A program made the translations under genes and the position numbers. Shown one piece after another: positions 1 to 64,000 of a DNA stretch of 64,000 nucleotides; positions within the stretch are counted from its first letter, which is position 1, and each line of letters opens with the position of its first letter. The notes below the pieces were generated by a model that saw nothing but the letters and a program-made list of their open reading frames with translations, did no database searches and was not told the origin of the DNA. This stretch comes from Polyporus tsugae (lineage: Eukaryota; Basidiomycota; Agaricomycetes; Polyporales; Polyporaceae), in contig JAHRBS010000011.1 of the NCBI GenBank assembly GCA_024305745.1, positions 620,001 through 684,000 on the forward strand, given 5' to 3'.

Positions 1-2837
1 ACATTTGAAGGTCGAAGAGCCCAGCTGCGGCTCCTGTATTCTTTGTCAAAAAGAAGGATGGCAGCCTACATTTAGTATAAGACTATCGGGCCCTCAACGC
101 CGTCATGAAGAAGGACAAGTTTCCCATACCACGGATCCCCGACCTCATCGACCGTTTGTCTCAGTCATCCATCTTCACCTCTCTGGACCTGAGATGGGGG
201 TACAATAATGTTCGTATACGGGAAGGAGATGAAGAGAAGGCAGCGTTTATCACCCACCATGGTCTGTACGAGCCAATGGTGATGACTTTTGGTCTTTGCA
301 ATGCCCCAAGCACCTTCCAGGCTATGATGAATGAGATCCTCAAGGAGGAGATTGCTACAGGACACGTGGTAGTTTACATCGACAATATCCTCATCTTCAC
401 AGATGACCTCACACTCCACTGGCAACTCACGGAATGAGTGCTCCAGAAACTATGGGCAAATGATCTTTTCATTAAGCCTGAGAAGTGCAAGTTTGAACAA
501 CAGTCGGTTGAATTCCTTGGGTTGATCATCTCAAAGGATTCCATCACAATGGACCCAACCAAGGTTGAAGGTGTAAAGAACTGGCCAACGCCGACCAAAG
601 TCAAGCATGTACAGGCATTCCTCGGCCTTGCCAACTTCTACCAACGTTTCATCAAGGACTTCTCAAAGATAGCTCGCCCGCTCACAGTTCTCACCTGCAA
701 GGATGCGCCTTGGCAGTGGGGAGAAGACCAAGAAAACACCTTCCAGAGCCTCAAGACCGCCTTCACCACTGCTCCGATCCTCCAAATCCCCAATGACACT
801 GCACCTTTCCACCTGGAAACAGACTTATCTGACTTTGCCACAGGGGCAGTACTGGAACAGTTGGGTGAAGATAAACTATGGCACCCAGTAGTGTTTTACT
901 CCAAGTCCCTGAATAAGCATGAATGCAACTATGAGATCTATGACAAGGAGTTACTAGCTATCATACATGCTTTGGAGGAATATTGCCACTACCTGGAGGG
1001 GCACCCTGAACCGGTTGAGATCTGGTCAGATCACCTTAACCTCACCTATTTCCGGCAGGCCCAGAAACTGACTTGTCGCCAAGCTTGCTGGAGTTTGTTC
1101 CTTTCCCGTTTCAACTTCAACCTACGACATCGACCCGGCAAGAAAATGCTTCGTGCCGACCCTCTGTCCAGGAGGCCAGATCATGAGGAGGGGGTAAGCA
1201 GCGACAATGATGGTTGGACGCTGCTGAAGCCAGATTTTTTTGCCATCAAAGCCATGCAAACCACCCACGCCTCTGAAGTTGACGACAAGCAACTACTGGA
1301 CAAGATCAAGAAGGCACTCGAAGATGACACAATGACCAAGGATTACAAGGCACTGCTCAATAGCGGCCCTCGGGAGTTTGGAAAACCACTGCAAGAATGG
1401 AACTTTGAGAATGGTCTCCTGCTCTATAGGGGAAAGGTCTATGTCCCAAAAGACTAGGAACTACCACTGGAGCTGCTCAAACTCCACCATGACACCATAC
1501 TTGCTGGACACCCTGGCTGATGAAAGACCCAGAAACTTATCAGCCGCAACTACTGGTGGCCTGGAATGTCAGTCAATGTCAAGAAGTATGTCAAGGGGTA
1601 CGATACATGCCAACGTAACAAAGCCTCACGCAACCCTCCCTTCGGACTACTGCAGCCAAATGAAGTTCCAGCTGGGCCATGGGAGATCTGGAGCATCGAC
1701 CTCATCACTCAACTTCCTGAGTCCTGTGACAGACACGACAATGTTTACACAGCCATCGCAGTGGTGGTAGACCGGTTGACCAAGCGAGCCCACTTCTTTG
1801 CATGTGATGACCACTTCTCAGCCTCAGATGCAGCGGAGCTTGTCTATGAACACATACTCAAACATCATGGCCTACCCCGACAGATCATTTCAGATCGAGG
1901 AACACAGTTTGCCAGTGCACTCTTCAAGGAGTTTTGTGGGAAGCTGGGCATCCGAGCCTCTATGTCAACAGCCTATCACCTCCAAACCGATGGTTAGATG
2001 GAACAAGTCAACCAGTCATTGGAACAGTACCTATAGATCTTCACCGAACACCGCCCAGACCATTGGGCCTCCCTTCTATCCACTGCGGAGTTTTCCTACA
2101 ACAATGCTGCACACAAGTCTACCAGCTTATCACCCTTCTTTGTGGAATATGGATACCACCCCAAGATGGCCCCAGATGGACAGAGAGAACTAGGCTTCCC
2201 AACTCTTGAAGACATCTTCCAGTACCGAACGGAGGCCCGGGAACAGGCCCAAGCATCCCTAACCCTCGCTGCAGAACAGATGAAGTGGTACTACTACAAA
2301 CACAAGAGTGAAGTGCCATTCAAGGTTGGGGACAAAGTCCTCCTCAAAGGAAGGGACCTCAGGATCAAACAGTCATCAGCAAAGTTATCTGCAAAGAACT
2401 ATGGGCCCTACAAAATCGTTGACCAAGTTGGGCCGGCCGATTTCCGTCTACAACTCCCAGCCACAAACAAGGTCCACCCTGTCTTCCATGCTTCCAAACT
2501 CATCCCCTATCACGAGGACGAGATTGGCAACCGTAACCCGTCGAAACCACCAGCCATAGAGATGGAAGGACATGACGAGTTTGAGGTTGAAAAGATACTC
2601 GACTCCAAGACCTACTACGGATATGTCCGATACCTTGTGAAATGGGTTGGATACGATATCAGCGAAGCCACTTGGGAACCAGTACGGAATGTCAAGCACT
2701 GCAAAGAACTACTTGATGAATTCCACACCTCGCACCCTGACACTGTCCAACCAATATCCCTCACCAATCCACGGCCAGTACAAGCTCAGTTTAATTGTCA
2801 AGTTTGGTATGATTGCTTCGCTGGAGCTCAGCCTTGA
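1..2837 (+). pseudogene. Ty3/Gypsy chromovirus pol, 3' part, decayed
   Basis: One continuous frame encodes, in order, reverse transcriptase (enters from the left edge), RNase H, the integrase zinc region, integrase core and a C-terminal chromodomain (about 2577-2730), which marks a chromovirus. The frame is broken by seven stops, at 78, 435, 1455, 1518, 1521, 1995 and 2034. The RT active-site box reads YIDN instead of YIDD (Asn codon 384-386), so a catalytic aspartate is lost. Every break leaves the frame unchanged, so decay was by substitution, not indels. RNase H and integrase stretches between stops are well preserved, so inactivation is fairly recent. The 5' LTR, gag and protease lie outside the window. 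Confidence 0.93.
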
Positions 2838-2848
2838 GGAGGGGGTAG

Positions 2849-3246
2849 TGTCATGGTTTTTCGTGCCACATTTGGGACCACAGTCACAGCCACCAACCCT
2901 AACCCCAGGCTCACTCATTTCCGGACTCTCGCCTGGACACTGGTCATCATTATGTAATAGTACTTACCTCTTTGTTCTCCTTTTGGACTGGCCCACCTGC
3001 CATCAGTACCCAAGCCTGCCCTGAAGCCAGGTGGTCTGTGCACCTATCATGTATAGTATATAAGGGCTGTGATGTGGGCTCAGAGATCTTAGATTCTGTC
3101 TCTTGTTCATCCCCCCATCATCTGTAGGCAGCTTAACAGCCCCTGCCATCCTCTGCCTTCTAGTCTAGGCCAATCTATCCTCTACTTCTGTTGCCACCCT
3201 CTGTGTGTCTCCATCAGTGAGCCCTTACCTTTGTTTGTTTTGTGGC
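2849..3246 (+). repeat. 3' LTR of the Gypsy element
   Basis: A polypurine tract (GAGGAGGGGG) directly follows the pol stop and is followed by TGTCATGG, the expected start of a Ty3-type LTR. A TATA-like TATATAAG lies near 3056, suiting an LTR promoter. The right end is uncertain: the most likely terminus is the ...GGCACA near 3246. The partner LTR is outside the window, so the boundary cannot be confirmed. Confidence 0.6.
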
Positions 3247-3374
3247 ACAGTTGTTTGGCTGCGACAGGCTGCCGGGCGAAATAGAGGGGCTCGAGGAATC
3301 GAAGGGCAGGCTCGAAAATGTGGGGTTCGGAGATGTGAGCGAGGTGCTGTTGAGGCATTGACAAGACATTTCGC

Positions 3375-4454
3375 TCAACACCGCAGAAGAAAGAAAGGCC
3401 TGACGGAGAGCACGTCAACATCCACAACCTCTCTCGAATGGATGAAGGGAGAGCGTACTGAGTCCCCAAAAGCGAGAGAATCTGATGAGAGGGAGTCGAA
3501 GAGGTTCGTCCGGCTGACCGTGTACATGGTCTTCGAGTCATCACCATCGTCCAGGGTCCCTAAGGGAAGGGGAGCGTTGCATCCTGCCTGAGAGAATGTC
3601 GACTTGTCATGGGATTTATTGGTGGGATCATTGTAGTTGTGAATGAACTCGTTGAATGTGTCGCGATCGGTGCTAGAGTCTGCAATGGTCTGATCATTGA
3701 TGTCACTTAGATCCCCCGGAATGCGCCGCATCAAGTCGTGCCTGTCCAACGGAACACCAAGTTCTTTCAGAATGTGGTGGAGAGTGGCGAGTGTGGACTG
3801 CACCTCCCCCGCCCAAACAGCCAGTGTAGCTTCCTCCCTCTAAGTGCAAGGAGGTCAGAAATGCGCCAACAATAAGAAAAACCGAGTGTACTCACGATGA
3901 AAGCAGCCTTGTGATGATTTAGGATGTTTATGATGTCAGACAGGTTCTCAACAATGACGAGGCTACTGCGGCTCCTGCCAGTACAAGGGAGAGAGTAATC
4001 AGGTAGCTGTAAGTGCAACATGAGGCCAGAGTGCCTACACTGCAGTCATGATAGATGAGACCAAAGGCGGCTGTAGCTTGATGACTACATCCAGTATGAA
4101 GGCAGCCGCAGTCGGCATAAAGAGGGTGTGAACACCAGTACGGTGTATCTCGAAGAAGTTGTGAGAATTGGTGCTGCGGAGGTAGATAATATGGTCCCCT
4201 TCACTGAGACGTGCCAGTTCCCTGAACACACCGGAGAGATTTTGAATATGCAGGTCCATGTCAAGGGCGGGGTAGAGAGCGGTGGAATGAGAGAGCGAAA
4301 GGAACGTGTTTAAAACATCTTCTGAGACGCCAAGCTGAGCAAGCCTTTACAGCAGATCCCGAAATGGATGAGGCGGCCAATTTTTTTCTTCACGCCTCTG
4401 GCACCTGTCAAACCTTCCGACCAATATTCTGAGCTACAGTACCTTTGAAGCCAT
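3375..4454 (-). CDS. Spliced orphan protein (283 aa), function unknown
   Basis: Minus-strand model: exons 4454-4443, 4334-4039, 3974-3896 and 3839-3375. Sites are GT-AG, phases agree at each junction, and the total is 852 nt (284 codons). The first exon is only ATG plus three codons, so the start is the least certain part; frame and protein character are good from 4334 on. The protein has a hydrophobic helical middle (AAAFILDVV near residue 88), then helix-rich sequence and a polar C-terminus. No catalytic motif was recognised. The gene ends about 130 bp beyond the Gypsy LTR, so it escaped insertion narrowly. It could be a helical regulatory or STAND-associated protein, but that is a guess. 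Confidence 0.6.
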
Positions 4455-5508
4455 CTTCTGGCTTAGACGCCCACCCAAGGTGACTGTAGACACTGTGATA
4501 TTCCTCAATTTGAGGAGTCCCCCCTCAGCGTGAGGCTGACATGAGGTCCGCGCGAGCGATGCCAACTTGTACAGCAAGTACTTATGTAGCGTGCACTCGC
4601 ACACGGCCCATCAATGCATCACCACAAGAAGATACGATGGATAATGAGGCACTGCGTAAACTACAATGATGAGTAGAGGTACAAGACCGCACAGCGCAAT
4701 GCAGCTGTCTCCTATCACATTTCAGTATGGTACCGAGAGTATTGTGCTGTAACGTTCAGTCGCGGTGGTACAACGAGGCGCCCCCGCTTGTGCGACTCCT
4801 TGCACTTGTCTCGTGGTTTGACTGGAACTCTTGAGCACCTCGCACTTATGTCAGGGTAAGTTTAGCTACCGACCTGAACAATTCTTCAGGCTATGGCTGC
4901 TATGTTGTAAGTTTTTGTACTTGTCTTCGAAGTTAGAGGGGAGGGGCGTCTAGTTCGGAAGATAGGCTGGAATCTCGGTCGGAAGATAGGTCGGAAGATA
5001 CCCTGACATTGGTTTTGACAGGCAAAAAATGGTCAGTCTCATCTATTTTGGGATCTGCCGTAATTAGTTGAGGCAATCATGCTCCCAACACTGTCCTCAG
5101 ATCTCTCCAAGTCCGGCCGTGCATTGGTCCCATCTTGGCACTCCTTGAAGCTCCTGTCTTCTTCCGCGGACATCAACAGGAAGTTTCTATGGTGTTTAGA
5201 AAGGAAGACATAACAGAGGATAGCCTGGAAACCTGAGGTGCGTGAACTCTGCTTGACTTCCGCATAGCCAATACTGTGAATGACTTGAAAATGACAGCGC
5301 CTTCACGGTCCAGGGTCTAGCCAATAAATGATAGGAGGAAGGGGTCAAATGAGGCTGTGGTAGAGTCGGTATCTGTTGAATGGTCGTGTCATGGGAAGAG
5401 TTCAAATCGTCGAACAGATGCTAATTATAAGTTAGTATTGCAGGTAAAAGGGCGGATACAGTGACGGGGGATGCCGGGTTACTAACACTATAGGAACCTT
5501 GTCACCTA
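4455..5508. other. Intergenic, nothing recognised
   Basis: About 1 kb with only short ORFs. A local tandem-like phrase TCGGAAGATAGG recurs three times around 4955-5000. No protein family, RNA gene or repeat end was recognised. Confidence 0.4.
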
Positions 5509-6100
5509 TTATTTGAGCTCTCGCAAACATGGGGTACTAAGGGACATGGCATGGACATCGGAGTCTGTGTTGGAACTTGGTAACCTCAGAGTGGCTCACT
5601 GTATCGGACAGTCATGCAACAGGGACACTTACGAGAGACACCACGTCCACCAACTACCAGAGAGTCAGGAACTGGTGTGGCCGTATTTGAAGATGAGGCC
5701 AAGCGAGAGCTCGAGGGAGTGCCCATGGGTCGCTGTGGATGCCTTTGTGCAGCGTCGGAGATGTTGAATGCCTGAGGAAGATGCGGACCATTGGGAGTCC
5801 GAGAATGGTGGTGGGCTGGTGTTCTCGGGGTGCTCGGAATCTTTTGAGCAAGCCATGTAGCCAGGCTGTCTGCAACAACCCATTCATGTGGATTGTCTAC
5901 CCGCGCAATTCATTGCACAGGTGAGTTCTTGAGAGCCTGAATAATTCATAAGCTATGGGGAGACCATACTTTCCAACAGTCCATTGCAAGTGGTTGAACT
6001 AGAATGAAAATACATACCTGTTCACGGTACTGAAGCAGCTCCTCTTCAGTTGTTGAGGCCAAAAGTGTTGTATTTTCGGTGTCAACCGAGTGATGGATGA
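5509..6100 (-). CDS. Partial multi-exon gene, low-complexity protein
   Basis: Likely minus-strand exons are 5869-5633 and 5564-5509 (stop at 5511-5509), joined by a GT-AG intron with matching phase. Possible upstream exons are a 34-nt exon near 5953-5920 and one ending at the GTATGT donor near 6019, whose frame gives an acidic stretch (TTEEELLQYREQ). The C-terminal protein is rich in Ser, Thr, Pro and His, typical of disordered regulatory proteins. The N-terminal exon and start codon were not found. No family recognised. Confidence 0.4.
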
Positions 6101-6593
6101 GCGAGCGAGTGCATGCTCCTCAAGCTGTCTCATCTTGCCACCATCTTCCTGCCCCCAGATGGATACCAGCCCTGCCTTTTGTTTATATTTAGGCACTCGT
6201 ATTTATGTATATAAGGACTTGTGTATTGTCGTTGTACGGCACGTGTTTGCATCGGACAAACACTATCCCATTTATTCTCCCGCCTTTTCTCGTCTCTCGC
6301 CCCTTGAGCGCCCTCGAAATTCTACACAAACACGTCACCTAGCCCAAAGGTCAAATTGCGGCACTGCCTAGTGGGGCCGAAGCCACTCAACGACCCGACA
6401 ACCCGACGATCCAGCCACGACAACGACCGTGACCCCGTACCCCAATGACGACGACAACCCCGTACCTGTCCCAGACCGCGACCGCACTACCCCGTTCCGT
6501 GTCCCCGATCTGTCCCCATCCCGTTCCCGCTCTCGCACCCCTGTATCTGACTCCATGTTGCCGTCCACCATCGCCCGACTCAGCGACAACAAC
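6101..6593. other. Pro/Arg-rich intergenic stretch
   Basis: Contains TATATAAGG at 6207 and a run of CCCGTAC/CCCGACC-rich sequence at 6390-6570 that gives Pro/Asp/Arg-rich short frames on both strands. Nothing could be assigned. The Copia LTR starts immediately after it. Confidence 0.35.
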
Positions 6594-7126
6594 TGTTGGA
6601 CTTTGAGCTAATAGGGTATGGACTTATCTGGACACAAGGCTATGCAACCACATGGAGCTTAGTCAATGCTATGCATCTTACTTACCATATTTAGGTTTCT
6701 CTCTCATACTATTGTTGTAGAGGTCTGGAGCTGTCTGGAATCTTCTTGGACAATCCATACTGCTCTAGAATAGTCTAGGTAGTTCTATGCTTACTCACTC
6801 TATGGTGCAATATTGCACAATCCTTTCCTCATTGTCTTACTCATGCATACATGTGACTTCTTTATTGCTTACTCATGCACTTCCTACTGTAGTATATAAG
6901 GACTGCATTCTCTGCTCCTGCTCTTCAGTCGTTCACTCACTGACTGAAGAATAAGTACTATACATGCCTCTCTCTTACTTGTAGTTACTGACTTTACCTT
7001 AGTCTCCTTGTGTTTGACTTACAGGTACTTGGTAACATACAATCTAGTTGTTCACTCACTGACTGAAGATCTCCTTGTGTTTGACTTACAGTCGGAACCC
7101 TTGCCCTCACAGCCTCGAGTTCATCA
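6594..7126 (+). repeat. Copia LTR (533 bp), copy 1
   Basis: Begins TGTTGGACTTTG and ends TTCATCA, directly followed by the primer-binding site. TATATAAGG sits near 6893. Internal short direct repeats (GTTCACTCACTGACTGAAGA and TCTCCTTGTGTTTGACTTACA) occur twice each. The inverted copy at 21317-21849 has the same length and differs at only a few bases. Confidence 0.85.
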
Positions 7127-7142
7127 GGTTATGAGCCCTGTG
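7127..7142 (+). promoter_or_regulatory. Half-tRNA-Met primer-binding site
   Basis: GGTTATGAGCCCTG is complementary to the anticodon stem-loop of initiator tRNA-Met (GGGCTCATAACC), the internal tRNA primer used by Copia/Ty1-type elements. The same motif follows the 5' LTR of the second Copia element at 14188. Confidence 0.8.
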
Positions 7143-8316
7143 CTCTGACCTTGTCGCTCGTCGACTCTCTCCTCGCGCGCGCAACTCTTTTGTTGACTTC
7201 CACTGCTCTCACTCTGTGCACTCATCCCCCACTTTTCTCTAGCTCTTGACTGTGCCCGCTGACACTGCTGCCAGGGTGACTTTGCACACACCGTGCCCCT
7301 GAGCGCTTTTATCTAGTAGTTGTATATCCCTCTGTACCACCTATTGTGCTTTCGAGGCACACGGGTTTCAGGCATCCCTGAGCCAGGCCACGCACTTGCG
7401 CCCGCCAGCTCTTGTACCGGCAACAATTAGTGTTGTTAGGACCGGAGGACAACTGTTCAGACCCTCCTTACTATAGCCTTTTTACATACACTATCTAGAC
7501 TTCACGGGCATAGTTGGCGACTTCTATCTGGGCTGCAGGGAACTCCAACTTCCTTGTAGTTTGGCACTCCTCAATAGGTGTTCCCATCTACGTCGCTCTT
7601 GTGCACAGAGCTCTCCCTTCTTACATTGCACTTCAAATCTCTAGGCTGTTTTGGATCCGACTCCGACAGACCACTCTTCGGGATCAGAGGTCAAGAACCT
7701 TGTTGACAAAGACTCCAATTCGACGTCATCAGGTCCTGATTGTGTCAACTTTCCTCACGTCTTTGACCTCAATGAGCGGCAGGACTACTATTATGATGAG
7801 GAATCAAATGATCCTGGTTGGTATCCCTGTGCTACTACACCCTACCCCTCGCGTTACGACTTTCGTGGAGAGCTACCTAGCATAGATTTTGAAACTGCTT
7901 GGGAACCTGTTTTAGCTCTCCAAAAATCCTCTCCAAGGTCTCTGTCGGATCTTCCTCCTCTTCCCGCTCCAACCAGTGAAGAAACCACTTTCCTCACATA
8001 CTCTCCTTCGTCCTCGCCTGCGCAACTCAGCGTAGAACTCCCTCCTCTTGAAACTCCATCCTTTACCTCTGACGACAATGATTTCTTCCTCCTTACTATC
8101 ACCATGGGAGATAACGTCAAAGCCGACTCCATTCCCCTCCTTGCAACCTGGGCTCAGTTTCCTAACTGGTCTGCCCAGCTGAAGGGTTTCCTCATCATGG
8201 TTGGTGCCTGGGACGTTGTCAAGTCTGATCTGGGAACCACACCCGCAGACACGACAGCTGCTCAAAGGCATGCTCTTGCGACAGCCGACCATCTTTCGTG
8301 GTGGTCGGATCTGTAA
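7143..8316 (+). pseudogene. Copia leader and truncated gag
   Basis: The leader holds an open frame (7651 onward, acidic, Ser/Pro-rich) running without a stop into a gag start at Met 8104. The gag N-terminus has the NWSAQLKGFLIMVGAWDVV-type region of Copia capsid proteins. The frame stops at 8316, soon after the gag start. Protease, integrase and RT are missing and there is no right LTR, so this is a 5' fragment of an element. The same segment up to about 8008 is present inverted at 20436-21316. Confidence 0.75.
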
Positions 8317-8489
8317 GACTGTATTGCGCACTTGCTGCGCTTCTGGTCCCTGTTGCCCTCTCTATCCATGCGGACCTTATGCTAGGGGACATGGCTCACA
8401 GCCTGGACAGCTCTCTGACAGCCCACATTCACTCTTCTATCATGAGCTCACACCGCCTGCCCATCCTGGCGGCCAGGCATTCCTCCCCT

Positions 8490-9020
8490 CCCAACTCTGT
8501 GCAAATGGCGCGCGTACCTCCATGTTCCGTTTGCACCTCATCAAGAGGTGCTAGTCTGCCTACTCGTGTCAGATCACAAGCTCGCCATTGAGGCCCTCCG
8601 CAGGGTCTCGCCACCAGCCCTGCGCCACCGTCGAATCTGCCGCTTCTGCAGTAATTGGTCCGCCATTGAGTCTGAGCTCCACATCCCACTCGACTGCAGG
8701 AACGAGCAGTTGTGTGCGATATGTGACAAGTTTCACGCACAGATGCTGCCACGGCTCCCGAAGCTGCCTAGAGTGCACACCAAATGGACATGGGAGCAAC
8801 AGTTTGATGTACTCCTTGGTACGGATGCCTCTCTGATCTGGCCGAGTTCGTCTATGACATCCTCCAGCTGGTGGACTCCACCTCGCCTCTCATTCTCCCG
8901 GACGACAATGCACTCCTTGACCTACAGGCCTAGATGCGCCCGAGTACGACGGGGTGCATTGACTTGTGCGGATTCCCACAGGATTCCAACATTGTGGCGG
9001 CAATCTGGCATGCGCTGATC
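8490..9020 (+). pseudogene. LINE (non-LTR) C-terminal relic
   Basis: The frame through 8548-9018 carries a Cys-rich pattern (RICRFC ... ESELHIPLDC) preceded by a segment rich in Leu/Val/His. This resembles the zinc-finger-like C-terminal end of basidiomycete endonuclease/RT-type LINE proteins. No RT catalytic core is present in the window. Assignment is by pattern only; a host Cys-rich fragment is the alternative. Confidence 0.45.
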
Positions 9021-9186
9021 TCTCCTCTAGGTGTGGGGGACTGCCCCAGACCCCACGCTGCGCTAGTTCCTGGTCAGGTCTCGTTGGTGTAAGAGATGCG
9101 CATAGCCCGCCCGGGTGAGTATAGGTGCCAAGTCTCCCTGGGCCGGGGTTAGTCTTGAATGCAATGTATGTTATCAAAGTGGGGTT

Positions 9187-11010
9187 CACTACGCGCCCAT
9201 AAGTTCATGAAAACCATGAAGTAATGTTGGGGTCCCACGAAGATACCTCAGATCTTCGTGGGGAATTCGTAATCCCTATATCCTCGTGGTGGACTTCGTG
9301 GTCCCATCAGTATATAGAAACCACGAAGACGTGTCATGGTTCCACGAAGATAATGTGGTGATTTTGGCGCCGTGCGAGAGCGCAGGCGCTTCCTGGCAAA
9401 CGATACGCTCCAAGGCAACTCCAAGGCTCAACACCTGCTTCTGTGCCTGCCCTAAACACGGCGCCAATGTTCCTCCGCATCAATGCAAACTTCACCACCG
9501 TCGCTCCCGCCCATTGCTCAGTATGGCTGGTTTCCCTTGGCTTTCCTGGTCTCTAGTTTCTCGGACTTGTCTGGTTGGTACTCCACTCCTACTGGGTCTT
9601 GGTCTACGTTCTGTCTAAGGCCGTCATTCTAGGCAGTGCTCGGGCTCTCACGCTGGCTACACCGTGTCACCTTGGGGGCTAAGGTCTCTCCTTCTCTCCC
9701 AGTGTTCATGGTCCCCCATGCTTGGTTTAGAGCGTAGTGTAAGGTGTGTACTTATGAATTCTATACAGGGCTGCACGCAGCTGTTCCTGTGGCCAACACA
9801 CGGTCGTGTCTACTGACAGCTAGGGTGTGGATGTCCGAGGTCGGCATGTGGACACGCAAGACGAGATGGTATGGACGGGAGGAAATCATCAGCGTGGGGA
9901 TGCGAGGTACTGTGCCCACTCTCAAGCAGCCTCTTGGATGCTTGCATGGGTTTCCCTGAGGTATGTGTAATTGTCCACCATGTCCTCCCAGTTCTGTCAC
10001 TGACATGCCATGATCTCGCTACATACGGACCTCAGGACAGATCTAACCTGTCTGTGACATGGGTAAGTGCTCCTGCCAGAACAACCCTAGTGCTAGCGAC
10101 ATAGAGTGACCCTGCGCATGCAAGATCACCAGGTGAGCACCGCCTGGCGTCGCCCCGCTTCCCTCTACGCTCTCCTCCACGCTGCGGACAACCCCAAGGG
10201 CGACATTGCCACGGTCGTCCCGCACCGCACGTCCTATGCAGATGCAGGGGATGATATGTTGTGGCCGGGCTACGGTGAGGTGTATGCGCTATCTCCCTCG
10301 GACCTGTATGAGGTGCACAGGGTGATGTGCTCAAGCGGTATATGCCGCCAGCAGTGCAGGCTGCGCAAGCGTGACACGAAGAGGGAGTTGCGTATCCAGA
10401 AGCGGCTCGAGGAGCGGGAGGTGTTGAGCCCTCCGCCATCCGGGTGATGTGGTCTGCAGATATCGCAGGTGAGCACAGAGCACAGTACATGCACCTCTGT
10501 GCTAAACACGATCCTGATCCTTTTACAGGGGCAGCCAAAAAAGTGGGAGAGGTCAAGGAATAAGCAGGTAGCATATATGCGGTCAGCGTCGGTTGGTAGG
10601 TTGTATTGTAAAATATTCATAGTATGCTTGTATCATTTTTATTCCCTCTCCTGAAGGGTGCAATAAAATGGTATCTACTGTCCACAAGCCCAGAACCCCA
10701 AGCCTGACGCGCAACCGGGAGCCCGCCCTGAAAATGCAAACATGTCTTCGTGATAAGTACATACGTGAGATCACGAAGAAAGCTGTCCAGCGCCAGGCGC
10801 TCCAACTTCGTGATGGTGGACAAAAATCTACTGATTTTTCACAAAGTTTTTCACGAAGTTAGCAATGCACCGGTCTTTGTGGTGCCACGACATCAATTCG
10901 TGAAGTCCCCGAAGACACTTCGTGGTCAACTTCATGGATATCACGAAGTTCCAGGCGCTCAGTGGGTTCGCGGTAGTTGTCGTGATACGTCAGGGCTGTT
11001 TAGGGCATAG
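9187..11010. mobile_element. Suspected non-autonomous DNA element
   Basis: The 7-mer CACGAAG/CTTCGTG occurs five times at 9236-9349 and six times at 10746-10948, on both strands, with only one copy seen between (10375). One pair forms an 11-bp perfect inverted repeat (9235-9261, 7-bp loop). Clustered sub-terminal motifs at both ends of a 1.8-kb segment are typical of CACTA-, hAT- and KDZ-like DNA transposons. The left end has CACTACGCGCCC at 9188, but a matching right terminus was not found, so exact ends and superfamily are open. Confidence 0.45.
10106..10447 (+). CDS. Small Arg/Lys-rich ORF inside suspected element
   Basis: A 113-residue frame (not starting with ATG) ends in a strongly basic helix-like tail with a CSSGICRQQC motif. 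It lies between the two CACGAAG clusters, so it may be residual transposon coding sequence. No family recognised; it may be non-coding. Confidence 0.25.
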   Translation: MTLRMQDHQVSTAWRRPASLYALLHAADNPKGDIATVVPHRTSYADAGDDMLWPGYGEVYALSPSDLYEVHRVMCSSGICRQQCRLRKRDTKRELRIQKRLEEREVLSPPPSG

Positions 11011-11053
11011 CCAACCGTGTAACGTAATTGTATAGACATGCACCAAATATTGA

Positions 11054-11160
11054 TCCTCCTCCTCCTCCTCCTCCTCCTCAACGCACTGATCTAAGCCCCA
11101 TTCCAGACGGGGCGCGCTAGCCGTGCTCTGTCGAACCTAGCTCTCTCTCTCTCTCTCAAC
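11054..11160. repeat. Microsatellites (CTC)n and (CT)n
   Basis: About eight CTC triplets at 11054-11079 and about nine CT dinucleotides at 11138-11157. Confidence 0.9.
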
Positions 11161-11513
11161 AAAGTGGGGGGTGCCAAAGTGGTGGGTGGCGATGCTGCGC
11201 GCCAAATACAGTTCCCTCTTCCAGGCTCCACGAACATCCGCATAGTGGCAATTCGGCAGATGTTGCAATTAAGGAACAAAGTCACCAAGGTTCCACTGCC
11301 CTTCCCAGGAGTGACGGCGGCCATACAGTTCGAAGAGCAGGGAAGTCTACAAATCGGGACAGCCTTAGATGACTCCACTCCAAGTCCTCCGCCAAATCTT
11401 CTTGAGGTCTTGGAGAGGAGACATCTTGGTGGATAGGAGCTATTCTGGTTCCTGCTCCTGTTATGTATTGGTTAACAATTTACTAGCTTCTAGTCCCTAG
11501 GATGCAAGCTGGC

Positions 11514-11808
11514 TGTTGGGGCACTTCTATTTGCCTTTTTCCAATGTCACTGCCATGAGTCGTGCTTCTAACGCCCTTCGGCACACCAAAACCCCTCATT
11601 TTAGCCTATAAAGAGTCCCAGGAGAACTGGTGAACAAGATCAGATCACCCCAATGGTTGCCTACATTCCTCCGGATCCTCTGACAATTTCCATCGCTTGC
11701 ATAATTGTATTCAATTTTCTCATGTTCCTCAAAGACCTGTGGCAATAGCTTGTTTGGAGCATAAGCAGTGCACCATCAGCAACTTATCACACTGACGCTG
11801 GAAACACA
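11514..11808 (+). repeat. Possible solo LTR
   Basis: Starts TGTTGGGGCAC, ends AACACA, has CCTATAAAGAG near 11607, and is followed by TTTTTGGCGAC, similar to retrotransposon sequence just downstream of an LTR. No second copy exists in the window, so the ends are guesses. Downstream 11830-12450 has short gag-like frames (acidic, Asp/Ala-rich) without a continuous ORF. Confidence 0.35.
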
Positions 11809-12719
11809 GTTTTTGGCGACAAGCCGGTCTCAGTGGGTATAGCCACTGAGACTAACATCACAAGCCCCATCTCATTTTTATCAGATCTCCACCCCTTATT
11901 GTGCCAGCATGGCATCAAAGTCAGCCCCCCCTCCATGGAGGTGGCCACCTGTACTAGTTCTCAATTCGGAACAAGGGCAGCTATAAGGGCAGCTCTCAAT
12001 TCGGAGCAAAGGAAGTGTTCAGTAAAAAATGCTGTGCTGTCTCGCTCTTTTGTCTATTTTAGCGCCAATCAAACTGAAGCTTTCTTGCCGACTAAGTACC
12101 ACCATCACGACCATCCCATCCCTGGCTATTCTTCTGCTATAAGTGCTGACCACAGTAGATTCCTATAGCATTGTCTGCCATCGTCTGCACCACAGTAGTG
12201 ACCCTCTCTGCTGACTCTCGCCACTGGTTCTGTCCGGGCCTCTGTTCCTCATGCCTGCATGAGCAGATGCGCGTGCGCGCTGACTAGCTCGTAACCCCAT
12301 ACAGGCAGAACCCGACGATGTGGCCGATCGTCTCGCACAACAGGTTCTAGCCATGACCATCACAGATGAGGGTCCCGACGTTAACTCGCAGCCAAGCTGA
12401 CTTTGGATGCCTCGAGAGCCGTTTCAAATGACATGACCACCTCTTGAACCTGCTTCGAATGCCGCCATCTCATCTGCTATTGTGGATGCCTTCCAGCGGA
12501 CGTCAGCAACTATGTCACCTCCCGCTGCTACTCTGCATCCCGTTCCGCCTACCTCGCATCCTGTCTCATCTACTTCGTCGACGGCTTCTTCCATAACGTT
12601 GATTACGTCTTCTCGAATTAGCACTCATCCTATGCCATTGTCGTCCAATTCTCCTGATCCCCTACGTCCCGACCCTTTGACTGCCTCGTCGGACTGTGGC
12701 GTAGAAGGCAATTGAGGAT

Positions 12720-13859
12720 CAGCTCAAAGCCGCTGCGTTGATTCAAGAGGATGTGCACTTTTTCAAGGAGAAGGCAAGACAGCAGCCGACTTTACAACTC
12801 TACTATGAACTTTGCCATGGCATCCGAGGCAACGTCCATTGAGAACTGCTTGATGAGCAGGTGCAAAAGAAACATGCCGAGCTCCTTACACGCTGTATTC
12901 TACTCCAGCAGGTACTTGCGGCTTGGAGTTGGGTTGTCTGTCTTCTGATAGAGCCTCGAGAGGTCGACACAAGTACGTCATTCATTTTGAGCCGATATTG
13001 GCGAAGCTGATGGAATCATAGGTTCATCACTTTGAATGACCTATTGATTACTATGGTGAGATCACCCAGCATGCGGCTTGCTAGCGATGGTCTGTCAGGT
13101 CATGATAGGAATTAGTCGGCGTGGTGGCGACTTTATTATGGGCATGCTCACGATCATCATATCCTTCATTGCTGATCATCTCGGCGATACGGACGCGAAT
13201 GTACCTAGACAGACATTAAATCAATTGCCTTCTACTATTGAAACGGTCACGCCTTGGTTTCGTTTGGATGGCAAGGTCACTGTTCATGCTGTTTGCCCCC
13301 GTTTCAATGCCAACTATTGTTCCATCCATGGTCCAAGCTCATATCCTTTGAAATGCACCAACCACCCATTCCTGGGTCCATATGCAACACATCCCTCCTA
13401 GACAATAGTGGCGAACCACTCAAGATTGACACCACCCATTCTCTCGAGGATTACCTCGGTGGCCTCTTTGTGAACTTGGTGACTGAGGGCTACATCATGC
13501 GATCACGCAAGATGATGAAGGGCCCAGCTCCAAGCATCATCAAAACACCTCACGATGCCGACTTCCTCCGCAGCCTGCAGGGTCACAATGAAGAGTTGTT
13601 TATGCCAGGAAGGACGAAGACAATGAAGAGGCAAGGTTAATGTTCGCGTTATGCATCAACTTCTTCACGACGGAAGGCATGCATGTGTGGGGGCCGACCA
13701 CCTCCCTTGGTATCATTGTACTAGCATGTCTCTATCTTCCCATCAAAATACGCTACAAGCCCGAGTATATGTTCCTCTTTGCCATCATCCCCAGTCCTAC
13801 AGAGCCATCATTGACGGAGTTCAACCATTACATCGACCCCTTCTCACAATAACGCTCGA
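12720..13859 (+). pseudogene. Plavaka-type transposase relic
   Basis: From about 13100 three successive frames give the order of motifs of Plavaka (CACTA-like) transposases. These are a Met/Ile-rich segment ending in LNQLPSTIETV, then LDGKVTVHAVCP with trailing Cys residues, then GEPLKIDTTHSLEDYLGGLF, then a segment with INFFTTEGM, IRYKPEYMF and LTEFNHYIDP. Frameshifts lie near 13395 and 13625. Cysteines of the usual CHC cluster are partly lost. 12720-13080 gives a helical Gln/Glu-rich frame with stops, probably the N-terminal part. The relic stops at the Copia LTR and does not resume after it. Confidence 0.7.
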
Positions 13860-14187
13860 TGTTGAGCGCGGCACTGCCAAGCGCTGGCAGCCAACATAGC
13901 CGCTAGGCTGTGACACCGCCATAGCGCCAGTTGTCACACATGCCAGATTACTCATAGCCTCGTCTATGATAATCACGCACAGCTCGACTGTGCACCGTGT
14001 ATGCTACTGTACAGTTCTTATGTAATCTAGTAGTATATATACGGGCTCCCCAGAGCCCCCAATACAGACAGTTCTTTACACCCTACCACCATCATCACTT
14101 AACAAGCCTCAACAACCCCTCCAGGTGAGTATGCGGAGCTTCCGCTAGAGTTGCTGCCCGGTGTGGGCTTTGCCCCCGGGTTCAACA
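13860..14187 (+). repeat. Copia 5' LTR (328 bp)
   Basis: TGTTGAGCGCGG ... GGGTTCAACA, with AGTATATATACGG as the probable TATA region near 14032. GTGAGTATG near 14126 could act as a splice donor in the leader. Confidence 0.95.
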
Positions 14188-14202
14188 GGTTATGAGCCCT
14201 GG
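14188..14202 (+). promoter_or_regulatory. Half-tRNA-Met primer-binding site
   Basis: GGTTATGAGCCCTGG directly abuts the 5' LTR and matches the complement of the initiator tRNA-Met anticodon arm. Confidence 0.85.
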
Positions 14203-14505
14203 TGATGCCCAGGTACTGCGCCGCTCATTGCTGGCTGCGACCTGTGAGGCTCCCAGCTCGCCTGGAATCCCTTCGTCGCCGTTATGGCAGACAACCTGTT
14301 GGATGGATGTGGCGCGATTATCCGCTGCCTGCCATCCACAGCGGTGGAGCTGGATGTGGCGCGCCTTCGAGGTCGCTGCCTGCCCTCCACCAAATAGAGG
14401 GGGAACCTATGCCAGCGCGTTTTTCCATGACCGCTGCCCTAAAAAGTCTTTGTGGATGTTGACTGACACGTCTTCTTCCCTCCAGACTTTAACCCCTCTC
14501 GCACG

Positions 14506-16467
14506 ATGTCGAACGCGCTCTACACCGCCGTTACCAGCGTCCTCACGGGCCCCAACTACCTCGAGTGGGCCGTGACCATGGAGTCCTACCTCCTGGCACA
14601 AGGACAGTGGAAGGTCATCAATGAGTCTCGCCCCACCACCGACGCTGACAAGCAAGCGGAATGGGACGAACTCAACGGCAAGGCCATGGGTAACATCCGC
14701 CTTCGCCTCGCTCAAAGCATCATCAGTGCCATCGCTAGCAAGACCACTGCCGCGGACATCTGGAACCACCTCAAGACGAACTACGGGAAGCCGGGCATCC
14801 CCATCGTCTATCAAGACTTCCGTGCCGCGATCAGTCTCACCGTCCCCAGCGACTCCAATCCTATCCCAGCCCTCGACAAGCTCGAGGCGCACTTCCAGCG
14901 CCTTGATACCAACAAGTTCGACGTTTCAGAGCACGTCAAGGGGATGATGCTTGTCTCCAAGCTCCCTCAGTCCATGGATCCCGTCATCCAGGTCTACATC
15001 TCTGGCCTCAAGGATGACGCTGCTGGCCCTGCCATCAAGAAGATCACGCTCGCCGGCGTCCGCCAGGCCGTGATCATGCACTGGGAACAGCGCCAAGGAC
15101 GTCACCAGTCGCGTAACAACGCCAACAAGATCAGCGCTGTCAAGCGCAAGGGGCCGGACCCCAACTTCCGTCAGCAGCAGCAGCAGCGCCCTCAGCGGCA
15201 GCAGCAGCAGCAGCAGCAGCAGCGCCCTGATGGGCAGCAGCAACAAGGTGGACGCTCTCGCGGCCGCCGCTCTGGACGTGGTCGTGGTGGACAGCCAGGT
15301 GCGCACCAACATGCGCACTTTGCCCATATGGTTGACGTGGCGCCTTTTGCCCACATCACTGACGTCCCAACCACGATCACCCAGGGCCCCAGCGGAGTGG
15401 AGGATCCGCGCGCTCTCATGCGCAAGCCCGTCCGCGCAAAGACAGGGGACAACAAGTACCCCTCGCTCACGTCTGCCATATCTCTCGCCGAGGAACTCGG
15501 CATCCAGCCGACGTTCGAGCGCATCCGCATCCTCGAGGACCTCGTCCGACTCCAACAGGCCCCTCGCGCCCCGGAGGAACAGAACCGCGCGGCCTTGCCC
15601 GCGGCCACCCCACTCGCATCTTCATCAATCCGATCTCCGACGATGAGTGGTGGCGACGACTTGCCCAGTGGCACCGAGGAGAGCAGCAGTTCGCAGTTCG
15701 AGGACTCGGACAGCGAGGAGGACCGCGCGCCCAAGCGCAAGCGCACCCTCAGGGAGCGCATGTCAGAGCGCACCCTAGAGGAGCGCCTCGCCCCTCTGGA
15801 CGACCCGATGAATGAGCTGACGGACGACGAGGACGTCGTGTCGCTCGGCGTGGTTGAAGATGAAGTTGAATCTTTCTTCGATCAGTACTGGTCAGTCTAT
15901 TCTTCTCCCCACAACAAGTTGTATGCTGACTTCGCGCCCTTAATGGCAGCTGATAATGTCGCAAGTCCCTCTTGTCGTGTAAACAGCCCGCATGTATCTG
16001 TAGCTATAGAGCAGAATACATGTCCTCACCACTCTTCACATGCTAAGTGTGCGCGCTGTAAGGGAAAGAATAAGCAGATTGAACGGCAAGACTCGAACAT
16101 GTGGATGCTCGACTCAGGAGCGTCAATGCACTTTACGTTCAACATGAGTGACTTCGCTGATTTCCGGTACTACAAAGTCCATCGACCGCTATACACAGCA
16201 GATGGGGTCACGTTCATGACTGGTGAAGGGACTGTCTTCCTAACTTTAGAGTCTGGAAAGACCATAAGGCTGATGAATGTCGCCTTGGTCCCAAATCTTA
16301 CCAACAAACTTGTTTCAATGGGAGCATTACTCCGTGAAGGAATGAAAGCGCGTGCATCGACCGCTAGTATCTCCTTCTACCAAGCAAATGAGCTTGTAGT
16401 CACGTTTCAACCACGAAACGTTGGTGACACTATTTATGTCATCTTCACGCAGCCTTTACTGGCGTGA
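14506..16467 (+). CDS. Copia gag-protease (653 aa)
   Basis: Starts at ATG 14506. The N-terminal 220 residues are the Copia-type capsid (UBN2-like) region. Next comes a Gln-rich run (about 225-250), an RG-rich stretch that probably binds RNA, and an acidic linker. A weak Cys/His segment (CPHH ... CARCKG, about 505-523) stands where a CCHC zinc knuckle usually sits; no canonical knuckle is seen. The aspartic protease follows with the active site DSGAS (Asp about 536). The ORF ends at TGA 16465-16467 just before the integrase region, in the same frame as the next ORF. Confidence 0.93.
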   Translation: MSNALYTAVTSVLTGPNYLEWAVTMESYLLAQGQWKVINESRPTTDADKQAEWDELNGKAMGNIRLRLAQSIISAIASKTTAADIWNHLKTNYGKPGIPIVYQDFRAAISLTVPSDSNPIPALDKLEAHFQRLDTNKFDVSEHVKGMMLVSKLPQSMDPVIQVYISGLKDDAAGPAIKKITLAGVRQAVIMHWEQRQGRHQSRNNANKISAVKRKGPDPNFRQQQQQRPQRQQQQQQQQRPDGQQQQGGRSRGRRSGRGRGGQPGAHQHAHFAHMVDVAPFAHITDVPTTITQGPSGVEDPRALMRKPVRAKTGDNKYPSLTSAISLAEELGIQPTFERIRILEDLVRLQQAPRAPEEQNRAALPAATPLASSSIRSPTMSGGDDLPSGTEESSSSQFEDSDSEEDRAPKRKRTLRERMSERTLEERLAPLDDPMNELTDDEDVVSLGVVEDEVESFFDQYWSVYSSPHNKLYADFAPLMAADNVASPSCRVNSPHVSVAIEQNTCPHHSSHAKCARCKGKNKQIERQDSNMWMLDSGASMHFTFNMSDFADFRYYKVHRPLYTADGVTFMTGEGTVFLTLESGKTIRLMNVALVPNLTNKLVSMGALLREGMKARASTASISFYQANELVVTFQPRNVGDTIYVIFTQPLLA

Positions 16468-16470
16468 AAC

Positions 16471-19400
16471 ATGATCACAGCCTTTGAAGCTGTCGACTAT
16501 GATACTCTACACCGTCGCTTAGGACACCCTTCGCGCGATGTGCTGAGACATGCTCGGAAACACACTGACAAGTGCCCGCATGTTGAGATTCCCAAAGAGG
16601 ACTCGATTTGCCGAGGATGTGCTGAAGGCAAAATGCCATCGCAATCCCATCCGCTCGATCTTAGACGAGCGTCGAAACCTTTTGAGCTAGTCCACACGGA
16701 CCTCAAAGAATTCCCTGTCCCTTCGTACCACAAACACAAGTACGCTATACTGTACTATGATGACTACACTTCACACGTGTGGACCGTCAAACTTCGTACC
16801 AAGGACACTGCCCTACAATCTACGCGACAATGGTTGACATATGTCGAAAACCAATACGGCGCGAAGGTACAGAAATGGAAATCTGATGCTGGAGGTGAAT
16901 TGAAATCAAAAGCCTTCACAAATATGCTCAAGGACAGAGGCATCGAGATTATAACCAGTGCACCACACATTCATCAACAGAATGGCCGTGCCGAGCGCAT
17001 AATTCGTACGCTCATGGACAAAGGGGAGGCAATGCGACACGACGCTTGCATACCTCAGTCCTGGTGGGAATTCTCCTTTGATCATGCTACACACGTCTAT
17101 AACAGGACGCCTATGCGTCGTCTGGAATGGCGAACCCCCTATGAACTTCTATACGACTCCAAGCCAGACATTAGCCACCTACGCGTCTTTGGATGTGGAG
17201 CCTATGTCTTCTTGCCACCTGAAGTGCGGAAGAATAAACTATCCCCCAAATCGGAGTTGATGGTTTACCTTGGCATTGGCGATGGAGGTCACAATTATAA
17301 GTTCATGCGCCTACCAAACAATGTCATCTTTACAGCTGCTCAAGCGCTATTTGATGAACATATGTTTCCGAAGTGTCCGCACGAGCAGAAGCGACAGAGG
17401 CAGCAGATTGCGCCCAATGAAGAGGAATCACAGGAATCCGCGGACCAAGTCCCCGCTCCTAAGAATCTCCCTGATGACGATGAGGAGCCACATCGTCCTC
17501 CCAAAAACCTTCCTTCTAAAAAGGACAAGGGCAAGGCGCGAGACGTCGCACCTCCTGCACCACCGGCTGAACTACCTGTACAGCGTACTTCACGCAGACA
17601 GACGCCGCGAAGTGTGCATAGCCCTGTGTTGCCGCAATCTCCTCCGGTTGAAAGATCTGGCGCGAGTTCTCCGCGACGATCTGGGAGAGAACGGAAAGTA
17701 CCAGTTCGCGAAGGGAATGTCTATGGTGAATCACGACACCCTACAGACATTTTCAAGGACATAGAGAAACGGGAATCGTGGAAGAAAATGGTTGAAGTTC
17801 GTGGAGAAACGAGTCGCTCTCGTACCGCGCCACCATCCAGAGATGAGAGGCTTCCCGGGCCTAGCTCTTCTCGATCACTTCCGCGATCACGCAATGAACC
17901 CGTACTCCGTCCACCTTCGAAATGGACCACGCCACGGGAGCCTACTCCCATGATCTCACCTAGTAGCAGCGACGCTGAGGAAGAGGATGACTCTGGTCCC
18001 ATGCCGGAACCTATACCTGCAGAGCCAGTCCCTCCACCTCACTCAGGCGCTCCTAGTGAGCAAAGCTCAGAGGCACACTCGAACGAAAGTTCTGAGGAAG
18101 AAACTGATGATGAGGACGAATCATCTGAATACGAAGATGATGATGATGAAGACGCGTCCTCAGAGGAAGTCGAAGATGCCCTGCGTGATCCAGACGGAAC
18201 TGATGTGGCAGAACTATGCCGGGAAGGGGGAGCATATCTCATCCAATACCTTATTTCTAAGGCTATCCCACCAGACGATGAGGGGGAGAAGGCCTCGCCA
18301 CTTAATGTGCGCGAATGGACCTTCCGTGATATCGCTGTCCTACCAAAGGATGAGCGAAAGGAGTGGTTCAACGCTTGCCGCGAAGAATTAGAGGCTCTTC
18401 GCAGGCGTGATGTGTATGACTTGGTTGACCGGCCCAAAGGGCGAAAGGTCGTCAAGAACCGCTGGGTATTCGACGTCAAAACTGACGGACGAAAGAAAGC
18501 CAGGCTTGTTGCGAAAGGCTTCTCCCAGGTCGAAGGCGAAGACTTTGACAAAATATTCTCCCCAGTTGTACGATTCGAGACAGTGCGTCTCATCACAGCA
18601 TTAGCAACGCTCGAGGACTGGCATATCTCAGGCCTCGATGTACGCAGTGCCTACCTATATGGCAAGCTGGACGAAGAGATATATATGGAGCAGCCAGAAG
18701 GGTTTCGCACACCCGGCACAGAGCACAAAGTCCTCAGACTCAAACGTGCTCTATATGGGCTTAAGCAGGCAGGTTTAGCGTGGTGGCGCACCTTGTCTGA
18801 GTCCATGACATTGATGGGCTTTAAACGGCTCAGCAATGATGCAGGCATATACATCTACAAACGCTCTGATGGAGCACTTGTAGTTGTTATCGTCTACGTT
18901 GACGATGCACTCTTTTGTGGGCGAAATAGGAAGCTCGTAGCTGAACTGAAAGCTCGCTTCATGAGAAAGTGGGAGTGTCGAGACCTTGGCGATGCCAAAG
19001 AGTTCTTACGCATGCGTATTACACGCAAAGGCAACGATATCCACCTGGATCAATGCGCCTACCTAGAGAAAGTACTGGAACGTTGCGGCATGACTAACGC
19101 GCGACCAGCTACTACTCCGCTCCCAGCAGGTTACCAACCTGAGCCCAACAAAGAGCAATCCGCACCAGAGCTTCGCTCTAGGTTCCAGACAGTCATCGGT
19201 TCCCTACTGTATATCATGTTAGGAACAAGGCCGGACTTAGCCTTCGCTGTGACAAAATTGTCCCAGTTTGCATCCAACCCATCTGAGGAGCACCTCAAGC
19301 GTGCACTCTATATCTGCCGCTATCTGGTTGGAACCAAGGATTACTCCCTGGTTTACAAAGGCAAAGCTCAGACTGGCTTAGTTGCCGGTACTGACTCTGA

Positions 19401-19890
19401 TTGGGCATCAGATCCCAACACTCGACGCTCGCAGACAGGATTCTTCCTGAAACTAGCGGGTGGTGTTTTCTCGTGGACTTCACGTGCACAGAAAACGATT
19501 GCTCATTCCTCAACTGAGGCTGAGTATATGGCGATGAGTGATTGTAGTCGCCAAGTAGTCTGGGTTCGCAACCTACTTGCAGAACTCGGCTACTATATCG
19601 ATCATATACCTCTTTCTGGAGATAACCAAGGGTCTATCTTCATTGCATCAAATCCAGTAACGGAACCGAGGTCTAAACACATCGACATCCGCTATCACTA
19701 CATTCGGGAGGTACATGAAAAGGGCATCGTCGACCTATTCTACATTGAAGGTGACGACAATCCCGCCGATATATTCACCAAGAACTTGGGAGCGACGAAA
19801 TTCGTTAAATTCTGCTCTCAACTCGGGCTCCACTTTCCACGGCCAGCTTATAGCGCCAAATCCGCTTTCGTACCCATGCCGAGTACTTAG
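16471..19890 (+). CDS. Copia integrase-RT-RNase H (1139 aa)
   Basis: In frame with gag-protease, separated by one TGA and one Asn codon. Domains: pre-integrase HHCC zinc motif (HRRLGH ... CRGC, residues 13-55), integrase core with the D,D,E set (HTDLKE, SDAGGE, NGRAER), a long acidic Ser/Pro-rich linker with a KKDKGKAR-type basic patch, then RT with intact YVDD (about 809-812) and RNase H (GTDSDWAS about 973, then HSSTEAEY and DNQGSI). All catalytic residues I can locate are present, so the enzymes look functional if the upstream stop is bypassed. Confidence 0.95.
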   Translation: MITAFEAVDYDTLHRRLGHPSRDVLRHARKHTDKCPHVEIPKEDSICRGCAEGKMPSQSHPLDLRRASKPFELVHTDLKEFPVPSYHKHKYAILYYDDYTSHVWTVKLRTKDTALQSTRQWLTYVENQYGAKVQKWKSDAGGELKSKAFTNMLKDRGIEIITSAPHIHQQNGRAERIIRTLMDKGEAMRHDACIPQSWWEFSFDHATHVYNRTPMRRLEWRTPYELLYDSKPDISHLRVFGCGAYVFLPPEVRKNKLSPKSELMVYLGIGDGGHNYKFMRLPNNVIFTAAQALFDEHMFPKCPHEQKRQRQQIAPNEEESQESADQVPAPKNLPDDDEEPHRPPKNLPSKKDKGKARDVAPPAPPAELPVQRTSRRQTPRSVHSPVLPQSPPVERSGASSPRRSGRERKVPVREGNVYGESRHPTDIFKDIEKRESWKKMVEVRGETSRSRTAPPSRDERLPGPSSSRSLPRSRNEPVLRPPSKWTTPREPTPMISPSSSDAEEEDDSGPMPEPIPAEPVPPPHSGAPSEQSSEAHSNESSEEETDDEDESSEYEDDDDEDASSEEVEDALRDPDGTDVAELCREGGAYLIQYLISKAIPPDDEGEKASPLNVREWTFRDIAVLPKDERKEWFNACREELEALRRRDVYDLVDRPKGRKVVKNRWVFDVKTDGRKKARLVAKGFSQVEGEDFDKIFSPVVRFETVRLITALATLEDWHISGLDVRSAYLYGKLDEEIYMEQPEGFRTPGTEHKVLRLKRALYGLKQAGLAWWRTLSESMTLMGFKRLSNDAGIYIYKRSDGALVVVIVYVDDALFCGRNRKLVAELKARFMRKWECRDLGDAKEFLRMRITRKGNDIHLDQCAYLEKVLERCGMTNARPATTPLPAGYQPEPNKEQSAPELRSRFQTVIGSLLYIMLGTRPDLAFAVTKLSQFASNPSEEHLKRALYICRYLVGTKDYSLVYKGKAQTGLVAGTDSDWASDPNTRRSQTGFFLKLAGGVFSWTSRAQKTIAHSSTEAEYMAMSDCSRQVVWVRNLLAELGYYIDHIPLSGDNQGSIFIASNPVTEPRSKHIDIRYHYIREVHEKGIVDLFYIEGDDNPADIFTKNLGATKFVKFCSQLGLHFPRPAYSAKSAFVPMPST

Positions 19891-19900
19891 CGAGGGGGAG

Positions 19901-20228
19901 TGTTGAGCGCGGCACTGCCAAGCGCTGGCAGCCAACATAGCCGCTAGGCTGTGACACCGCCATAGCGCCAGTTGTCACACATGCCAGATTACTCATAGCC
20001 TCGTCTATGATAATCACGCACAGCTCGACTGTGCACCGTGTATGCTACTGTACAGTTCTTATGTAATCTAGTAGTATATATACGGGCTCCCCAGAGCCCC
20101 CAATACAAACAGTTCTTTACACCCTACCACCATCATCACTTAACAAGCCTCAACAACCCCTCCAGGTGAGTATGCGGAGCTTCCGCTAGAGTTGCTGCCC
20201 GGTGTGGGCTTTGCCCCCGGGTTCAACA
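19901..20228 (+). repeat. Copia 3' LTR (328 bp)
   Basis: Same length and, by eye, the same sequence as the 5' LTR except one base (CAATACAAAC versus CAATACAGAC). Confidence 0.95.
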
Positions 20229-20435
20229 CAGCCCGTGCTATCTTTGAATGGGCACGGAATGTCACAGCGGCGGAATACATGCTGGCGAGGCATGACGAGC
20301 AGAAAGACCCAGAGTGAAAGAAGAGGGATGCGAGCAACAAGTCAAATCAGAGGGTGCCGCATTGAACTTGAACGTGCGCACCTGATCACAGATCGGGCCA
20401 GGGCCACTGGTTTGAATCGGACTGGGACCCTTGTT
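20229..20435 (+). pseudogene. Short coding relic between two retroelements
   Basis: A frame (ARAIFEWARNVTAAEYMLAR, stop near 20317) looks like genuine protein sequence but is cut at its left by the Copia LTR. It is not the continuation of the Plavaka relic on the other side. Family not recognised. Confidence 0.3.
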
Positions 20436-21316
20436 GCCAGAGTATGCGAGGAAAGTGGTTTCTTCACTGGTTGGAGCGGGAAGAGGAGGAAGATCGGACA
20501 GAGACCTTGGAGAGGATTTTTGGAGAGCTAAAACAGGTTCCCAAGCAGTTTCAAAATCTATGCTAGGTAGCTCTCCACGAAAGTCGTAACGCGAGGGGTA
20601 GGGTGTAGTAGCACAGGGATACCAACCAGGATCATTTGATTCCTCATCATAATAGTAGTCCTGCCGCTCATTGAGGTCAAAGACGTGAGGAAAGTTGACA
20701 CAATCAGGACCTGATGACGTCGAATTGGAGTCTTTGTCAACAAGGTTCTTGACCTCTGATCCCGAAGAGTGGTCTGTCGGAGTCGGATCCAAAACAGCCT
20801 AGAGATTTGAAGTGCAATGTAAGAAGGGAGAGCTCTGTGCACAAGAGCGACGTAGATGGGAACACCTATTGAGGAGTGCCAAACTACAAGGAAGTTGGAG
20901 TTCCCTGCAGCCCAGATAGAAGTCGCCAACTATGCCCGTGAAGTCTAGATAGTGTATGTAAAAAGGCTATAGTAAGGAGGGTCTGAACAGTTGTCCTCCG
21001 GTCCTAACAACACTAATTGTTGCCGGTACAAGAGCTGGCGGGCGCAAGTGCGTGGCCTGGCTCAGGGATGCCTGAAACCCGTGTGCCTCGAAAGCACAAT
21101 AGGTGGTACAGAGGGATATACAACTACTAGATAAAAGCGCTCAGGGGCACGGTGTGTGCAAAGTCACCCTGGCAGCAGTGTCAGCGGGCACAGTCAAGAG
21201 CTAGAGAAAAGTGGGGGATGAGTGCACAGAGTGAGAGCAGTGGAAGTCAACAAAAGAGTTGCGCGTGCGAGGAGAGAGTCGACGAGCGACAAGGTCAGAG
21301 CACAGGGCTCATAACC
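20436..21316 (-). pseudogene. Truncated Copia leader, inverted copy
   Basis: Reverse-complement copy of 7127-8008, ending at a sharp break after the ACATACTCT-equivalent (GCATACTCT here) inside the leader ORF, before gag. Differences from copy 1 are few. Unrelated sequence (GGCAACAAGGG) follows the break. Confidence 0.85.
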
Positions 21317-21849
21317 TGATGAACTCGAGGCTGTGAGGGCAAGGGTTCCGACTGTAAGTCAAACACAAGGAGATCTTCAGTCAGTGAGTGAACAACTAGA
21401 TTGTATGTTACCAAGTACCTGTAAGTCAAACACAAGGAGACTAAGGTAAAGTCAGTAACTACAAGTAAGAGAGAGGCATGTATAGTACTTATTCTTCAGT
21501 CAGTGAGTGAACGACTGAAGAGCAGGAGCAGAGAATGCAGTCCTTATATACTACAGTAGGAAGTGCATGAGTAAGCAATAAAGAAGTCACATGTATGCAT
21601 GAGTAAGACAATGAGGAAAGGATTGTGCAATATTGCACCATAGAGTGAGTAAGCATAGAACTACCTAGACTATTCTAGAGCAGTATGGATTGTCCAAGAA
21701 GATTCCAGACAGCTCCAGACCTCTACAACAATAGTATGAGAGAGAAACCTAAATATGGTAAGTAAGATGCATAGCATTGACTAAGCGCCATGTGGTTGCA
21801 TAGCCTTGTGTCCAGATAAGTCCATATCCTAATAGCTCAAAGTCCAACA
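21317..21849 (-). repeat. Copia LTR (533 bp), copy 2, inverted
   Basis: Reverse complement of 6594-7126 with the same ends and length and only a handful of substitutions (for example near 21785 and 21826-21833). Confidence 0.87.
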
Positions 21850-21957
21850 GAGTGTGAGCCTGATGATTGCCACATGAGCTCTACGTTGTATGCGTGCAAA
21901 CACGAAGGCAGGTGCACGGCGCATAGACTTTGCAAAGCCTTTGTGTGGACAATATGT

Positions 21958-22367
21958 CTATTTAACTTGCGATAAGTCCAAGTTCGTCATTGAAAGCGCC
22001 CGACTCATGTGCTCCGTAACGCTGTGACATAGTAGTCAGTTGTGCAGTGGGCCAATCTTACAACATACCGACGCCTTTTCTTGGAACCGGGCTGGGCGGG
22101 AAGGGCGGTATCCTTGGAATCGTCAAGCGAGGTGAGGTCGGAGGAACCAAAGGGGTCGTAATCACTGTACACCATAAGGACCTGGGCGGCGGTAGCCTTG
22201 ACCTTTTTGGGAGCGGGACGTGTGCTGAAAACACCCCCACGATACTCTAAGGTGTTGCGGAGAAGAATGTCGTCATCGCTGTCGGGGAGAGACCGCGCCG
22301 CAGCCTGTGTGTCCAGGTCCGTAGGTGGTGGGCCCCTAGAGCGAAGGTGGTATCCACCGCCAACCAT
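21958..22367 (-). CDS. Small two-exon gene (120 aa), unknown
   Basis: Exons 22367-22069 and 22021-21958 with a strong GTATGT donor and CACAG acceptor (47-nt intron). The joined length is 363 nt, and reading through the intron would change the C-terminus. The protein is Ser/Pro/Asp-rich with two basic patches (APKKVKA and GSKKRRR), suggesting a nuclear or nucleic-acid-associated disordered protein. No family recognised. It starts the compact 21.9-26 kb cluster and lies 109 bp from the Copia LTR. Confidence 0.6.
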
Positions 22368-22945
22368 TTCCAGCTAGCATGCAATAGCATGAGACATAGT
22401 GCACGTAAGTGTGTGCCACCTACACTTACCACAACAAAAGCCCGGGAGACAAACACCGCTGCTGGGGCTCCAGGTCCCTCCTACTACCGGTCCCTCCTAC
22501 TGCCTCTGCGTGAATATGAAAATCAGTGAACAGTCGAAAATCACATTCAGAGTACAAGCTTACATTTCTGGGGGTCGCAAACACAAGAATGAGAATGGGA
22601 GTAAAGGCTCAGTCAAGAGTATAGATTCAGGAAATATTCAATATAATATTGGGAAGGAGTGACGCACAGATGCACGTGACTGTGAAAGACATGTGCCTGC
22701 TGGGACCACGTGAAAGAGACGCTAACAACCTTCTGCCACGCCAGCGTGCGCTTCCTCTTTGTTCACTCTCACCCACACACCTCTCGTGCCGTGCAGGACT
22801 GCTGCAGACCTCCGGCACGGGAACGTCATCTACGCAAACGAAGATGTGTGCGTTCGCTGCTGATCGCCTGCTTCGTGGATGACGGGGTAGAGCTATGTAC
22901 TTTGACTTCATTCTCGTCCGTTTCCTGCTGCTATCCGTCCGGCGT

Positions 22946-23232
22946 ATGGGCCACGTCGCCCCATGGAACGGGCTGTCTACCCCCGCCGAGGTAAATCTAC
23001 ATGGCCTATTCAAGTGAGTGCGTGTGCTAACAACCTTTTTTATACGAAATCGGTCTACGACGACAGGTACGCTAGAGGGACGGATGCGCTCCCTCGCCTG
23101 CCATCCAGCGTAACGGTAGCGCCTCCGGGGTCCTATGCCGCCCATCACTCCTCCTCGGTCACCTCAACGCTCTTGCTCCTCCACCGACCTTTCTTCCACG
23201 TGCCCAGCTTGCTTGTCCATGCCCCCTCCTAA
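22946..23232 (+). CDS. Small two-exon gene (77 aa), unknown
   Basis: Exons 22946-23013 and 23067-23232. The 53-nt intron has a GTGAGT donor, a CTAAC branch-like box and a GACAG acceptor, and the phases agree. The C-terminal half is hydrophobic (TLLLLHRPFF region), so it may be membrane-associated. It converges on the next gene (84 bp apart). Short length keeps confidence moderate. Confidence 0.45.
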
Positions 23233-23316
23233 ACCGTGACCCACCTGCCCCGCCCCTGCGACAGTGGTTTCTTCCTCCGACTTCTTGCCATCCACGGTCG
23301 TCTTGCGCAGATAGGA

Positions 23317-23715
23317 CTAGGGAATGCCACAGGACGTCGCCTGCCGCTCTTCAAAGGAAGCAGGCGCCTCCAAACGGCGCCGAGCCTCACTGACTTGTCG
23401 CCGCAACTTGAGGATCTCCACCTCTGTGTCGTCGACAGCTTCCTCGTAGTGCTCCGCCAACTCCTCGAGGCGCGCCACAAGCTCGGCGGTGTCCAGGCCC
23501 CGCAAGGAGCCTGAGCTGGATAGGGCGTCATGGGGATAGACGGGTCCGGGGAAGGGAGGGGTGGGGACGCGTTCTGTGTCGGAGGGCGACACTAGAGTAG
23601 GGGCGCCTGAGACAGGTTGGGGCGAAGAAGGCATATGAATCCTCATGAGACGAGGGACTTTTCGGGCTGGAGTGGTAGCAGGGGAGGGGACAGAGTGCTG
23701 ACGTTTCAGCGGCAT
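23317..23715 (-). CDS. Coiled-coil protein (132 aa), unknown
   Basis: Start ATG at 23715. The N-terminus is Pro/Ser-rich with basic residues (MPLKRQHSVPSPATTPARKV). Residues about 75-125 form a strong Leu/Glu/Arg heptad region that should be a coiled coil. It resembles the leucine-zipper part of a regulator but lacks a clear bZIP basic region. It is divergent from the 24112 gene, with a 396-bp shared upstream region. Confidence 0.5.
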   Translation of the reverse strand: MPLKRQHSVPSPATTPARKVPRLMRIHMPSSPQPVSGAPTLVSPSDTERVPTPPFPGPVYPHDALSSSGSLRGLDTAELVARLEELAEHYEEAVDDTEVEILKLRRQVSEARRRLEAPASFEERQATSCGIP

Positions 23716-24111
23716 GGCTGTGGTTGGAACCTGCAAGGATGCCTCATCTTATATCTGCGGTTTGTGTGTCCATGTGTTCTTCACCCGATTCCCCGCCATT
23801 TGCTACTTTTGCGAGGTCTGCTGTACTACGGCCGTCCGGCCTCCCCATGTCCTCCCCGAGTCCCCGTGTTTTTCCTTAGCGACTTGTTTTGCGGTTTCGG
23901 TAGTTCGCACAGCAAGGATACTCAACGAGCACGTCTGAACTGTATCCACGTTTATCTGCATAACGGCTCGCCCCATGGTCTTCGTGACCCGCCATGAACA
24001 GTATCGCCCTCATTCCCTTTCCCCAACAATGAATACGTCACATGACCAAGGGAATCGGGTGTTGTTGCCAACAGGACTCGGGGTGGCGACGCGTCTCCTT
24101 CCTCACCATCC

Positions 24112-25020
24112 ATGCCGAAGATCAAAGTGAGCCTACCCAACCCTGACTCGTGGCCTCTGCGAATCTTTCTATTCGCCCGGTGGAATCGCGATACTGCACC
24201 ACCAGTGACTACCGTGGCCTCGTGGAAGGACTTGAAGTACTACCTGCGGGTTATGAGAGGCCCCAATTGGAGGATGACGGTGAGTCTAGCGATGGAACTT
24301 GCATGTTTCTCCCATGACCAACTGGACAACAGGCGCCGCTGTGTGTCCAAACCGCCACAGCTCCGGACGTGGAGATGCTGGAGACTGCGCTCGCCTACAT
24401 GGAAACATCGTTTTGCGCCCGGTGGTTCTACCCAATGGAAGCGTGGACACCGACCCGCGTTCTGCTCATCGCGGTGCACGCATGGGCCAGCGGTGACCCT
24501 CGTCTCCAGCTCTTTGATTGGCAAGGACGGCGCGACTTGATACCTCATGTTACACCTTACGTACGATACCCGGAGACGTACGATATGGGGCCCACAGTGG
24601 CCGGTCTGGCTCGCCTAGCCAAGGAATTTTTCCCCCTGGTATGTTTCATATACTAAAATGTCGTAGCGGATGGTAACTGAATACGCATGACAGGAGATAT
24701 TTCACTACAGAAAGATATACTACCGCGAGCATCGGATGGCTGTGGGACGGATGTTCGACCTCGCCACCTGGAGGGACGCCTCAACCCCATGTGACGCTAT
24801 AGATTTGGAGGATGCGGAGCGCGATGGCTCTGCCGGGGGGAACGGCGATGAGCTCGGGCGGTGCGAGGCGTGTGACTCGGCCGACGCGTACGATAGTGAC
24901 ATTCACCAGGCCGAGGACCCACGAGAGAGCGTTTCCATCTCCGTAACCGCCCGGACTCTCCCGTACCTTTGCTCTGACGGAATCCTGCTGCAAATCCCCT
25001 CACCCACACCGCCTTCGTAG
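24112..25020 (+). CDS. Three-exon gene (266 aa), unknown
   Basis: Exons 24112-24279, 24333-24638 and 24694-25020, all joined in phase 0 by GT-AG introns of 53 and 55 nt. The open frame across all three supports a real gene. The protein starts MPKIKVSLPN, has a Trp/Tyr/Arg-rich central domain (exon 2, for example MEAWTPTRVLLIAVHAWAS) and an acidic C-terminus with a Cys pair (RCEACDS). No family recognised. It is followed by another plus-strand gene. Confidence 0.65.
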
Positions 25021-25290
25021 TAGAGAACCATGTTCCACTCGTACGCGTGCAAGCAGGCGACTGCGCGTTTCGACAGCCTAGCTATACAATACAATTGCGG
25101 ATATGGAGGTCGCGCAGCATGTCGGATAACCGCCTCCTGGCGTGAAGTTGAAGTTCCGGCGACCCATGACCGTGAATCACGTCATATCAGGAAGATCGAC
25201 ACGCGACTTTTGGCCCCTCCGGTGCTTTCTATCGCTATCAAGGCCACCTCTAACCCAGCACCAAGCACAGACGTGTACCTGCTATCCACC

Positions 25291-25784
25291 ATGACTACGA
25301 AGCCACCTGTCTTTGAGCCTTGCACCGCGCAAAACGCCGACGTACTCCACTACTCCATCCGGGTGTCTCACGACGGAGCGGAACTCACGGTGAGTTACCA
25401 AATCGCTTGGTAGCAATGAATCAGTACCGACCTCGGTTGCAGGTTCGCTTACCATTAAACGGGCTTCGTCCGACTGATGGACCCGTTATCCGGATTCTTC
25501 TGGCTTTTCTCCGCTCCCGGGCGTTCGCGCGATTGCGTGTCGCACCCCTCGCACATGATACGATCCAAACAATCCTCTGCGCCCTCTGGGCGTTCTGGTC
25601 GGATCTCAACGGTATTCGGCCCAGCGCGTACACGGATTTCTGTGCGCGACTCAGAGCGCTGATGCTAGAGACACAACCCGAAGGAGGAGACATGACCCCC
25701 CGGATGCAGGACTTCATTACCTGGGTAAAGGGCGAGTTGCGTGCTGTGAGCGGCCTTTACCCATACGCCAAGCTTGTGAATTGA
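25291..25784 (+). CDS. Two-exon gene (146 aa), unknown
   Basis: Exons 25291-25389 (33 codons) and 25443-25784 (114 codons with stop), phase 0, 53-nt intron. The protein is helical and Leu/Arg/Trp-rich in exon 2 (TIQTILCALWAFWSDL). No family recognised. It lies 270 bp downstream of the previous gene, same strand. Confidence 0.6.
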
Positions 25785-25802
25785 CCCCGCGTACCTTGCG
25801 TA

Positions 25803-26036
25803 GTGTGCATTGAGGTACTGACCGATCGACGAGGCAGAGGTTCAGGATGCCGTTCAGCAACTCTACAGGCTTCGAGTGGCGTTATTCGTGGAGAGGATGC
25901 AGATGGTGGCGTGGACACGCACAAGTACTACTGGGTCCGCATGGGCGATCTAGTCGAGGGCACGAGCCACCTCTTGTACCGCCGGTACACCTTACCGCCT
26001 TGGTCGGACCTGGAGTCTGTCGCGGATGCCGCATGA
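25803..26036 (+). CDS. Possible small gene or extra exons
   Basis: The frame ending at 26036 gives protein-like sequence (THKYYWVRMGDLVEG), but a second frame over the same bases (VQDAVQQLYRLRVALFVERM) also looks coding. Introns may separate them. The model is unresolved. Confidence 0.25.
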   Translation: MCIEVLTDRRGRGSGCRSATLQASSGVIRGEDADGGVDTHKYYWVRMGDLVEGTSHLLYRRYTLPPWSDLESVADAA

Positions 26037-26379
26037 CGATATCGACCGACCCGGCTCGCAGTGTGACGCATGTGGAACTTCAATGTATTATGGATTATTG
26101 CAGTACAGACAGCGGGACATGAGTGGGGGTGTAGGATGTACGAAATCAAGTGGGCGCCAGCGATACTACATGAAAGGCCTCACGAAACGCTCGTAGAAGT
26201 TGAATTTCTGATTGAGAGACCGAGCCCACCTAATGCGCGCGTGAGTGGGACTTAGAACGCTCGTGACACGACACCGAACGACATACCAAGTCTGCGACTT
26301 GGCATCCAGAACGCTGGTCTTGGGCTGAAGAACCAATAAATCAGTGAACGTCCGACGAAGGAATGCAGGAACGCACTTC

Positions 26380-27310
26380 GTAGAAAGCTAGACCGTGTTG
26401 TCCGTCCGGACTGAGTATACGGCGAGCGCTGCCCTTACCCGCTCGTATCTCGAAGCCAGCTTGCAAAAGAGCCTGAAATAAAACAGTGGATATATGCGCC
26501 ATAACACAATGGACTTCGTACCTTGGTCAGGACCCGGTACGGCATAGGGCGCCGCCCACCGTTGGGCGCACGAAACACGGGGAGAAGAGCCTGTAGGCAG
26601 GTTAGGTGGGAGCACAGATCGAAAAGAAACATGCACGCACCATCATAACTTCTGTGGTTTTCATAATAGCACAGGGGGGATGATGCGACGGCGACACAAC
26701 GACGGGGAAGATGGCCCTGTAGAAGGCTAACGCGAGCGAAGGGTGGGGATGCCAGAGGACGATGGAGACGCGACGGGACAGTGGGACAGCGGGGATGCGG
26801 AACCGTGAGGTTGCGACAGGACGATGGAGACGCGAGGGACAGCGGGACAGCAGGATGCGAGCGTATGGCGGGACAGCGGGGACGCGAGCGTATGGCGGGA
26901 CAGCGGGGACGCGAGCGTATGACGGGACAGCGGGGACGCGAGGACGCGAGGACGCGAGGACGGCGGGCATGCGAGAGGATGGTGGGGACGCGAGAGGACA
27001 GCGAGGACGCGAGAGGACGGCAGGCATACGAGGGGACGGCGGGACGCGAAGGAACGGCGGGACAGCGAAGAGGGTCAGTATGCAGAGGAGACGTGGAATG
27101 GAGGACAGCAGCGCACCTATACGCGAGAGAGGGGCTGCCGACTGTGGGAAGGGTGAGTGGGAGGGAGAGAAGGGAGGAGGACCACGCACCTGCTAGAGAT
27201 AGATGTCCTGGAGGGCGGGGTAGGTGCCAGCAAGAGGAGAGAGCCAGGGAGAGCCAGAGAGAGGCTAGGAGAGGCAGACAAACGCAGACAAACGCAGACA
27301 AGCAGCTTAG
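26380..27310. repeat. G/A-rich degenerate minisatellite region
   Basis: Core 27-bp units at 26854-26880, 26881-26907 and 26908-26934 (GACGCGAGCGTATGGCGGGA...) are nearly identical. Degenerate GGGACAGCGGGGACGCGAG motifs extend over about 26760-27070. Downstream, AGACAAACGC occurs in tandem near 27277-27300. Long ORFs over it on both strands are by-products of the repeat. Confidence 0.8.
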
Positions 27311-27670
27311 GGCGTCCAGGGTGCCGGCATAGCGACGCCACGACGACGTGCCTCGCGCCAGCCGTCGGTCCTGGCCGTCGGGTCCCGAACACAAGAGCCC
27401 AGGACGTGTGTCCGGGCGGCCACCGCTCGTCGTCAGCTTCACCGCGTTGGCAGTGGCATTATGGTGTGACGGCGTCCATGCTGCAGCATGACTGCAGCAT
27501 GAACACCGTCTGTGCGCCGTTTTGGAGTCGGCGCTGACGGCGGGGGCAAACGACGACGAGGGTGGGACGGACGACGGCACACGACGCGTCTGCAACGACG
27601 TTGTTCATGTTGGACGCGTCCCGCGCGGCGCCTCGCCTACCTATAGGCTCTGGGAGCGGGGAGACCCAAG

Positions 27671-27745
27671 GTCCCGTGGTGTAGCGGGCCAACGCGGTGC
27701 ACGATAGCACAGTTGGGGGTTCGACTCCCACTCAGACTGTTTTTT
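27671..27745 (+). ncRNA. tRNA-like sequence with Pol III terminator
   Basis: An A-box-like TGGTGTAGCGG (27677-27687) is followed by a canonical B box GGTTCGACTCC (27718-27728) with a 5-bp T-arm (TGGGG/TCCCA) and a T6 run (27740-27745). The acceptor stem pairs only partly (GTC/GAC) and a good anticodon stem-loop is not seen. It is therefore better read as a degenerate tRNA or tRNA-derived SINE head than a working tRNA. Confidence 0.5.
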
Positions 27746-27989
27746 ACTGACGTCTACATGCTCGGGAGCGCCCGTTCAGCCGCGCTTGCGCGACTTATCC
27801 AGGCCTCCACTCATCCACTCATCCGGCTGATCCGTTGTCGCTCTAATCCTGTCCCGCTGCCTCGCCCGCCCCTCCCCGCCTAACCCGCCCCCTTCCCCGC
27901 TTATCCCGCCCTCTGGTTTATCTTCGCGCGCGCGCCGACCCGGCTTTGTTCTTGCCCCGTGTGCAGACCGTTTACTGCGGGGTCTCCGT

Positions 27990-29150
27990 CGCGCCGTCGA
28001 CGAAGTGATTTGCCCGGTAGCGGGTCATGAGCTCGAGGGTGCGCATCGCGCGCCAGCAGGCTATGACCACGAGCGTCTACATCGAGAGCGCTAGGCAGAC
28101 CAGGTGCCCGCGGTTGCTCGCCACCTCCTGCTCGATCATCCACTCAAGTCTGCGGCGCACGCGCTGCCGGTCGTCAAGACCGTCACCGCGAGCACCCCAT
28201 ATGCGGCGAGGACACCATCGATGGTGCCACGATCAAGTAGGGGCGAGTCCCGGGTGATGAGCTGCTAGACGAAGTGCACGCATAGCCGGTGCTTCTTCAC
28301 GGCGTTGAAGAGCCAGAGCATATCCATGAGCAGCGCGCCCGCGAGCGTGAGGGACTGGGGCGGTCTCTTCAGGCTTCGCGAGCCCTACGTACTCGCCCAG
28401 GAGGTCGAGCGCGACGACCTGGTCCGCGGGGCGACCGAGCACCAGCACCGGGATGAGGGTCGCGATGAGCTGCGTGTCGACCCGAACCGCAGCGTCATCC
28501 TCCTCGAGCCGTGTCGTGAGCTGCCACCAGATGGGGCGGGCGTCGGAGCGTTCTGCTCATGGACGGCGCGTGCAGCTAGGAGTGTAGCTGGGCATCGCCA
28601 TGCTACTGTGTCCGAACGCGCAGAGGACGATGGTGTAGGTGACAGTGGTGGGGACTTGGAATGGTCAAGCGAGTTGTAGACGTCGAATATGGGCTGTTGT
28701 TGGCCGGCGCGGGAGAGGATGGAGAGGTACGCATTGATCGGGGCGATGCGATACTCGGGGCTCTAGGGTTATGTCTCTCGATGAGCTCGATGTCGGGGAA
28801 ATTGTCATAGGTCTTGTGGACGTTCTGAAGGAGCTCCGTGCGTGCTTCCCAGGATGGAACTCGGATGAACGCTTCCACGAGAGCGGTGAAGGCGTGCAGG
28901 GTTGGTTTGAGCCGTGCCGTTTCATCTACGATTGCATTGTCAGGCAGAAAGGTGGGGCAGGTGATGGAGATGATGTTGCTACTCACGTCGATATATCCCC
29001 GACCTGATCGATCATTGTATTCCAAATTCACATATTCTGCGCATCCAGGGGCATGTTCTTCGAAGTATCGACGACTTCGTCCATTTTGCCCTCCTCGCAC
29101 AACTTAGCCAACCTCTGTGTGAGGCCATATAGCTTGAGAAGGAGGGAACT
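27990..29150 (-). pseudogene. PPR-type mitochondrial protein, decayed
   Basis: Read 5' to 3' on the minus strand, broken frames give: a helical LAKLCEEGKMDEVVDTSKNM segment; a PPR-like NTMIDQVG after an in-frame TGA; a long helical stretch (TLHAFTALVEAFIRVPSW); INAYLSILSRAGQQQPIFDVYN in another frame; then VDTQLIATLIPVLGRPADQ and RTLEWMIEQEV-like sequence. The repeated two-helix pattern fits pentatricopeptide-repeat proteins that bind organellar RNA. Several frameshifts and stops mean it is not functional. Confidence 0.55.
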
Positions 29151-30550
29151 ACGGGAGGGAACGAAACAGTCAGGGGCAGTGAGCAGCGCCGCTGCCAGAG
29201 TCAAACAAGTGCGTACCGTGCACCTCGCAACGGTGCACCTCGCAACGGTCCACCTGCTCGCCTTCAGCGCCGCTCATACGTGCACTGTGAGGTGCGCAGA
29301 CCAGACATTTGACCAAAATGAAGGACAGACCGTGCTTTTGATCCTGGCCCTTGCGTCAACAGCCGGAAACGAAACGAAAGGGAGAGGGGGAGAGGGCAAG
29401 GGAGCGGACGCACAAATCTTGTCCATGTTCAATATACTCCCCCGCGGGATGGGTGCCCTCCGTCGGCGCATCGCTGTAGTTCTCCGGGTCCTGCGATATT
29501 GGTGCGCGCCGCCGTGGTCATAAGGCAAGTCCGTCTCTTGGAGATACGGGGAAAGGACGAAGGTTCAAGGCTCGATCCCCTTGTGCTCCCCCGCGTCGGG
29601 GAACGACACGTGCCTCCGCGATCGGCGCAGATCCGGGATTGTCCTGCCGACCATGGTGATCGTTGACCTTGAGGCGATGAGTATGGATGAGCGCTGAGCG
29701 TCACGGTCGATCGCGAGTGATAAAGCTTATAAATCAAGTTAAACCACGGCGAGGAGACACGGAGATTTTGTCATTGTAGTAGTAGTATGTAGCTGAGGCA
29801 AAGGCACGTCGCCGTTCAAGGCGATAAGGAAGGCTCTATCCGGGCTCGATGATGTGCGAATTGCAACCGAATCTACTATAGGAGGGTTTGACGTGATGGG
29901 GGTTTGAGCTATCCGTACTAGTGCCAACGGCGAGGGAGCCCTGTGTCGACGTCGACGAGCACGGGCACAAGGAGCGACCGGTTGTCGCAGGGCGGCCATC
30001 GCGCAGATGCGCGAGAGCTTTCCCGGCGCCCTAAGTAAATGTCGCGAAAAGCCCCGGACGCCAAATGCGACGTCCTCGAGGTTTCTCCTCTAAAAACTCT
30101 GACCCTATGGGTGGCTAAGTATCACATCACGTTCTGTCCGACCTCCTAGTATACATATACAGGGTATAGCCCTCCGCCGGGCAGACCTGGCCAGGGCTAT
30201 TGCAACTCGAAGTTAGCCTTGTGGATACACCCTAGTCGAGCTTCGCCCTCTTCCAGCGGGTGGACAACCCGTTCGGAGGGGGGGGGGGTCATTGATATAA
30301 GCTACCACGAGCAAGACTTTCTAGAGCCGGCGATGCCAGCGGTACGTCTTTGAAGCACCTGAACTTACGCAAAAGCGTGCAAGTTCCACCCGACAGATAA
30401 CTTGAACTGACATCCCCCACGTGAACGTCGACACACCCATCCTCCAAAACCTGTCCACTTCCATGACCATGAATATACTTCCATGACATTCGACGAAGAA
30501 CGAAATAGTTACGGTCATGTCACATATCAAATAAGCTCATCATTTCGCCC
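29151..30550. other. No gene recognised
   Basis: Holds a 15-bp tandem repeat (GTGCACCTCGCAACG, two full copies at 29218-29247) and an 11-G run at 30278-30288. ORFs are short and lack protein character. Confidence 0.4.
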
Positions 30551-31715
30551 CTACACATCCGTAATTGCATTTTCCACAACTTCCTCTTTGACCAGACGGC
30601 GGGTGATGAAGGTTCTAATCATATCTTCGTCGGTAGCCGCTCCAGATGCACTCGTGTCAATTTTGGCTTCCTTCTGAGTGAAAGGGAATAATTAGGCGCG
30701 CTCACCAGTCCAAATCCGATGCAATAACTCACGCTAAGAGATGATATATCTTCATACTGCGAACGCAATCGCTTACCCAGCATGGATGGACTGGATGTCA
30801 AAGGTGCATTCGCTGGACTGCTCTCGGCAACGACCGTTCTCGCAGGCACCACACCAATGCTCTGGAGATAGGCTTGAAGATGCATTAGACGGTATCCAAC
30901 CTCTGGAAGAATGCATCACCCACCTAGCGGCCCGTAACGAAACTCGAAGATTACCGCCTCCTCATTCATGAGTTGCATGTCAAACGGAGGCATGATCGGG
31001 ATGGCAGGTACATGACCTCCAGTGACTTTGCTAGCAATCGGGTGTTCCTCGTGGAGGCTACCAAGCTCGTGTCAGCTTGCAACTCTAGTGATTGGGGTAC
31101 GAACTCACGAAATACAGTGCATGTCACACCGCGGTGACGGATTGATGGTGCCGCACAATGGCCCACCAGCAACAATTGAAGCCATAGTGCTTTGGACGCA
31201 GTGTATGGGGACGATAGTGACACAAATGTTTCCGAAGTCCCGGCGTGCCACGGCGTCCGCATGGGCCAATTCGATGTCTGCAGATTCTATGATATAATAA
31301 TTTGAGTCCGAGTAGGGAGAAGATATGCGGGGAACGTACGAAGATGGGGAACATTTGAAAAGACAAAGGGCCGGACGGACTTTGCCCCCGAGACGACGCC
31401 GCAAAGCTGTCCACCATCCGAACCCGGAATCGAAACATGTTGGTGAACCAGCACACCATCCATGCGAATAGAAATGGAAAGAAGGTTCTGGTGGACAAGG
31501 TGACGCCAGTTGACGTTGAAGACCTAGATGAGACCAGTAAGACTCAACACAAATGCGGGTCCCGGGGGATGGTCACTGACCCTGTCAATTTCGCTCATGA
31601 GATACACCTTCGTCGTGTTGGCAGAGGATTCGTGATCATCGGGGTTCGACGGCGCTAGCTCCGGTACACGCACGCCGCCATAGGCGAGCCAGACTTCGTG
31701 GTTTCGAAATAACAT
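30551..31715 (-). CDS. DUF7918-type protein, paralogue A (307 aa)
   Basis: Six exons: 31715-31581, 31523-31340, 31286-31109, 31057-30924, 30902-30733 and 30673-30551. All junctions are in phase, totalling 924 nt. N-terminal NHEVWLAYGG, then FNVNWRH and CGVVSG ... RPFVFSN in exon 2, then EAVIFEFRYGPL and a basic GKRLRSQYEDISSL stretch. This order matches the agaricomycete family usually annotated DUF7918, whose function is unknown to me. Exon structure is identical to paralogue B, so both come from one DNA-level duplication. Model is intact. Confidence 0.75.
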
Positions 31716-31879
31716 GACAAGGTGGGGGATTAGGACTGCTGGGGGCTCAAGCGGAAGATAACGAACCTATTTATGCGACAAAGTCTATATACCGACGATG
31801 ATGAGAAACTATTACGGCGCGGCATTGTCTCCGCGCCAATAATCGATTCCAGGTGGGAGTTCTCCGCCCGCCTCCATCG

Positions 31880-32230
31880 CGACGATCGTGGTCGTGGCCT
31901 ATGATCATGAGCGTGCGATGACATACGACGGCAAAAGGCGAGATCTGAAGACGGATGATCGGGTTGGTCCTGGAGAGATGACCCGAAATCTGGATCCAGG
32001 AAGAACTTCTCCGCGCGGCATGGAGCGGAGGCGGCCCAGATCCGGGGTCTTGTCTAGATCTGCGAGGATTCAGAAAAGATGCCAACGGACCTGGAACTCA
32101 CCGGGACGGGCGCGAGCGGGTGTGCACAATGGAAATGGATTTACGCGGGTGTGTTCGTCACACGCATACGCTCCTTGAATAGTCGAACAAAAGGATCACG
32201 GACGCGCAGTACTGACGATCCGGGCCAAAC
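31880..32230. repeat. Upstream part of the duplicated segment, copy A
   Basis: Shares phrases with 51890-52175 (GATTCAGAAA(A/G)GATGCCA, CTGGAACTCACCGG, CGCGAGCGGGTGTG). The duplication thus includes the 5' region of the DUF7918-type gene. Confidence 0.65.
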
Positions 32231-32291
32231 GACCATCAGACATGGCCCAATGGAAGGTTAGAGTGGCGGTCAGTCCGCACCGACCTCCACA

Positions 32292-32720
32292 CGACATGCA
32301 AGTGTCCATTTTTGGCACGAGGAAATGCATCAGAAACCCATTGGCAGTCTATCGTTTCTAAATATATATTTCTCGACAATATCCAAGCACATAAAACTCT
32401 ATATCTCATTAAGCATTTCCTAAGTTCGAGCTTTCCAGAAAAGGCAACTAGACAAGTCCAAAGGGCAAACACGGTTTCAACATGAAGCATTTCCTGTGAC
32501 CGGGTACGGGAAGTGTCAAGGAAATGCTTCATGTCCAAATCGTGTTTGCACCTCGGACTTGTCCAGCTGCCTTTTCCGGAAAGCCCGAACCCAGGAAATG
32601 CCTAATGAAATACAAACTTTCAAGGGTTCGGATATCGTTGAGAAGTGTATCCGAAAACAATAGACTCCCAATGGGTTTCTGATGCATTTTCTAGTGCCAG
32701 AAATTTACACTTGCACGTCG
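32292..32720. mobile_element. 429-bp imperfect palindrome (foldback/MITE-like)
   Basis: The outer arms CGACATGCAAGTGT (32292-32305) and ACACTTGCACGTCG (32707-32720) are near-complementary, and complementarity continues inward: GAAATGCATCAGAAACCCATTGG against its partner near 32668, GACAAGTCC against GGACTTGTC, and CATGAAGCATTTCCT (32481-32495) against AGGAAATGCTTCATG (32519-32533). Midpoints from inner and outer arms agree at about 32506. No coding content. Fits a foldback or MITE-type element. Confidence 0.8.
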
Positions 32721-33108
32721 TGCCACGACACAGCAGCTGCCACAACCTGCGGAGAGCCGAAGCTGTCAGTGTGCCGTGTGTCAGAAGTTCCACAAGCACT
32801 TACTATTGGCCATCCAAGCGTGATACGGGACGGTTAGGAGGAGGAGTCTGGGGTTGATTGATCTCCCCTGTGTCACTTCACTGCCACTGGTCAGTATCAC
32901 CGTTCGGTCAACCGCAGCCTCAGTACAAACACCGCCATACAAATGCGGCAAACCCCGCTGTGTTGGCGCCACCCTTGGCATTGGCCAAACCCAGACGTGC
33001 GCCCGAGGCTGATACGGACTCCGCTACAACCATCGGCGAGAGCCTTTGTGCTAGCGACGCGTATTTAAACTCACGAATCCTAACCTCGAGACGACACTAG
33101 TTGAACTC

Positions 33109-34941
33109 ATGGATCCTCCCAATCTCGATCACTGTCTCGACGTGCTGGCCAGCCTAGCGACACATATTCAAGAACTAGAGCAATCATTGGGTCCAGACAG
33201 AGATCTCGTCGCAATCACTCCAGTGAGCATCCCTCTAATTGGTTGATGGTCTTAACGTCGTTGCTGACTCCTAGATATCTAGGAAGTAGATAGGCTGCGG
33301 CGAGAAAACGTCGAACTACGAGCGGCGGTCGCATTCCTCATGGTCGACGGGAGGGTAAGTCTCTCTTTTGACTATTGAATCACCACGAGACAGGGTTGAA
33401 CGTTGAGCTCTTTCAAGCATCTGCCAGTGCCCCGACACACGCCCAGACCTACTCTCTCTACGCTACCTGCGGACATCGCTCGCTTAATCTTCGAGGAGAC
33501 CATTCCCGCGACTTACCAATACGACACTTCGGTGCCCGACGGCCCTTCTAATCCTTGGCTTTCGGTACTCGCTACGAAGGCGGCCCTCCCGCAGATTTGC
33601 CGTGCGCTTTACTGGGAAGGGATCTCCATCCTGTACAATGACATAGTCTTGCGTCGAATGAGCCAGATCTTTGCCTTGGCCCGTACCCTTCGCTCAACCC
33701 GAGGAGCTGATATTCGCCCACTTATCAAGAGCATCCGCATGGCTTCGTGTCCAGTTGGGGGGGATTTCGCACGGACAGCCAAAGAGGAGCTCGGGTTCAT
33801 CCTTCGAGAGTGTGACGCTCTTCGCTCCCTCTCGTACCATCCGCACCCCAATTTTCCCCTCCTTTCCGACGAGAGCCAAGGTAGTAGCGGCGGCAGCTAC
33901 TTCAATCCCACTTGGTTTTTTCACGTCTCAATGTTCCATAATCAACCACCTTTCCTCGATGGACTCTTGGCTTCGCGGTTGCACCGCTTAAACCTCCGAT
34001 TCGTCCTCACGGAGTCGCGGCTCAGGAACCTCCACGACCTCCTCCTCGGAACAACGTCACTACAGTCTCTGGTTCTGGATTATCCGATCCAGTCCTTTGT
34101 CCTTTCCGAGGCACCGGAAGGCCTTTCGGCAGTGCAACTCCGTTCCTTGGTCGAGCTGTACATTCCCTTCGGTCAGGATGCAATTTTCGACGAGTACATC
34201 TGCACGAGGTGGGAAATGCCGAACCTCGCCCGCATCACGCTTGTCTCCCTCCAGTGGTGGCCGGAACGCCCGTTGGAACGTTTTGGAAGGCGTTTGATCT
34301 ATCTTCACGTCTTTGCGAAGCGCCCTAGAGACCCCTTCCTCTGCAACTCTGATCCATGTCCGGGACTCGCATCGCATTGTCCTATGCTCGAGCATCTGGT
34401 CATTCCCAACCCCCACAATTGCCCACAACGATTCCCTGCAACCACGGTGGATTCCCCGACGCTGAAGCACCTAGATATTTGGGATTTTGGCACCTACGAA
34501 CGCTTTACGACTCGAGCCCAGTACTATCGATGGCAGGAGCCCTTCGCCTCAATCAGCGGCGGATGGCTTCAGAATGTCCGCTCAAATGGCTCCGTGCCTG
34601 CTCTGCAGACTGTCCGGTTTCTCTTTACTGAGTACGGGAAGTTTCGCGGTCTTGACTGGCCGTCTATATGCCATCCCGATCTACTCTTGGACCGCCCGGA
34701 CGACGAAATCTGGCACACTTTTCCAACCGCATATGTAGCACAAACAGCCACCCACCTTATTCCCCATTCTCCTCATCCAACCCCTGACGATGTAACTGAT
34801 GAGTCGATGTCAGAAAGCGACTCGGACCACGACTGGACGCCTAGCAGTAGCAGTCTCAGCGAAGATGACGCGGACTCGGAGGCGAGTGGTTGGACAGATG
34901 AAGACATAGTGGAAGACGCTGTGGAGGGAAGTTACCTGTAG
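33109..34941 (+). CDS. F-box protein with acidic tail (569 aa)
   Basis: Three exons: 33109-33222, 33283-33354 and 33418-34941, all phase 0. Exons 1-2 encode a short coiled coil (VLASLATHIQELEQSLG, then RLRRENVELRAA), as is common in agaricomycete F-box proteins. Exon 3 starts with an F-box-like segment (LSTLPADIARLIFEE) and continues with Leu-rich repeats and conserved aromatic segments. It ends in a Ser/Asp/Glu-rich acidic tail (about 500-565). The expected role is substrate recognition in an SCF ubiquitin ligase. An upstream in-frame stop in the second intron excludes a simple single-exon start. Intact. Confidence 0.85.
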
Positions 34942-36403
34942 CAGTTCTTGTCGTTCCAGTGTAACAATGCCCATTACTTTCGTGCGCAATCACCTTCCCT
35001 GTCTCTTCAAGGCGCATCTTCCGCCGCTGTTAGTGATGTGTTAACTCCGGCCCGGGTCAAAAGCCCTGGCTGGGAGGGCTCAAACTCTGCCGAGTTTTAC
35101 AATGCCATACTTGAAGCCCAGTCAAAACACCCTCGAGATCCGCCGAGATCTGTGGAGAAAAGGGTCAGGGCCCAATTTTTTCGACCGATCTCGTGGCTTT
35201 GGGCAAAAGTGGGACAAATTCATACGTTGCTCCGAGACTATTCCAGATATCCTGATGGCGCGACGTGATCTCTACCAGACTGGACGAAATTCCGCCAATG
35301 AGGCAGCGTTGCCCACCGCTGTGCTCACATGCACCATCAGAAACGTTCGGGATCTGTCGAGATAATGCGCGATGCAACACGGAAGCCCGTTGATATTAGA
35401 TCCAGTCGCCACGATACTTGTACACTACTGCCAGTGTACACAACGAGCTATGTATATACGAGAACTTATCAGACCGTGCCCAGCGCGCTGCCGTGCGATT
35501 CAAACATCAACCTAGCATACCTGTTGTCCAGCGCGCTCCTTCCCATTCCTCTATATGAACACTAGTGAGTGTTGCAATACTAAAGTCACAGACCGGAAAC
35601 ACAACTTACCTCACGCCTCGCCCGAGTCACCTCGTCCTGGTACACCTGGCGGAAAGTGAGTAGATGCACATCCACTCACAGTGTGATTGAAACAAACTAA
35701 CCTTCCGTTCATCCGGTCCGAGTCTGGCAAACAGCTGTTGCCACTCCGTGAACAGGATATCGGGGTTCTCGCTGATTTGATCGCGCATGTGGAAACTTCT
35801 AAGGAAGGGAGGTATGGGACGGTGCGCCGGTGACTAGGGAAGATGGACATCATACTGGATGCTGATAGTGTTCACGTTGCGCTTGTCCGCCGCCTTAACG
35901 GGACCACGACGGCGTCCTTGCTGTGACGTGCCAGTGACAATGGCCGGGTCGCTTGCGGTGACATCGCCGTCGACGGGGTGATCTTGGATTTCGGATGCAT
36001 TTTGGAGAGCGTGGTGGTGGAGCATCCGTGGGCTGCAACGTACCAGATGGTCCCGGCACTGTCGCCATCGCCACTTCGCTCTCCGGCTGCACCATGATTT
36101 GAGTTGATGGAGCGCGGCTCCGAGTGATAACAACGCTATGTAGGAACAATCAGTGTGTGCAGTGGGACTCAAATCGGTTATATAAAACACTCACAAGGGC
36201 TTGAGAATGGGGATCTGCGGCAGACCTCCAACATGACTCGGACTCGGCGCGTCGGAGGTAGGAGTGGATGAGCTGGCGAGGTTGCGCGCCGGAGCCTCAG
36301 GGGCTTGACAAGTGGTCTATGCGGCACAGAGATGGAGTGGGAAAATAAACTGGATAATATAACTGTGCTTACCAGGAGGTCCCTTCGTTCCTGGAGCGAA
36401 ACG
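34942..36403. other. Mostly non-coding; possible minus-strand exons
   Basis: 34942-35600 has no convincing gene. On the minus strand at about 35600-36350 there are intron-like donors and acceptors, and a frame reading RDQISENPDILFTEWQQLFA that resembles part of an HMG-box. These may be downstream exons of the 36404-37199 gene, but the joins could not be settled. Confidence 0.35.
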
Positions 36404-37199
36404 TCACATAGTGTGAGTCTCCGGGGCGAACTCGCGTTGGACTTGCTCTACCCCTTCACGGCTTGATTGGATACTTGGATCCTGGGCATCTGGGAGATGT
36501 GTTGAGGTAGTAGGCTGGGGCGACAAGGGAAGGACAGGAGCGGGAGGGATGTCGACAGACGCAGTAGGCGGGCTTGTGATAGCGGAGACAGAGTCCATAC
36601 CGGTGCCACCATGGTCTGCGAGGTCTTGAATGGTGAAAAGGATGACATTGGGGTCAAGCAAGGGGTGCGAGGCTGGATTGGAGGGGTCGATGGACACTGG
36701 CTGCGGAGAAGGGGATGAAGGTGTCGTGTGAGATGGTTGCGACTCGGAAGCCTGCTTAGGCGCCTTCGCACGAGGAGCTTCTGTCTCCGAGTCGGATGTT
36801 GTGCTGTCCGAGCGAGCGCGCTTGGTTCGCTCCTGTGCCGTCTGTCAGCTTAAGAGTGTTCGGTGCCCACATCAAACAGTCCGTCACCTTTTTGTTCAGG
36901 TGCGTGCCCGCGAAGCCCGAGTACGCATGTGTTATGAGCTCATTTATCTTCCATCGCCCACCCTCGCAGATGAGGAGGAATGGGAAATGGTCACCGAGGA
37001 CGTTGTGTATGTAGACACGAGCCTCGTGTCCGAGCTCGCGAGAGTGCGCCATTGCTTGTCCAGTCCACGCGAGCGAGTGGAAACACGATGTGAGGATCTC
37101 ACGTATAGAATGGGCGACATACCCTGGGATAATGTTTCCGGTTTCGTCCTCAACCCACAATTGCCGCGTGAATGTCGGTTTTCCAGTGTGGTTTGCCCA
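36404..37199 (-). CDS. KDZ-linked gene with WxED...PGYVA domain
   Basis: Exons 37199-36888 (104 codons) and 36841-36404, joined in phase 0. The N-terminal domain has WVEDETGNIIPGYVAHSIRE and a downstream GDHFPFLLICEGGRWK segment, a pattern I associate with a common agaricomycete family. The next part has a basic cluster (ERTKRARSDS) likely to be a nuclear signal, then a Ser/Pro-rich disordered tail. The true first exon was not found: 37199 begins after a splice acceptor. It is divergent from the KDZ transposase with a 280-bp shared upstream region. Function unknown. Confidence 0.55.
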
Positions 37200-37478
37200 C
37201 TATGGATCGTGCGTGGTGTGGTGTGGTGGGCGTCTAAAAATTGACTTTTGCCGGCCTTCAAGCGGGTTTTTCGTTTTTTTTTTTGCGGGGAACTTTTTTT
37301 TCTAAAGCGCCGAAAAAGGAGTTTTGCCGAGTTTCCGCTTCAGCTCGCTTCCTCCTCTGCTTCGTCTATCCTGTGGCTGTCGTTCGACCGCGTCGAAGTC
37401 CACCGGCCTATACAGGCATGCCTGCTCCTGCCCCCTTCATCTACCACCCCCGCCTTACCCGACCCCGCTATTCCCTCC

Positions 37479-39640
37479 ATGTCTGACTCTGTCGCATCTG
37501 TCTTCGGCCACTTGATCAATTCCCATCCAACCCTTGCGCGTGCACTGTCGTTCCGTTCCCTCGTTCTCTATATCGACCTCATCGCATACTTAAAGCCCTC
37601 CCTCTTGTGGTCTCAGTCCCCTTACAACTTTTCGCCGCCATCTGCCTTACCCGACAACCTGCAAGCCTTCCTTTCCGCTACCCTCGACATACCTCTCCCG
37701 CTATGTGCGGAACTCTGGACCCTCCTTCGCGATGCTTTGTGGACGATGCCGCCCTTCGACCATCGGCTGTCAGGTACGATGGTGGATGTTCTACTCGAGC
37801 ATGGGGTTCAGCATAGTATCGGTGCGTCGTCGTAGGTCGGAGTGTTTTCGCCCTTGAGCTAACCTTCAACACTAGGCGTCTACAACTTCTATCCTCCCAC
37901 TCGGAACTGCCTTCACGAGGGGTGCAAGTACATCCGTCGTCATGGCGGTGATCAGCGTGCTCTGGAGGAGCCAATCACGACCAATGTCGTTTATTTCTCC
38001 CGAGAGCATGGCCCACTCCCATCGGTATGTCACTCCATGCGCTGTCCGAGTAAGTCTTTGTCGTTTTGGATCTTCCTTTATTCATACTGACCGACGAACA
38101 TCGCTTCAGGGTGCCACACCCGCTACTACCCCAATTACTACATTAAGAGTGCCAGTGATACACGTACATACTACGACGGGCCCCTCCCAGACTCATGCTG
38201 CCACGCACGTCTTTGTCGATGTCGCGCTGTGCGATCGCTTCACGAACTCGACTGCTTGTGCTTGGTATGTCGACCATTTTCTCAGTCTGCTTATGCTCCA
38301 TACTGATCCTTTGCATAGGGTATCTTTCACGAACAATGCTCGGATCTACAACCTCGAGCATCGCACCGCCATCGACCGTTTCCCTTCGGGGTGGTCGGTC
38401 ATCCCTGAGCTTTCTGCCACCCTTGTCTCTGACTTGTTCTTCCTTTATGGGCTTCTCCGCGACCGCGCCCGCGTGCCTCGACACTTGTTCTTTCCAACTC
38501 AGGCGACCAGTCTGCACGTCTCGATCCGCAGTTGCGCGCCCGCACCGCCGCGTTTATCAGGCCGGCACGCGATGGGTGGAATCATATGTGCGACAAATGC
38601 TGTTCGGTGAAGAAAGATGGCGACAACCACTGTAAGTGCATTGTCACCTGTATTTGTTTGCATAACTTTACTTATTCTAGTACATAGACGTGATGCGTGC
38701 CGTTGTGATGGATGGCATCACCATCGGTCGTCCTTGCTGCGGGGTCCATGACTGCAAGGAGCCTCTCCCATCTCAGCGTGCACGGTATTGTCTGAACCAT
38801 TCCCACCTGGATACATTCTGTGTTGTCGTTGGCTGCACAGCGCACGCTGAGCCCGGGTTTCAGACATGCTCGGAGCTGAGCCATCGGGCCCTGGAGGATA
38901 CTAGTGGACGCTCGGCCCTCTTTGTTCTCCGCCGGCGATTAGAGCGCTTACGTGCACCAGCGGTGGAGGATGATGGCAGTGGTACGACCGGCGAGCTTAT
39001 CGATGTCGACCCTGGAGAGTGTCCATCCAAGCCCGGCAGTGGTAACACCAAGCCCCGTGCCCGCTTTGGTCGTCGTCGCACCCACAACGAGCAGCTCATT
39101 GTTGCCACATGTGGTACAATCTTGGCCCGTGCGACGCTGTTCGGCTCAGAGGGTGTTGATGGTACAAGAGTATGTGTTCTGCTTGGTGCTGTACTGTACA
39201 TATTGTAATGATGTTTATCTTTTCCAACTGAGGATTCACTTCCTGAAGTGATCTTTTTCGACAATGCTTGTCGCTTGAAGCAGCACCTCATCTCCATGGG
39301 CGACCATTACTTCGACAAGTGTGCCATGCCTGTCGATCCATTCCATGCGAAGACAAAGCACAAGGAATCGGACACATTCTGTGGTATGCATTGCAATGCA
39401 GTGCTATTCCCTGACCTGCTAGATGGTGGTCGATGGCGGTTCAACTCGTCTGCTGCAGAGATGACAAATGCCTGGGTTGGTGGCTTTCAGGCGATGGTTA
39501 GGGAGATGCGTGAGGCGTGTTATGACTTCTTCCTCGATGAAGTCTTCAGGATCCGAAACCTCATGATCGCTGATGACTTGGAGAAGGCTGGGGCGCATCC
39601 TCAATTAGTGGCACGCGAGCTGCTTTTGCATAGGACATAA
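37479..39640 (+). pseudogene. KDZ transposase with CxC5-like cluster, frameshifted
   Basis: Exons 37479-37821, 37876-38049, 38110-38264, 38319-38631, 38688-39169 and 39233-39640, with consistent GT-AG sites. Order: helical N-terminus (LARALSFRSLVLYIDL), the CxC5-type zinc region (NCLHEGCKY, CHSMRCPRC with HTRYY), a helical middle, CDKC, VMDGITIGRPCCGVHDC, a second Cys-rich block, and the transposase core with VIFFDNACRLK and PVDPFHAKTKHKESDTFC, then RWRFNSSAAEM. This matches Kyakuja-Dileera-Zisupton elements. Two single-base shifts (near 38195 and 38502) break the frame, so this copy is probably inactive. Confidence 0.78.
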
Positions 39641-39704
39641 TATGTTGTGATCTTTGTCTTTTGCCAATATATCATTTGTCCACTTGGGTGTCTCATAGTA
39701 CAAG

Positions 39705-41113
39705 TTATGATCCTGAGTCCTCAACTATGCCTCTAACCATCTCCTCAACAAACATCTCAGCTGCAGCTTTGGCAGCCTTGTCCGCATCAGTCCAGTGCTT
39801 GCTAAATGGAACAGGTTTTGCTAGTGGATCCAAAGGTGGAAGTGAGTCTGCATAGCGTTGATATACAGTGTTGAGTCGGGGAGGAGTGACAAATGCGATG
39901 CCGAGTTGTTGGAATGCAGGGGATGTGTCATAGGGAGAGTAGTTTGCCAGACTTGTTCCATGAATGTCAGTGGGACGCCACACGATAAGTGTATCTGGGG
40001 CAAGGACGACCTTGACACCATACGAGGCAATATAGAAATGACCGCCTTGGTCTGCTGCATGCGAACGGCCAAGAATCCATTGAGCAGAGTAGGGGTGGGG
40101 TTGGTACTCAAAATGCATGGCCCTATATTAGTATGCCCTTAAGTACATAGTGCATTTTGCTTTAGGATGAATTATACAAACCTTGCATAATTCTGGTTCA
40201 GGAGTCCAGTTGGGGGTGCAAGCTCAGCTTTGTGAAAGGTAGTCGTATATTCACCGATGTGGATGTGGTAATCGCCGTGGTCGCCAGTAATACGAACTCC
40301 TGCATCCATGCGAGGCAGCTTGGAACTTTCAAGCCATTCAACCCATCCATCCATAATCTCCCTTGGTAGTTGAGCACGGCAAATGTTCCAGCCAAGAGCA
40401 AAAAGGCAGCTTGTTTGATAGTCAGCAGGGGCAAGAAATTCGGGTGTTAACTCATTCTTGCGCTCCAGGTTGCGAACCCAGTCAAATGCCGGTTTTGAGC
40501 GGGCTCCAGCAGAATACCCCGTCTGTATCATCTTTCCTGGATCTTCACGCTAGTGGTGGTGGTTGGGAGGCATTCAATATTAGCATGATTGGACATATTT
40601 ATTGTGCTTACTCTGATTGAACGCCGACCAGTGATTCCGTTCTGTACTGTCTCCACTGCCCATGATAAGAACTCCGTCTGCAACTGATCGTCTTCCTCCA
40701 AGATGCCCCGGAGCACAACTGCGATGATTGAACCATCGTGGTTATCTACGATGGCACAGCTCTCGTTGGAAGGCACTTCGAGCTGGAGCGCATTGGCATC
40801 GAGAGGATGGATTGGACGTCGTGCTTGCCGTGGATCTGGCTGGGGATCTCTAAGTAGACGCTGCTCCCACTTCGCCCACCAGTCCCCTCGTGCTTCTGTC
40901 CCGCCTCCCTGTCAGCGTTGAGCATGACCTCGCGATTAGCGCTAATGCTCCTTACACTACCACGTCTTCGTCCTCAAACGAGTCCTCAAACCTCGCCGAA
41001 GTCAAAGCCTCCGTCAGCTTTGACATCTGTAATGACGTCGCCGCGAATTCCTCACACTCCAGTCCCACACCCGCCATGCTCACCTCAAACTGTCCCGCTG
41101 CACTGAGGTCCAT
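39705..41113 (-). CDS. TET/JBP-like 2OG-Fe(II) dioxygenase (411 aa)
   Basis: Exons 41113-40961, 40908-40612, 40549-40182 and 40122-39705: 1236 nt, all phases agree. Middle: VPSNESCAIVDNHDGSIIAV and HYHIH-like HGDYHIHIGEY. The C-terminal half looks like a double-stranded beta-helix: HFE at His276-Glu278, GGHFYIASYGVKV, then a distal histidine in TDIHGTS (His327). TET/JBP enzymes oxidise 5-methylcytosine or thymine using Fe(II) and 2-oxoglutarate. Here the second metal ligand would be Glu rather than Asp. No stop or frameshift. Convergent with the KDZ transposase, 64 bp apart. Family call rests on motif order and context. Confidence 0.62.
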
Positions 41114-41752
41114 GCCCCTCACGCGGTAGCACGTCGCCTTCTTCGACTAGATGGAGTGCGCCGCCCCTCGCCTTCGCGCATCCCGATTACAACCCCTTCC
41201 CGTGTCGGCCGCCTCAATATCAAGGCCTTCAATATGGTTCCCCGCACCAGGATCATCGTGACTAAGGTCTCGTTGGGGCGATATGAACACGCCGTCGCGG
41301 GCGAAAGCAACCAACTCGCCCACATCTCACACCCTCCCGTAGACACCCTCTTTGCGACCTCCGCGTTTGCCCAACTCATCCTCCCTACCGATGCCGAGGG
41401 TGACAAACCGCACCACGGCCACGGCACCGGACGTCGCCTCTGCCAGTCCGTGCGTGCCAGGCCAGACCTCCAATGCTCTCCACGGCTGTTTCGGTTCGGA
41501 GCCAGCTACCATCGTCTTTCGCAGTTCTCGAGGAGCGACGCCTTGTGTTCGGCGCGAACGTCCTCAGGCTCCCGGCTCGGGAGACGAAGTCGCTGCTGCG
41601 GCTCATGCGGCCCCCGTCCCTACTTCTCCACCCTCTCTATCCTCCCATTCTGCTGACGACGGGTAAGTCTCCAATTCTGACGCGTTCTCTCGACGCTCTC
41701 TCTGACACTCAACCACAGCTTTCCCCATGACAATCGCCGCATCCCTGCGATA
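41114..41752. repeat. Degenerate block related to 46054-46200
   Basis: 41333-41465 and 46054-46200 share CTCCCGTAGACACCCTCT, TTTGCCCAACTCATCCTCC-like and CCTCTGCCAGTCC(G/A)TGCGTGCCA, about 75-80% alike by eye. What it encoded is unclear. Confidence 0.6.
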
Positions 41753-42016
41753 GAGTCCTCCTCTCCAGACACAATGTCAAGTGCGGTGAGTCCGAGTCCG
41801 GCGCCATCAGTGAGTCCGACGCGATCAAGAAGGTCTCGTACCTCAAGTCTCGAACACCAGACCGCGCTCCTTAAGTTTGCAGAGGAGAACAGATGGGCCG
41901 AATACACGCAGTGAGGATACGCGCGAGTCCGCCGTCAACATCCAGATGGTTCCCTTCTCGAGCGAGCACAAGGTGATAGGCGTTGTCGTCCAGGTCAACG
42001 ATCGCCACGTTTAACA
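41753..42016 (+). pseudogene. Ca2+-ATPase nucleotide-domain fragment, copy 1
   Basis: Frames give TALLKFAEENRWAEYTQ, a stop, then SAVNIQMVPFSSEHKVIGVV. This is the N-domain segment of plasma-membrane-type Ca2+ pumps (consensus around ALLKFAKDNGW and MIPFSSERK). A second copy is at 45880-46020. Too short and broken to function. Confidence 0.7.
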
Positions 42017-42112
42017 TCGGATCACAGGATCACCGTCCACTTGGGATGACGCAGCTTGTAGAACCCCCTCCCATTCCCTTTCCTCCCCTCCATCTTTTTC
42101 TTTCTCTCCGCC

Positions 42113-42900
42113 ATGGCTCGTCTCGAGCTCCCTGCCTCCCTTCTCCTCCTCACACCGGCGTGTGACGACAGGGCCCCCGCAGGTGTAGAAGAAGGCTCGG
42201 AATCCTTAGGCTTCACCATCGTCGACACTTTTGAAGCCGTCCACACCAAATCCGGAGAGTTGAAGGACGCCCGGTACTCGATCGGCGTGTCGGAGCTCCT
42301 CCGTGAGGGCAACACCAGGGTGTACAGGGGTACACTGGCCGTCGACGGGCGCCAGCACCTCAACGCGGACGTCGTTTGCAAGCTTCCACGCGGCAGGAGC
42401 TCCGTCGAGGCGCTGCACCGAGAAGCGGACCTCTACAGAGGCAAGCTCGCACCTTTGCAAGGACGCTACGTCCCGACGTTCGTCGGCCTGGGTGATGGGG
42501 AGACGGAGGGCGCCTCACGTACGTGGGCATCGTGATGCAGCAGTCGTTGTACACATCCACGATCGACTTCAGGTGTGTGCCCGGCCCACATCCTCGTCTT
42601 GTCCTCCCGGCGCGAACTTCTTCCATCCCAGGAAAAAGGTTGTGAACGCGCTCCTGGCGGTCCACAAGGTGGGGGTGCACCTCGGCGCGTTCAACGAGGC
42701 GCATATCGTCGTCCGGGACGGCGACAACGCGCCGCTGCTCGTCGGCGTCGGCAGCGCGGACGAGCACGCGTGCCACTTAAGCGCACCCATCGAGTTCTAC
42801 GCGCCCCCGCGGCCATCGGGTGCGAGGGGGTCTACTGGGCGTGTGTCGTCGGTTTTGCTTTGCCTCCTGCGCGGCTGTACAGCTACTGTTTCTGAACACG
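42113..42900 (+). pseudogene. Protein-kinase-like relic
   Basis: From ATG 42113: ELLREGNTRVYRGTL (glycine-loop-like), VVCKLPRG (VAIK-lysine-like), EALHREADLYRGKLAPLQG (helix C), then a frame change near 42510, YVGIVMQQS, an intron (42574-42631), VNALLAVHKVGVHLGAFNEAHIVV. The last segment aligns with the kinase catalytic loop (HGDF..N), but the catalytic Asp is missing. Common agaricomycete kinase-like family. Non-catalytic and frameshifted. Confidence 0.5.
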
Positions 42901-42954
42901 GCCATTCCGATCGAATGGGCGCTGGAAGGCTCCGACGAGCTCGGACCAACGGCA

Positions 42955-45050
42955 CTGGGACGGTCGAGATCGACGAGTTCGCGCGCGGTACCATCCAGCA
43001 GACGGTCATCTTCTACGCTAACCAGATCCTCCGGACGATTGCTGTGTGTTATCGCGACTTTGAGTCCTGGCCGCCGCAGGGCGTGCACGCAGAGTCCATC
43101 GATGAGGTGCGTACGTTGCTGATCGTCTGTTTGGGATGCTACTTAAACGCGTTGCAGGTTCCTTACGAGGCGTTCTCCCAAGACCTCACACTCACCGCCA
43201 CCACCGGCATCGAGGATCCCCTCTGTCCCGGTGTTCGAGAAGCCGTTGCGGACTGCACGAGGGCTGGCGTCTCGGTCAAGATGTGCACTGGCGACAACGT
43301 CCTCACCGCCCGTTCGATCGCGTTGCAGTGTGGGATCTACAGCGCTAGCGGCATGATTATGGAAGGTCCCATCTTCCGACAGCTCGACAGGCAAGATTTG
43401 CTCGACGTTGTCCCTCGGCTCCAGGTGCTCGCGCGTTCGTCTCCGGAGGACAAGAAGCTCCTCGTCGACACTCTTCGCGACCTTGGGGAGATCGTCGGCA
43501 TCACCGGCGATGGGACGAACGACGGCCCCGCTCTCAAGACTGCTCACGTCGGTTTCTCGATGGGCATTGCTGGTACCGAGGTGGCGAAGGAGGCTTCCCA
43601 CATCATCCTTATGGACGACAACTTCGCATCCATCGTTGAAGCGATAATGTGGGGTCGGTGCGTCAACGATGCTGTTCGAAAGTTCCTCCAGTTCCAGATC
43701 TCGACCAACATTACTGCTGTCATCATCACCTCCGTCTCTGCTGTCGCTTCCACCCAGGAGTCTGTCCTCTCTGCGGTGCAGCTGCTTTGGATCAACATCA
43801 TCATGGACACGTCCGCAGCTCTTGCGCTGGCGACGGACCCGGCGAGCCCTTCCCTACTCCACCGCAAGCCGGACAAGAAGACCGCGCCGCTGTTCTCTGT
43901 CGATATGTACAAGCAGATTCTTGGACAGTCCACTTACCAGACCCTCATTACCCGAATTTTCCACTTCCTCGGCGCTCGTATTCTGGGCCAACAACACTCC
44001 GGCGGCACCACCATACAGAAGCACAACGACCTGGTAGTACAGATCTTGGTGTTCAACTTGTTCGTCTTCGCTCAGATTTTCCTCAACTCTATCAATTCTC
44101 GCCGGCTCGATAATCGCCTTATTGGTTTCGAAGGCACCACCCGCAACTATTACTTCATGGGTATCACTCTCCCCGGTACGTAGGACCGAATTGTCCGTTG
44201 CTGACCCCCTTGCTGACGTCTTTCCAGAGGTCGCAGTACAGATCCTGGTCCGTCGGCGCCGCCGCATTCTAGGTGACTCCTACCAGTGGGGTATCGCCAC
44301 CGCGCCCGGTGTCGTATCCCTTCCGCTCGGCGGGCTCCTCCGCTGCATTCCCAACGCGCCTCTCGAGCGGTTCTTCATGAAGGTCGGGCTCATGCCTAAC
44401 CCGAACGTCCTGCCGACCGTTCAGCCAGAGGCGGAATGGAATTCTGCGATCCAACTCGTCCGTGACAACCTCAACACGTACTCAGATGTTCGCGGTGCCC
44501 GTATGCGACCGTTGTCGTACGTGGGCACTGCACCACAATCGCCTACCGGCTCGGCGAGCATCAGCCATAACCGCCAGCTCGGTCGGTACCCATTGCAAGT
44601 TGGACATCTTGCGCTGGCTGTGCGTGGCGCGTTTCCCGCCCCCACGGCACCATCCCCGCCAACCTACATGTTTGCGAAAGGCTACGCGCAGCCGTTCCCG
44701 CGCCGCAGCTCGCCGGTTTCGGCCTGTTTTCGCGCCCACCTGCGAGCTTGCCCGACTTCGACGTGCCCCCCTTCCTCATAGACCGTTCGGATCGTCATGA
44801 AACCTCGGACACCGCCTCTCGAGCATCTGGACTCGAAGCGCACGAAGTTACGTCGGCCCCGCACCAGCTGTTCGCGCCTGGCAGTGTCCGCAATCCCACG
44901 CCTCTCCGCAGTCAGACCATGCACTTCCGCATGCCGTCCAGCCACTGTTTCTCCCGAGAACCGCGCGCGGTTGGTCGACTTGTCATTCGGGGTCACGTCG
45001 CCCATCGTGCAAAGTTCCAAACCCGTCCGCTACCGCTTTCTCGTTGAGCG
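42955..45050 (+). pseudogene. Ca2+-ATPase (PMCA type), C-terminal half
   Basis: Continuous frame with IFYANQILRTIAVCYRDF, then MCTGDNVLTARSIA, VGITGDGTNDGPAL hinge motif, QLLWINIIMDT (M6 region) and the later membrane segments, then the VLPTVQPEAEW tail. A 51-nt GT-AG intron (43107-43157) lies in frame and a second at 44176-44227, so this is a DNA-level copy, not a retrocopy. The phosphorylation site and the whole N-terminal half are absent here, and frame slips occur after 44228. It cannot be a functional pump. Confidence 0.85.
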
Positions 45051-45602
45051 GCCGCTCGAAGTTCCATTCCTCGCGTGCGATTCAAGTTTGGAGTAGAGGT
45101 GTTGCAGGGAGCTCAATTGTGGTCGGTCCGGCTGATAATTTGGTGCGCACGTTCCTTGTACCGTTATCTTGCGTCCCCCGGGCTTGCAACTGCTCCGTCT
45201 CCGTCATTTCCGGCTGCTCGCTCCTGCACTTCCGGTCCCACGCACTCCCAACCTCTCAATATCCGCACGTTCCCCTGGTCCTGTTGCCCTTCGTGCTGCC
45301 GCAGCTCATCACCGTCTCAACACGAACAAGGCTACTGCTGGCCACCGCAAGGTCCTCCAGGAGAAAGAGGAGCACTGCGTCGGCGACAGGATTGAGTTCC
45401 GGCGTAACTAAAGGTTTGCCTCACTTTTACCTACCTGGTCTAGGCTGCATTCCCACACCCGACAACAGCGGCAGGCTGCAGCTACCGCCATTGGTATGGA
45501 TCCTTCGGATGTCGGATATGTTATTGGTCGGTCACGTCGCTACCGTGGACTGTCAGAAGGTTTGTCACCCCACCCAGGCTGCGTGAGTATAGTGTTATAC
45601 TA

Positions 45603-46030
45603 ATGTTTTCCCTCTCAGGTTCGCCGCTCGCGGTGGTGCTGGCCCTCGTATTTGCAACCAAGCATATGACAAAAGAGAACCTTCTCGTCCGCATGCTCAG
45701 TTCCTTTGAGACCATGGCCAACGCATCCGTCGTCTGCACGGACACGACCGGCACGCTTACGGAGAATACCATGACCGTCGGCAGCGGGATCCACTGCAAA
45801 TTTACCATCGTAAGGACAACAAGGCGCATACGAACATGGATGAGCCGCTGATGCTTATGACTTCTCGATCGACCAGGAACAGATCAACGATACCCTTTCG
45901 GCGCCCGCGATCCGAAACCGCGCTCCTCAAGTTCGCGAAGGACAACGGTTGGGCCGAGTACAAGGAGCCGTGCGACTCCGCCGACATCGTCCAGATGATT
46001 CTCTTCTTGAGCAAGCGCCACTCGGAGCGA
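45603..46030 (+). pseudogene. Ca2+-ATPase phosphorylation/N-domain fragment, copy 2
   Basis: Encodes ATKHMTKENLLVRMLSSFET, then CTDTTGTLTEN and further on TALLKFAKDNGWAEYKEP and SADIVQM. This is the segment that normally precedes the 42955-45050 part, but it lies downstream of it. The invariant DKTGT motif reads DTTGT (Lys to Thr), which would abolish or greatly reduce activity. Confidence 0.8.
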
Positions 46031-46203
46031 CCAACGTGTCGACGCCTTCCATCCTCCCGTAGACACCCTCTCTGCAGCCTCTGCGTGTGCCCAACTCATC
46101 CTCCCCTCCCAGAATGCCAATGGCGGCAAACTGCACAACACCAGAGGCACTGGATACCACCTCTGCCAGTCCATGCGTGCCAATGCCCTTGGTCACCGTC
46201 ATT

Positions 46204-47200
46204 GTCCTGGTGGCTCCTTCCTCCGCCATGTCCACCACGCCTTGATCGCCCTGATCACCCTTGGCCCTTGTCCACCGAGTATGTCCTGCTTGAGTACAAG
46301 TCCAAGGTTACAATACCTTCACTTGTGGTGTTGGCACCCTTCGTCTGTTGGTTCGGGACCGAGCCGTCGACCTTAGTCTCGCTGTTGAGGAACCTCTTCA
46401 GCTTCTGCCATCGCAAGTTCAGTCTCAAGACCACCCACTACTCACGCTCATAAGTACTTTCATACATTCATACTCCCTTCTTGACATATTAGAAAGCCTA
46501 CCCGATCGTTGTAATGTATGCATCGCAGATCTCCTGTTTCGTACATTCATTCGCCGGCCGACCTGCAGTGCCACAACATTCCCAATGAGGTTGGCACTGT
46601 CTTAATTAACACCTGCACCGGCAACCGAAAGCGGTCAAGAGTTAGGGAAGCGCGTCTCTAGCTCGCGGCTGCTCGTGGCTGGACAGTGCCACGCTCATGG
46701 CCCATAGAACCGAACGTCATGTGGCTGCATGCGCGCCCAACATGACTTCAAGCTCGCGGCATAATGTCTCGCTCGCGGTTGCTCGCGGGCGCTCATCGGC
46801 GTTTTGGGAATTTGCTGATGAAGGAAACAGTGCCCGGTGCTGTCATCGCGTGAATCCAATTGCGACGCAGTCCTCAAATACGTAGCGGGGGTGGGCTTCA
46901 TCGCGCGTTAGCTGCGTGCGAGGCAACCCTGCAGGACTCGTACTGAGAACTAGGGGCATGGCGTCAGTGTTCAGGGTTGCGAGGACTTGCGACCAGGGGT
47001 GCTGCCAATGGGAAGAGTGAGGCCACGAAGTTTGGCCAATTCGGAAGGTGCTTACCTGCCCCGCCATGCTCGACCTGCGCCTCGACAGCTCAATCACCGT
47101 CCCCTGATCCATCCCCGTCTCGTCGGCTCAGTACTGGAGCGTACTCGCCGTACGGAAGCACATCGCAATTGTCCGATTTCAGCATGCTGTTGGCAGAAGA
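46204..47200. other. No gene recognised
   Basis: Low-quality ORFs only. GCTCGCGG-type phrases recur near 46660-46800. Confidence 0.4.
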
Positions 47201-47224
47201 TTCCTGACTTCTTCGTGTTAAAGA

Positions 47225-47560
47225 ACCCTGGCTGGCTGCCCGTGAACACCCGACGCTCTAGAATCCGCCCCACGACTGTTCGTGAACGCGAGGCGGCTGT
47301 GAACGCGACGCCCCATGCTGTGAACGCGCCGCCTGACTGCCATTGAACCCCAGACACCCCGCACAACGCCGGGAATGCGAGGCCCGACGCTCGAGAATAT
47401 GCTGCCCGACTGTCCATAAACGCGACCACAACGCTCGGGAATCCGTCGCCCGTGAACGCCAGGCCCAGCGGCTGACCGTTCGTGAACAACCGACAACGCG
47501 AGACAGCTGTGAATGCGCCGCCCGACTGCTGATCGTCCGTGAACATCCGACACCCGCGAT
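47225..47560. repeat. Degenerate minisatellite, about 22-24 bp unit
   Basis: Units close to GTGAACGCGCCGCCCGACTG recur ten or so times with substitutions and length changes (for example near 47298, 47320, 47448, 47510). Long minus-strand ORFs here arise from the repeat. Confidence 0.65.
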
Positions 47561-47908
47561 AGAACCCATTTGCCTCGGAACATCCCTAACTAAAGGTTGG
47601 GGAGCACTGTTGACAATTTCGCATCAGACATAGGGCGACCGGGGCGCGGAGACATGGCGTAGCAGGATGGAATGCAAAGCAGAGGTAGGGGACTCACCGA
47701 CACCATCCCTAGACACCGTGATAAGAGGGCGGGAGCTCCCGCCATGCCTGCACCCATGCCATGTTGGGACTACCTCAAGCAAGACCAGGGCGTCGATTCG
47801 CCCCTCCGGAGGTACCGGGATCTGATGAGTAGTATGAAAAATATTGCCAGCTGTTAACCAAGACCAGCGTGAGCACCCAGGAAGCACTTACCTTGCCCGT
47901 CAAGGCAG

Positions 47909-50000
47909 TTATATACGCCTAATGTCCCGGCGTGGGGCAGTCCTGTAAAAAAACGCCGTGCTGACATTGATGTAGGCGTTCTGGGGCAAGCCTCGAACAG
48001 CAGGACATCGGCCAGAGGTCGCATTCGACGGAGCCCGCTTGTGAACCTCGGCACCGCTGGCGCCAAGACGAGCAATTCTGCAGAGCCTGTCGAACAACCA
48101 CAGCCAAGAATCCAATGCCGGGTTCCTCCAGGACATGGCAAGAATACGATACCGCCTCCTGCCGTTCGACTGATGGTCGGACTCATCCGAGCTCATGCCA
48201 TGGGGTCCAAGCTCGCGAAGGATTCCCAAATGGGTTTGCAACTCGGGATAGAACATCGCAACCACGAGTCGTCGCTGCCAAAGCTTGGGATCCTTCAACT
48301 CAGCGTATGCATACCCTGTAACAATACTGTACGTACCTCACGCTGCCACGACGACCTGCGCGCGCCTTTCTTCTTCTGGTCCTAAGCAGCCTTGCCCGCC
48401 AGAGTCTCCTTGTAACGCGAACAGAGGTACTTCAGGTGCCTCTTGAAGGCTTTCTCGACAACCTCGGGGTCCACCGCGGGGTTAGACACAGTGAAGAGTT
48501 GGACAAATCGACCACAGAAAGGTTCCAACCGGAGCCTGGGGTGGACGCCAGGTCCGGGCGGATGTGGCCGGCTGTACACGCAGGCTGACCTAGGTCGGCG
48601 TCGAACGCTGCAAGTTCGTCATCGTCTGCCATGTACTCGACGTGAAAGTTGTCCTTCGGTGATTTGCGGTGCATCAACTTCCGAGTAACATCCCGAATTT
48701 GAGCCTGTGTAGCTAGCATGAATCGACTGCTGTCTAGCCCGAAAGGGAGGGCACGCACCGAAAATGAAACTTGTTTGGGGTCACGGTTGGCTGGGAGCTC
48801 CGTCGGCTTTGGGTCGCGCGCCACTCTCCGCCTCAGTCGACGCGCTGAGGCCGGATTGACGTTGGCGCTCCCAGCAGGCTCCTGATGACCATCAGAACGT
48901 GGTTGACCCCACCCGCGAGCTTGCATGGTCGAGAAAAACTTGATTTGCTAGTCGACCAGGGCAACGAGCCAGCCCATATTATGGTTCAGCTGGTTCAGCG
49001 ACTACTGTATGCCGGCGACGTCGGTTGGTGTGGCAAACGTCTGATGGGACGTAAGCAGCGAACTATAACACGATCCAAGAAGAGGACTCACTGAAGCATG
49101 TGGGTGTGGGGCCCCTCGCTGACGAGTAGCATTCGGTTCAGTGCGACCGTTAGCGGAAAGGGACGAGCATTCCGGTTACGCTTGGACAATGTTGGCCTAT
49201 CTCTTTCCATGTCGGTATCCCATTCTTCGTCTGCATGTGAAACGTGTTCCTTTCTCTTCTTTCCTGGCATGAAGCTGCAGACACGTTAGCGACGATGATC
49301 GGATTTCTTTCATTATAGTCTACATACCCTCCAGGCACATATGGATGTAGGGTGTTAGAAGGGACTAGGTGGTGGGGATTGCTGTTCGCAGGCGCCAGTG
49401 CCGTCGTCAGCTTTGGCGTCGTCTGAGTCGACAAGCTGTGTCTTACCTATGCGTCTCCTAACAACGCTCCTCCCGCCGGTTGCGCGATCAAGCCTCTGGG
49501 CACTGAGTCGTAAGCGTGTCAGCACTCGTGTCGGCGTGACGTACCTTCGACTTGCCCTCCAGCCACTTGCGCCGTCGGGTCGCCAGGACCTCCAGTCAAA
49601 CCCCCAGACCCTGATGGCCAACATTTCAACATTTGCATCCGAGTTATCGTGAATGGAGACAATGTGGCATACCTCGAACTTGCCCTGCAACGTTCGCAGC
49701 TCCTTGTGTTGTCGAGACTCCAGGGCCCGATGAGTCTGTCGTTGTCAGCGTTCATGTCGCCATTGTGCTGAATGGACGCTGTCCTACTCATGGCGCGCCA
49801 AGCCTGAGGTGGATCAGTCGCATAACCGCGCGACGACTGAAGATCAGACGAACCTGGAGGTGTACCTGGAGGCGTAGTGCTTTGAACAATATAGGAAGCG
49901 GACATCTGTCGGGTCTTGAACCGGGCCGAGACATGATTTTCAGTGACAAAGATGTGTGCTACAACACAGGATACATACCAATTGCATACCAATGATTCCA
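47909..50000 (-). pseudogene. HGMSSDES-family gene with four TAG stops
   Basis: Multi-exon minus-strand gene. The N-terminal exon starts near 49920 (MSASYIVQSTTPPGTPP), followed by Gly/Ser/Pro-rich exons, then a 49278-49100 exon with a basic cluster (MPGKKRKEHVSHADEEWDTD), then helical sequence, and a last exon with ILRELGPHGMSSDESDHQ and a basic tail. The HGMSSDES motif marks a lineage-specific agaricomycete family of unknown function. In-frame TAG codons are at 49449-49447, 49004-49002, 48950-48948 and 48384-48382. Confidence 0.5.
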
Positions 50001-50569
50001 TTTGCGCTCATGGTTGTGACGTTCTCAGCATCAGAGGAACTCATTGCGAGATTGAGTGGATAGGTATGAAGTGCTGGGTATGGAGAGAAGTCTGTAGGTA
50101 GACGTGGATCGGACGTCGTTGAAAATATATAGGTGGGTGCAGGATTAAGGGCCTTTGTTGGACTGCCGCATCAAAAAGGTGCCACGCGATTACAGTGACT
50201 GGCCGAGTGGCACAGGGCGAGAGGCCGACGAGCGAGAGTGTGCGCACAAAGCAAGCAAAGCCTCGTGTTGGGGGTTGGGTGGATAGTAGTCGGCGAGTGT
50301 GGGGAAGAAATGCACGGGCCAAGCGCCCTATGCTTAGCTAACCATCGATCCGCCGAGATCATGCGTGATCGGGCACTTGACACGACAGTCACCGTCAAAC
50401 ACAATATATCATTCGTGAACATACAGTACAGAACTCTTCACTTGGATTCGAACGGACAACAGGCCTACTAGGGAGCACCGCTTCAATTGAGAACATGCCT
50501 ATTGTCGTGACCCATAAGGAATAAGCACATCATTTTGTCTCTACACATCCACAATCGCATCTTCCTCTT

Positions 50570-51686
50570 TCACCACAATGAAGTTCTAATACCTTTACCT
50601 TTATCTGCAGCCGCTCCAGACGCCGTTTCGGCTTCCTTCTGAGTGAATGGAACGATTAGACACGCTCGCCAGTACAGATACACGCAATGACTCACGTTTA
50701 GAGACGATATATCTTCATACTGCGAACGCGATCGCTTACCCAACATGGATGGACTGGATCTCAAAGGGGACGCGTTGGGTGGGCCGCTTTCGGCAACGAC
50801 CGTTCTCGCGGGCACCACACCAATGTTCTGGAGACAGACTTCAAAATGCATTAGGTGATACTCAACTTCAGGAACAGTGCATCCACCCACCTAGAGGCCC
50901 GTAACGAAACTCGAAAATGACCGCCCCCTCGTTCATTAGATGCATGTCAAATGGTGGCGTGCTCGGGATGGTAGGCGAATGGCCTCCACCGACTCCACTG
51001 GCTTGAACTTCGTCGTGAAGGCTACCAAGTCATGTGAGCTCACAAGCCAAGGGACCGGAGTATGAACTGACGAAATACAGTGCATATCAGACCGCGGTGA
51101 CGGACTGACGTTGCCGCACAATGGTCCACCAACGAAAGTCAAAGTCGGAGTGCTTTGGACATAGCAGATGGGGACGATAGTCACCCGAATGGTCCCGAAG
51201 TCCCGGCGTGCCATGGCGTCCGCACTAGTGAACTGGGAGTCTGTATATTCTGTAATATGAAGGTTTTAGTCCGGATGGTGAGAAAATGTGGGGGCAACAT
51301 ACGAAGACGGGGAACATTGGAAAAGACGAAGGGCCGGATGGAATTTGCACCAGAGACGACGCCGCAAAGCTGTCCACCATCCGTACCCCGCATCGAAAGG
51401 TGTTGATGGACCAGCACGCCATCCATGCGAATCGAAATGGAAAGAAGGCTCTGGGGAACAAGGTGACGCCAGTTGACACTGAAGACCTGCAAGAGACCAA
51501 TATTCAACGACTCAGCACAGATGCATGTCCCGGAGCGTGGTCACCGACCTTATCTTTCTCGCTCATTAGGTATGCCATAGCCATGTTGGCAGAGGGGTCG
51601 CGAGCACCGGGGATCGACGGCGCTAGCTCTGGTACAGCCTGCACACCGTCGTAGGCAATCCAAACCTCGTGGTTTCGAAAAAGCAT
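50570..51686 (-). CDS. DUF7918-type protein, paralogue B (289 aa)
   Basis: Six exons: 51686-51549, 51486-51303, 51249-51072, 51021-50891, 50865-50696 and 50638-50570, total 870 nt, all phases consistent. Same motifs as paralogue A. Compared with A, the last exon has an indel that shifts the frame, giving a shorter tail (IRTSLW then stop); the sequence after the stop still resembles A's last codons. Otherwise intact. Confidence 0.73.
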
Positions 51687-51889
51687 GGCGGAGTAGGGGA
51701 TCGGCTGACTGCTGGGAGGTCAAGCGGAAGATAACGAACCTATTTATGCGACAAGGTGCCACACGATCTTGCTATTTGGGCTGCACTGACGATGCTGGAA
51801 CATTACGACGTGGCTTTGCCACCAGTGCCCCCAAAGTGTGGGTTCTCCGCCCCGAATGGTGCGCCTCCATACACCGACGGAACCGCCGC

Positions 51890-52180
51890 GCAGTCATGAG
51901 CGTGGCCCGTGGGCTTGCGATGACGTGCAACTACAAAAGACAAGATTCAGTGGAGATAGCCAGGATCTGAGGGCGGACGAGGACTCAGTACTACGTGCGA
52001 CCGGCAGGCGTCAAACCCAACGAGGCAATCTCGATTGGACTCGGCTCGCCGCGGCAGGGAGCGGGCGAGCCAGCGGTGTCGCGTCTGGGAAGTGGAATGG
52101 GCGCGAGATTCAGAAAGATGCCAGCAACGTCGGAGGCCTGGAACTCACCGGAGCCGGCCGCGAGCGGGTGTGTAACACCT
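51890..52180. repeat. Upstream part of the duplicated segment, copy B
   Basis: Counterpart of 31880-32230. Identity is patchy and lower than in the exons. Confidence 0.6.
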
Positions 52181-52608
52181 CGGGGTCCGAGACACAGGAT
52201 GGGGCCCAAGACCGTCCGACTGTACATCCTTTGTTAACTCAGGATCCTCCCAGTGAAAGTCGTCCAGAAGATTTGGGAATTGGACCCTTGCCATCAAACT
52301 TTCGCCAGGACGGAAAGGTTTTGGAAAGGCACCAATCTGAGTCGGGAAAGTGCATTACGCCTACTGTCGGGCCCAAGGAAAGGCGCCTTTTCAAAGACTT
52401 TCCTCTTGTATGAAAGATCTAGGTATTTCTCAAGCCTTTCTTCACTGCGGAGAAGTCGATTTCTTTGCGGTGCTTAAAAGGTTCGCTGCTCGCCTCTGGA
52501 GCCCCATCCCCCTCTCCCTATGGCTCTCTTCAAGCGAGTCGTTTACGCCACCGCTCTCCGAAACAGTTCCTCACATTACATTTCAGCGCAGCGAAGATTG
52601 ACATATCT

Positions 52609-53141
52609 ATGTCCGACGTCTTCGTGACGGACGACTCCCTCAAGAACACCCCTCCGCAGCGCGTCCACCTCTTGGTGGCGGAGTATGCCGAACACAAGCG
52701 TAAGTGTTGTGTTCTATTTACAAACATTTCACTCAACTCATCCCTACGTGTCGCGAAGATGCTCTTGTGGTGTGCGAGTTGACCGAGTTGAGCAAGGATG
52801 CTAACGTTTGTGCAGACCCCCCGACGATCTTGTACTCGGTCGGGTTTCCGAACGAGCTGCTGTCCTTCACCTTTGAGCAGGTGAGGGAATTTGCTTTTAC
52901 TCTCCCTTCAGGTTTCCTCATACATCTCCGCGCATAGGCAAACATGAAGGTCATCGTCTCCGCTGAACTCACAGCATCCTTCGCCACCTTCGTGAAATGC
53001 GCCGACTTCTGGGAAGTCGTGCGCATCGTCGCGGAAGCTCAGGCTGCCGAAGCGGTTCACTGCGCGAATATCAAACAGCTTTTGAAGGACGTGATGTTCA
53101 CAATTCCGACTCTCACTCTGCTTCCGGCTACTGCAGCTTAG
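52609..53141 (+). CDS. Small three-exon gene (138 aa), unknown
   Basis: Exons 52609-52699, 52759-52880 and 52938-53141, total 417 nt, phases agree. Starts MSDVFVTDDS; C-terminal half is helical and Ala/Val-rich (ELTASFATFVKCADFWEVV). Inside exon 2 there is a second intron-like stretch (GTGTGCG to a CTAAC box and GCAG), but removing it breaks the frame. No family recognised. Confidence 0.5.
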
Positions 53142-55990
53142 GACGCTACGCACAGGAATGAATGGTGGTGGATGGTGTGGCGAATGCTGTGTTGTGTCGA
53201 TGTAGTCTCTTTTCTGTCCATTAACAAGGAAGAAATGTATGCATGTGTCGGTGATATTCGAGCAAGACGCGCACCATTGTGACATTCGTAAACTGCCAGC
53301 TCTCCTCGCGTTCGCAAACACGAACACGCAATGCACCGAAGCGGAACGCAGACCCCAGCCTGTACCGTCTGTCTTCGCAGGCACCCAACTCGTCTTCCGC
53401 GTGGCAGATGCACAGCTCAGATGCACAGCTTTTTGCGCGTGTCGCGCGTCGCTCGTCGCTCAGAACGTGGCCGATCATGAAGATCGCTGCGCTCCCGCTC
53501 CCGCTCCCGGAGGTGTGCCCTTGCTGGCGTTGTGGTCCTGGCTCGACCGTGTGTTCTTCAGCCTTGTTGAAATCTCCCGCCCGCAGCGAGGACCAGCCCC
53601 TTTCTGTTCAATGATGAATCAAATATATTGACTTGTAAAATATACATAAACAACAGCACTACAAGATGTATGGTGAGCAGGTTGGAGCCATGCGCCAAAA
53701 ACGACAACATCGTGTGGATAGGATCAGATGTTGAGGAGGAATGCATTTGGGGCGACGAAAGCCCGTGCGAGAATCTGGGCTGAGGGACCGCAGGCGATAC
53801 GTAGAGGGGCGGGAGGTAAGGGGGATACACTCCTAAGACGACTGGACGGATGATGGGTGATGAGGACGATGGAAGTGCAAGGGGAGAGCGCAACGAGTCG
53901 ACAACTGTGTCGACCATCGCCGCCTGGCTCGTGCGTTGCTGCCAGGTAAATCTCATGGGTACCACTAAACGGCGCGACGGCGACCAGCAGAGGGAGCAGG
54001 ATGCGGCGGCAGAGACCAGAGACTTTGAACATCGAATTGATGGTGGGGCCAGTAGCGGCGTGGACGTTAAGGTCAGCGGAGTTAAGCATGACGCGGGGTA
54101 AGCACGGAGTGCCGCTATCGAGGGTGATTAGCATGGGGAGAAGGACGGCGAGATGGCCCGACAAAATACGCACGAGGGCGAGCTAGTCCATCAAACTGGC
54201 GCGGGTCTCATTGCAGACGGTCTCGGAGAGCGCGGAGGCGTAGCGAGCGAGCGAGCCGGCAGTTTCGTGGGCACGGCTGGGGAGACCGAGCCGTTCGACT
54301 CATGCGGCGGATGGGGAGAGAAGAGGTGCATGGAGGAAGAGGACGGTGATGGTGGAGCAGGACGAGGGAGGAGAAGGTGGTCGCGCATTTGTGGGGATTG
54401 TAGTGGCCTCGGCTTGCAGGGGCTCGTACTTGTGCGACAGTGGCAGCCCAACCTGGATGTGAGGTCCAACGGGCGGATTCCGATGGCGGATCCTCGTGCG
54501 TTCGACCGCGGCGGTCCTCCTCTCTCCATCGTCTGGCGCCCGCTTTTTGCTTCCCACCCGCCTCGGTCGCCCTCGGGCGACCATGCCAGCTTGATGTCGT
54601 CCTCGCTCGATCGCCAGGGATGGTCGACGGTGGGTGTCATGGGAAGCGCTTCTCCTTGGGAAAGCTCCACCGTCCACGCGTAGTAAGGGTCGACACAGGC
54701 ACGGGGCGGGGTTAGTAGGGTTGGGGTCTACAGGCTCGCCGCTGGCAGGGGTTCACCGGCCTCCCCGCTCGAGCCGTCGTGCACGCACTGAGCGGGATCG
54801 AGGTTGATTCATTGAGCGACGCGGAGGACACAGTGGCCCAACCGGGACGGAATCAGGAGGGGAGACGGGCGATGCCGCTTAGGCGGAGGTGCCATGGGCC
54901 GATCTTGGCGACGTTTCTGTGCACGCATTGAGGGCGTGAGAGGTGGACTCCGGTGCAGGACTGGTCAGCGCCGTAAGTACTGTATGGGGTCTCGGAGGGA
55001 TCGATCTGGGTGATCGTAGCGATGGCAAGCTCGTTAGTACAGGTCTCCGGCCACAAAATTTACGGGTATTTACTCGCTGACAGCAATCTAGCATGGGCCC
55101 CGTTCCTCCTACTCGCCGCGCGGTTCTCCTGTCAGGCACGCTCCCAGATGCCAGCACCCAATTGCATCAGTGAGCGCCCCAGCGAACTTCATGCCCGCGA
55201 CCCGCTGGGTGTGCTGCAGCAGCTCCTGGTACATCGTGAAGCTATCGGCCTCGATCTCCGCGAGCGTCGTCTTCGCGAGGAGGTGGCCCGGCATGACGCA
55301 GCCGAACAGTTGGCGTAGCGCAGCCCGTTCAAATCGCGGAACCATGGTGGAATTTTCTCACCGAGCTCTAGCATGGTGACTGAAGGAGGCGCAGGGAAGA
55401 GGTTCAAGTTCGGGTTCAGGTGGTTGGGGCAGCACCTCTGTGGACGTCGCCGGAGATGGCGGAGTTCGACGATGACCCGAAGAAAGGTAGAGAGGACTCA
55501 CCAGGCTCGTGGAAGTTGTATTTGAACGTTGAGTATTTCGGTGGAGGGAGGTCACCTTGAGAGAGCACATCGTGGAAGATGTCGATGAACCCTGTTGTTG
55601 CCGAGACGGGGAACTTTCGGGATGATTTTAGCTGCGCGATCGCGATTTCGGGATGTCTGAGCCGTCTTTCCGCGCAAGCTGGAGTTACGACGCTGGGAAG
55701 ATTGTGGTTGTTGAGGAGGGGGGTCGGATGTCGTGATGGGTACGTCGAGATCGCGCGTGGTTAGACAGTCGACTGAGGAAGGAAGAGTGCGTGCCGGCAT
55801 TATGGGGGCAAAGGTCAAAAGTTGTCGGCAGTGGTAGAAGTTTTCGACGCTCGGAGGGAGGGTTGGCGGTGATAGTTGTCGCAGTCGTAGTTGGTTGGAC
55901 CACCATCGTTCGAAGGCGCTCACCTTCGACTTGGCACGGGTTTGTGCTGCGTCGGGCCACCCGGCGCGGTTGTCAAACAACCCCACTTTG
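53142..55990 (-). other. Probable minus-strand coding fragments, unresolved
   Basis: Several minus-strand frames look protein-like: 55345-55109 (LLAKTTLAEIEADSFTMYQE), a 55056-54853 Cys/His-containing stretch, and 54173-53724 with a hydrophobic segment (ILLPLLVAVAPF). Exon joins could not be fixed, and a single gene or two decayed genes are both possible. Confidence 0.3.
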
Positions 55991-57700
55991 GTGGCCGGGG
56001 TCCTGATTTAGGGTTGGTACTGCGTGTAAATTGACAAAAACTCAGCTAGGAGATATGTACCCTTCACAGGTAAGTAGGCTCTCCAATGACCCCTACCCGA
56101 ATTTATCGGCTCGAGATGTAGGTAGGCCCCCACCACACAATTACCTTGACGCTGCTCCCGCACATGGTCTGGGCCTGGCCGGCGGTCCCACAGAATGACG
56201 TAGTCGGCGTCTGCAGGCAGGCCCGGCCGGAGTTTCTGTGGCGGCCAGAGAAGGTGGCGGTGGCGGGATGATATCAATCCCGCATCTCGGAACGCCGTCG
56301 CGCCCGCCGCCCAAATGCGGTCGTCATGTCGGGAAATGCCCAGAACGAGCAACGCGCACTCTATTTGCCTTTGGTGCCCTCATTCTTGTCTTCATTTACT
56401 TCCATATATAATCTCTGCTACATACTTTGTTACTGCGGAGTGCAATGAATATTCTAACCTTGATTATCACCCGTGGATGGAGAATGGGACATGCGGTGCA
56501 GTAGTTACATATGGGAATTCGCTCACCGGCCAGTTAATGAGAAATGGGGGTCAGTGGTCTATCACACCCAGTATTCTCTGTTCCATGGTATCCAGTTCAA
56601 TCCGGGAGGGTGCCGTTTTTTTAGAGGCTTTTCGGCCGCCCACTCAAACATACTGCAATCCTTGCGCTAATAGCATCCAGTAATCAGATGTATGTATCGA
56701 TTTCTTTCGACTATGCAACACCCTTGCAAGCCTTTTCTCCCTTGGGAACACAGGACGCCAGCGACGGGTACAATCGTTGGGTCGGGTCACAGGGCGCGTT
56801 CCCACGGCGGACATCGACTTCGCGACTCTTCGCGACTTCGAGCTTCCTTCCTCCGACGTCTTCGAGTGCCAACTGCTGTCTTCGCTCAACATCCCCGGTC
56901 CTTTCCCGCAGCCATCAGTGACGCCATTCTGTGGGACGGCCGACCAGCCATGGTCTGGTGCCCGGTTGTTGCCGGACAATGCGCCATATTCGGGTTTTCG
57001 GTTGCAATGATGCAACGTTGTTGTACACATGGGTTGCCGATATGTATATGAGCTGTTGTGATGCGTATAAGGTGACATGCGCTCATGCACTGGCACATCA
57101 CAACATCCTATGCGACGTTGGTTCTTTCACCCCTGGCCTCATGGCGTCCGCCGCTTGCTCCCACTTGCTCCCATCGCGGTTCCCCTCCTTCGTATATGCA
57201 CTTCGCACTGTTGTCGACCGCAAACTCTGCACATCCGCGGCGGTTGTCAGACTCCAAACTCTTCTCGTGTTTCGCTTTCGCTAGCCACGACCTATCATTT
57301 ACCACTGATGTGATGCGCATCTCCGGTTTCATCACGCCCATGTCATTATTCTCATGCATGCGTGTTGAAACTCCTGTCAGTATAATATAGCGCGGGTGTT
57401 GAAACTTCGTGTGTAGATGGCTCTAAAGTTATATGTGCAATTCATCATTTCATTTCCAGACGCGATCTGACTTTCCATATCTCAGCCAATTGCGGAGGAC
57501 GGCAGGGTCCCAGGCAATTCAAGCAAGGTTCGGCCGGCATCGTCAGATGATAGGCAAGAAGCTCGGTGAGATGTCATGCAATTCTCTGCCGCAGGAAGCA
57601 CACTGACGGCCGGCTTTGTCGATGCCGTTACGAATTTGACATTACCCGGAGAACACTGGTGCTCTTGCAAGTCAGGACACGGCAGCCCCTGGATGGTACT
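55991..57700. other. No gene recognised
   Basis: Short frames on both strands without convincing splice-linked coding sequence. A plus-strand frame at 56777-57010 (DIDFATLRDFELPSSDVFEC) has some protein character. Confidence 0.3.
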
Positions 57701-57739
57701 CCCAGAGACCTTTTGTGGCCCACAATGGCTCAAGAGACA

Positions 57740-59187
57740 CAATATCTAGCAGCACAAACCGTCATGCACTCGACATGCATTGAATGCCCGACCAATGGTA
57801 AGCTCCTTTCCCTCATTGATCGAGTGGAGACGTATGACCTGCTCGATGCAGGCTCCGTGTCGTACTACATTTGAATACCAAGCTGGGCGTGAAGGTCATC
57901 ATCGGCGCCCGCTAAAAGGTCACCACTTGCAATATGCTCTTCTTGCAGCCCATAGATCCCAACGACAGGCGTTACGTGCTGCCCAGGTTAGTATCCTTCA
58001 ACACTGACGAAGCAGTAGAGAAACTGTCGACAGAGTGCAACAATTCCACAGGGTCGCATGGCAATTCATGACGATCCCGAGCAGGTGAGCATGTCAGACT
58101 TTGGCGGAGAAAGACTACAAATTAATACAATCCTAGGATAATACGCACAACACGGACAACAAGCATAGACAGCCACTACATCCCCACAATTTCTCAGGGA
58201 AGCCAAGCGCAGACCCTACATCGGGTAAACCTGTAACTGGCCCCGCCTCCCCGCAGGTAGTTAGAGATTTCCTCAGTAATTATGACATGCACGCGTGTAT
58301 CCCTGTTCTGATATGCGCGAGTAGTGGGGTTGGTATCAGCCGCAGATCCACCAGTGGTCAAGCCCTTTGATGTATAAAGTGAGTTCGATGGTTTGTTCCT
58401 ACGGGCGCGGTTACCAGAGTGCACACATTAATTTGAACCAACGTCCAGGCACCTGAACAGGGATACACAGCCCTCCCTATTCAGAATCGGCCGGACTCAC
58501 CGGCTATGATTCCCTTAGGCCAAGAAGGAGAGCCCACGTTATACCAATCGGACGCTTACCTGCATCATGACAGTGACGCCTGGCAAGGACACGGTGGCGG
58601 GTATCGCGCTTCCCAACCCATCGCTGACGCAACGGATGGTCCGGCTGGCGTATCCTACGACCCTGTGAACAGGGACAGCAGAGGAATCAGTGTCCATCCT
58701 GTGAGTCTGTCAAGAAGCGTCACGTTCAGCTTCTCATGGGCGACGGATTTTCGTGAAGTACACCTTTTCGGGTGCTCATCCGACAACTGGATACAACCAA
58801 ATCCCTGCCACAGCGGGTCACCTCACGCACGACCCCACAAACACTGTACCCCCCTCTCTCGAAGGCCAAGCACGCGCATCAAGTCACATTTAGGGAGGTC
58901 CATTGTATCGGTATGTCCCTTCCATTCGGAGTCTACTGTGGCGATTCATTGGACTGGCAACAGAGTGCTTGAACTTACGGGATGCAAAGCGGCTTGAAGC
59001 CCTTGTCATAGTCCTGGTCTACAAGCCATCACTGTGTGTTCAAGATTATTTTGATGTGCTAGGGCAGATGTACATCGAAGAGCCAATAAATTTGTGCTTT
59101 CACAGGACCATTTCCGCGCCCGCACGTGCGGTGCTACTCGTAAGCTTCACAAATATCAGATCTTTGTCAGGATTCTGTCGTGACTGA
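57740..59187 (+). CDS. Multi-exon gene, disordered protein, unknown
   Basis: Linked exons in phase 0: one ending near 57788, then about 57852-57984, 58053-58085, 58138-58257 and 58453-58699, with GT-AG introns. They give Gln/His/Pro/Ser-rich sequence (GRMAIHDDPEQ, then HNFSGKPSADPTSGKPV, then HHDSDAWQGHGGGYR). A further stretch at 58758-59187 carries YTFSGAHPTTGYNQIP and, in another frame, LNLRDAKRLEALVIVLVYKP. The start and the join between these last parts are unresolved. Confidence 0.4.
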
Positions 59188-59889
59188 TGTTTCGTAACGT
59201 GGAGAAACTCAAGTCGATTGACCGGCAAACAGTAGATCGGAACTCGTTGGCTGACGAAGAGCCAGCAGGGCCTCTTATCCCCAGAGTACTAGCCTGAGAT
59301 CAATTGTGTTCAGGTAAGCAATCATTTCGTCCTCGTTAATGGCAAGACAATTACTCACTCTCTAGTAAATTTCCCGTCATCGGTCGCACATCCAAAGCAA
59401 CAAACGGTGAGATTGTCGAATCAGTGTCTTCGCCACGATGCCAACGTATCCAAAGGACGGGATAGACGATAGTGCGTTGGTACAGTAACAAGGCTTTGTA
59501 GACGTTGGACGTCAAGTCACAGACCAGGGGACAGGCTACAACAACGTGAAGGACGAGGACCACCTGTGCAACACAAAAGATGTAGTCCAGGCAGAACGAG
59601 GCTCTGAGCACAGAGGGAAACATGTGTACCGAGGCGAGGGGCGGAGAAAATGAGGGAACTTTATCCGCCCCACGACGACGTTTGCTTTGCGTCGGGCGGT
59701 GCCGACCCAATGGATTGACGGGAATATCCGCCAGTTCGTTGAACTACGACGCCGATTTCTACTCACATATAAATAGGGGAGGCGCATACGTAGCGAGTGC
59801 AACATCTATGCTCGAAAGCCACTAAGGTGTGTCTCGTCGTCTCTCTCTCACCGTTGTACTCAAGAATCAAGCTTCACAAAGTGTCAGCT

Positions 59890-61038
59890 ATGCCTCGTAG
59901 TCTCATCTATATCTTGTCGGTCAGCAACGTCTGTGATCGTCTACTCCCATTCCTGTCTCCGAAGCAGTTCATTGGCCTCGGAAAACCATGTCACGCTACA
60001 TACGAAGCGGTCTCCCACTACATGAAGACGGCCTTCGATATAGACGAACGTCTCAGTCGCTTTTTTCCAGATACTCAATCCTTCCGCCGCATGCAAGCCC
60101 TCACTTCTACTCTCATCTCTGGATCCTTCGCCCTCCAGTATTTCGACAGGACTTTCTACAGTAGCTCCAATCTCGACCTCTATGTCCACCTTCACCACCG
60201 CCGTACAGTCGGAAGATGGATTCTCAACGCTGGCTATACCTTCTCCCCATTTTCAAATCAAGACGAAGACTTCGAAAGAGCTGTTCTTCGCCGAAACCCT
60301 CCTCGATCGATGCGTTACTCGATGCCTGGAGTTGCAGATATTCTGACCTTCCGGAGGGGGCAAGCGGAGGACAAGTCCAAGTCCCTCAAAGTGCAGCTGA
60401 TAGTTGCGCGCAGGGCTCCGATGGAGGTCATCCTTGGCTTCCATTCCAGTAAGTGCTCTGCCTTTCTATCGGTCTCAGTGAATTCTGAACAATCTGTTGA
60501 TAGCATGCGTTATGAACGTTATTAGCTATGGCTATGAGAAAGCCTACTGCCTGTTTCCGCTGGCCACTGTGGAGAGCCATCGATCGCTGCTGAGCTGGTC
60601 CTCGCAGGGCCGCTCGACGCGACGGAACGAAGGCTTGGTCAAATACAAGGACCGCGGCTTCAGCATGGAGTATCACCTCCCTTCTGGGGAAATATTACCA
60701 CCGATCCCTGGAACACCGTTCACTCTTGGTCCGCGGTGGCTTGGGGATCCCGATACCTGGGTTATCCAATTGGACACCAAACACATTCCCTCTCCCCCTC
60801 CAGAAAACCATTCTCGACGGCGATCACTCGCGACCCAGTCAACATATCCAGTTTTTCCGTGCGGTACCACCCGGAAGATGGTGCTATCATGACGTTCTCC
60901 GTTGTCGAGAACTCTACTCTCAAGTACGCCTACGTCCTCGGGGATGAAGACTTGATCGATCACGTCAACCGTGTCCTGGCGTTCAAGGAGACCGAAAGCG
61001 GCAGGGATATGCACGCTGGATTGGATTCTATCGTATAG
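59890..61038 (+). CDS. Nucleotidyltransferase-like orphan family protein
   Basis: ATG at 59890. Exon 1 runs to 60448; exon 2 starts at 60504 (GT-AG, phase 1). The N-terminus resembles an F-box helix (LLPFLSPKQFIGLG). It is followed by LISGSFALQYFDR ... SNLDLYV, similar to the GS ... DxD-like signature of nucleotidyltransferase folds. Then comes GYEKAYCLFPLATVESHRSL. The frame stops at 60892, but the natural C-terminus (FSVVENSTLKYAYVLGDEDL) continues in another frame to 61038. There is thus a one-base shift between about 60780 and 60840, or an unmodelled intron. Confidence 0.5.
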
Positions 61039-61674
61039 TACGTCAACCTGTCACGTTCTATTCATACTATTCTCTCATCCGCCAAATGTTCCAAAGCTGC
61101 GACGCAGAACTCGCTCAAATATGTCGAGACTTCATTCGCGAGTCCATGGAAAGGAAGCTTTATTGTCTGTGCATCCTGCCGAGGTCTGTGCATGGGACTG
61201 AACGAGGATAAGAAGTTGTATTGTAATCAGCGGTCAGTCTGGCGGGCGGCGCTCGCTGCTCATGCGCGCTGAGTTGTAAGTACGGAACAGCGCGCGAGCG
61301 GGTCACATCGAGATCATGGCGTATACACAGTGTGGTTTCGTAATGCGGGGGCCAAGGGATGAGAAATCATAGTATACTGAGATCGCGATTGATCAAGAGT
61401 GTTGGCCGACTGGCCGGGGGAAAGACGATGCCATTTTGAGCCTACAATAGCCTGAGACATGAAAGCTTGGGTGCAGTACGTAGCTTTTGTCCAAGGTTTT
61501 GACGGCGACGGTGAGACCAGGTCCCCCGCCAACCTACGACACTGGTAGGTCAACCCTTCATCCTCGGGGCAACGAGTGCATGACACTGATCCGTCGTCGA
61601 TACAGATGGACTTTTCGCAAGGATGCAGCCAGGACGAGTGGCTACGGAGTAGGTAGCGATTACGGGACGCAGCA

Positions 61675-62165
61675 ATGACGAGTCTGTCTACAGAGACACT
61701 TTGGCCAGGGGTCAGTCTCTATCCCGTCAGTCGTCCGTCCCGTAACCCATCCATGAAACTTCAGGACACGCTACCCCAAGAGCTGGAGGAACGTGTCTAC
61801 AGAAATTATAAAGAACACGTAGAAGCGGCTCACGCACTGCTACGCCACACCCTAGCGTTATGGGAAGTTGAAGACCTGGACGGTTCGGTGCGTGGATGCA
61901 AGGTTCTTGTCGCACCTGGAGCGACAATTAGTAACTCAACAACGTGCAGATGGGGTCTTTACCTATTGACGTCGAACCAAGTAGGGAGAACATCTTGATG
62001 TTGTCCCAGACCCTTGAAGCGGACGAAGCCTACTTCAGGCTCCTCAAAGAGGCGGTTGATGTCTTGTTGGCGTACATGGCTCGCGAACGTGAAATGCTGC
62101 AGAAATGGTTTCAGTCAGACAGCGCGAGCGCCGTCACCGCTGGGTGCGCGCGCCATGTAGCATAA
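61675..62165 (+). CDS. Two-exon helical protein (142 aa), unknown
   Basis: Exons 61675-61887 and 61950-62165, phase 0, GTGCGT donor and GTGCAG acceptor. The protein is helical and Leu/Glu-rich (LPQELEERVYRNYKEHVEAA, then LEADEAYFRLLKEAVDVLLA). A start at Met 61753 is also possible. No family recognised. Confidence 0.55.
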
Positions 62166-62759
62166 CGTGGAGACTTCTCGTGTATTCATGCAAGTTAATG
62201 CGAATGTTTTAGGCGTAAGTGGGTCGGAGCGAGGCAGATGCTGGACACAGGCAAGACGACGGGCTCGACGAGGAGGTTGCCGTCAAGCGCTGAGCGCCGA
62301 GCGCGCCACCGCGCCACCGCCTACCACCTCTTTGCACTTCACACACAGTTCAGACGGCAAATCCTGATCGTCCCCTCCTCGTTTCCGCCTCTATCACATA
62401 TGGTCTCCGTAGTCACTCCAGGAGGCGGACGTGCCGATTTCACTGAAGCGCGCTTCTATGGACGGGGCTCGATGGCAGATTTAGAGTCCCAGACTGCTAG
62501 CAGGTACGGGTATCATCTATTTTGGCTGGCATCGTGTTCTGAAGACACTGCGTTCCCTTGCCTTGCACCGGGTGGTGTGCAGCTTGTAGGTCTAGGATGG
62601 ATTGCTCGTGCTGTACCTGCCAGTGCTAGCATTGTGGGTGGGTGGCTCAGATCCCGCATGGGGCGCGCCTGGTCGGGTTAGCCTCCGAATGGTTCCGAAT
62701 GGGGTGAAGGGCCCCCATGCACGATGATAGCCACCGTGCACGACTACCCCACTATTGAT

Positions 62760-62870
62760 CAGTAGGGCCATGCTCCTCTCGGGCGAGAAGCCTAGCTCCG
62801 CCACTGCAACATGGGCAACAGTAGGGCCATGCTTTTTTCGGGAGAGAAGCCGAAGTCCGGCGCTGCAAGT
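62760..62870 (+). repeat. 59-bp tandem duplication
   Basis: Copies 62760-62818 and 62819-62870 share CAGTAGGGCCATGCT, TCGGG(C/A)GAGAAGCC and the GCTGCAA end. About 80% alike. Confidence 0.75.
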
Positions 62871-63014
62871 ATGAGCTCATTGGCTGCGCCTCACGTAAGT
62901 AGTAACAATTGAATTTGTACGGTATCATGACCATGACCTACCCTGCCTTTGTCCTCTAGAGCTGTTCAATGCCCGGCGTCCCCTCGCCGCGTGTCGCCGG
63001 AGCACTTCCAGGAG

Positions 63015-63960
63015 GATCTCTTTGTGCGACCGTTTGGGCAACGGGCGATTCACATGATCTGCGCATCTGCCGTTCATCGCTTGCGGCCGCTCAAAAATCT
63101 CTTTGTGCGACGGTTTGGGCACTTTGGGCACCTCGAGGCGCGCGCGAGTTTCGTTCAGCTGAGCGTACTGGAAAGACGCGAGAGCTTCGACAAGCGTAAG
63201 TCAAGTCCGTTCCCCTTTTCTCGCCGGATGCGAGCGGCTGATATGACTGTGGGCAGCCTCTACTGTAGCGCTGGAACAGGTGGATAATTCACGCACGCGG
63301 GTGGGATAGCGCTCCGTCTGAGGGCGTCATGTTTGAGGGTATTGGCGCGTCGGATAGTCAAGCGCAACGTTGACAAGGGACGTTCCGGTTCACTTGTCTA
63401 CGGCCGATCTCCATCATGGAACGTAAGTGCAAACTTGTTCATGCTCGTCACGTCTCAAGATCTAACGACTTACATATGGCGTGGCTCTCTGTCGCAGAGG
63501 GCATTTCACATCATGGACCGTAACTTATCCGCACTCAAGCTCGCCCGTTTACGATAGAGGATGAGGATGGTCGCTCGATCGGTGAGTACCATTCAACAAT
63601 TGGGGCAGTGCACGGCTCACATGGTCCCCGCCCCCTTCTTCGCTCTTGGCCGGCATTCTACCATCGCACAGATCTCTCTCTGTGGCGGTTCGGGAAATGT
63701 GCAGTCACATATACTGTGTCCCGTATTTCGACGGGCGCGCTCGAGCGCACTCTGAAGGGATCTCGAGATCGAGTATAGGGATCGTGCGACCCTACATGCT
63801 CCCCAGCTTTGCGGGTTGTTCCATTGCACGCAGATCTCTTTGTGCGACAGATTGGGCAAGGCCGGGACGCCGATTTTGCCTATGGCGACTGGTTGGGCAA
63901 CACCGCGCCTAGGCTAGCCCTCCGCGGGCTTTCTGGACCAATGTCTTTGTGCGACGATGC
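63015..63960 (+). repeat. Dispersed TCTTTGTGCGAC motif, five copies
   Basis: TCTCTTTGTGCGACNGTTTGGGCA-like motifs, all on the plus strand, at about 63017, 63098, 63672 (diverged), 63835 and 63944. The rest of 62170-64000 has no gene that could be supported. Confidence 0.6.
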
Positions 63961-64000
63961 GGATTCCTCCGCTTACGATCGACCATGGTCCTTGGATATC

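Follow-up and report, generated by a model that had tools for sequence, protein, structure and literature searches.

Is the cluster of genes at 36404..41113 of a 64,000-nucleotide stretch of Polyporus tsugae DNA a mobile unit that carries its own base-modification enzyme? TET-bearing KDZ transposons (Kyakuja, Dileera, Zisupton) were reportedly described by Iyer in 2014. TET-like genes carried by transposons may serve as an anti-silencing device, a role not yet validated by experiment (PMC12730594). The initial annotation proposed three genes moving together: a KDZ transposase, a TET/JBP-like dioxygenase and a possible accessory gene. Here we investigate this locus in the context of the whole genome of 43.2 Mb in 18 contigs. 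The 64,000 nucleotides, called the window below, are C14:620001-684000 (contig JAHRBS010000011.1), and all coordinates are those of the window unless they are prefixed by a contig.

A gene pair at 37.4–40.9 kb is real. A CxC5-CxC6 transposase gene on the plus strand and a dioxygenase gene on the minus strand lie tail to tail, with 64 bp between their stop codons (39641-39704). The convergent minus-strand gene with its HFE, GGHFY and DIHGTS motifs had been placed correctly at this distance. The pairing appears to be more than chance, as it recurs at two further places on C14, which are near-identical duplicates, and the motifs recur in the homologues of other species. Both members of the pair are damaged in the window. 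The locus is probably a decayed two-gene transposon module, comprised of a CxC5-CxC6, KDZ-associated DDE transposase and a convergent HxE, PE-type TET/JBP-like Fe(II)/2-oxoglutarate dioxygenase. In the intact element the transposase would have moved the element, and the dioxygenase would have oxidised methylated bases in the DNA of the element, with 5mC as the most likely target. Such oxidation may have kept the element from being silenced.

The features of the transposase gene are as follows.

37479..39640, plus strand: CxC5-CxC6 (KDZ-associated) transposase gene, broken (exon model, Pfam, 69 homologues and alignment)
37479-37821, 37876-38049, 38110-38264, 38319-38631, 38688-39169 and 39233-39640, plus strand: its apparent exons (exon model)
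38705..38899, plus strand: CxC6 cysteine cluster (98.9 bits), flanked by the two putative catalytic Asp residues
38711..38713, plus strand: putative first catalytic Asp (VMDG), D341 of homologue P0044
39260..39262, plus strand: putative second catalytic Asp (FFDNAC), D523 of P0044, kept in at least 90% of 43 homologues
39458..39460, plus strand: putative catalytic Glu (SAAEMTNAW), E589 of P0044, kept in at least 90% of 43 homologues

The description of this gene as a KDZ transposase with CxC5-like cysteines holds in part. Pfam recognises CxC6 with an E value of 7.6e-28 and CxC5 only weakly (0.0017, under the cut-off); the two clusters are present in 43 and 41 of 43 homologues. The reading frame is interrupted at least twice under the exon model, near 38.19 and near 38.47 kb, and by the exon model and alignment the splice acceptor before 39233 appears to have been lost. 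The KDZ catalytic domain, PF18758, is absent by Pfam and genome scan from the window genes, the window exons and all of the aligned transposase homologues. The catalytic assignment comes from the homologues. D341 is kept in at least 90% of the 43 and sits in a strand of the predicted model, and the intact homologue P0044 is predicted to have an RNase H-like DDE transposase core. Foldseek alone returned no match at E<=0.001 for the transposase homologue, its top match being an unrelated protein. When the genome was searched with a transposase exon, the longer matches outside the cassettes were all at 49% identity or less, and all eight CxC6 loci found elsewhere were without the dioxygenase in the approximately 10 kb checked per locus; these counts are lower bounds.

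The second member of the pair has the following features.

39705..40870, minus strand: HxE TET/JBP-like dioxygenase gene, 5'-truncated (exon parts 40870-40612, 40549-40182 and 40122-39705)
40107..40115, minus strand: H-F-E, proposed Fe(II)-binding HxE (H276 and E278 of the 411-aa model)
39960..39962, minus strand: proposed distal His, in DIHGTS (H327 of the 411-aa model), kept in at least 90% of 18 aligned sequences

The 411-aa protein as originally drawn is a chimera, its first exon 41113-40961 being part of an ATPase-side flank that is shared with C14:306881-307470. Homology to the intact copy of the dioxygenase ends at 40870. The first 150 or so codons have been lost, and the match to exon 1 of the intact copy is limited to residues 150-237 of 237. 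What remains is well conserved: HxE is invariant in 18 of 18 aligned sequences and occurs in all 31 homologues, among 42, that yielded a motif match, and the HxD of the AG type was not found. HxE instead of HxD has been described as the hallmark of the PE-type fungal TET/JBP enzymes (Kojima 2025, PMC12730594). The closest homologue is from Ganoderma leucocontextum, with 72% identity over 84% of the query.

Is this a TET/JBP enzyme, as was proposed? By profile it is not recognised as one. The 411-aa model matched no Pfam family at E<=10, and therefore neither Tet_JBP (PF12851) nor 2OG-FeII_Oxy_6 (PF20515), and 21 dioxygenase homologues likewise gave no TET family. Two genome scans for classical TET families found none, and the control queries in these scans also matched nowhere. 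A sequence profile search of the PDB gave chance matches only, and a search of viral contigs found nothing. The proposal stands instead on fold. For homologue P0001, which shares 72% identity with the window model across 84% of that model, a double-stranded beta-helix is predicted, the nearest folds being TET2, CMD1, NgTET and CcTET. This predicted fold supports a TET/JBP-like assignment of the gene at 39.7–40.9 kb.

The same comparison bears on what the enzyme does. The enzyme might be a TET-fold oxygenase that acts on RNA, thymine or 6mA, or one that carries out a different reaction such as a CMD1-like transfer to 5mC; this reading overlaps with the decayed module and alters one of its steps. 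CMD1 is among the closest folds, the HxE triad is unlike HxD, and Kojima allows activities other than 5mC oxidation (PMC12730594). However, by VIA Z the 5mC enzymes TET2 and NgTET are as close to P0001 as CMD1 or closer, CcTET being somewhat lower, and we consider another substrate rather unlikely.

Whether the pair ever moved as a unit has to be judged from its copies and their surroundings, in which two further features are needed.

40873..41475, no strand assigned: flank on the ATPase side, joined to the truncated dioxygenase, 84% identical to C14:306881-307470 (L051 1501-2090)
41460..46197, plus strand: partial, rearranged Ca2+-ATPase copy, part of the shared flank and outside the cassette

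The C-terminal dioxygenase exon is present at three places in the genome, all on C14: in the window, at 342736-343146 and at 404720-405130, each time with a convergent CxC6 gene. The latter two lie within an inverted duplication (C14:336293-350400 and 397466-411571) whose arms are 99.94% identical across 14.1 kb or more, and they are therefore counted as one copy. The midpoint of the duplication, 373300-374600, has no inverted repeat as long as 20 nt. The duplication could be real or an effect of assembly. With the splicing inferred for the duplicated copy, its dioxygenase has an uninterrupted reading frame of 498 aa; its transposase has a stop and frame breaks. A third locus (L051, C14:306356-306442) is a remnant, with approximately the first 29 dioxygenase codons and the region upstream at 71-72% identity, followed by the ATPase. 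All of these loci, the window included, have the ATPase side in common. The shared flank of the surviving C14 copies is best read, from sequence comparison, as segmental duplication; only one ancestral pairing is therefore seen in the genome, and no copy demonstrates transposition.

The ATPase gene itself is of the plasma-membrane type. Partial or rearranged copies are found at window 41460-46197 and at C14:309741, 346443 and 400929, and there is a long open copy at C15:598411; the blocks of the window copy are in altered order.

Terminal repeats and a target-site duplication had been suggested as signs of a mobile unit. Matches resembling terminal repeats are weak and scattered within loci, with none across copies, and no target-site duplication was recognised at the cassette. 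Because the copies share one flank, element ends cannot be fixed by comparing them. On the left, the window and the second copy cease to be homologous at 37447, approximately 32 bp before the ATG; in the second copy the limit is L023 5005, close to position 4995, where a RhoGEF-like match ends. Position 37447 might be an element end, but with the right flank shared a rearrangement break appears as likely. The RhoGEF-like gene forming the left flank of the second copy has a weak Pfam match (0.032) on a 51-residue piece and paralogues on C9 and C1; the paralogue match of the fragment (L023 4000-4995) stops right before the second transposase copy. An autonomous element would have an intact transposase, and the window contains none. 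With both genes broken, termini unrecognised and a flank shared between copies, present mobility as one unit, as first proposed, is not upheld.

CpG decay was considered as a sign of past methylation and rejected. It is strong in the cassette, but a larger flank set shows it likewise (cassette versus flank, z 1.39); the difference that a single flank block alone had hinted at is gone in this set.

The reading as a decayed module is thus weakened by the lack of recognised termini, the shared flank, the eight of eight other CxC6 loci without a dioxygenase and the lack of a Pfam match to TET or KDZ families, as well as by the Foldseek result for the transposase homologue and the CpG-biased transitions between copies that extend into the flank.

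Has the dioxygenase instead been a host gene? Window and intact copy differ at the dioxygenase with dN 0.0248, dS 0.231 and dN/dS 0.107 over 348 codons (NG86). For the transposase, window against duplicated copy, the values are dN 0.0546, dS 0.137 and dN/dS 0.40 over 236 codons, taken from four hand-picked segments in frame in both copies with stop codons dropped. YN00 gives dN/dS of 0.15 and 0.48, respectively, and the synonymous and nonsynonymous counts of the two genes differ (Fisher, p 0.0046). This shows that purifying selection has been stronger on the dioxygenase than on the transposase, in estimates that come from one pair of copies, are not polarised and omit broken parts, which should favour the transposase. 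The HxE dioxygenase could accordingly be read as a host or domesticated gene that sits beside a dead transposase and is not, or is no longer, its cargo, the pair having spread by segmental duplication. Such constraint beside a decaying transposase, the one copy still open for 498 aa, the single ancestral pairing with its ATPase flank and the absence of the enzyme from the other CxC6 loci are all in its favour. Against this, convergent genes 64 bp apart match the known association of TET genes with transposons, PE-type enzymes lie inside five transposon lineages (PMC12730594), the window dioxygenase is truncated and the third copy is down to about 29 codons. We consider a host gene unlikely.

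The left neighbour, which had been counted as a third gene, is best described separately.

36404..37160, minus strand: left neighbour, a piece of a family with many copies, not in the cassette; no significant Pfam match

Minus-strand open reading frames are indeed present here. The interval to the transposase, which had been put at 280 bp, measures about 318 bp when taken from 37160, where the ORF ends, to the ATG at 37479. The ORF at 36756-37160 has eight further match rows at seven loci (two rows on C6 adjoin), and the only Pfam match of a full-length relative is below threshold. The two-gene pair recurs on C14, but no other locus in the genome has all three genes. Joint movement of three genes, with the left one as an accessory, would account for their tight packing within 4.7 kb but is highly improbable, given that the left gene is a fragment whose relatives at the seven other loci all lie more than 10 kb from the CxC6 loci found (the nearest is at about 16.6 kb, on C3) and that its DNA finds no counterpart at the second cassette copy, where the RhoGEF-like gene stands instead.

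How does the two-gene module compare with known systems? The HxE enzyme with a CxC5-CxC6 transposase is an extension of a known fungal association, in a damaged instance. PE-type genes have been reported in Zisupton, IS3EU, EnSpm, Plavaka and Helitron elements of Pezizomycetes and Agaricales; from Polyporales and Boletales, Kojima characterised TET-bearing Kyakuja only, and mentions an earlier implied link between Plavaka and TET in two polypores (PMC12730594). The window enzyme shares with the PE type the HxE, the distal His, a fold nearest CMD1, NgTET, CcTET and TET2, and a sequence that resembles classical TET families only remotely. Both are found in Pezizomycetes and Agaricomycetes, the window enzyme having a homologue (P0030) in Tuber borchii. 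Unlike those cases, the HxE gene is here in a polypore and its partner is a CxC5-CxC6 transposase, the likeness being one of motif and fold rather than alignment. TET-bearing KDZ transposons of Agaricomycetes have the same adjacent transposase and TET/JBP-like genes, whereas here there is no PF18758 match, no recognised terminus, and decay. The Kyakuja dioxygenase is of the AG type, as is CcTET with its HxD, in contrast to the HxE of the window enzyme.

The CxC5/CxC6 inserts of Pleurotus ostreatus are a second point of comparison. They have an ORF of 660-739 aa, a high copy number and inverted duplicates nearby; no KDZ-type transposon was found there, and Copia involvement was proposed, according to the available part of the report (PMC7641404). 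The size of the CxC5/CxC6 ORF, the high copy number and the inverted duplicates are features in common with the case described here, but a dioxygenase is not mentioned in that part of PMC7641404. The DDE-like model suggests that the CxC5-CxC6 ORF is itself a transposase, unlike the view of these ORFs in the available text, and so is relevant to an issue that the study of sporeless Pleurotus did not settle (PMC7641404). The enzyme type is not reported for Polyporales in PMC12730594 or in the accessible portion of PMC7641404, and none of the listed titles and abstract openings, with openly accessible papers as the scope, points to an HxE enzyme paired with a CxC5-CxC6 gene.

This locus adds a polypore HxE enzyme with a different transposase partner, with intact and broken copies in one genome and the enzyme under tighter constraint than the transposase, which is decaying. 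It is conceivable, although we hold this only tentatively, that the CxC5-CxC6 proteins form a separate, unrecognised DDE lineage that acquired an HxE TET-type dioxygenase, which here may be outliving its transposase under selection and heading to host use or serving other elements in trans.

PF18758 itself matches four other places in the genome with an equal score of 74.4 bits (C3:1236075, C3:2307711, C5:1033470 and C5:1861396). These are possibly an ordinary KDZ family that has been recently active; the stops in their upstream parts may be introns.
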